Assembly (NCBI GenBank): GCA_937923735.1 | Contig: CALDUJ010000186.1 | Span: 1 to 33,455, forward strand | Reading direction: 5' to 3' | Origin: an uncultured Flavobacteriaceae bacterium | GTDB taxonomy: Bacteria; Bacteroidota; Bacteroidia; Flavobacteriales; Flavobacteriaceae | Length of the DNA: 33,455 bases | In this document: one piece after another, positions 1 to 33,455 of the stretch | Position numbering within the stretch: position 1 is the stretch's first letter | Layout of the letters: the number at the start of each line of letters is the position of its first letter | Translations under genes and position numbers: made by a program | The notes under the pieces: generated by a model | Told to the model about the DNA's origin: nothing | The model's input: the letters and a program-made list of their open reading frames with translations, nothing else | Databases searched by the model: none

Positions 1-3000
1 CTGTCGTAAGTATATGTACTTGTGTAAGCAGCCGTTTCTGTATCATTTGTTTCTATAGTATTTTCAAAACCGTTATCACCAACAACACTAAAAGGTGCTA
101 CTGTGATGTCTGCTAGTTCTGTTGTAATTGTTCCTGCTTCGAAAGCATCTGAACAGCCGTCGTTGTCTGAGTCTAAGTCGAGATAGTTAGGAATGCCGTC
201 ACCGTCTGTATCAACTATTAATATAGAAAGTTGAATTTCGTCTATTCCAAAATCATTTCCTCCAGTTGTAACGGTGAGATTACGTAACGATAAATCTGCT
301 GTTGTGCTAGAACCAGAATTCCAAGTAACTTGAAATTCTTCCCAAGTTCCTGCTCCTGTTGCAGTGAAAGGTCCACCAACATTTATATTGTTTATAAATA
401 CTTCAATTTGTGCATTTGCGCTAGCATTTTGATTAACTAAATAAAATGATAATCTATATTGCTGATTAGGTTCTACTTGCACTCCACCAATCGTTCCCCA
501 AACTTCATCTCCGCTAGTATAAGTTCCACTCTCTGTATTATGAAATAAAAAATTACCACCTGAGCCTAGTGCATCACCTGCAATACCTGCTGCGCTAGTT
601 ACAAACTGTCCATTAGGGAACGTAGGTCCACCTTGTCCAGGCTGATAGATTGGCGCCGAACTATAGGCATTTTGCGCATCAAAATTCTCGTAATAATAAG
701 ACGCTCCAACTCCTGTAAAAGGTCCTGAATTTTCTACACTATCCAAAATACCATCATTATCATCGTCTAAATCTACACTATCAATAATGTTATCTCCATC
801 GGTATCGGCAGGAGCTATAGGGGCTGCTAAGGCATACGTACCAGAAAAACCACTAATACTAGCCTCATAAACATAAGTGGTTGCACTTATTTCTGTAGCT
901 ATTCCTGAACTAATTAAAGTTTGTGTAACTGAAGTTGTTGCTGTAACTGGTGTTTCTCCGTTACCCGATTGTATTAACTCTAAACTAGCTAAAAAGGTAT
1001 CGTTTTCTACTGCCTGGTTGTTAGAGGCTATTTTTAAACTTTCTAACTCAGCTTGCGATAGGAAAAAGCGTACTAGAGCATCGCCATTATCACCTGTATT
1101 GGTAAACTCCCATCTGCGGGTTAAAAATGCGTTATTGTTTGCAATTAGTTCTGCAGCATCAATAGTAGTTGTTACAGTTACGGTGCCTAAAACATCGGTT
1201 TCTGTATCATCTACACCATCTTGTATAGCTACTTGCGGTAATCTGCTTTCAAAAGCAGCCGTATTGCTACGGTCTCCGCCGTTCATTACGTATACATAGT
1301 TTTGCAAATTAGTCATTAAGTAATCTTCGGTATCGCCATCTGCGGCCAATGCTTTTCCTAATATGGATGGTATATTTAGGTCAGATTGCCCTAAGATTAT
1401 CGTGCCTGGTTCGAAAAAACCTGGACAGTTAAAATACTCAAAATCGGCTACGGTAACTGTTACGCCTCCGGTTTCTACGGTTGTAAATTGTATAGCATCT
1501 ACAGTTGTTCCGCCTTGTGCTGAAACAGGATGCGTAATTGGGCCTACGTTAGGCGTAGAAAACACAACTTCGTAAGGGCCTGTATCATTGTTACTAATGG
1601 TAAAAGGTAAAGCTGCTATATCTCCTAAGTTGTAATGTACTTCGCTTACATTAAATGCAAAGTCTGCCACTGTTGCGGTACCTGCAAAATCCCAAGTATT
1701 AGCGGCATTGTCTGCTAAAGCATTGGCATTAGCAGTAGTGCTGCTCTCTGGCAATCCTGTACTACCGGTATAAAAACTACCACCATTGGTACCATCTGGT
1801 TCATTGGTTCTAAATGCCCCCCCTGATGCGTTAATTCGAGTAACATTCATGTTACACACGTAAAGCACACCGCTTGGCCTAAAGAAATCGTGAAACAAAG
1901 AAGCATCACTAGATGCAATGTTTAGATATTCTTCTAGTGCTCCTATTCTTTCAATATTACCATTAGGTAAAAACGTTGTGGTTTCACCGGCGGCAAATGT
2001 TGCGGTTGTATTGGTAGGTAAACGTAATTTACCTACTGTAAAACTTGAATTAAAGATACTGTTGCCAGATCTTGATTCTAAGACTGGGAACGTAGAGTTT
2101 CCATTTATAGTAAGTCGGTTTTCGGCTATAACTTCGTTATATTCATGCCCATTACCGTTAAAAGTCAATAAACCAGCACCCGTTATCACAGAACCATCTG
2201 CCAATAACTGAGCAGTATCTGCAACTGTAAATATGGCGTGATTTACAAATTGAACATTTGAATTTTCAATATTAACAATTGCTGTATCTGAAACCGAGAA
2301 AGTGTCTCCTACGGTAATATTATTACCATTAGCATTAAGATTAGCTCCATTTCTAATTCTTAAGTCTGTCCCAGACCCACCATTAAAATTAGAGATTAAA
2401 TTGTAGGTTCCATTTTCAAATACAATATTACCTGGTCTAGTCATTGTCATGTTATTAAAACCAATGTCGTACGTTTCGTTACCTATAAAACGAATTCCAG
2501 ATAGGGTAGAACTGCTATTCGAGAAGTTTGCATTATCAGAAAAAGTAAAATTTCCGCTAATATCTAAATTAGAATAAATGGTCCACAAAAAGCTAATCCC
2601 AGTAGGTGCAGCATTTGGACCACTATCAACCACAGTAAAATCGTGTACTTCAATAGGTGTAAAACCACCATTGATACTTATATTAAAGTTAGAGCCATCT
2701 CCAGAAAGGTTATCAAACACTACATTATCTTCACTCTCTACGGGTATAACCGTTGTGCCACAAGTAAATGTTTCTCCTATGGTATCTGTTTGATTACGTG
2801 TCCAATGTCTACTATCTAAAAAATTGCCCGCATATATGAGTCCGTCTCCATCTGGATCGAGTGCAGCAGCATCTTCTCCTACTTCAATTGGTCGAGGTCT
2901 CCAATAATAGGTTTCTTCTACTCTTGGATCTGCAGCACCAGCACCACCTATTGTGATATTGGTATTACCGCCTAAATCTATACCAAATTGCGGTGTAAGG

Positions 3001-5360
3001 TCTATGGTATTTCCGCCATCTCCAATATAGTTTACACGATCAAAGGATGAGTAAGGAATTTGCATCCCTGCTGGTGGTATATTTAGTGTAACACGTTGAA
3101 ATGTATGCGCGTCTTCACAAGCAGTTGGAGTCAATAAATTAGGAGTAATAAGATCTTCATTACCAAATCTGGTTGTTAAACTATTGTTGGACCCACCCCA
3201 AAATAAGGTATTTGTTACGCTCAAGTTGCCCCATATCCAAATATCGCCATCAATACGGGCAGTACCATCTATTGTTGCAGCATGAGGAAAAAACACTCTT
3301 GAAGGATTGGTTGCTGTTACATCTGGCCATGCGCTTGAAGGTCTACAATTTACAGCTGATGTTGTTAAAAAGTATATATGAGACGTTGGTTCGTTATAGG
3401 TTGTTCTTAAACTTCTAGCAGCTTCGCCACTACCATCTATATAAACCTCTGCATCTTCCATATTTAAATTAACACCAAGAAAACCACCCGTAGGAGATTT
3501 AGTTCTTAAATAGTGTGTGGTTGTTGGTGTGCCTGCAATATCATAGTCCATACCATGCATTCTTCCTATTTCTACCTCGTCAGACAGTTGTGTGTAAGAC
3601 GAAACACCTCCACTACCATGGAAAAGCACATTAGGCATGTTACGGTTATCAGCACCACTTTGAAAATCAAAATACCCATCAGTATCAAGTACCGTTATGG
3701 TTTGGTCGTAGGATATGTTTTCTACCATATTGGCATCGAGTGTTAAGTCTCCACCCATTAATAAACTAAAGGTTCCTTGCCAGTCTATGCCTGTTTGGTC
3801 TAAACCTTGCCAAAGCATGTTATTACATTCTGCCTCTAAAATATCTATGGTTACAATTTGGTTATCGCCATTAAAAGAATTAGCATCAAAAAATACATTG
3901 TCTTGTACTCTTGGTGGACAATCTGTACTAGGGTCGAGTGCTGCGCCACCAGAAGATAGTGACCAGTTTGCAGTATCGCCCCAATTACCAGTATTACCTA
4001 TCCAATATAAATCGCGAGAAGGATCAACAGGTGGTGCTGGAATATCCCAGCCATTGTTGTTACCACCATCAGCTCCATTAGTTACTAAAATAGCTGGTGT
4101 AGGCACCGCACCGTTTTCTGTTACATCTACATTTGTTACCTGAACATATTCCATATCTGGAACAGGTCTGCCTGCTGCAAAATTAAGATGCATATTAGAA
4201 AGACCAAATCGCTCTGGCTCATAACAAAGTGAAGGTGTAGCACCACCAGTAATATTTAGTACATCTAAATTTAAATCTGTAGTATTTGCTCCAACTAAAG
4301 TATAATCGAAAGGTACATTTATAGTTCCGACATTATATGTATCGTTGATTTCAAAAATAATAGCACCATCAGTCGTTGTTATTGAGCTAATGTTGCTAAC
4401 GGTTGTCATCGCTCTTACACGAATACGATTTTCGTAATTTGGATTAGTAGTATTGTTACTATGGTTAATACTATTAATGGTAATGGTTTCACTAGCATTA
4501 GAGGTATGAGCAATATTTACTCTCATAGAGAGCGATGTTGTCATATTAATTTCTATAGCATCACCCGTAAAAGAAGCAAAGCTTCCTGTAGATTCAAATG
4601 ATCTAAGTGTAAGGTTGTTTGCGAATCTGTCTTCAAAACCAGCTCTTACATTAAAAATGGTACCTGTGCCCAAAGCTACACTTGAGGTAGCACCTTCGCC
4701 ATTTAAGAGAATTCTATTTACATCATAGGTATGGCTTGCAAAGTCGAGACTTCCTTCTGCGAGTGTAATTTCTCCTGTAGTTGTGACATCATCTTGAAAA
4801 GTCCATCCACCTCCTGCACGGTCAAATATTAAATTGAGCGTTAGGTTGTGTCCACCAAAATCTACAGTTTTACCTGTGGCTACAGCTTCAAATCTTATAT
4901 TACCGGTTTTGTTAAAACTTAATACACCTGCTGATGGTGCAATATCCAAATTTTCTGAAATAGTTAAGTCTTGACCACCACTAAAGGTTACGGCAGTTGC
5001 TGCTCCATAATCTTCTATAAGAAAATCTCTTACGCCAATACCAATATCGAATGTAACGGTATAATTTTGTGCTGCCGGAAAACTTCCTGCAACAAAGTGT
5101 ACGTTAGTACCTACAGAGGGGCCTGATAATGCTTGAGTAGCACCTGAACCATCTGGGTTTAGTGCCGTTGTAGACCAGTTAGAACCAACACTGAAGTTGT
5201 TGTTTGTTGCACCTGTCCACCATAAATCTGTTTGGGCAAAAGAAGTGGATGATAAAAACAAACTAACCAAAAATAAAATAATACTTAGTTTGTTACGCGT
5301 GCTTTGTTTGATGAATTCATCTGCACTTCGCAAGAGCGAAAAAGTAATGTAGGTTTTCAT
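1..5360 (-). CDS. giant secreted surface protein, repeat-rich, C terminus outside window
   Basis: The reading frame starts at the ATG at 5360 and stays open to base 1, giving at least 1786 residues; the end is outside the window. Residues 1-42 look like an extended signal peptide (basic start, hydrophobic 26-38, cleavage near SFA-Q). Three related units begin at about residues 45 (TDLWWTGA), 448 (RDLYWIGN) and 837 (DGLIYAGN); each is followed by an N/H-W step and a later D-N-V-F/V-F-D or similar motif, as in beta-rich Bacteroidota adhesins. Residues ~1549-1708 resemble a jelly-roll or carbohydrate-binding-type domain with a W-E-E-F/W-N-S edge. Asp-rich type-3-like calcium repeats flank it (about 1517-1541, DTDGDNIIDSVDLDDDNDG, and 1717-1741, DTDGDGIPNYLDLDSDNDG). 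Family knowledge suggests export by the type IX system with a C-terminal sorting domain, but that part is not visible. Role in adhesion or polymer binding is inference. Confidence 0.88.
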   Translation of the reverse strand, partial: MKTYITFSLLRSADEFIKQSTRNKLSIILFLVSLFLSSTSFAQTDLWWTGATNNNFSVGSNWSTTALNPDGSGATQALSGPSVGTNVHFVAGSFPAAQNYTVTFDIGIGVRDFLIEDYGAATAVTFSGGQDLTISENLDIAPSAGVLSFNKTGNIRFEAVATGKTVDFGGHNLTLNLIFDRAGGGWTFQDDVTTTGEITLAEGSLDFASHTYDVNRILLNGEGATSSVALGTGTIFNVRAGFEDRFANNLTLRSFESTGSFASFTGDAIEINMTTSLSMRVNIAHTSNASETITINSINHSNNTTNPNYENRIRVRAMTTVSNISSITTTDGAIIFEINDTYNVGTINVPFDYTLVGANTTDLNLDVLNITGGATPSLCYEPERFGLSNMHLNFAAGRPVPDMEYVQVTNVDVTENGAVPTPAILVTNGADGGNNNGWDIPAPPVDPSRDLYWIGNTGNWGDTANWSLSSGGAALDPSTDCPPRVQDNVFFDANSFNGDNQIVTIDILEAECNNMLWQGLDQTGIDWQGTFSLLMGGDLTLDANMVENISYDQTITVLDTDGYFDFQSGADNRNMPNVLFHGSGGVSSYTQLSDEVEIGRMHGMDYDIAGTPTTTHYLRTKSPTGGFLGVNLNMEDAEVYIDGSGEAARSLRTTYNEPTSHIYFLTTSAVNCRPSSAWPDVTATNPSRVFFPHAATIDGTARIDGDIWIWGNLSVTNTLFWGGSNNSLTTRFGNEDLITPNLLTPTACEDAHTFQRVTLNIPPAGMQIPYSSFDRVNYIGDGGNTIDLTPQFGIDLGGNTNITIGGAGAADPRVEETYYWRPRPIEVGEDAAALDPDGDGLIYAGNFLDSRHWTRNQTDTIGETFTCGTTVIPVESEDNVVFDNLSGDGSNFNISINGGFTPIEVHDFTVVDSGPNAAPTGISFLWTIYSNLDISGNFTFSDNANFSNSSSTLSGIRFIGNETYDIGFNNMTMTRPGNIVFENGTYNLISNFNGGSGTDLRIRNGANLNANGNNITVGDTFSVSDTAIVNIENSNVQFVNHAIFTVADTAQLLADGSVITGAGLLTFNGNGHEYNEVIAENRLTINGNSTFPVLESRSGNSIFNSSFTVGKLRLPTNTTATFAAGETTTFLPNGNIERIGALEEYLNIASSDASLFHDFFRPSGVLYVCNMNVTRINASGGAFRTNEPDGTNGGSFYTGSTGLPESSTTANANALADNAANTWDFAGTATVADFAFNVSEVHYNLGDIAALPFTISNNDTGPYEVVFSTPNVGPITHPVSAQGGTTVDAIQFTTVETGGVTVTVADFEYFNCPGFFEPGTIILGQSDLNIPSILGKALAADGDTEDYLMTNLQNYVYVMNGGDRSNTAAFESRLPQVAIQDGVDDTETDVLGTVTVTTTIDAAELIANNNAFLTRRWEFTNTGDNGDALVRFFLSQAELESLKIASNNQAVENDTFLASLELIQSGNGETPVTATTSVTQTLISSGIATEISATTYVYEASISGFSGTYALAAPIAPADTDGDNIIDSVDLDDDNDGILDSVENSGPFTGVGASYYYENFDAQNAYSSAPIYQPGQGGPTFPNGQFVTSAAGIAGDALGSGGNFLFHNTESGTYTSGDEVWGTIGGVQVEPNQQYRLSFYLVNQNASANAQIEVFINNINVGGPFTATGAGTWEEFQVTWNSGSSTTADLSLRNLTVTTGGNDFGIDEIQLSILIVDTDGDGIPNYLDLDSDNDGCSDAFEAGTITTELADITVAPFSVVGDNGFENTIETNDTETAAYTSTYTYD

Positions 5361-5367
5361 GATTTCT

Positions 5368-5404
5368 GGGTTAAGATTTGGAACTTAATTTAGGGTTAAG
5401 ATTT
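5368..5404 (-). repeat. 12-bp direct repeat in the leader of the surface gene
   Basis: GGGTTAAGATTT occurs at 5368-5379 and again at 5393-5404, 25 bp apart. Both copies lie within 45 bp of the start codon of the giant surface gene, so they are probably in the 5' leader or core promoter. Function unknown. Confidence 0.6.
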
Positions 5405-5444
5405 TAAAAATATTTTAAGTTTGTGATATACAATATATTATAAT

Positions 5445-5481
5445 TACGGTTTTCCCGTACTTTAAGTAAGGTTTTCCCGTA
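5445..5481 (-). promoter_or_regulatory. tandem TACGG-N5-CCGTA-type inverted repeats upstream of surface gene
   Basis: Two sites share GGTTTTCCCGTACTTT. Site A at 5445-5459 reads TACGG-TTTTC-CCGTA; site B at 5467-5481 reads TAAGG-TTTTC-CCGTA. Their centres are 22 bp apart, about two helical turns, so two dimers could sit on the same face of the DNA. They lie 85-121 bp upstream of the start codon, a usual position for an activator. A third site of the same form is at 15964-15984. The binding protein is not known. Confidence 0.6.
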
Positions 5482-5901
5482 CTTTTTGTTATATTTGGGA
5501 CTATGTAGTTATAAGGTATAGCTATATAAAAATGTATTCTGAAAATAGATGCTAACAATAATCTCAGGTAATAGAGACTTGTAGTAAAAAAGATAAGATA
5601 TGTTTTAAACATACAATGGTTAGTTATTATTAATAATTAATCATATTCTGTCCCTGCTTTTGTTCTGCTCGCCAAAGTTTTACAATTGCGGGGATTTTTG
5701 TCTTTTAACCGAAGTTTAATGCATTTCACCGACAAACATAAGTATAATTTTTTGATTTTCACAATTTTAACGTAATAAATATCCGACAAAAAGCTTTTTT
5801 TACCGTTTAAATACACTTTGTTTTGTCTAATTCTTGTTGTTGTAATCTAGTGTAAAGCCTTAAAATACAAGTATTTTTAGTGTGAAAAAGGGTTTTGTAC
5901 A

Positions 5902-5915
5902 TACTACTAGTAGTA
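5902..5915. repeat. 14-bp perfect palindrome TACTACTAGTAGTA
   Basis: TACTACTAGTAGTA is a perfect palindrome in the AT-rich intergenic region. No second copy was seen in the window. It may be an isolated operator or chance. Confidence 0.3.
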
Positions 5916-6158
5916 ATTTCTGCAATGCTTTAGGTAAAAATGATTTGTAATAAGGTTTAGGGGTGCTGTTAATTAAGTTATTGAAAATCAGTTAGATATT
6001 GTTTTACTGTAAAACTAGCAAGGAAATAACATAAATTTCTAATAATCAATTTATTAAAGCATTATTCTTCTTTTTGTATGTGAAAATAGTTGGTAGAATG
6101 CTCGCTTTTTACAGCTAAATACTTAAAATTAATGTAAGAATTTTATTAAAATAATTGC

Positions 6159-6189
6159 AAAAAAAGAGCCTTAACTAATGCTAAGGCTC
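6159..6189 (-). terminator. Rho-independent terminator after ssb
   Basis: Read on the minus strand, GAGCCTTA and TAAGGCTC form a perfect 8-bp stem (6166-6189) with an 8-nt loop, followed by seven T residues. It lies 25 bp beyond the ssb stop codon. Confidence 0.85.
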
Positions 6190-6214
6190 ACGGAAATTGA
6201 TTAATAGCTGCAGG

Positions 6215-6550
6215 TTATTTTGCTCCTAACATAAGGAGTTCATTACAAACCACTTCCGTTGTATAACGTTTGTTGCCGTCTTTGTCATCCCAAGAACGTG
6301 TTGTTAGTTTTCCTTCGATGGCAACTTCTTTGCCTTTGGCTAAGTATTTTTCGACAATACCTGCGGTTTTCCCCCATGCTACGATATTATGCCATTGCGT
6401 ATCTGTTACTTTTTCTCCCTGTGCGTTCTTGTAACTTTCGTTTGTTGCGATAGAGAATTTGGCAAGGGTCTTACCACTTTCTAGATTAATGATTTCTGGA
6501 TCTTTTCCTAAATTACCAATCAACTGTACTTTGTTTTTTAAGGCGTTCAT
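6215..6550 (-). CDS. ssb: single-stranded DNA-binding protein, short form without acidic tail
   Basis: The 111-residue protein is a single OB-fold SSB: it opens MNALKNKVQLIGNLGKDPE, with TLAKFSIATNE, a WHNIVAWGKTA strand and an IEGKLTTRSWDDKDG strand. It coats single-stranded DNA during replication, recombination and repair. Most bacterial housekeeping SSBs are about 150-180 residues and end in a disordered linker with a DDDIPF-like tip that recruits partner proteins. This one ends at NELLMLGAK directly after the OB fold, so that docking tip is missing. It is therefore probably a secondary SSB paralogue rather than the main replicative one, or one with a specialised role in stress or competence; that is inference. 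It is transcribed alone: divergent from the lipoprotein operon and followed by its own terminator. Confidence 0.95.
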   Translation of the reverse strand: MNALKNKVQLIGNLGKDPEIINLESGKTLAKFSIATNESYKNAQGEKVTDTQWHNIVAWGKTAGIVEKYLAKGKEVAIEGKLTTRSWDDKDGNKRYTTEVVCNELLMLGAK

Positions 6551-6659
6551 AATAATAAATTTTTAATGTTAAACAGTTAATACTATTGAACCACTTTGAT
6601 TCAACACTGCAAAGATGAGATAGCCTCCAAATATTATTCGGTTGATAAGCGCTTAATTT

Positions 6660-6691
6660 CGTTTGTAAACATTTGTAGTCGTTTGTAAACG
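6660..6691. promoter_or_regulatory. repeated CGTTTGTAAAC operator candidate between ssb and lipoprotein operon
   Basis: CGTTTGTAAAC occurs at 6660-6670 and, as CGTTTGTAAACG, at 6680-6691. Each copy is itself a near-palindrome (GTTT-N2-AAAC) and the copies are 20 bp apart. The second copy overlaps the predicted -33 box at 6682-6685, a position that suits repression. A separate 10-bp palindrome, TAAGCGCTTA, is at 6646-6655. The site could control ssb, the lipoprotein operon, or both. Confidence 0.55.
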
Positions 6692-6713
6692 AATAATAAA
6701 ATTGTTATATTGG
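6682..6713 (+). promoter_or_regulatory. predicted Bacteroidota promoter of lipoprotein/GNAT/zinc-ribbon operon
   Basis: TTTG at 6682-6685 and TATATTGG at 6706-6713, separated by 20 nt, match the Bacteroidota -33/-7 consensus (TTTG, TAnnTTTG) with one mismatch. Transcription would start near 6720. That leaves a short leader to the ATG at 6732 and excludes the upstream start codon at 6702. Confidence 0.5.
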
Positions 6714-6731
6714 CACCTAAAGCCAGTAAAT

Positions 6732-7244
6732 ATGAGAGTTTCACTTACATTTTTAGGATTATTCTTTTTGCTTTTTACAAGCTGCAAGGCACAAGAAAAA
6801 ACTTCAAATACTTTGTCGTTTAAAGAAAACATGATGTCTCCTAATGCTAGTTTAAATCAGGTTTCATGGATTGAAGGCCATTGGAAAGGAGAAGCTTTTG
6901 GAGGCATAACAGAAGAAATTTGGAGTCCTCCATTAGGTGATTCAATGATGTTTGTATTTAAGTTGGTTTTGAATGGTACAGTGCAATTTTATGAGATTGG
7001 AGGAATTCGCCAAGTTGATGAAACATTGATTTTTCAGTTAAAACATTTTGGAAATGATTTTAGAGGCTGGGAAGAGAAAGATGAAACGGTGGACGCCAAG
7101 CTTGTTAAGATTGAAAATAATAGAGTGTATTTTGATGATTTTACTTTTGAAAAAATAAGCGATAGCGAAATGAATGTATATGTCGTTATTTCAGAAAAAG
7201 GAAAGGAAGAAGAAGTAAAATTCAATTATAAAAGACAAAAGTGA
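6732..7244 (+). CDS. DUF6265-like outer-membrane or periplasmic lipoprotein
   Basis: I chose the ATG at 6732 because MRVSLTFLGLFFLLFTSCKA is a textbook lipoprotein signal with lipobox F-T-S-C; the in-frame start at 6702 adds residues before the signal and lies before the predicted transcription start. The mature part has SWIEGHWKGEAFGG then EEIWSPPLGDSMMFVFKLV, which matches the DUF6265 pattern (WxxGxW, EExWxxPxGxxM, then a beta strand with FYE). This family is a small beta-barrel-like fold of unknown function. The protein is about 170 residues. Its stop codon overlaps the GTG start of the GNAT gene, so the two are probably translationally coupled. No catalytic residues can be assigned. Confidence 0.8.
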   Translation: MRVSLTFLGLFFLLFTSCKAQEKTSNTLSFKENMMSPNASLNQVSWIEGHWKGEAFGGITEEIWSPPLGDSMMFVFKLVLNGTVQFYEIGGIRQVDETLIFQLKHFGNDFRGWEEKDETVDAKLVKIENNRVYFDDFTFEKISDSEMNVYVVISEKGKEEEVKFNYKRQK

Positions 7245-7789
7245 AAGTATACATTGAGACAAAAAGACTAATCTTGCGAGAGCTTCTAGATAGTGATATT
7301 AAAGGGATATTTGAGTTAGATTCGGACCCAGAAGTGCATAAATATCTTGGCAATAGTCCTATTAAAACCATAGATGAGGCTCAAAAGGCCATAGACTATA
7401 TACGTATGCAATATAGCGAACGAGGTATAGGACGTTGGGCAGTTGTTAATAAGGTTACAGGTGAGTTTATGGGCTGGTCAGGTTTAAAACTAAATACCAA
7501 AGAGGAGTCCTATCATCCAAAGTATTTTAATTTTTACGATGTAGGATATCGTTTTATTAAACGCTTTTGGGGTCAAGGTTATGCTACCGAATCTGGTATA
7601 GCGGCAGTTAACTATGGCTTTAATACAATGAATCTCGAAGTTATAAATGCCATTACAGAATTAGGAAATATTGCATCTCATAAAGCTTTGCTAAAAATAG
7701 GACTCAACTTTCTTGAAGACTATAAGTTTAGTGCGGAAGGAAACGAATATCAATTGAGATGGTATGAAATAAAAAATCCAAGCTTATGA
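7241..7789 (+). CDS. GNAT-family N-acetyltransferase (RimJ/RimL-like)
   Basis: The 182-residue protein starts with IETKRLILRELLDSD, the usual opening of RimJ/RimL-type acetyltransferases, and carries GYRFIKRFWGQGYATESGIA, whose Q-G-Y-A-T-E segment is the acetyl-CoA pyrophosphate-binding loop (Q/RxxGxG/A). NAITELGNIASHKALLKIGL is the conserved last helix where the N-x-x-S-x-x-x-L-x-K-x-G pattern sits. It should transfer acetyl from acetyl-CoA to an amine; the substrate (ribosomal protein N terminus, polyamine or antibiotic) cannot be told. The start is GTG at 7241, overlapping the previous stop by 4 nt, and the next ATG overlaps its own stop by 4 nt. Confidence 0.9.
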   Translation: MKVYIETKRLILRELLDSDIKGIFELDSDPEVHKYLGNSPIKTIDEAQKAIDYIRMQYSERGIGRWAVVNKVTGEFMGWSGLKLNTKEESYHPKYFNFYDVGYRFIKRFWGQGYATESGIAAVNYGFNTMNLEVINAITELGNIASHKALLKIGLNFLEDYKFSAEGNEYQLRWYEIKNPSL

Positions 7790-8136
7790 AAAAAGAATGT
7801 TTAGAATGTGGCGATAGTTTTAAAGGCAGAGTTGACAAGAAATTCTGTAGTGATGGCTGCCGTAACGCCTATAACAACAAGATAAACAAAGACAGTAAGA
7901 ACCTAATCCGGAATACTAACAACAGACTACGGAAAAACTACCGCATCTTAGAGGCATTAAATCCTACACAAAAAACAAAAACGTCCAGGGCTAAATTAAT
8001 AGAAAAAGGCTTCGATTTTAATTACTTTACAAGTATTTACACTACAAAAGCAGGAACAGTTTATTATTTTGTCTACGATCAAGGGTACTTGCCGTTAGAA
8101 GGAGACTACTTTGCTTTGGTAAAAAGAGAAAGTTAA
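7786..8136 (+). CDS. small zinc-ribbon protein of unknown function
   Basis: The 116-residue protein opens with a four-cysteine zinc site: C5-x2-C8 and C21-x3-C25 (FCSDGCRNAYNN), like the FCS/CRN-type ribbons found in many Flavobacteriaceae conserved hypotheticals. The middle is basic and Asn/Lys-rich (residues 28-50), and the C-terminal half (FNYFTSIYTTKAGTVYYFVY) looks beta-rich. It may bind nucleic acid or a protein; no specific function is known to me. The ATG overlaps the GNAT stop (ATGA), making it the third gene of the operon. Its stop overlaps the stop of the convergent response-regulator gene by 4 nt. Confidence 0.75.
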   Translation: MKKECLECGDSFKGRVDKKFCSDGCRNAYNNKINKDSKNLIRNTNNRLRKNYRILEALNPTQKTKTSRAKLIEKGFDFNYFTSIYTTKAGTVYYFVYDQGYLPLEGDYFALVKRES

Positions 8137-8780
8137 TTGTTGTTGTGTAGTAAATCTTTTTCCATGGCTAATTTTATAAGTCCAACGCTATTACGTGCGC
8201 CAAGTTTGCTCATAAGGTTCATACGATGCGTTTCTACTGTTTTTGGACTTATAAATAGTTTTAGCGCAGTTTCTTGAATAGTTAATTCTTGAGATATGCA
8301 GATTAACACTTCTTTTTCTCTTCGAGTAAGATTAGGCTTTAATCCGTTTGAAACTGTTTGCCCAATGGAGCGGTTTAGTAATTTTTTTTTAATATCTCTT
8401 TGTAAATACTGCTCGCCTTTTAAAACTGATTTAATGGCTTCTACTAATTCTTCTGAATTTGTGTTTTTTAGTAAATAACCAGATGCACCATTTTTTAATA
8501 TACGTTTAACAAATGATGTTTCGTCATAATTGCTAAGAGCAATAATCTTTAAATTAGGATAGGATTTTATTAAAACCTTGCATAAATCTACGCCATTGGT
8601 ATCTGGTAAATTTATATCTAATAAAAGCACATCAGGCAACTCTTTTTCTAAACCAAAAATGGTTTCTTTTGCGTCTGCATATTTGTTGATAATTAAAATA
8701 TCCGGATAATTTTCTAGTAAAGAATCTATCCCATTCCTAATCATTTCATGATCGTCTGTTATGGCAATCTTAGTTATCAT
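8133..8780 (-). CDS. LuxR/NarL-family response regulator
   Basis: This 215-residue protein has a receiver domain at 1-120 and a GerE/LuxR helix-turn-helix at about 149-205. The acidic pocket is D9-D10, the phosphoacceptor is D55 (LLLDINLPDTNG), and the switch residues are S83 and K105. The DNA-binding part has LTRREKEVLICISQELT and ISPKTVETHRMNLMSKLGA, the recognition-helix signature of the family. It should be phosphorylated by the adjacent sensor kinase, whose 3' end overlaps its start by 11 nt, and then bind inverted repeats as a dimer. The best local target candidates are the TCAGG-N6-CCTGA sites upstream of the S74 operon, which would make it autoregulatory (inference). Confidence 0.95.
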   Translation of the reverse strand: MITKIAITDDHEMIRNGIDSLLENYPDILIINKYADAKETIFGLEKELPDVLLLDINLPDTNGVDLCKVLIKSYPNLKIIALSNYDETSFVKRILKNGASGYLLKNTNSEELVEAIKSVLKGEQYLQRDIKKKLLNRSIGQTVSNGLKPNLTRREKEVLICISQELTIQETALKLFISPKTVETHRMNLMSKLGARNSVGLIKLAMEKDLLHNNN

Positions 8781-10686
8781 TTAGAGTATTTAAATTAATT
8801 TCTAAAGTATTGGATGTCCCATTAGTATTTGTAATCACTTCTAAATTAGCATTTAAATACTCAACACGAGATTTTATGTTTTCCAGACCGATACCTGTTT
8901 TCTTTTCAGATGAGTTTTTGTAGCCTTCGCCATTATCCTCCACGGTAATTAGTAATGTATTATTGCGGTTACTTATTTGTACATTAATCGCTTTGGCGTT
9001 AGCGTGTTTGGTAGCGTTGGTCACTAGTTCTTGTACAATTCTAAAAATATTGACTTCTACTTTTTTATTTAAATCGATTGAAGCTCCTATATGTTGGAAA
9101 CTTATATCTGGTTGGTGCGTGTTGTTCATGTTTTCGCAATAGTTGCTAACCGCTTCAATTAAGTTAAAATCTTTAAGCGAAGGTGGCACCAAATTATGTG
9201 AAATTGCACGTACCTGTTGGCAGGAATTATCTATCATCGTTACGGCTTCATTAATCACTTCGTTATTCATTTTTAATAAGGATGATAACTTATACTTAAT
9301 GGCGGACAAGTCTCCATTTACACCATCATGCAATTCTTTAGCAATACGCAAACGTTCTTTTTCTTCACCTGCAATAAGCGATTCTAGCGTGCGTACTTCT
9401 TGTTCTTTTTGTATGGTAATTAACTGTTGTTGTATACGTTTTTGGCGCTGCCTAAAAAACGACCACAATAATATGGAGGCGACTAATAGGGAAATTATAA
9501 GAATAGTCATTGTTTGAGTTTTAGCTTGGGATTTTTCTAGTGTAAGTTGTTGCTGTGCAATTTCTTTGTCTTTTTTTTCTGTTTCGTATTTGGCTTCAGT
9601 GTCATTTATAATAGCTCTATTTTCTTTTGAATAAATAGAATCTTTAATAGCAAGAAATTTTTCAAGTAATTTACTAGACTTCTCGACATTACCTAAATGG
9701 CCTTCTACCTCAGCCCAATTTTTATAAGCTATAACACCAATATCCATTCGTGGATTTTTTTCATAAAGTGCTTCCCATTTTTTATAATAATTAGCCGCTT
9801 TTTTATAGTTTTTTCTAGTTAGGTAATGACCAGCCAAAGACCCAATACTTTGCATGATTTTGCTTTCAACCCCAAGCTTTTCTGCATATTCTTTAGCATT
9901 TATTCTTGCTTTTTCTGATTTATCATACAGTTTCATTTTATCGTAAAGCCCGCCAAGCTTACTATAGGTTTCAAAATAACTGTCTGTTGCATTCGTTTTT
10001 TTACAAATCTCTAAAGATTTTTCCAATGCAATCTTTGCGTTATCTAACTGGTTAAGTTTTAAATGTTGGGCACCGATAGCCATTAATGAGGCATTCTCCA
10101 TACGGATATTTTTACCAGTTTTTGAAACATCCAGAGCTTTATTAAAATACTCTAAGGCTTTGTTGTACATTTCTGATTGCGCGTAAAGAGCTCCCAAATT
10201 AAAAAGCGATGTACATTGATTAAAAGGATTGTCTTCAAGTAAATCTATAGATTTAATAACATACCCGACTTTCTTGTCAAAATTGCCACTACCCTCGTAC
10301 GAATTAGCAAAATTTTGATATACAATTGCTTTTGTCTCATTATCCTTTGTTTCATCTAATACGCTTAATGCCTTATTTAAATATATTCTCGCAGAATCTG
10401 ACTTAGATTTCATCAGATACTCGATTCCTTTATAATTATAGATTTGGGGAAGCAGGTAATTATTAGTTTTAAGAGAAAGTGCTAGTGCTCTATTTGTATA
10501 TGAGCTAAAACTATCTTTACTAAAAGATGCATATTGTTGGGCAAGACTGTAATAGGCCTTTACTTTGGTTGAATCGTTTGGGCTTTTAGTTTCTAAGTGA
10601 TTTTTTATTTGTTCGATTTGCTTATTCTGCGAAAACCCATTAAAGGCTATCAGGCAGATAAGAATAATAAGGAGTTTGGTTTTCAA
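8770..10686 (-). CDS. TPR-containing membrane sensor histidine kinase (HisKA_3 type)
   Basis: The 638-residue protein has a signal peptide (MKTKLLIILICLIAFNGFSQ), a periplasmic TPR array from about 30 to 345 (repeated A/Y/L helical pairs such as YNKALEYFNKALDVSKTG), a coiled segment, one membrane helix at about 393-411, and a cytoplasmic kinase. The phosphoacceptor is H453 in RIAKELHDGVNGD, the HisKA_3 motif that pairs with LuxR-type regulators. The ATPase domain has an N box (ELVTNATKHANA) and G boxes (DNGEGY near 582, then TGIGLENIKSRVE). It autophosphorylates and passes phosphate to the regulator encoded next. The start lies only 33 bp after the stop of the S74 gene on the same strand, so S74 protein, kinase and regulator probably share a transcript. 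The periplasmic signal is unknown; a link to the surface protein is inference. Confidence 0.95.
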   Translation of the reverse strand: MKTKLLIILICLIAFNGFSQNKQIEQIKNHLETKSPNDSTKVKAYYSLAQQYASFSKDSFSSYTNRALALSLKTNNYLLPQIYNYKGIEYLMKSKSDSARIYLNKALSVLDETKDNETKAIVYQNFANSYEGSGNFDKKVGYVIKSIDLLEDNPFNQCTSLFNLGALYAQSEMYNKALEYFNKALDVSKTGKNIRMENASLMAIGAQHLKLNQLDNAKIALEKSLEICKKTNATDSYFETYSKLGGLYDKMKLYDKSEKARINAKEYAEKLGVESKIMQSIGSLAGHYLTRKNYKKAANYYKKWEALYEKNPRMDIGVIAYKNWAEVEGHLGNVEKSSKLLEKFLAIKDSIYSKENRAIINDTEAKYETEKKDKEIAQQQLTLEKSQAKTQTMTILIISLLVASILLWSFFRQRQKRIQQQLITIQKEQEVRTLESLIAGEEKERLRIAKELHDGVNGDLSAIKYKLSSLLKMNNEVINEAVTMIDNSCQQVRAISHNLVPPSLKDFNLIEAVSNYCENMNNTHQPDISFQHIGASIDLNKKVEVNIFRIVQELVTNATKHANAKAINVQISNRNNTLLITVEDNGEGYKNSSEKKTGIGLENIKSRVEYLNANLEVITNTNGTSNTLEINLNTLNDN

Positions 10687-10719
10687 AACAGCTGGTTTTT
10701 AGATTATTAAAGGTAGGTA

Positions 10720-12501
10720 TTAATTTTCAAGGTTTACCAAATGCTCCTCAAGACGTTTAATCCTATTATTATAAGTTTTTTTTAAAACCCCAATTTCATG
10801 TGCTTGCTCTTTTATGGCATTAATTAGTATTGGGATGAGTTCAGTATAACTAATACCGAGTGTTTTGGTTGTATCGTTATTTACTGATACAATTTCCTTG
10901 ATAATGGGTTGTACCTCTTGTGCAATTAATCCTAAAGATTTATGTGCTTGGTCTCTGTTTTTCCAGTTATACGTTTTGGGTTGCAGTTGTAGTACCTCTT
11001 TTAAACCATACGGTAAGATTTCAATATCTTTTTTAAGGCGTCTGTCTGAGCTATGTATTGTTGTGCTATTTTGTTTTATAATACCAGATTCGAGAACCTC
11101 AAAAACAACGGAATTATCTCCATTTATAATTTGAAATTGCCCAGTCTCATTGTTATCATTATCGAGACGTATTGAAACAGCATCATTGCTTTGTATAACA
11201 ATATCGCTTGATGTAAATTGAGGGTCGGATGTAATAAAACCATTATCGGCAGACGAAGAATTTCCTCCTAATATTAAATCTGGCTCTGTACCTATTGTAT
11301 TTTTTGCCATGGTTAAACCATCTACAGCTAAATCTCCATCTAGGATATTAAAGTCACCACTATTTTTAAACTCGAATAAAGGTGTGCCCCCGATGCCATT
11401 AAAAATCAGTTTGTTCTCACCACCAGATCCAATACCATTATATTCTAGACTCATACCAGAACTAACATCTGGATTCTCTGTTTCAGAAAAAAGTAATGTT
11501 GGTCTTTTTGAATCATCAGATTCTAATATAGCAACAATGGTTTGTGTATTTGGTATTCCGAAATGTTTGACGTGTAATTTAGCTAAAGGTTCTCTGTGTC
11601 CAATAGCAAGATTACCATGAAATCCTAGGATACGGCTATTAAACTCTCCATAAATTAAAGGAAAATTGGTGGAACCGTTGTGGATATATAATTTATCATC
11701 CCCTGTAGATTGTTGCCCAGCTCTATGTCCAATAAATACACAACCATTCCTATCCTCAATTATGTTAGTGGAGCCAGCATAAGTGCCTATAGCTACATTA
11801 CGACTTCCTAAACGAGAATCTTTAAAAGCAAATGCACCTATGGCTACATTTTGACTGCCTTCCGTATTGTTAAACCCAGCAAGATTACCGAAGAAACTAT
11901 TGTCTCCACCCAAAGTATTGCTAAATCCAGCATTACTACCAACTGCTGTATTATGATCTGCAGTTGTATTTTTTAATGCGCCAGCTCCAATGCCGACAAC
12001 ACCCTCGTAAGCACCCTGAGCACTTAAGCCAGCGTCTTTACCTAAAAAAAAGGAAAAACCATCATCAGACTTACCATCTTCTAAATCATCAATTTTAATA
12101 CTTTCTGCCGAAACACTATTTGCGTGTAGGGCATAAGGCACAGATTTAAAGCTTGTTGAACCCATATAAATATAACTGCCATCTTGATTTATATCGATTT
12201 CCGTTGCCATTGAGTGGTTGTTATTACTCCAATTTATGGTAGAAAAATCGCCAGTTATAGCAGTGCCTTCGCCAATGTTTAAAATAATAAGCCCATTGGT
12301 GTCTGTTGTTACCGTATGTGTTTCTTCAAAAATACCTATAGGGCCTTCAAAAATGGTAAAGCGAACATCTATGGTTTTATTAACTATAATATTACCAACA
12401 TCATCTTTGATTATAGCTTTATAATTAATGCCTTCTTGGGCATAAAAAGTGATTGATAAAAACAGAAGAACTAGGATAGCAATTTGTTTTTTTGTATTCA
12501 T
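10720..12501 (-). CDS. secreted tail-fibre-like surface protein with S74 self-cleaving chaperone domain
   Basis: The ATG at 12501 gives 593 residues with a proper signal peptide (MNTKKQIAILVLLFLSITFYAQ). The longer frame to 12609 runs through the operator sites and was rejected. Residues ~25-165 are a beta-rich region. Residues ~180-270 carry YadA-head-like repeats (NTAVGSNAGFSN, NSFFGNLAGFNN, NVAIGAFAF, NVAIGTYAG), typical of trimeric left-handed beta-roll stalks. The end has the S74/intramolecular chaperone signature SDRRLKKDI, with S485 and K490 at the five-residue spacing of the endosialidase catalytic dyad, then GLIAQEV and a C-terminal coiled coil. Family knowledge: this domain folds the trimer and then cleaves itself off. 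The protein is probably a trimeric cell-surface appendage. It is the first gene of the apparent operon with the sensor kinase and regulator. Confidence 0.88.
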   Translation of the reverse strand: MNTKKQIAILVLLFLSITFYAQEGINYKAIIKDDVGNIIVNKTIDVRFTIFEGPIGIFEETHTVTTDTNGLIILNIGEGTAITGDFSTINWSNNNHSMATEIDINQDGSYIYMGSTSFKSVPYALHANSVSAESIKIDDLEDGKSDDGFSFFLGKDAGLSAQGAYEGVVGIGAGALKNTTADHNTAVGSNAGFSNTLGGDNSFFGNLAGFNNTEGSQNVAIGAFAFKDSRLGSRNVAIGTYAGSTNIIEDRNGCVFIGHRAGQQSTGDDKLYIHNGSTNFPLIYGEFNSRILGFHGNLAIGHREPLAKLHVKHFGIPNTQTIVAILESDDSKRPTLLFSETENPDVSSGMSLEYNGIGSGGENKLIFNGIGGTPLFEFKNSGDFNILDGDLAVDGLTMAKNTIGTEPDLILGGNSSSADNGFITSDPQFTSSDIVIQSNDAVSIRLDNDNNETGQFQIINGDNSVVFEVLESGIIKQNSTTIHSSDRRLKKDIEILPYGLKEVLQLQPKTYNWKNRDQAHKSLGLIAQEVQPIIKEIVSVNNDTTKTLGISYTELIPILINAIKEQAHEIGVLKKTYNNRIKRLEEHLVNLEN

Positions 12502-12520
12502 AATAATGATTTTTAGATTA

Positions 12521-12594
12521 TGCAAATTGCTGATAATGAGCATATTTTTATTCAGGGAAATTCCTGAAATTTCAAACTCAGGGAATTCCCTGAG
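12521..12594 (-). promoter_or_regulatory. composite promoter/operator of S74-kinase-regulator operon
   Basis: Three elements lie 20-93 bp upstream of the ATG at 12501. On the minus strand TCAGCAATTTGCA covers 12521-12533. Upstream of it an imperfect inverted repeat (TTCAGG-N6-CCTGAA, 12551-12568) and a perfect 18-bp palindrome CTCAGGGAATTCCCTGAG (12577-12594) have centres 26 bp apart. The spacing from TCAGG to the TTGCTGA element is 18 nt, exactly as at 12915-12987. This fits two regulator dimers activating a core promoter. The TTGCA element deviates from the usual TAnnTTTG box, as activator-dependent promoters often do. Confidence 0.7.
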
Positions 12595-12607
12595 GTTTTT
12601 TAAAAGC

Positions 12608-12633
12608 AAAAAAAATCGCCATACAGGCGATTT
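12608..12633 (-). terminator. Rho-independent terminator after small membrane protein
   Basis: On the minus strand AAATCGCC and GGCGATTT form an 8-bp stem (12613-12633) with a 5-nt loop, followed by a run of T residues. It lies 23 bp beyond the stop codon at 12657 and separates that gene from the S74 promoter. Confidence 0.85.
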
Positions 12634-12656
12634 AATAAGATTGTATAATATTATTC

Positions 12657-12890
12657 TTAAGATTTCTTACTGTCTTTTATTACAAAAAGATTAAGATTGT
12701 TTAAATCTAGCTCAGAAAAAGTGTTTAACCCCTTTAGTGTATTATTTATTAAATAGCCTATTAAAAGAAGTACCTCCAATACAATCAGCCAAAAAGTGTC
12801 TATGCCTTTTATAAGGTTAGCAATGGGTTCTGATATTAATGCAGACGTATTAATAAAGATTAGAACGGGTAATAAAATTGATGTTTTCAT
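12657..12890 (-). CDS. 77-residue membrane protein, co-regulated with S74 operon
   Basis: No family is recognised. The protein has an N-terminal hydrophobic segment (residues 1-20, ILLPVLIFINTSALI) and a strong second membrane helix (about 33-49, FWLIVLEVLLLIGYLI), followed by a polar tail of about 28 residues ending DSKKS. The first segment could be a signal peptide or a membrane helix. The gene is monocistronic: it has its own promoter region and its own terminator. Its upstream DNA repeats the architecture of the S74 operon promoter, which supports it being a real gene and a member of the same regulon. It may modulate the sensor kinase or assist the surface protein, but nothing in the sequence shows this. 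Confidence 0.7.
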   Translation of the reverse strand: MKTSILLPVLIFINTSALISEPIANLIKGIDTFWLIVLEVLLLIGYLINNTLKGLNTFSELDLNNLNLFVIKDSKKS

Positions 12891-12914
12891 AATTATAAAT
12901 TGATTAATAGCATG

Positions 12915-12987
12915 TGCAAGTTGCTGAAAATCAAATTAAAAAACATCAGGAAAAACCCTGAATTTTAAAAATAGGGGGATTTTCCCC
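12915..12987 (-). promoter_or_regulatory. composite promoter/operator of the 77-aa membrane protein gene
   Basis: TCAGCAACTTGCA (12915-12927 on the minus strand) lies 24 bp before the ATG. Exactly 18 nt further upstream is TCAGG-N6-CCTGA (12946-12961), and centred about 27 bp beyond that is a degenerate G-rich/C-rich inverted repeat (12974-12987, GGGGGATTTTCCCC). A lone TCAGG half-site is at 13010-13014. The first two elements match those before the S74 gene in sequence and spacing. Confidence 0.65.
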
Positions 12988-13028
12988 ATGAAAATAATAC
13001 TACTAAATTTCAGGAAAAGATTACTCTA

Positions 13029-13487
13029 TTACCACTTTTGCCCTTTAAGTTTCATGGCTGCTTTTAAGACATCCATTTGGCTTATTTGGCCAACGAGTTT
13101 GCCATTTTCGATTACTGGAAAACGCCGCCTTTTAGATTCAATAAATTTATTGGCAGCATCAAAGATGCTGATATGGCCATCGATGGTTTCGACATCTGTC
13201 GCCATATGGTTTTTTACGCGACTGTCACCTATTGGCATATTAAAATAGCGACTTTCGCTTATTTGTTTTATACAATCACCTTCCGATATCATCCCTACTA
13301 GTTCGTTGTTGTCATTAACGACAGGTGCTCCAGAAATTCTATTTTTTATTAAGGAAGCAATCACTTCTTCAATAGTATCTTCAGGTTTAAACGTGATGAG
13401 TTTTCGTGTCATATAACTAAATACTCGAATATGATCAGACTCTTGTTCTATATTTTTTCTGGCGCCCTGAAAACTCTTAATTCCCAT
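13029..13487 (-). CDS. CBS-domain pair protein
   Basis: The 152-residue protein consists almost entirely of two CBS motifs. The first is at about 22-80 (VFSYMTRKLITFKPEDTIEE, then NRISGAPVVNDNNELVGMIS) and the second at about 90-150 (VKNHMATDVETIDGHISIFD, then RRRFPVIENGKLVGQIS). Such stand-alone Bateman modules bind adenine nucleotides such as AMP, ATP or c-di-AMP and act on partner proteins. The partner is not known here. The ligand-pocket aspartates usual at the end of each CBS are partly visible (EGD and QMD). It is divergent from the M28 peptidase gene and separated from the small membrane gene by an operator region. Confidence 0.92.
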   Translation of the reverse strand: MGIKSFQGARKNIEQESDHIRVFSYMTRKLITFKPEDTIEEVIASLIKNRISGAPVVNDNNELVGMISEGDCIKQISESRYFNMPIGDSRVKNHMATDVETIDGHISIFDAANKFIESKRRRFPVIENGKLVGQISQMDVLKAAMKLKGQKW

Positions 13488-13509
13488 AGTTAGTGTGTTT
13501 AGATTTTCT

Positions 13510-13543
13510 TAAAGTTACTAATTTTTAGTGATTTAAGTCCAAA
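13510..13543 (-). promoter_or_regulatory. possible promoter of CBS gene
   Basis: On the minus strand TTTG (13540-13543) and TAACTTTA (13510-13517) are 22 nt apart, a partial match to the Bacteroidota consensus, with the start codon 22 bp downstream. Confidence 0.35.
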
Positions 13544-13588
13544 GCATTTATTTAGTATTTTTATAAAACTATAACTAACTCACTTCTC

Positions 13589-15913
13589 ATGCTAAGAAAA
13601 CTAATTGCTATTATATTAATAATTATTGCTGTATACTGGAGTTTTTCTGCTTTAATGCCTAGTAAAATATCAACGCTTAATGCCGATAAAAACACCTTTT
13701 CTACCGAGAGAGCTTTGGTGCATTTAGCTGCTATTTCCCAAAAACCACATTATGTAGGAAGTCCAGAGCATGCAAAGGTTAGAGATTATATTGTAAAAGA
13801 ACTTGAAGGACTTGGTCTAGAAACCCAGATACAAGAAGGCTACAGCATTAGTAAATGGGGCAATATGGCAAAACCTAAGAATATCTTGGCGCGTATTAAA
13901 GGAAGAGAGAAAGGCAAAGCCTTAATGCTATTGTCTCATTACGATAGTAGTCCACACAGTTCTTTAGGTGCCAGCGATGCAGGTTCTGGAGTCGTCACAA
14001 TTCTTGAAGGCTTAAGAGCATACCTCTCTGAAGGGAAAACACCAAGAAACGACTTGATTATTTGTATTACAGACTCTGAAGAGCTTGGACTTAACGGCGC
14101 AGATTTATTTGTAAATCAGCATCCTTGGGCTAAAGAGGTAGGATTGGTTTTGAATTTTGAAGCACGAGGTAGTGGCGGGCCTAGTTATATGCTTATTGAA
14201 ACTAATGGTGGTAACGCTAATATGATGAAAGAATTTGTAGAAGCTAACCCCAAATATCCAGTAGCAAATTCACTAGCATATAGTATATATAAAGAATTAC
14301 CAAACGACACCGACCTGACAATTTTTAGACGTGATGGCGATATCGAAGGATTTAATTTTGCTTTTATAGATGACCATTATGATTATCATACGGCCAACGA
14401 TTCGTATGAGCGATTGGACAGAAATACCCTAGAACATCAAGGGTCTTATCTTATACCTTTATTGCATCATTTTTCTGAAGCCAATTTAAATAATTTAAAG
14501 AGCGACAAGGATAGCATTTATGTAAATATGCCTGTTTTTGGAATGGTGACTTATCCTTATTCATGGATATTCCCCATTCTTATTGTTTGTACTCTACTCT
14601 TTTTAGTAATGGTGCTATATGGAATTAAAAAGAGAAAGTTAGATGCTTCTGAGGTAGGCAGAGGATTTATACCATTGTTAATATCACTTATAGGAGTGAT
14701 TATAATAGGTTATGTACTATGGGAATTACTTAAAAGTATCTACCCAGAATATTCAGAGATGTTGCATGGGTTTACCTATAACGGTCATACATACATTGCT
14801 GCATTTGCTATGTTAGCATTAACCATCTGTTTCTGGGTGTATCATAAATTCCATAAACCAGGCAACGTGGCCAGTCTTTTAGTGGCGCCTTTAACTCTTT
14901 GGATATTAATCTCTGCGTTAACAGCATTCAAGTTAAAAGGTGCTAGCTTCTTTATTATCCCTGTAATTTTTGGACTTATAAGTCTTTATGTCTTGATGCG
15001 TCAAAAGAAACCGAGTTTGGTATTACTAGCATTATTGTCTTTCCCCTTACTTTTTGTCATATCACCTTTCATAAAAATGTTCCCGATAGGGTTGGGCTTC
15101 TTTATGGACATTGGTAGTATTGAAATTTCAATGAAAGTCATCTCCATGGTGTTTGTGGTATTAATCTTCGGATTATTACTTCCTGTGTTTGGATTCTTTA
15201 AGCACAAGAAACGCTGGTCTTATCTAACGCTTACGTTAGCTATTATCTTTTTGTTGAGCGCCCATTTTAATTCAGATTTTACAGAAAATAGCCCAAAACC
15301 AAACAGCTTGGTATATGCTTTTAACGCAGATGATAATACAGCTATTTGGGCGACCTATGATGATTTGTTGGACGATTGGACTAAGAATTTCTTGGGCGAA
15401 GATCCAGACATAGTTGATGCCTCTTCCAATACCTTTGGTAGCAAATATGGAACAGGTTACACCTATACAAAGCGTGCTCCTGTAAAGCAAATACAGCAAC
15501 CATATGTAAATATCAAGAGAGATACTGTTATTGGCGATTTGCGCCATATAAATATGCACATATCACCACAGCGAAGAGTGAATCGAATGGAATTGTTTGC
15601 AGATAAGAGTGTTGTTTTCAAGGATTTCAACATAAACGGCGTAGATGTTTACAAAAAAAATGAAGAGGCTAATGCTTTTGAAAATAGATGGCGCAACAGG
15701 TTATTTAGTTTTTATGTATCTGATAGCGATTCATTAAACCTCACCTTTAGTGTACCTAAAGAACAAGAGACAAAATTCACTTTATATGAGGCATCTTTCG
15801 ATTTATTGGACAACGTACAATTTACGGTTCCAGAAAGGCAAGACGGCATGATGCCAAAGCCATTTGTGTTAAATGATGCGGTTATGGTCAGGAAGACGAT
15901 TATTGTGGATTAG
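13589..15913 (+). CDS. membrane-bound M28-family zinc aminopeptidase
   Basis: The 774-residue protein has an N-terminal membrane anchor (residues 4-24), an M28 peptidase domain at about 40-300, eight predicted membrane helices between about 325 and 565, and a non-membrane C-terminal domain. The zinc site is complete: H117 (LSHYDSSPHS), D130 (GASDAGSG), catalytic E164 with ligand E165 (DSEELG), E191 (FEARG) and H267 (DYHTAND). This layout resembles eukaryotic ER metallopeptidase 1 (Fxna) and many Bacteroidota homologues. The catalytic domain is probably periplasmic and cleaves N-terminal residues from peptides. The gene appears monocistronic. Substrate unknown. Confidence 0.93.
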   Translation: MLRKLIAIILIIIAVYWSFSALMPSKISTLNADKNTFSTERALVHLAAISQKPHYVGSPEHAKVRDYIVKELEGLGLETQIQEGYSISKWGNMAKPKNILARIKGREKGKALMLLSHYDSSPHSSLGASDAGSGVVTILEGLRAYLSEGKTPRNDLIICITDSEELGLNGADLFVNQHPWAKEVGLVLNFEARGSGGPSYMLIETNGGNANMMKEFVEANPKYPVANSLAYSIYKELPNDTDLTIFRRDGDIEGFNFAFIDDHYDYHTANDSYERLDRNTLEHQGSYLIPLLHHFSEANLNNLKSDKDSIYVNMPVFGMVTYPYSWIFPILIVCTLLFLVMVLYGIKKRKLDASEVGRGFIPLLISLIGVIIIGYVLWELLKSIYPEYSEMLHGFTYNGHTYIAAFAMLALTICFWVYHKFHKPGNVASLLVAPLTLWILISALTAFKLKGASFFIIPVIFGLISLYVLMRQKKPSLVLLALLSFPLLFVISPFIKMFPIGLGFFMDIGSIEISMKVISMVFVVLIFGLLLPVFGFFKHKKRWSYLTLTLAIIFLLSAHFNSDFTENSPKPNSLVYAFNADDNTAIWATYDDLLDDWTKNFLGEDPDIVDASSNTFGSKYGTGYTYTKRAPVKQIQQPYVNIKRDTVIGDLRHINMHISPQRRVNRMELFADKSVVFKDFNINGVDVYKKNEEANAFENRWRNRLFSFYVSDSDSLNLTFSVPKEQETKFTLYEASFDLLDNVQFTVPERQDGMMPKPFVLNDAVMVRKTIIVD

Positions 15914-15963
15914 TATAAATTCAATAAACTAGAAATCCAACCTGTAAGAATTTTCTTTAACAA

Positions 15964-15984
15964 AACTACGGTTTAACCGTAATT
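15964..15984. promoter_or_regulatory. 21-bp inverted repeat AACTACGG-N5-CCGTAATT
   Basis: The core TACGG-TTTAA-CCGTA (15967-15981) has perfect arms, and the flanking A/T bases extend the symmetry. Its form, including the 5-nt spacer, matches the two sites before the giant surface gene. It lies about 360 bp upstream of the small secreted protein gene and 50 bp after the M28 stop. Confidence 0.55.
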
Positions 15985-16228
15985 GCTTGATTGACAGAAA
16001 AGTTTTATTAAAAAATTTGTTTGTATCCATTTTTTTTTTTTTTAGATTTAGCCTGTTGAATGCAAAACTTTTGGTCATGTCTGGCGAAAATGGAGCAGGA
16101 GACACGTATATACAAATATCCGCGCGGTTTATTTTTAAAATGCTGAACTCGTTTCAGTACTTCCCAACAAAACCCTTAGCGTGTTAATAGCAAAATAACA
16201 AATCGAGACCTAGACAACCTCGTGTTTG

Positions 16229-16271
16229 TACCAGACATTCCAGACATAATTTTTATACCAGACAACCAGAC
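16229..16271 (+). repeat. paired CCAGAC direct repeats
   Basis: CCAGAC occurs at 16231, 16240, 16258 and 16266. They form two composite units, each TACCAGACA then CCAGACA, whose starts are 27 bp apart. They end 73 bp before the ATG at 16345, so they are well placed to be activator or repressor sites for the cluster. Confidence 0.6.
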
Positions 16272-16344
16272 AGTTAGTTAATTATTAACCACCGCAATAG
16301 TATGCGCTTTTGGCACAACTATTGGTTTTAAAATTTTAGAAATT

Positions 16345-16641
16345 ATGAGAAAATTATTTTTATGTATGTCTTTTTTCGTTGCATTTAGTTTGATGAGTTT
16401 TGCCAATACCAATGAAATGGATGTTATAGTTGACAAAGATTTCAGCACCGAGATTACGGATGCAAACTACGAAATACAATATGAAATTGTAGAATATGCA
16501 TACGATCATTGTACGATTACCGTCACCGTTACAAATTCAAGTGGTAGTTATTCAGCGACAGCAACAAATAATCAAGGCGATTGTGTTGCTGCCCAGGCTG
16601 CCGCTTCGAGAATGGCTCGTCTAATGGCTGAGTTTAATTAG
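16345..16641 (+). CDS. small secreted protein of unknown family
   Basis: The 98-residue protein has a clear signal peptide (MRKLFLCMSFFVAFSLMSFA, cleavage near residue 20), leaving a mature acidic protein of about 78 residues. It contains an alternating beta-prone stretch (CTITVTVTNSSGSYSATATN), two cysteines in the mature part (C56 and C80, possible disulphide) and an Ala-rich C-terminal helix (VAAQAAASRMARLMAEF). No family is recognised. It is the first gene before a GLPGLI protein and a TonB-type barrel and is separated from them by a strong inverted repeat, so it may be made in larger amounts than they are. A role as ligand, cargo or partner of the barrel is speculation. Confidence 0.75.
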   Translation: MRKLFLCMSFFVAFSLMSFANTNEMDVIVDKDFSTEITDANYEIQYEIVEYAYDHCTITVTVTNSSGSYSATATNNQGDCVAAQAAASRMARLMAEFN

Positions 16642-16664
16642 TAACTTAATAAATTATAAAAACA

Positions 16665-16703
16665 AGCAAGTAAAATCTTGTAAAAGCCAGGGTTTTACTT
16701 GCT
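16665..16703 (+). other. long intercistronic stem-loop between small secreted protein and GLPGLI genes
   Basis: AGCAAGTAAAA (16665-16675) and TTTTACTTGCT (16693-16703) form a perfect 11-bp stem with a 17-nt loop that repeats part of the stem sequence (GTAAAA). It has no T-run on the plus strand after it, so it is not a standard terminator. It ends 13 bp before the GLPGLI start codon and could slow 3' decay of the upstream message, attenuate read-through, or occlude the downstream start. Confidence 0.65.
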
Positions 16704-16716
16704 ATAATATAAAAAA

Positions 16717-17481
16717 ATGAAAATTCTCTTATTTTTATTGACATGTGTGTCTTTATATGCTCAAAATTCTGGTCGTGTAGAATATATGCATGTAACTAGA
16801 ACTTCAATAGATTATAAAACTACAGCAGTATTCGAATTTAATAGTGAAGTTTCAAAATATAGAGTTCTTAAACATAATCAATCTCCAAAGGAAATAACCA
16901 GTACTTTTGAAGATAATAACTTGACTGTTTTTATGCCTGAATCTAAATTTAGGCCAGAATATTTTGTAGATATATCTTCTAACATGCTGTTAAGCTATAA
17001 GTATATGTTTAAAAAAAACAACTTGTTAAAGGAGGCGATCCCTAAGATTGATTGGAAAATTAAAGATGAGTTTAAACTTTTGAACACTATTAAATGCCAA
17101 AAGGCTATTGGCTATTTTAGAGGTAGAACATATAGCGTATGGTTTGCAAATGATATACCTGTGCCTTATGGGCCATGGAAATTACAAGGATTGCCAGGGG
17201 TTATTTTAGAAGCACAAGATGATAAGAGCGAAATATTTTTTAAAGCAACGAAAGTAACGCTACAAGACATGAATGATATAGAGCTTCCAGATATTAAAAA
17301 AGCAATATCTTTAAAAGAGTTTATAACGGTTGTTATACCAGAAAAAAATGAGGAATTAGCAGCGTTTATGAACTCAAAGCAAGCAGATAGAAATACTACT
17401 GTTTCAGCTTTTAAACCTAATCGGAATACATTTAAAGAGATTATATACGAATGGGAAGACGGGTATCCCAAACAAGATTAG
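16717..17481 (+). CDS. GLPGLI-family secreted protein
   Basis: The 254-residue protein has a short signal peptide (MKILLFLLTCVSLYAQ) and the full hallmark of the GLPGLI family: a WKIKDEF strand, IKCQKAIGYFRGRTYSVWF, then IPVPYGPWKLQGLPGVILE, where residues 158-163 read GLPGVI. The family is restricted mainly to Bacteroidota, is predicted to act in the periplasm or outer membrane, and has no established biochemical role. It is commonly found next to TonB-type barrels, as here, where the barrel gene starts 22 bp downstream. The stem-loop at 16665-16703 lies just before the start. Confidence 0.92.
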   Translation: MKILLFLLTCVSLYAQNSGRVEYMHVTRTSIDYKTTAVFEFNSEVSKYRVLKHNQSPKEITSTFEDNNLTVFMPESKFRPEYFVDISSNMLLSYKYMFKKNNLLKEAIPKIDWKIKDEFKLLNTIKCQKAIGYFRGRTYSVWFANDIPVPYGPWKLQGLPGVILEAQDDKSEIFFKATKVTLQDMNDIELPDIKKAISLKEFITVVIPEKNEELAAFMNSKQADRNTTVSAFKPNRNTFKEIIYEWEDGYPKQD

Positions 17482-17503
17482 CTTTAATTTAATTACATGA
17501 CGT

Positions 17504-20194
17504 TTGCTGAAATTACCTAGACATTACAGATATACATTCTTTTTTATTTGTTCTATTATTCATAATTTCACTAATGCGCAAACCAATGTTGTTGGGCTCA
17601 TTACAGATGTAAAAAATGAGCCAATTCCTTACACTAACATTGTATTAAAAGCATCAGATTCTTTAGCCTCAATTATTGCTTATACTTATGCTGAAAATAA
17701 TGGTAAATACAATTTAGAAATTGACAAAACAGGTGATTTTAATTTGGTAATATCTTCATTAGGCTACGAACAAAAAATAATCCCAATACAAATTGATGGT
17801 ATAACAAAAGAGGTCACTAAAAACGTGTCTTTAATTGAACGCACTTTTGAGTTGGACGAAATTATTATACAAAACGAGTTGCCTATTAAAGTTGGGAGAG
17901 ACACTATTACATTCAATGTGCAAAAATTCATTAGAGGCAATGAGACAGTGATAGAGGATTTGCTTAAAAACTTACCAGGGGTTAATGTCGATGTTGATGG
18001 TAAAATAACTATTGGTAACCAAGAAATAGAGAAACTCATGGTGGATGGTGATGATCTTTTTGAAAAAGGTTACACGATTCTCTCCAAAAACTTACCAGTA
18101 CATCCGGTTGAAACTGTAGAGATATTAAAAAATTACTCTAACAATAGGCTACTTAAAGAGATTGAAAGTAGTAATAAAGTTGCTGTTAATTTAAAACTTA
18201 AAGAAGGCGCTAAAAATATTTGGTTTGGTAATGTTACATTAGGTTATGATATAGAGTTTAATAGCCGTTACAATGTAAAAGGGAATTTAGCTAATTTTGG
18301 AAAGAAAAATAAATACTACTTTTTAACAAACCTTAATAATACAGGAGATGATGCAACCGGGGATATTAACCAGCTTATAAAACCCATTCGTTTTAATGAG
18401 CCTGGTAGCATTGGTGATGATCAACGTATATTCAACTTAAACAATTTGTCATCTTATGTTCCTAACTTTATGCCTGGAAGAACTAATTTTAATAATGCAG
18501 AATTAGTATCGTTAAATGCGATTTTTAATATTACTGATAAAATTAAGTTAAAAACACTGGCGTTTTTTAACAGCGATGAAAATGATTTTTTTAGAAATAG
18601 TACAGAAAACTTCAATAGTAATCAAACTAATTTCACGAATTCAGAAGATTTTGTTTTAAGGAAGCGTAAACAAACAGGTTTTGGAAAAATAGATTTAATT
18701 CATAATATATCTAAAACTAAATCACTAGAAATAACCACCAAATACAACAAGAGAAATCAAGATAGTCGCTCGGACTTAATCTTTAATAACATTTCTACTA
18801 TCCAAGAATTAGGCACAGCAAATACTCTTTTTGACCAAAAAATCAGCTATACAAATAGATTTAAAGAGAAAAAAGTATTTATCTTAACGGGTCGATATAT
18901 TAATGAGAAATCACCTCAAGCATATAATATTAACCAGTTTTTTTATCAAGATCTTTTTCCAGAAATAGATAACGCTGATAGTGTGTCTCAATTAAGTGAA
19001 AACAAATATAGATTTGCTGGTTTTGAAAGTCATCTTTTAGATAGGAAGAAAAATGGAAATCTATTTGAATTAAAGGTTGGGAATGAAATTAGAATAGATG
19101 ATTTAAAATCAATATTTAGCGTTTATGATCAAAACATACTAATTGAACAACCTGAAGGATTTCAAAACAACTTGAAGTACACTACTAATGATTTTTACTT
19201 TAAGTGTAAGTATCTTCTGAAGATAAATGAATTTGGCTTTGAAGGGAATTTGGAGTTTCATCAATTATTCAATAAAATTCAATTTATCGATAATGATATA
19301 AATGAAGTTCCCTTTTTTATAAATCCTGGTTTTCGTATTAATTGGAAAATAAATAGCAAAAACGAGATAAACACTTCTCTAAGTTACAATGCAACGAATG
19401 CAGATGTGTTAAGTACAACAAATAATTTTTCGCTTACTGGATTTCGTTCCTTTTCTCAAGGAACAGGAAGTTTTAATCAACTCAGAGCTTCAAATTATTT
19501 TATTAATTATCGATTGGGAGATTGGGGCGATCGCTTTTTTGCAAGTGCAACTGTTAGTTATACTAAGAATAATGATTTTTTTTCTACCAATTCATTAATT
19601 AGTCAAGATTTTTCATTGTCTGAACAAATCATCATCAATGATTCAGAGTTTTTCAATTCATCTTCTAACATCGACTATTATTTTAAGCACATTAAATCTA
19701 ATCTAAAATTAAATTTAGGCTATTCTAAGTCTAGGCTTAGTAATATTGTTAATGAATCAGATTTTAGAGAAGTTAATTCTTCCAATAATAATTATGGTTT
19801 AAAGTTACGTTCTGGATTTAAAGGCGTTTTTAATTATCATTTTGGGACTGAATGGACTTTCAATAAAATAGATGTTGGTGAATTTGGAAATTCATTTACA
19901 GATAATGTCAGTTTTTTAGATTTAACATTCGCGTTTAATGATAAGTTCAACTTTGATTTGAAAAGCGAACGTTATTATTTTGGAAACTTGCAATCCAATA
20001 ATATATTTTATTTTTTGGATGTTAACGCAAGATACATGGTCAAGAAAAACAAAATGACTCTGTTTTTAGATGCAAGAAACCTATTTAACACTAGGCGCTT
20101 TCAAAATTTTTCTATAAGTGATATTAGCAGTTCTACAACAGAATACAGACTCTTACCCAGGTATGTTCTGTTAAAACTTGAATACCGGTTTTAA
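17504..20194 (+). CDS. TonB-dependent-receptor-like outer-membrane beta-barrel with regulatory domain
   Basis: The 896-residue protein has a signal peptide ending near TNAQ (residue 26), a carboxypeptidase-like regulatory domain at about 28-105 (VVGLITDVKNEPIPYTNIVL), a plug-like domain at about 125-240 (VIEDLLKNLPGVNVDVDGKI, PVHPVETVEILKN) and a long beta-barrel that ends in aromatic LEYRF, as outer-membrane proteins do. It probably imports or binds a ligand at the outer membrane with its GLPGLI partner; the substrate is unknown. The only in-frame start is TTG at 17504, as TGA at 17498 closes the frame upstream. An ATG at 17497 is out of frame and ends after seven codons. Either TTG is the true start or a single-base difference has shifted the natural ATG. 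Confidence 0.9.
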   Translation: MLKLPRHYRYTFFFICSIIHNFTNAQTNVVGLITDVKNEPIPYTNIVLKASDSLASIIAYTYAENNGKYNLEIDKTGDFNLVISSLGYEQKIIPIQIDGITKEVTKNVSLIERTFELDEIIIQNELPIKVGRDTITFNVQKFIRGNETVIEDLLKNLPGVNVDVDGKITIGNQEIEKLMVDGDDLFEKGYTILSKNLPVHPVETVEILKNYSNNRLLKEIESSNKVAVNLKLKEGAKNIWFGNVTLGYDIEFNSRYNVKGNLANFGKKNKYYFLTNLNNTGDDATGDINQLIKPIRFNEPGSIGDDQRIFNLNNLSSYVPNFMPGRTNFNNAELVSLNAIFNITDKIKLKTLAFFNSDENDFFRNSTENFNSNQTNFTNSEDFVLRKRKQTGFGKIDLIHNISKTKSLEITTKYNKRNQDSRSDLIFNNISTIQELGTANTLFDQKISYTNRFKEKKVFILTGRYINEKSPQAYNINQFFYQDLFPEIDNADSVSQLSENKYRFAGFESHLLDRKKNGNLFELKVGNEIRIDDLKSIFSVYDQNILIEQPEGFQNNLKYTTNDFYFKCKYLLKINEFGFEGNLEFHQLFNKIQFIDNDINEVPFFINPGFRINWKINSKNEINTSLSYNATNADVLSTTNNFSLTGFRSFSQGTGSFNQLRASNYFINYRLGDWGDRFFASATVSYTKNNDFFSTNSLISQDFSLSEQIIINDSEFFNSSSNIDYYFKHIKSNLKLNLGYSKSRLSNIVNESDFREVNSSNNNYGLKLRSGFKGVFNYHFGTEWTFNKIDVGEFGNSFTDNVSFLDLTFAFNDKFNFDLKSERYYFGNLQSNNIFYFLDVNARYMVKKNKMTLFLDARNLFNTRRFQNFSISDISSSTTEYRLLPRYVLLKLEYRF

Positions 20195-20277
20195 TGCTTT
20201 TAAATTGATTTACCACTATTTTAAGATAAAATCGCTTCATTTTTTTTAGTTTTGGCGCACAAATAATTCTAAATAAA

Positions 20278-20964
20278 ATGAAACGATTAATACTATTAGC
20301 GTTGTTGATTGGAGGCACTTCCGCTTTCTCGCAAACAAACACAGAACTACTTAAGCACTTTGAGGCCTACTACAAGCAGATGAGATTACAGGGCGATGTA
20401 CAAGGTGCCATTAATGGATTAACACATTTGGATGTGTTGCAACCATCTCAAGCGAAGAAAGATACCTTGGCCTATTTGTACTTCTCCGAAGGTAAAAGCA
20501 TGCAGGCCTTAAATGTTATTGGTATTGAAAAAAACGCAACAGATTCGGAGATAGCAGTTGAGGTAAAGGCTCTGGCCTTAAAAGCGGTTAATCAACCAAA
20601 ACGTGCTTTAGAGCATTTTGAAGTTATGTTTTCCCGTAAACCAAATGTTTTATTGGCTTATGAGATGGCTGATTTAAAATTGCAAGTAAATGACCTGGCA
20701 GGAGCTAAAGCAAATATTGAATATGGCTTAGCAAATGCAAAAGATGAAATGCGCGCTTTTTACGAAACACAAACGCCATACCAAGTGCCAGCCAAGGCGG
20801 CACTGCTATACTTAAAGAGTATTGTTACCCTTAGTGAGGACCGAACAGCCAATCTGGATGCTGCTTTAGGGCTTCTGAATCAAGCACTACAAATTGAGCC
20901 AAATTTTAATATGGCTGCGGTAACCAAGAATGCATTATTAGCTGGAAAGAACACCAAAGAATAA
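20278..20964 (+). CDS. periplasmic tetratricopeptide-repeat protein
   Basis: The 228-residue protein has a signal peptide (MKRLILLALLIGGTSAFSQ) followed by helical repeats consistent with degenerate TPRs, for example SEGKSMQALNVIG, NQPKRALEHFEVMFSRKPN and LDAALGLLNQALQIEPN. It would be a periplasmic or surface scaffold with no enzymatic motif. It follows the barrel gene by 83 bp on the same strand and may belong to the same transcript. A strong bidirectional terminator lies just after it. Confidence 0.8.
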   Translation: MKRLILLALLIGGTSAFSQTNTELLKHFEAYYKQMRLQGDVQGAINGLTHLDVLQPSQAKKDTLAYLYFSEGKSMQALNVIGIEKNATDSEIAVEVKALALKAVNQPKRALEHFEVMFSRKPNVLLAYEMADLKLQVNDLAGAKANIEYGLANAKDEMRAFYETQTPYQVPAKAALLYLKSIVTLSEDRTANLDAALGLLNQALQIEPNFNMAAVTKNALLAGKNTKE

Positions 20965-20983
20965 GTAATTAGGATACAGTAAT

Positions 20984-21019
20984 AAAAAAAGGTACGCGAA
21001 TCGTCGCGTACCTTTTTTT
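20984..21019. terminator. bidirectional Rho-independent terminator
   Basis: GGTACGCGA and TCGCGTACC form a perfect 9-bp stem with an ATCG loop, flanked by seven A residues on the left and seven T residues on the right, so it works in both directions. It sits between the convergent TPR and M13 peptidase genes. Confidence 0.95.
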
Positions 21020-21052
21020 ATGTTGTTGCATTTAGCGTCATTAAAACTGTTC

Positions 21053-23110
21053 TTACCAGATTCTAACTCTTTTTTCTGGTGGTAAATACATGGCATCCCC
21101 ATCTTTAATATCAAATGCCTCATAAAAAGCATCAATATTCTTTAAAGGCTGTGTAGCTCTGTAAATACCCGGAGAATGTGGGTCTGTCTTAATCTGAGTT
21201 CTTAAGGCATCTTCTCGCGTAAGGGTTCTCCAAACAGTAGCCCAAGACATAAAGAAACGTTGCTCTGCTGTAAAGCCATCAATGTCATCAGGTCTTCCTT
21301 CTTTCTTGAATAGTAGTTGAAGCCCATCGTAAGCTCCTAAAACACCACCAAGGTCACCAATGTTTTCTCCTAAGGTAAATTTACCGTTAATGTTTACACT
21401 GTCCAAGACTTCAATACTGCTATATTGTTCAGCTAGTGCATTTCCTCTTTTTTCAAACTCCGCTAAATCTTCGGGCGTCCACCAATTATTTAAGTTGCCA
21501 TCACCATCAAAGCGTGATCCAGAATCGTCAAAAGCATGCGAGATTTCATGACCAATAACAGCACCAATACCACCATAATTAACAGCGTCGTCTGCGGTGT
21601 AATTATAAAAAGGTGGTTGCAGTATAGCAGCAGGGAACACGATTTCGTTATTTAATGGATTAAAATATGCATTCACTGTCTGAGGTGCCATACCCCATTC
21701 TTTTTTGTCAACGGGTTCGTTTATATCGGCCAGGTTCTTTTTAATTTGCCAATTTGCAACAGCTAACATGTTCTCCGCATAGCTATTACCCTCTTTTACG
21801 TCTAATGTAGAATAGTCTTCCCATTCGTCTGGATAACCTATTTTAACAGTAAATTTATCTAACTTTTCAATCGCTTTAGTTTTTGTGTCTTCACTCATCC
21901 AATCTAGGACTTCTATCCTGTTTTGAAAAGCCTTGATAACATTAGCAATCATTTTTTCGGCTTTTTCTTTAGCTTCAGGCGGGAATTTTGCATCTACATA
22001 CAATTTGCCTACAGCTTCACCAACGCTACCATTTACAGTTCCAAGAGCGCGTTCTTCCGCAGGGCGTTGTTGTTTTGCACCATTTAATGTTTTAGCATAA
22101 AAATCCCAGTTTGCTTTTTCGATTTCTGTTGAGAGTGAACCAGCAGCTTGGTTTAAAGATGACCAACGCATTATGGTTTTGAGGTCTTCTAGAGGTGTGG
22201 TCGTCATCACTTTTTGGAGTTCAGCCATGTATTTTGGTTGCATGACCATGACCGTATCTAAAGCTTTTTCTACACCCATGTCAGCTAGGAATTTCTTCCA
22301 ATTTATTGCTGATGTCATTTCCTGCAGTTGTTGCACAGATCTAGGATTGTTAAAGTTTCTTGCGTCACGACTTTGTACTTTATCCAATCTTGGTTCAGCC
22401 AACTTTGTCTCTAAGGCTAATATGGTTTCAGACGCTTTTTTGGCTTTCTCTTCATCATCGCCGAGATACCTTAGCATACGAACGATGTGGGTTTTATATT
22501 GCTCCCTGATTTCTTTGGATTTTTCATCTTGATCTAAATAGTAATCTCTATCAGGTAATCCTAATCCGCCTGGCACGATATAAGGTGCATTCATACTACT
22601 ATCGTTAAGATCCGGAAAAACAGCTAAGCCTGTAAAGGGAGCTGAGACTGCTATTTCAGTTGCTAGAACCGTTTGAAGGTCGTTTAAGTTGTTGATGCCA
22701 GCAACGGCATTCATAGCAGGCATTAAAGGTGTAATACCAGCCTTGTTTCTGGCTACTGTATCGAGCTCAGACTCAAAAATTAAGAGACCTTTCTTTTGAT
22801 CGGTGCCTTCCGAATAACCTAGTTCTTTGGCTGTTTTTAGAATTTCTAGAACGTCAGCTCTGGTTGATTTACGTAACACTCCAAAGCCTCCCCAACGTGT
22901 TTCGTCTTCAGGAATTGTGGTTGTCTTTGCCCAAGTTCCATTAACGTAATTGTAAAAATCGTCTTTCGGATTTACATCCGTGTCCATGTTTTCCAGAACA
23001 ATACCTGGAATTTTCTCTGCAATATCTTGATTGCTGTCGTCTTTACATGAGGTTAGTCCCAATAAGACAAACGCACCCAGTAAAAAGGAAAATTTGTAAT
23101 TGATTTTCAT
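21053..23110 (-). CDS. pepO: M13-family zinc metallopeptidase lipoprotein (neprilysin/PepO type)
   Basis: I placed the start at 23110, since MKINYKFSFLLGAFVLLGLTSC is a lipoprotein signal with lipobox L-T-S-C; the frame extends nine codons upstream. The 685-residue protein has the M13 N-terminal domain (PKDDFYNYVNGTWAKTT, RWGGFGVL) and catalytic domain: NAYFNPLNNEIVFPAAIL, then HEISH with zinc ligands H521 and H525, catalytic E522, and third ligand E582 in GENIGDLGG. It ends RVRIW, the conserved C-terminal Trp of the family. It should degrade small peptides in the periplasm or at the cell surface, anchored by lipid. The gene is probably transcribed after the small lipoprotein upstream, or alone. 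Confidence 0.95.
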   Translation of the reverse strand: MKINYKFSFLLGAFVLLGLTSCKDDSNQDIAEKIPGIVLENMDTDVNPKDDFYNYVNGTWAKTTTIPEDETRWGGFGVLRKSTRADVLEILKTAKELGYSEGTDQKKGLLIFESELDTVARNKAGITPLMPAMNAVAGINNLNDLQTVLATEIAVSAPFTGLAVFPDLNDSSMNAPYIVPGGLGLPDRDYYLDQDEKSKEIREQYKTHIVRMLRYLGDDEEKAKKASETILALETKLAEPRLDKVQSRDARNFNNPRSVQQLQEMTSAINWKKFLADMGVEKALDTVMVMQPKYMAELQKVMTTTPLEDLKTIMRWSSLNQAAGSLSTEIEKANWDFYAKTLNGAKQQRPAEERALGTVNGSVGEAVGKLYVDAKFPPEAKEKAEKMIANVIKAFQNRIEVLDWMSEDTKTKAIEKLDKFTVKIGYPDEWEDYSTLDVKEGNSYAENMLAVANWQIKKNLADINEPVDKKEWGMAPQTVNAYFNPLNNEIVFPAAILQPPFYNYTADDAVNYGGIGAVIGHEISHAFDDSGSRFDGDGNLNNWWTPEDLAEFEKRGNALAEQYSSIEVLDSVNINGKFTLGENIGDLGGVLGAYDGLQLLFKKEGRPDDIDGFTAEQRFFMSWATVWRTLTREDALRTQIKTDPHSPGIYRATQPLKNIDAFYEAFDIKDGDAMYLPPEKRVRIW

Positions 23111-23222
23111 TTTCTTGATTTGTTTAGTGTGTAACAAGTTAATTATTAATTAGAAGACGAAGTTCACTTTTTGTTACAGATTAACAAAAAAATAATAAAA
23201 AAAGGAAATTAATCAGTCCTAA

Positions 23223-23753
23223 CTAGAGATTAGACTTGGAAATATTTTGTGCCTCTTTTTCTAATTTCTTGTTCATTTGAAGATTTAAATTAGAACACGC
23301 TTGAAGAAATTCTTTTACAGCTTCTAACAACTCTTTTTTTGGAGTGTTAGTAATTTGGACAGCACTTTTTAGTTTATAGAACTTTGTTTCGAGAGCCGTA
23401 ATCCTTGCGATTATCGATTGGCTTGAAACGTTTTCTGGAATCGTTGCTTTTAAATCCTTAATTAAGGCTTGCATTATTTTATTATCACCTTCAAAATAGG
23501 ATAAGTCAGCACTCCTAATAGATGTAATTAGTGTTTCTAATTCTGAGTAGGTAGCCCAATTAACAACTGCTTTTTTTGTAGCACTATTTAACCCATAATC
23601 TAAATACCTAATACTCTCGACTTCTTTTTTAGTGACTCTTAAAACTTGTGATGCCTCCACTTCCTCCAATTCAGTAGATGTATTTTGTTTTGATGTTTCT
23701 TTTTCACAAGCTAAAAAAAGTAAAAGGCCTATAATAGCGGTAAATAGTTTCAT
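23223..23753 (-). CDS. small helical lipoprotein of unknown function
   Basis: The start at 23753 gives MKLFTAIIGLLLFLACEKE with lipobox F-L-A-C; five extra codons upstream were rejected. The mature protein of about 160 residues is rich in Lys, Glu and Leu and looks all-helical (ELETLITSIRSADLSYFEGD, ARITALETKFYKLKSAVQIT, KEFLQACSNLNLQMNKKLEK). I do not recognise the family; the pattern resembles small Flavobacteriaceae lipoproteins that form helical bundles. It lies 112 bp upstream of the M13 gene on the same strand. Confidence 0.75.
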   Translation of the reverse strand: MKLFTAIIGLLLFLACEKETSKQNTSTELEEVEASQVLRVTKKEVESIRYLDYGLNSATKKAVVNWATYSELETLITSIRSADLSYFEGDNKIMQALIKDLKATIPENVSSQSIIARITALETKFYKLKSAVQITNTPKKELLEAVKEFLQACSNLNLQMNKKLEKEAQNISKSNL

Positions 23754-23867
23754 GTATGTGTAACTCATTATTATACAAATATATTGCTATTAGCGTCTAA
23801 GTTAAACGATTGGTATTAAAAAAATAATTTTAACCCTGTAGCGTGTCGATTGCCATAAGAATCTTAC

Positions 23868-23875
23868 TATTTTTG
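23868..23875 (+). promoter_or_regulatory. possible -7 box of threonine dehydrogenase gene
   Basis: TATTTTTG matches TAnnTTTG exactly, 28 bp before the ATG. A good -33 TTTG at the normal distance was not found, so the call is weak. Confidence 0.3.
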
Positions 23876-23903
23876 AGTTTTATTTGACGTAATCTCACAT
23901 TTA

Positions 23904-24854
23904 ATGAAATCTAAAATACTTATTATTGGTGCTTGCGGGCAAATAGGCTCCGAATTAACCTCAAAGCTTCGACAGTTGCATGGCATAGATAATGTAATTG
24001 CTAGTGATATTAATACCAGAAATTTGGATTTAGTAAATTCCGGTCCTTTTGAGATTATCGATGCTAAGAACTTTAATGCGGTAAAAGATTGTTGTAAAAA
24101 TTACAATATAGATACGGTGTATCTTATGGCTGCTTTGTTAAGCGCCACAGGCGAAAAATATCCTATGGAAGCATGGGATTTAAATATGAATTCCTTATTT
24201 CATGTGCTAAACTTAGCAAAAGGAGGTACTATTAAAAAGGTGTTTTGGCCAAGTAGTATTGCTGTTTTTGGACCTACAACACCTAATAAAAACACACCGC
24301 AACACACCACCATGGAGCCAACTACTGTTTATGGGATTACGAAGCAAGTTGGAGAGAGGTGGTGCGAATATTATAACCAAAGATATGGTGTAGATGTGCG
24401 AAGTATACGCTATCCAGGAATTATAAGTTGGAAGACAATGCCAGGTGGAGGTACAACCGATTATGCGGTGGAAATCTATCACAAGGCGATAACAGAAAAA
24501 AAATACGAGTGTTTTCTTTCTAAAGAAACCGAATTGCCAATGATGTTTATGGAAGATGCCATTGATGCTACCGTTGGAATTATGGAATCCGACACAAAAA
24601 AAATTCAAATTAGATCGGCCTATAATTTAGCAGCCATCAGCTTCACTCCGGAACAAATAGCGAATTCCATAAAAAAGCATATTCCTGGTTTTCAAATAAC
24701 TTACAAGCCAGATTTTAGACAAGCAATCGCAGACTCATGGCCAAAAAGTATAGATGATTCCGCAGCAAGAAAAGATTGGTCATGGAATCATAAGTATGAT
24801 CTTGAGGCTATGACCAAGGAAATGATTCTTCAACTCAAGAAGAAATACAATTAA
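23904..24854 (+). CDS. NAD-dependent L-threonine 3-dehydrogenase, SDR type
   Basis: The 316-residue protein has an extended-SDR fold with nucleotide motif G9-x2-G12-x2-G15 (IIGACGQIGSEL), aspartate D39-type ribose contact (VIASDIN), S117/S118 (WPSSIAVFG) and catalytic Y143-x3-K147 (TVYGITKQ). The stretch RSIRYPGIISW followed by PGGGTTDYAVEIYHKA is characteristic of the short-chain L-threonine dehydrogenases first studied in Flavobacterium frigidimaris and related organisms, and separates them from UDP-galactose epimerases. It oxidises threonine to 2-amino-3-oxobutyrate with NAD, feeding glycine and acetyl-CoA formation in the cytoplasm. The usual partner (2-amino-3-ketobutyrate CoA ligase) is not next to it in this window. 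Confidence 0.87.
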   Translation: MKSKILIIGACGQIGSELTSKLRQLHGIDNVIASDINTRNLDLVNSGPFEIIDAKNFNAVKDCCKNYNIDTVYLMAALLSATGEKYPMEAWDLNMNSLFHVLNLAKGGTIKKVFWPSSIAVFGPTTPNKNTPQHTTMEPTTVYGITKQVGERWCEYYNQRYGVDVRSIRYPGIISWKTMPGGGTTDYAVEIYHKAITEKKYECFLSKETELPMMFMEDAIDATVGIMESDTKKIQIRSAYNLAAISFTPEQIANSIKKHIPGFQITYKPDFRQAIADSWPKSIDDSAARKDWSWNHKYDLEAMTKEMILQLKKKYN

Positions 24855-24920
24855 AGATTCCTTTGGTCGAAAATCAATTCAAAAAAATCTACGGCAATAA
24901 ATTAATCGTAAATTTGTTAT

Positions 24921-25078
24921 ACCACCTAAATAGGTTAGATGCAGTTAAAGAAAATGGATGTTTTTTTCTTTATACAACATAGAAAAATAAAGCGTAGCTA
25001 TAGTTACGGTTTCTTTTTACAGGGAAGCAGAAAGGGAAAAAGAACTTTTTATTGTTGTTTATAACCTGTTTAGGTGGT
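24921..25078. repeat. 158-bp segment bounded by 17-bp inverted repeats upstream of hupE-like gene
   Basis: ACCACCTAAATAGGTTA at 24921-24937 matches the reverse complement of 25062-25078 (TAACCTGTTTAGGTGGT) with one mismatch. Each copy is itself quasi-palindromic (ACCT-N4-AGGT). The flanks GTTAT (left) and GTTAG (right) agree in 4 of 5 bases, as an aged target duplication might. The interior is A/T- and purine-rich with no gene. It may be a small non-autonomous mobile element or two operator sites; the second site is 25 bp before the HupE start codon. Confidence 0.5.
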
Positions 25079-25102
25079 GTTAGACCCATAATACAGAGTA
25101 CT

Positions 25103-25693
25103 ATGCTTGACGATTTTTTGTTTAACCTGCAGTATGGCATTAATCATGTCCTTGATATAAATGCATACGACCACGTTTTATTTCTTATAGTACTTACTGT
25201 ACCTTATATGTTCAAGGATTGGAAACGTGTTTTATTATTAGTGTCCGTTTTTACCTTAGGACATACGTTGTCTCTCGTGCTAGCGGCTTACGATATTGTT
25301 AGTGTAAATGGAAAACTCATAGAGTTTTTAATACCTGTTACTATACTAGTTGCAGCCTTATTTAATGTGTTTACATCTGGGAAAGGTGCTCAAAAAGAAA
25401 AAGTAGGTATTCTTTTTATTACGACGCTGTTCTTCGGACTAATTCACGGATTAGGATTTGCCAGAGAATTTAAAATGTTAGTAGGACAATCTGAAAATAA
25501 GTTAGCAACACTGTTAGAGTTTGCCTTAGGAATAGAGGTTGCACAAGTAATCATAGTATTTACGGTCTTGTTTTTAGGCTTTTTATGTCAAACAATATTC
25601 AGGTTCTCAAAGCGAGATTGGATTATGGTGATTTCGGCAATTGTCGTAGGTTTAGTGATTCCGATGTTGCTTAATAGCGAATTGTTGAATTAA
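25103..25693 (+). CDS. HupE/UreJ-family membrane protein (probable metal permease)
   Basis: The ATG at 25103 gives 196 residues; the longer frame from a TTG at 25052 runs into the inverted repeat and was rejected. The protein is almost wholly membrane-embedded with about six helices and carries the HupE/UreJ histidine motifs: NHVLDINAYDHVLFL at residues 14-28 (H15, D23, H24), FTLGHTLSLVL, and FFGLIHGLGFAREF. Family members move nickel or cobalt for hydrogenase or urease; many Bacteroidota have stand-alone members whose metal is unproven. No hydrogenase or urease gene is seen nearby, so the ion is open. The gene sits between threonine dehydrogenase and dCMP deaminase. Confidence 0.85.
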   Translation: MLDDFLFNLQYGINHVLDINAYDHVLFLIVLTVPYMFKDWKRVLLLVSVFTLGHTLSLVLAAYDIVSVNGKLIEFLIPVTILVAALFNVFTSGKGAQKEKVGILFITTLFFGLIHGLGFAREFKMLVGQSENKLATLLEFALGIEVAQVIIVFTVLFLGFLCQTIFRFSKRDWIMVISAIVVGLVIPMLLNSELLN

Positions 25694-25721
25694 AGATTGG
25701 TAAAACTTTAACTAACAAAGC

Positions 25722-25753
25722 CTTGTAAATAATAGTCTAACCCTATATATTCG
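25722..25753 (+). promoter_or_regulatory. possible promoter of dCMP deaminase/S41 operon
   Basis: CTTG at 25722-25725 and TATATTCG at 25746-25753, 20 nt apart, resemble TTTG and TAnnTTTG with one mismatch each. The start codon is 40 bp downstream. Confidence 0.4.
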
Positions 25754-25793
25754 TTCATCTCATTCATTCAAAAAGACAGAGGCAAAAAACTTT

Positions 25794-26228
25794 ATGCCAA
25801 AACAAAAACAATTAAAATACGACAAAGCATATTTGCGGATTGCCAGCGAATGGGGGAAACTATCTTACTGTAAGCGAAAGCAAGTAGGAGCATTGATAGT
25901 TAAAGATAGAATGATTATTTCTGATGGTTACAATGGTACACCATCAGGATTTGAAAATTTTTGTGAAGATGAAGAAGGCTACACGAAATGGTATGTATTG
26001 CATGCCGAAGCCAATGCTATTTTAAAAGTAGCGTCATCTACACAATCTTGTAAAGGAGCTACCTTGTATATAACAATGTCGCCATGCAAAGAATGTAGCA
26101 AACTAATACATCAAGCAGGTATCGTAAGAGTAGTGTACAAGCAAGCATACAAAGACGATTCTGGTTTGCGTTTTTTAGAAAAAGCTGGAATCGATTTACA
26201 ATTGATAGAAAACCCTAATGAAGACTGA
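25794..26228 (+). CDS. dCMP deaminase-family protein
   Basis: The 144-residue cytidine-deaminase fold protein has the zinc site H70-A-E72 (LHAEANAIL), where E72 is the proton shuttle, and P97-C98-x2-C101 (SPCKEC). The YNGTPSGFENFC segment and the KRKQVGALIVKD start match deoxycytidylate deaminases (ComEB-like). It should convert dCMP to dUMP for dTTP synthesis in the cytoplasm. Its 3' end overlaps the S41 peptidase start by 11 nt, so the two are translated from one transcript; this dCMP deaminase-S41 pairing is common in Flavobacteriaceae as I recall. Confidence 0.93.
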   Translation: MPKQKQLKYDKAYLRIASEWGKLSYCKRKQVGALIVKDRMIISDGYNGTPSGFENFCEDEEGYTKWYVLHAEANAILKVASSTQSCKGATLYITMSPCKECSKLIHQAGIVRVVYKQAYKDDSGLRFLEKAGIDLQLIENPNED

Positions 26229-27810
26229 TAGAAAAGTACTTTTGCCATTAATCATCGGCGTCGCGTTGGCGGCAGGTGTTTATATTGGTGGTAAACTTGG
26301 TTTTTCTGATACTTCGGACAGGCTATTTACGTCTAATTCTAAAAAAGACAAACTCAATCGACTCATAGATTACATAGACTACGAATATGTAGATGAAATT
26401 AATACAGACAGTATAGTCGATGTTACAGTTAACGGTATTCTTGATAATCTAGACCCACATTCGGTGTATATTCCTGAAAGTGAAATGGAACGCGTTGCCG
26501 AAAATATGAAAGGTGATTTTGTCGGCATTGGTATAAATTTTTCTAGAGCAACAGATACAGTTACAGTCATCAGAGCCATAAAAAATGGACCAAGCGACAG
26601 AGTAGGAATAAAAGGAGGAGATCGTATATTATTTGCTGATGGCCAACCCATTTTTGGAAGAAATGTAAGCGATGATGACATCCTAAAAAGATTGAAAGGT
26701 GAAATCGATACCAAAGTGAATCTTAAAGTATACCGTAAAGGCGAACCAGAGTTGTTAGACTTTACCGTAGTTCGAGATAATGTTCCTATTCGTAGTGTGG
26801 ACGCGTCTTATATGTTAACAGAAAGTGTAGGATATATAAAAATCAATCGTTTTGCAGAATCAACCTATAAAGAATTCAAAAAAGCCTTAGATAAATTACA
26901 AAATCAAGGTGCCACAGAGTTGGCTATAGATCTTCGTGATAATCCTGGTGGTTTCTTAGGTATAGCCGAACAAATTGTAGACGAATTTCTAGAAGACGAC
27001 AAGCTCATTTTATTTACTAAAAACAAGAAAGGTCGTATCGAGAAAAGTTTTGCTACCAAAAGAGGTGATTTTGAAGAAGGACATGTTTACGTGTTGATTA
27101 ATGAAAATTCAGCATCAGCTAGCGAAATAGTTGCAGGCGCTTTGCAAGACAACGATAAAGGTACTATTGTGGGTCGACGTTCCTATGGGAAAGGACTCGT
27201 ACAACGCGAGATGTCATTAGGTGATGGCAGTGCTGTTCGGTTAACAGTTTCCAGATATTATACGCCTACGGGGCGTTCCATACAACGTTCTTACGATAAA
27301 GGGAATCGTGATTACTATGACGAATATTTTGACAGGTTAGATAGTGGAGAACTATTAGATCCAGAAAAAATTAAGGTTGATGATTCGCTAAAATTCAGAA
27401 CACCCAACGGCAAAATAGTTTATGGCGGTGGCGGTATCATTCCGGACATATTTGTGCCAATAGACGTCGGTATGGAGAATGAAACGATTGGCGTAATGTT
27501 GCGTCGTGGGTTTTTCCGAAGTTTTGTGTTTCAGGAATTAGATCAGGATCGTAGTTACTATGAAGGTGTAACTTCAGAAGATTTTATAAAAAACTTTGAA
27601 GTAAGTGATGATATTGTGGTTCGTTTTCAGGATTTTATGAGGCAAGGCATTAACAGAAGAATAACTTTTGTAGCCTATAATGAAGAAGTGAAACTCTATA
27701 TAAAGGCCACGCTTGGCGAGCAATTATTTGACCGCAATGTCTTTGAACAAATCATCGGCGAAAAAGACGTTATGATTGAGGAAGTGATTAAGTTGAGTAG
27801 AGGAGAATAA
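26218..27810 (+). CDS. C-terminal processing peptidase, S41 family (CtpA-like)
   Basis: The 530-residue protein has an N-terminal membrane anchor or signal (VLLPLIIGVALAAGVYIGG), a helical segment with YIDYEYVDEINTDSI, a PDZ domain at about 90-180 (GDFVGIGINFSRAT, GIKGGDRILFADGQ) and the S41 core. The catalytic Ser is S300 in NENSASASEIVAGALQ and the Lys is K325 in YGKGLVQ, 25 residues later, with Q329 four residues on, as in CtpB-type enzymes. The C-terminal 120 residues are a family extension. It cleaves periplasmic proteins at their C termini. It overlaps the dCMP deaminase and converges with the FAD oxidoreductase, leaving a 1-bp gap between stops. Confidence 0.95.
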   Translation: MKTDRKVLLPLIIGVALAAGVYIGGKLGFSDTSDRLFTSNSKKDKLNRLIDYIDYEYVDEINTDSIVDVTVNGILDNLDPHSVYIPESEMERVAENMKGDFVGIGINFSRATDTVTVIRAIKNGPSDRVGIKGGDRILFADGQPIFGRNVSDDDILKRLKGEIDTKVNLKVYRKGEPELLDFTVVRDNVPIRSVDASYMLTESVGYIKINRFAESTYKEFKKALDKLQNQGATELAIDLRDNPGGFLGIAEQIVDEFLEDDKLILFTKNKKGRIEKSFATKRGDFEEGHVYVLINENSASASEIVAGALQDNDKGTIVGRRSYGKGLVQREMSLGDGSAVRLTVSRYYTPTGRSIQRSYDKGNRDYYDEYFDRLDSGELLDPEKIKVDDSLKFRTPNGKIVYGGGGIIPDIFVPIDVGMENETIGVMLRRGFFRSFVFQELDQDRSYYEGVTSEDFIKNFEVSDDIVVRFQDFMRQGINRRITFVAYNEEVKLYIKATLGEQLFDRNVFEQIIGEKDVMIEEVIKLSRGE

Positions 27811-27811
27811 T

Positions 27812-28420
27812 TTAAGAAACCTTATCATGCACCTTCGTGTGCTTCCCATTATTCCATAAGGTTAAAATATCGGTGGCAACATGAGCACCACTTCCAGACG
27901 CTATCGCAAATTGGCTTCTCCAACCTGCTAAAGTTCCAGCGACGTATAACCCATCATCTATTAAGTGATTTTCGTTCCTCAGCCAAATACGCTGTTTTTC
28001 CATATTAGCTCGAGGATGCCATTCAATATAAGCTTCAAGACCTTTAATGGTAATTAAGTTGGTGTACCCTACCGCAATAACGACAAGTTTACTCTCGTAT
28101 AGACTTTTATTGGTTTCGATAACAAATCCGTCAATAGTTTTAGAAATTGAAAGTACTTTTTCGTTTTCTATTTGTACTATATGCGGGTATAAATCAGCGA
28201 GTTGTTTTTTACCTGACTCTAATATTGAAGCACCAGTTGTACCTGGAGTCAAGCCCAAAACATTATTAAACAATGCGTTTTGAAGGTGTGATGTCTTCTG
28301 GTGTGTTATAATGCCAATCTTTTTGTTCTTGGCAAATGGTTTATCCTTCGCAGAGCCAAGGACAAGCGCACAAGACATTCCTGCTGCTCCGCCACCGATT
28401 ACCAGAGCATCATACATCAT
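27812..28420 (-). CDS. short FAD/NAD(P)-dependent oxidoreductase (thioredoxin reductase-like)
   Basis: I chose the ATG at 28420 (MMYDALVIGGGAAGMSCALV), which overlaps the previous stop (ATGA); the frame to 28489 adds an unlikely tail. The 202-residue protein has the FAD-binding GxGxxG motif at residues 9-14 (GGGAAG) and a C-terminal DDGLYVAGTLAGWRSQFAIASGSG that matches the second FAD motif (G-D) of thioredoxin reductase-like enzymes. It is much shorter than thioredoxin reductase (about 310 residues): the separate NAD(P)H domain and the CxxC redox pair are absent. Such FAD-only proteins occur in Bacteroidota; the partner and reaction are unknown. It is the last gene of the MarC operon. Confidence 0.85.
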   Translation of the reverse strand: MMYDALVIGGGAAGMSCALVLGSAKDKPFAKNKKIGIITHQKTSHLQNALFNNVLGLTPGTTGASILESGKKQLADLYPHIVQIENEKVLSISKTIDGFVIETNKSLYESKLVVIAVGYTNLITIKGLEAYIEWHPRANMEKQRIWLRNENHLIDDGLYVAGTLAGWRSQFAIASGSGAHVATDILTLWNNGKHTKVHDKVS

Positions 28421-28623
28421 TTTTTCTTGTTTAAGCGATCTTTTATTTTTCTGGAAGCCATCAAAATATAAACTAAGGTTAGGGCGCATAGGGCTGCCAT
28501 AATCATAATAAGAGCAATAATACTATCACCTTCAAAAGGATTGGAGGTATCTATTTTAGACGCACTAAATGCAATCGATGCAACTGCAAGAACAGTAAAA
28601 ATAATAGTGAATATTTTCATCAT
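28417..28623 (-). CDS. 68-residue membrane protein
   Basis: Two hydrophobic segments (about 3-20, KIFTIIFTVLAVASIAF, and 36-56, IALIMIMAALCALTLVYILM) flank a short polar loop containing DTSNPFEGD, and the tail is strongly basic (KIKDRLNKKK), so the C terminus is predicted cytoplasmic. No family is recognised. The ATG shares one base with the MarC stop and the gene overlaps the oxidoreductase start by 4 nt, so the three are a tightly coupled operon, which supports this being a real gene. Confidence 0.8.
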   Translation of the reverse strand: MMKIFTIIFTVLAVASIAFSASKIDTSNPFEGDSIIALIMIMAALCALTLVYILMASRKIKDRLNKKK

Positions 28624-29204
28624 TAAACTAATAAAGCCTTTATGTTTTGAGCAAATAACTTTACGGCAATTGCTAACAAAATTACACCAAAAACTTTACG
28701 TATAATATTAATGCCGTTTGGACCTAATATTTTTTCGATTCTAGAAGATGTTTTTAATACGATATAAATAAAAATCACATTTAATATTACAGCTATGATA
28801 ATATTCTCTAAATGATACTCTGCTCTCAATGATAATAGTGTAGTTAAACTTCCTGGTCCAGCGATAAGAGGAAAAGCTAATGGGAATACCGAAGCTGTTA
28901 TAGCGCCACCTTCATCATCTTTGTACAAGGTGATACCAAGAATCATTTCTAGAGCAATAAAGAATAAAATAAAAGCCCCTGCTACGGCAAAAGAATTGAC
29001 ATCAATCCCGATAAGCGACAAAAGACTCTGTCCTAGAAACAGAAAAATAATCATAATTACACCGGCAATTAAAGACGCTTTTTCACTCTGTATATGTCCA
29101 ACCTTTTTGCGTAGGTCTATTATAATCGGAATGTTTCCAACAATATCAATCACAGCAAATAAGACCATGAATGCAGTAAATATTTCTTTAAAATTGAGTT
29201 CCAT
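28623..29204 (-). CDS. MarC-family integral membrane protein
   Basis: The start at 29204 (MELNFKEIFTAFMVLFAVID) gives 193 residues; 11 upstream codons lack membrane character. About six helices are seen, with family motifs FAVIDIVGNIPIII near the start, FAVAGAFILFFIALEMILG in the middle and FPLAFPLIAGPGSLTTLLSL. MarC proteins are a conserved bacterial inner-membrane family once linked to multiple antibiotic resistance but with no proven transport function. It is the first gene of a tight operon with a small membrane protein and an FAD oxidoreductase, and is divergent from the DUF3109 gene. Confidence 0.93.
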   Translation of the reverse strand: MELNFKEIFTAFMVLFAVIDIVGNIPIIIDLRKKVGHIQSEKASLIAGVIMIIFLFLGQSLLSLIGIDVNSFAVAGAFILFFIALEMILGITLYKDDEGGAITASVFPLAFPLIAGPGSLTTLLSLRAEYHLENIIIAVILNVIFIYIVLKTSSRIEKILGPNGINIIRKVFGVILLAIAVKLFAQNIKALLV

Positions 29205-29234
29205 AATATTTGGATTTAAAATCAATAAAACCTT

Positions 29235-29327
29235 CACAATGCGAACATTGTGTTTCCATAATTTTTGTCATTCTCGCAAAAGCTGTCCCGAGACTTCGGG
29301 ATAAAAAATTGAATGCTTTCAATTTTT
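29235..29327. repeat. cluster of three short hairpins between divergent genes
   Basis: Three perfect inverted repeats follow one another: CACAATG-CGAA-CATTGTG (29235-29252), TCCCGA-GACT-TCGGGA (29286-29301) and AAAAATTGAA-TGCT-TTCAATTTTT (29304-29327). They lie between divergent genes, where terminators are not expected. The segment around TGTCATTCTCGCAAAAGC before the second hairpin looks like the degenerate intergenic repeats common in Bacteroidota genomes. No gene is encoded in 29205-29397. Confidence 0.6.
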
Positions 29328-29397
29328 GCCTCAAATGTCGACATTAATAACTGATTTTCAATATTAAATAATAGTAAAGTTTCTATACTTTTACGGC

Positions 29398-29961
29398 ATG
29401 TTTCAATTAGGGAAAACCATCGTCTCTGAAGACATCATTGAAAAAGATTTTGTCTGTAATCTTTCAGCATGTAAAGGGGCTTGTTGTATTGATGGCGATG
29501 CTGGAGCGCCACTAGAGAAAGAAGAAGTCCAAATCTTAGAAGACATCTACCCAAAGGTTAAACCCTTTATGCGCAAAGCTGGTATTGAAGCCGTTGAAGC
29601 GCAAGGTACGAGTATTGTTACACAACTTGACGAATTAGAAACACCGCTCATTAATGGAGCGGATTGCGCTTATGTAAACTTTGATGATAGAGGTATCTCC
29701 CAATGTGCCATCGAAGAAGCCTACAACCAAGGTGAGGTGTCTTGGAAAAAACCTGTGTCTTGCCATTTATATCCTGTTCGTGTTAAAGATTATAGCGAAT
29801 TCTCAGCTGTTAATTACCATAAATGGGAAATCTGTGATGATGCCTGCACTCTAGGAAAAGAATTGCAAGTTCCTGTTTACAAATTCGTAAAAGAAGCACT
29901 AATAAGAAAGTTTGGAGAAGATTGGTACATGGAGCTGGAGAAAGTAGCGTCAAAAATGTAA
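29398..29961 (+). CDS. DUF3109-family cysteine-rich protein
   Basis: The 187-residue cytoplasmic protein has a cysteine cluster at C20, C25, C29 and C30 (FVCNLSACKGACCIDGDAGA), then ADCAYVNF, GISQCAIE, PVSCHLYPVRV and ICDDACTLG, which is the DUF3109 pattern. The family is related to YkgJ-type proteins thought to chelate zinc or iron, with no defined enzymatic role. The gene is monocistronic in appearance, with the CHAT gene starting 36 bp after it on the same strand and perhaps co-transcribed. Confidence 0.9.
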   Translation: MFQLGKTIVSEDIIEKDFVCNLSACKGACCIDGDAGAPLEKEEVQILEDIYPKVKPFMRKAGIEAVEAQGTSIVTQLDELETPLINGADCAYVNFDDRGISQCAIEEAYNQGEVSWKKPVSCHLYPVRVKDYSEFSAVNYHKWEICDDACTLGKELQVPVYKFVKEALIRKFGEDWYMELEKVASKM

Positions 29962-29997
29962 GGCTAATCTTCCCAATTTTTATCTTAACTTTAGTGT

Positions 29998-32900
29998 ATG
30001 CGCTTGAAAATTATACTTTTAGGTTGTTTTTTGTATTCCACAATATTATGGTCTCAAAATCCTGATGCTATTATTCAGCAATTAGAGAAGCAAGCAGATT
30101 CAATTTATTTAAATCAAAATCAGTATTATTCCTCGAGTGAATTCAAAAAAGGAATTTCCATATACGACGATGCATTAAAACGCATCAATGACAAGCAAAA
30201 TGAGCGTTATAAAAAGATTTTGGCAAAAAAGCTTGCTACAAAAGCTGCATATTATGAATATACTCATAATACTGATTCTGCAATAGTCTATTCAAAAAAG
30301 TCCATAACCCTTCAAGAACAGTTTAAACATCCAAATAAATTATTCTTAGGGCTTACTCATAAACGCTTATATCAGCAATGGTATACATTAAACGAGTACG
30401 ATTCCACAATAGTTGCTGCAAGATTGGCCAAACAAATATTTGCGGATACGCTTGGTGATAACCATGAATTAATTGCAGAAGCAATCTTCAATATTGGTGG
30501 GGCATATGCCAGAAAAGGAGAAAGAGATAAAAACATAGAATACTATAAAAAAGCCATTGCAATGAATATTGCTGCTAATGGCGAATTCACACCAGAAGCC
30601 GCTTACCAAGAACATCATTTGGCACTTACATATGGTTTTATAGGTTTTTATAAAAAAGAATTAGAGAGCTATAAAAAAGTTGTAAGGCGTTGGGAAGCCA
30701 TTCCGGACTATAAAGACATGAGTTATTTGAGTGTGGCGTATGGTGCATTATCTACCTGGTATTTGCAGCATGGCGATTTAAAAACAGCTGAGCAATATCT
30801 TTTAAAACAGGAAGCCTTAATTAAATCTCGAAAACAAGATTTAAAACATTGGTATAACGAAACCTTTAAGGGTCGTACTCAAACACGAATTTGGTATAAT
30901 AAAGCAAATCTGGCGCTATACAAACAGGATACTCTAAACGCTATTGCATTTAACGATAAGGCATTAAACTTTATAGCGAACTTCGATAGAAACGACCCAA
31001 AAAATAATCCACATAATCTATCATACTCTAACAATTTCGTGGATTTACAGCATATGAAATCTTTGAGGCTCAAAGCAAACATGTTTAAAACAAGTCGTCC
31101 TGAACAAGCAAATGCAATCAACGAGAAGATTTTAAAATTAGAGCGAAAAGGAGAAGTTCCAACCGTAACATTACAAGAAAAACTCAATATCTTGGATTTT
31201 CATTTGGCGTCTAAAAACGTATCAAAGGCCAAAACCAAAATGACTCATTATTTAGCTCAAGCTAAAATAGCCAAAAGCGATTATGTGTTAATGCACTTGT
31301 ATGCAAAGAAAGCAAAAATAGCACTTTTACAGGAATCTTATGAACAAATGGATGGCTTTTATAAAACTGTTTTTAATAAACTACAGCGAGATAGTTTGCA
31401 AGCCATTCCAATACAAAAGTTGAAGCCTAACGATTGTAAACCATACGGAGATGGTCGAATTGTAAATATGATTTTAGATGCTACCAAGAATTATTCCAAG
31501 GCATACGAGTCAACATCTAAAAGTGATTATTTAGGCAAAGCATATAATTTAAGTGTATTAGCATCCAGTATTTTTTCAGAAAACTATAGTTATTCACCAT
31601 TTAATGATGCCAAGTATAATAAAGCAAATCAAATCAACGAACAGTTACTTAATATGGCATTATTATTTAAAGATAATCTTGCAGTTGATGAGGTGTTGCA
31701 GAGCATTGAGTTGAATGGGTCCAAATTAAGTTGGAAAAAATTCTTAGCTAGTAATCAACGTGAAAATCTTAACATCTCTGACTCTATTATAGAAAAGGAA
31801 AATGATCTGAAATCACAACTTCATTTTTATAAAAAACAATTGTTTGTAAATAATGAATCGGATCAAGATAAAGTAAAGCTTTTCAGAGAGAAATTATATG
31901 ATGTTGAAACCGAAATAGAACGACTAGAAGAATGGTATCAAACTAATTACCCTGGTTATTTCAGTCAAACTCAAAAACCATTTGATGTAACAGAACTAAA
32001 ACAAAAGTTAAGGAAGAAACAACAGGTTATTAAGTATGTGTTTGCAGAAGATAATGTGTATGCATTTTCAATAGCTAAAGACTCAATAAGTCTTCTCAAA
32101 TTAGCTTCAAAAAAAGAAATACTTGATAAATTAAAACCATTTGTTAGGACACTTAATAAATTAAATTCAGATAATTATAAAACTTTAGCAAAAGAAGTTT
32201 ACACACTTTTATTACCACCGCCTTTATTGAATACTGCTAAAAAACAAAGTCTAATCTTTGTCCAAGATGATGTTTTAAGTTATGTGCCAATGGAAGTTCT
32301 ACTGGATGCTGAAGGGAAATACCTAATAGAGTCTCATGCGGTAAGTTATGCACCATCGCTATTACTTTGGAACGAACAATTAAAGGTCAAAAAATCCAAG
32401 CGCAATAAAATGGGCGTTTTTGTGCCATCCTATAAAAAACAAAAAGGGAACAACCCAAAGCGTGACGATGATTCAGATTTATTGGGAGCAAATACGGAGG
32501 CAATAACTATTAGTAAATTGTTTAACTCTGATGTTTTTTCTGGAAACGAAGTGAGCAAAGCACAATTTCTTAGTACAGCTAAAAACTATAACATACTGCA
32601 TTTAGCAATGCATTCGGCCATTAATGAAACAGATGCAGAGTTTTCTAATTTGAGATTCTCATCAGATGATGATGGGAAACTATTTATATCTGAGCTTTAT
32701 AATATGAATCTCAATGCAGATCTTGCTGTGCTGAGTGCTTGTAACACAGGCTCTGGTAGTTTAAAAAATGGAGAAGGACTCATAAATGTGTCGCGCGCCT
32801 TTACCTATGCTGGCGTACCAAGTACAGTAACTAGTCTCTGGAAAGTGCCAGATCAAGAAACATCGCAAATCATGATTTCCTTTTATAAATATTTAAAAGA

Positions 32901-33120
32901 AGGGAAAACAAAGAATAGCGCCTTACAACTTGCTAAACTTGAATATTTAGAGATTACCAAAGATGTTGAGTTAAGGCATCCATACTACTGGGCTGGATTC
33001 GTTATTTCGGGAGATATTGAACCTATTACTAATGGAAATAACATTTGGTTTTATGTTCTTGCATCAGGAGCTCTCATACTGTTCTTATTTAGAAAAAAGC
33101 TATTCCAGTTTTTTAGCTAA
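29998..33120 (+). CDS. secreted, membrane-anchored TPR-CHAT (caspase-like) protein
   Basis: The 1040-residue protein has a signal peptide (MRLKIILLGCFLYSTILWSQ), a TPR superhelix from about 50 to 450, a helical region to about 690, a CHAT domain at about 760-1005 and a C-terminal membrane helix at about 1016-1032 (IWFYVLASGALILFLF) followed by a basic tail. The CHAT caspase-type dyad is present: H872 in LHLAMH and C915 in LSACNTGSG, followed by GEGLINVSRAFTYAGVPSTVTSLWKVPD. The layout places the whole protease-like part in the periplasm with a short cytoplasmic tail. Most studied TPR-CHAT proteases (Craspase, gasdermin-linked) are cytoplasmic, so this version is different. No gasdermin, CRISPR or toxin gene is adjacent. 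Proteolytic activity is predicted, not shown. Confidence 0.92.
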   Translation: MRLKIILLGCFLYSTILWSQNPDAIIQQLEKQADSIYLNQNQYYSSSEFKKGISIYDDALKRINDKQNERYKKILAKKLATKAAYYEYTHNTDSAIVYSKKSITLQEQFKHPNKLFLGLTHKRLYQQWYTLNEYDSTIVAARLAKQIFADTLGDNHELIAEAIFNIGGAYARKGERDKNIEYYKKAIAMNIAANGEFTPEAAYQEHHLALTYGFIGFYKKELESYKKVVRRWEAIPDYKDMSYLSVAYGALSTWYLQHGDLKTAEQYLLKQEALIKSRKQDLKHWYNETFKGRTQTRIWYNKANLALYKQDTLNAIAFNDKALNFIANFDRNDPKNNPHNLSYSNNFVDLQHMKSLRLKANMFKTSRPEQANAINEKILKLERKGEVPTVTLQEKLNILDFHLASKNVSKAKTKMTHYLAQAKIAKSDYVLMHLYAKKAKIALLQESYEQMDGFYKTVFNKLQRDSLQAIPIQKLKPNDCKPYGDGRIVNMILDATKNYSKAYESTSKSDYLGKAYNLSVLASSIFSENYSYSPFNDAKYNKANQINEQLLNMALLFKDNLAVDEVLQSIELNGSKLSWKKFLASNQRENLNISDSIIEKENDLKSQLHFYKKQLFVNNESDQDKVKLFREKLYDVETEIERLEEWYQTNYPGYFSQTQKPFDVTELKQKLRKKQQVIKYVFAEDNVYAFSIAKDSISLLKLASKKEILDKLKPFVRTLNKLNSDNYKTLAKEVYTLLLPPPLLNTAKKQSLIFVQDDVLSYVPMEVLLDAEGKYLIESHAVSYAPSLLLWNEQLKVKKSKRNKMGVFVPSYKKQKGNNPKRDDDSDLLGANTEAITISKLFNSDVFSGNEVSKAQFLSTAKNYNILHLAMHSAINETDAEFSNLRFSSDDDGKLFISELYNMNLNADLAVLSACNTGSGSLKNGEGLINVSRAFTYAGVPSTVTSLWKVPDQETSQIMISFYKYLKEGKTKNSALQLAKLEYLEITKDVELRHPYYWAGFVISGDIEPITNGNNIWFYVLASGALILFLFRKKLFQFFS

Positions 33121-33455
33121 TTTTTTAGCCTCTGACTTCTTGTATTCTGAGTTGGGGTTATCTATTAAATACTTCAATTGTCTTTTCGCTTCTTCAAAAT
33201 TATCGACTTTGATATAAGCCATTGCCAAGTACCAATGGTGCTTTTCAGCAAGCGTATCAGTTTCCGAAACATTTCGCTTTAAAATGCGGATGGCTTCATC
33301 GGTATTACCTAATTCCAATAATGTGTTGGCTTTATAGAATTGAATTACCGCGTCATTATTTTCAACTAGCAAGTTGTTGAATCCTTTTAGGGCATTATCG
33401 TAATCCTTACTTTCATAAGCAATAAACGCATCTATTTTAGGATCTGTTGTATCGT
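33100..33455 (-). CDS. TPR protein, N terminus outside window
   Basis: The frame is open to the window end, so the gene is partial; about 117 C-terminal residues are seen. Segments KIDAFIAYESKDYDNALKGF, AVIQFYKANTLLELGNTDEA and HHWYLAMAYIKVDNFEEAKR are clear TPR units. It ends KKSEAKKLAKKLE and its last 21 bases overlap the 3' end of the CHAT gene on the other strand. The remaining part may carry a membrane or secretion signal. Tetratricopeptide proteins of this type are common neighbours of CHAT genes, but here the two genes are convergent. Confidence 0.85.
   Translation of the reverse strand, partial: DTTDPKIDAFIAYESKDYDNALKGFNNLLVENNDAVIQFYKANTLLELGNTDEAIRILKRNVSETDTLAEKHHWYLAMAYIKVDNFEEAKRQLKYLIDNPNSEYKKSEAKKLAKKLE

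Follow-up and report, generated by a model that had tools for sequence, protein, structure and literature searches.

Three open reading frames follow one another on the forward strand of the DNA that was analysed (a stretch of 33,455 nucleotides from an uncultured Flavobacteriaceae bacterium, here called the window). They occupy positions 16345-16641, 16717-17481 and 17504-20194, where an earlier note, made from the letters alone, had placed a small secreted protein with two mature cysteines, a GLPGLI protein and a TonB-type barrel. The first ORF (98 aa) begins with a signal peptide recognised by eye (about residues 1-20), and its mature part, the variable cargo of the proposal made below, contains both cysteines (Cys56 and Cys80). 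It had been called unrecognised and remains so, since Pfam gave nothing above the cut-off and NCBIfam nothing at E <= 1.

The second ORF encodes a protein of 254 aa with an N-terminal signal peptide (by eye), which is proposed below as a cognate periplasmic carrier. Its assignment to the GLPGLI family (TIGR01200 / Pfam Porph_ging) is clear: it matches TIGR01200 with 129.4 bits (cut-off 50) and an E-value of 1.7e-37, and carries the motif GLPGVI at residues 158-163. A nearly invariant motif is kept across the 69 members of alignment A5, which consists of the window protein and 68 of 73 GLPGLI references (not included are L120, L121, L141, L152 and L158, which are near-duplicate or incomplete). 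Neither family entry, TIGR01200 or Porph_ging, names a function. The predicted structure (pLDDT 92) is a LolA-type half-barrel with a C-terminal helix, and it can be superimposed on the N-domain of PNGase F-II (4r4x; Z 14.6) and on LolA (2w7q; Z 10.2, rmsd 3.5, 138 aligned residues).

The third ORF (896 aa, TTG start) carries at residues 31-122 an extension that matches CarbopepD_reg_2 (PF13715; E 2.5e-8, above the cut-off) and is found in all four members of alignment A1, window included. We identify the protein as a TonB-type outer-membrane barrel, in agreement with the note, on the basis of this domain, its alignment to relatives and a weak OMP_b-brl_3 match (E 0.00077) in one of the four aligned barrel proteins. 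The Pfam plug domain PF07715 was not reported for the window barrel or its aligned relatives. Residues ~150-235, which are well conserved in the relatives, and the sequence LDEIII before them look plug-like and TonB box-like to us, respectively, a likeness that does not rest on computation. The barrel core is conserved, and the N-terminal extension is the most variable part.

The strong stem-loop that had been noticed after the small gene lies at positions 16665-16703 of the forward strand, between the small gene and the GLPGLI gene, and was borne out by folding (16 bp stem, loop of 7, -20 kcal/mol, z -4.5; 0 of 200 shuffles equally good). A hairpin with z <= -3 was observed in 53 of 62 family loci vs 4 of 61 controls; its position and energy are conserved, its sequence is not. 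Only 16 of 59 family hairpins are followed by at least five T in nine bases, and the window hairpin by three. Owing to the missing T run most of them are not classical terminators, and the terminator reading was mostly rejected. The Bacteroidota promoter pattern is TTG, 15-22 nt and TAnnTTTG. This pattern was not found upstream of the window small gene, and its frequency upstream of the small genes in general (7 of 57 loci; mononucleotide shuffles gave 1.4 on average and at most 4) is too weak to use.

Conservation of the three-gene unit

A plain homology search with the full 98-aa protein nearly missed the family: matches were obtained in 3 of 60 genomes, its own included, and the other two were weak (E ~1e-3, residues 6-52 and 7-71), with no GLPGLI among the ORFs listed nearby. 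A search with the mature part gave 5 matches among 397, again including its own; those in L011, L012 and L013 truly adjoin a GLPGLI gene and a barrel gene, and that in L014, inside an OmpA-like protein (by eye), was set aside as chance. No small-protein homologue was found in a search of genome contigs. The family was found from the neighbours of weak small-protein matches and then by searching with the barrel.

For the association count, the barrel alone was used to collect loci (the 80 best among at least 103, plus the window), so that the association of the barrel with GLPGLI and small genes is not circular. Six of these 81 loci, with less than 1.3 kb upstream, were left out. In 74 of the 75 testable loci a GLPGLI gene lies directly upstream of the barrel gene, and in 60 of the 75 a small signal-peptide protein with at least two cysteines precedes the GLPGLI gene, vs 9 of 330 control genes. 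By eye, 12 of the 15 loci in which the count missed a small gene show the gene or a remnant of it. It should be mentioned that a locus with several GLPGLI genes could score through any of them, and that the loci do not represent independent observations (L119, L120 and L121 are ~95% identical, and further locus sets overlap the 80). Of the nine control genes that scored positive, three (L095, L116 and L122) look by eye like the same kind of secreted small protein.

The three-gene unit is carried by many Bacteroidota, mainly Flavobacteriaceae, and the loci with it come from many genera. The association is restricted to particular barrel clades: of 21 loci of a different, likewise common GLPGLI-barrel type, only 1 has a small cysteine protein, which means that a further function must exist for GLPGLI and barrel. 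Among the 12 largest clusters of neighbouring genes, that of the small proteins ranks first (21 loci), followed by another CarbopepD-type barrel family (recognised by eye from its sequence; 11 loci, in varying places) and then by flanks of close relatives; no third constant partner gene was found among these 12, and only the small proteins keep their place outside close relatives. A RiPP modification enzyme or peptidase-ABC exporter was absent from the window genes scanned, and none had a fixed place in the 12 clusters (not every neighbour was scanned).

The observed synteny allows some freedom. Tandem pairs of different small proteins occur in, for example, L089, L113, L123, L134 and L151, and some loci, such as L140 and L096, have more GLPGLI genes than small genes (four and one, respectively, in both), so that the extra ones lack a small gene of their own. 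Of 72,556 plasmid records, two match at E <= 1e-60. A plasmid locus, L232, has four small genes, two GLPGLI genes and one barrel gene between transposase genes, and its small genes encode near-identical signal peptides with different cores. The gene order is not universal, since in L232 the barrel gene stands first.

Variable small proteins and exchange of cassettes

Both cysteines are kept in at least 90% of the 71 small proteins of alignment A4 (the window protein and 70 others), whose members were chosen with at least one cysteine; one disulphide is probable, but this is inferred. Another alignment, A6, contains the window protein and 31 small proteins picked by eye as the two-cysteine type; L116 and L151 were excluded from it because of faulty coordinates. 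A lipobox-like motif was found in none of a separate set of 71 that was not filtered on cysteine. When 71 small proteins were compared with NCBIfam and Pfam, only scattered weak matches were obtained, and no convincing toxin family was seen among the matches listed (25 of 51 NCBIfam and 25 of 44 Pfam families). Similarly, no T9SS C-terminal sorting domain was matched in the window protein by NCBIfam, and no T9SS tail occurs in the 25 of 51 families listed for the 71. DUF6520 (PF20130) gave weak matches in 10 of the 71 (best E 0.0023) and none in the window protein.

The small protein is predicted to fold into two beta-hairpins and a C-terminal helix (AF2 model, mean pLDDT 81). Foldseek found no match to this model among solved structures at E <= 0.001, and the best VIA-align Z was 7.6, a value that common arrangements also reach; the profilin-like and dsRBD-like matches are therefore not read as evidence of function. 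Across loci the mature proteins are hypervariable, unlike their signal peptides. For the mature part, two close pairs have a dN/dS near 1 (1.12, at a dS of only 0.04, and 1.19), whereas the value is 0.34 in a third close pair and 0.09-0.13 in two pairs that have diverged further.

This variation is shared with the GLPGLI protein. In 46 loci (only those with one GLPGLI gene), the identity of the small proteins correlates with that of the GLPGLI proteins when the barrel core is taken into account (partial r 0.57; 0 of 2000 permutations). GLPGLI identity tracks the small protein and not the barrel, and the signal peptide tracks the barrel. In 21 locus pairs with barrels 80-90% identical the median identities are 32% for GLPGLI, 27% for the mature small protein and 81% for the signal peptide; at barrel identities of 80-97%, the GLPGLI median is 72% if the small proteins are at least 40% alike (n=6) and 31% if they are less than 30% alike (n=12). 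Exceptions were observed: L161 and L162 have GLPGLI proteins 60% alike and small proteins 22% alike, and between L084 and L119 the small proteins are 44% alike but the GLPGLI proteins only 35%. When the barrel core is taken into account, barrel segment 27-110 still correlates with the type of small protein (partial r 0.27) and with GLPGLI (partial r 0.22; 0 of 2000 permutations each). These latter correlations are weak, and proximity to a recombination breakpoint could account for them.

In genome pairs such as L098 and L145, the replacement begins in or just after the signal-peptide codons. The small gene and the GLPGLI gene are swapped together as a cassette, and the barrel gene behind them is conserved. 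That the breakpoints of this exchange lie at the signal-peptide codons suggests that selection favours differences among related strains, as it does at toxin-immunity or pheromone loci.

Possible roles of the unit

That the three genes form one system, as the earlier note had suggested, is strongly supported as far as comparison of sequences can support it, by conservation, by small-GLPGLI co-variation and by a positionally conserved hairpin. The note's own check, a search for the small gene beside other GLPGLI-barrel pairs, was run, and the non-conservation that would have refuted the idea was not encountered. Of the three roles it had offered for the small protein (ligand, plug or exported product), the exported product fits best, although export itself is inferred.

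We therefore propose a polymorphic secretion cassette made of a small cargo, a cognate GLPGLI carrier and an exporting TonB-type barrel, a reading that we consider to have an even chance of being correct. The cargo would be made with a Sec signal peptide and would fold in the periplasm into a compact miniprotein of two hairpins and a helix, probably with one disulphide. GLPGLI, as a LolA-fold half-barrel, may hold it there and hand it to the CarbopepD extension of the barrel, which would move it across the outer membrane; both the carrier role and the direction of transport are inferred. The hairpin may protect or separate the small-gene mRNA and so lead to an excess of cargo over carrier and barrel, an excess that is likewise only inferred. 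Lineages would recombine the mature cargo, the GLPGLI gene and the 5' end of the barrel gene, using the signal-peptide codons and the barrel as flanking homology, and such recombination would imply that a cargo unlike that of neighbours is selected for, in antagonism, kin recognition or signalling, any such activity being an inference. It is important to mention that export, binding and a disulphide all lack experimental evidence, that LolA-type folds bind many things and a common fold shows no function, and that small-GLPGLI co-variation fits an immunity partner equally well. Roles in immunity or uptake are not excluded.

The small protein could instead be a narrow-range bacteriocin and GLPGLI its cognate periplasmic immunity protein, with the barrel as exporter or as uptake receptor of sister cells. 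The joint switching of small protein and GLPGLI and the replacement of cassettes agree with this, the extra GLPGLI genes of L140 and L096 resemble orphan immunity genes, and tandem different small proteins recall two-peptide bacteriocins. We nevertheless regard it as unlikely, given that neither the nearly invariant motif of the 69 GLPGLI members nor a GLPGLI-barrel type with hardly any small protein (1/21) is expected of a pure immunity protein, and that the matches listed contain no convincing toxin family. Somewhat less probable still is an uptake system, in which the small protein, secreted or on the surface, would act like a hemophore or SusD by binding a ligand and bringing a substrate to the barrel, and GLPGLI would receive it in the periplasm. 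TonB-type barrels are mostly importers, and the LolA/LprG-type fold of GLPGLI would suit such a task, but the small protein is extremely variable while the barrel core is conserved, it is small and without a lipobox-like motif (0/71), and its own way out would be left unexplained. Finally, linkage could have kept an unrelated gene for a periplasmic product (e.g. a folding or stress factor) near the barrel, with synteny as mere operon inheritance, but this is already disfavoured and very improbable, because the small gene is present in many genera although other neighbours differ (as judged from the 12 largest clusters), its sequence switches together with GLPGLI and the place of the hairpin is conserved.

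Comparison with known systems

No description of a unit of small protein, GLPGLI and barrel was found in the open-access papers searched (preprints excluded). GLPGLI occurs in published regulon gene lists, and no link to a variable small secreted protein was seen in the part of the literature naming GLPGLI that was available to us. Returning to the secretion cassette, the unit suggests a dedicated route for putting diverse small proteins outside the cell, and it offers a testable function for GLPGLI, which is unassigned in the family libraries searched, with the conserved hairpin as a simple handle on expression ratios. The wider claim, of a new Bacteroidota outer-membrane secretion pathway in which TonB-powered CarbopepD barrels export disulphide-stapled miniproteins with their own LolA-fold GLPGLI carriers, the cassettes being exchanged as a recognition or antagonism repertoire, is made tentatively, and we rate it a little short of even. 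If true, it would give a first function to GLPGLI proteins and to a share of Bacteroidota CarbopepD-type barrels.

Small folded proteins would then join the possible exports of TonB-type barrels, for which one precedent was found. Oar, a TBDT with a CarboxypepD_reg-type extension, is needed for secretion of PopC in Myxococcus xanthus (PMC6434023). An N-terminal extension of this type is also present on the window barrel, and outward protein transport from the periplasm is proposed. PopC is a 50.8 kDa protease without a signal peptide, whereas the cargo here is small, Sec-type, hypervariable and encoded together with a cognate GLPGLI, and its export is inferred. Since TBDTs of Oar architecture dominate in Bacteroidetes, according to PMC6434023, this architecture alone is not proof of secretion.

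The predicted GLPGLI fold is common to LolA, LolB, RseB and the N-terminal bowl domain of PNGase F-II. The cargo of LolA and LolB is lipoprotein, whereas a lipobox-like motif is absent from the small proteins (0/71), whose cargo role is inferred; unlike PNGase F-II, GLPGLI has no match to a glycosidase catalytic domain (Pfam, NCBIfam). DUF6520, to which some of the small proteins show their weak likeness, is of unknown function.

In comQXPA-type pheromone loci and polymorphic toxin-immunity loci, a cargo and its partner vary together between conserved flanks and are exchanged by recombination. The same pattern of co-variation and exchange is observed in this unit. As in polymorphic toxin-immunity loci, a variable protein co-varies with its neighbour, although for toxicity and neutralisation there are no data; and the unit differs from both kinds of loci in that it has no recognised kinase, processing enzyme or toxin domain, and in that its conserved flank is an outer-membrane barrel.

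A three-gene unit with a small gene kept by position

The open reading frames that an earlier note had assigned to a small secreted protein (16345-16641), a GLPGLI protein (16717-17481) and a TonB-type barrel (17504-20194) were all found at these coordinates. On its sequence, the second gene is certainly GLPGLI (TIGR01200, E 1.7e-37), and the third encodes a CarbopepD_reg_2 domain. The small gene is probably the first of the cluster, because the nearest upstream gene of recognised family, encoding an M28 peptidase, ends at 15913, and a 66-codon ORF at 15987-16187 gave no family match above the cut-off and was left uncounted. The next same-strand gene after the barrel encodes a TPR protein (20278-20964) and is not constant beside the barrel in relatives. 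Elsewhere in the window, another TPR protein (29998-33117), with a C-terminal CHAT domain (PF12770, 1.5e-60), adjoins a DUF3109 protein, and a 628-aa protein encoded on the minus strand (10723-12606) matches Pfam only through an S74 endosialidase chaperone domain close to its C-terminus.

Direct homology searches with the small protein gave few relatives, but the genuine ones (in loci L011, L012 and L013) all adjoin GLPGLI and barrel genes, immediately 5' of them; loci were therefore collected by the barrel only, with neither the small protein nor GLPGLI as bait. At E<=1e-100, the barrel was found in 32 of 397 family genomes, own genome counted. The named set consists of the best 80 of 103 loci from the barrel search, mostly Flavobacteriaceae by title, with Pedobacter and Sphingobacterium also represented. 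Among the 75 loci, window counted, that extend 1.3 kb or more upstream, GLPGLI lies immediately 5' of the barrel in 74. A protein of 55-160 aa that has a signal peptide and two or more Cys, encoded no more than 450 nt from a GLPGLI start, was detected in 60, compared with 9/330 when the same criterion was applied 5' of further long ORFs (roughly 200 codons and longer) at these loci. A small gene or its remnant is visible by eye in 12 of the 15 failing loci (with another start codon, a single Cys, a frameshift or damage to the copy); for the remaining misses, the contig end is too near in L107, L158 is masked, and in L133 neither gene nor remnant was seen by eye within 900 nt. The spacing between the small gene and GLPGLI is usually about 60 nt (median 61, n=62). 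The earlier proposal that the three genes form a unit is thus upheld: such a unit does exist and is widespread, and it includes the small gene, which is kept by position and not by sequence.

A second GLPGLI-barrel type is present in the own genome on contig C188 (locus L019), with three GLPGLI genes, one 934-codon barrel frame and no small protein. Its tandem GLPGLI genes, two of them with Gly/Arg-rich C-termini, lie 5' of the barrel frame (C188, 3738-9423), and the neighbours resemble, by eye, sensor kinase and response regulator genes. A survey covered 40 GLPGLI regions from family genomes with a match, and barrels scoring at least 550 to the C188 barrel were classed by us as C188-type. A small protein with at least two Cys was found in 1 of 21 C188-type regions (a doubtful ORF), in 7 of 12 with another barrel type, and in 1 of 7 without a barrel in the stretch (L205, a window-type locus). 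The small gene, rare in the first class and frequent in the second, therefore marks certain clades; in some of these, the two-Cys or four-Cys proteins look different and more helical by eye. Other GLPGLI-barrel clades with small Cys proteins are represented by L195, L196, L199, L201, L204, L206 and L207, several being helical-looking by eye and not of the beta-hairpin type. A barrel relative of 34% identity is present on the Flavobacterium plasmid NZ_CP092371.1 (L232, 22718-35348), flanked on each side by transposase genes. Here the barrel precedes three small genes, two GLPGLI genes and a fourth small gene, and thus the gene order differs from that of the window; the signal peptides of the four small proteins are nearly identical while their cores are unlike, and a hairpin of -20 kcal/mol separates the third small gene from GLPGLI.

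The hairpin after the small gene

In the window, the gap separating the small gene from GLPGLI holds a 16-bp hairpin (16665-16703; -20 kcal/mol, z -4.5). Across 62 loci, the interval from the small-gene stop to the GLPGLI start has z<=-2 in 57 and z<=-3 in 53 (median -18 kcal/mol, median stem 14 bp), compared with 14/61 and 4/61 for equal lengths directly 5' of the small gene. Where the stem has 9 bp or more (59 loci), it begins at a median distance of 10 nt from the stop and encloses a loop of median 4; among 25 examples, the sequences themselves vary from locus to locus. Termination would be one role for this element, but only 16 of the 59 hairpins have at least five T in the nine bases past the stem, and we therefore infer that it more probably serves to protect or process the mRNA of the first gene.

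Joint exchange of small protein and GLPGLI

In an alignment of 71 small proteins, picked for having at least one Cys, Met1 alone is invariant, and Lys2 and two Cys (C56 and C80 in the window) are nearly so. A separate set of 71, without the Cys filter, has two Cys past residue 18 in 50 proteins, four in 10, three in 9 and one in 2, and contains no lipobox-like motif (0/71). The signal peptides are strikingly similar across many genera (e.g. MKNVFFALAFMLVGTFAFANN), whereas the mature parts are dissimilar: their median identities are 21-27% in every bin below 90% barrel identity, close to what shuffled sequences give (median 19%, 95th percentile 26%). For the window's mature protein, the AF2 model (mean pLDDT 81, first residues poor) has two beta-hairpins and a C-terminal helix; one Cys (mature residue 36) lies on a strand and the other (60) where the helix begins, and a disulphide between them is inferred. 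No convincing match to the model was found among solved structures. Tandem pairs of unlike small secreted proteins precede one GLPGLI in L083, L089, L113, L123, L134 and L151, one member often having a Trp-containing W..C segment; these are possibly two-component products.

Over 62 loci, small-protein similarity correlates with that of the adjacent GLPGLI (r 0.58; 0/2000 permutations as high, maximum 0.10) and weakly with that of the barrel (r 0.18). Given the barrel core, the partial correlation with GLPGLI is 0.57 (46 single-cassette loci; 0/2000, maximum 0.17). Exceptions are L161/L162 (GLPGLI 60%, small proteins 22%) and L084 with L119 or L120 (small proteins 44%, GLPGLI 35%). The signal peptide tracks the barrel core (partial r 0.42, 0/2000) and not GLPGLI (0.04, 377/2000), with only a trace for the mature part (0.09, 64/2000), which places the crossover inside the small gene. 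The Maribacter loci L098 and L145 show this directly: they are 96.6% identical as far as small-gene nucleotide 56, beyond which blastn found no match across the mature small protein, GLPGLI and the barrel gene start; barrel similarity resumes at about residue 108 (24-92% in 25-residue windows to residue 244) and reaches 99-100% identity in the final seven of twelve 75-residue bins. Homology also ends within the small gene in L084/L088 (nucleotide 69), L087/L095 (82) and L090/L099 (24). Some cassettes are more alike than their barrels, as in L092/L157 (small 84%, GLPGLI 78%, barrel 61%), which suggests that a cassette can be transferred without its barrel. Arrays of four GLPGLI genes 5' of the barrel, with just one small gene seen, occur in L140 and L096; the extra copies resemble orphan partners remaining from earlier cassettes.

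Evidence on selection is thin. In two close pairs, dN/dS is 1.12 and 1.19 for the mature small protein, 0.16-0.22 for GLPGLI and 0.12-0.15 for the barrel; a third gave 0.34, 0.34 and 0.09, respectively, and two divergent pairs gave 0.09-0.13 for the mature small protein.

Proposed function and known systems

The GLPGLI model (pLDDT 92, pTM 0.86) matched PNGase N-terminal domains in Foldseek (7zgn, 1.4e-7; PNGF-II 4r4x, 5.7e-7), with Z 14.6 on structural alignment to 4r4x and about 9-11 to LolA, RseB, VioE and ependymin-like folds. Over 69 members, the FRGR...GLPG region has several residues that are fixed or almost fixed; despite this, overall GLPGLI identity shifts along with that of the small protein. 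Within the barrel, variability is highest in the CarbopepD segment (residues 27-110, mean identity 34%, vs 47-71% past residue 160), and this segment tracks small type (partial r 0.27) and GLPGLI (0.22) beyond the barrel core, each 0/2000; the plug-like region tracks less (0.10 for GLPGLI, 35/2000). A contact of GLPGLI with the CarbopepD extension would fit these values; linkage to the recombination breakpoint is an alternative.

In the best reading, the small protein would be a polymorphic cargo, GLPGLI its cognate LolA-fold carrier and the TonB-type barrel its exporter, the function being inferred. A bacteriocin with GLPGLI as its immunity protein is not excluded, nor is an uptake system with the small protein as ligand-binding partner.

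Searches of the open-access literature, preprints excluded, found no published description of the three-gene combination, the cassette exchange or the conserved hairpin. The parts themselves are known families, the small protein excepted. The precedent for export is the TBDT Oar, which shares with the barrel an N-terminal extension of the same kind and is required for PopC secretion (PMC6434023). Since the same paper describes this architecture as dominant among Bacteroidetes TBDTs, it is compatible with export and is no proof of it.
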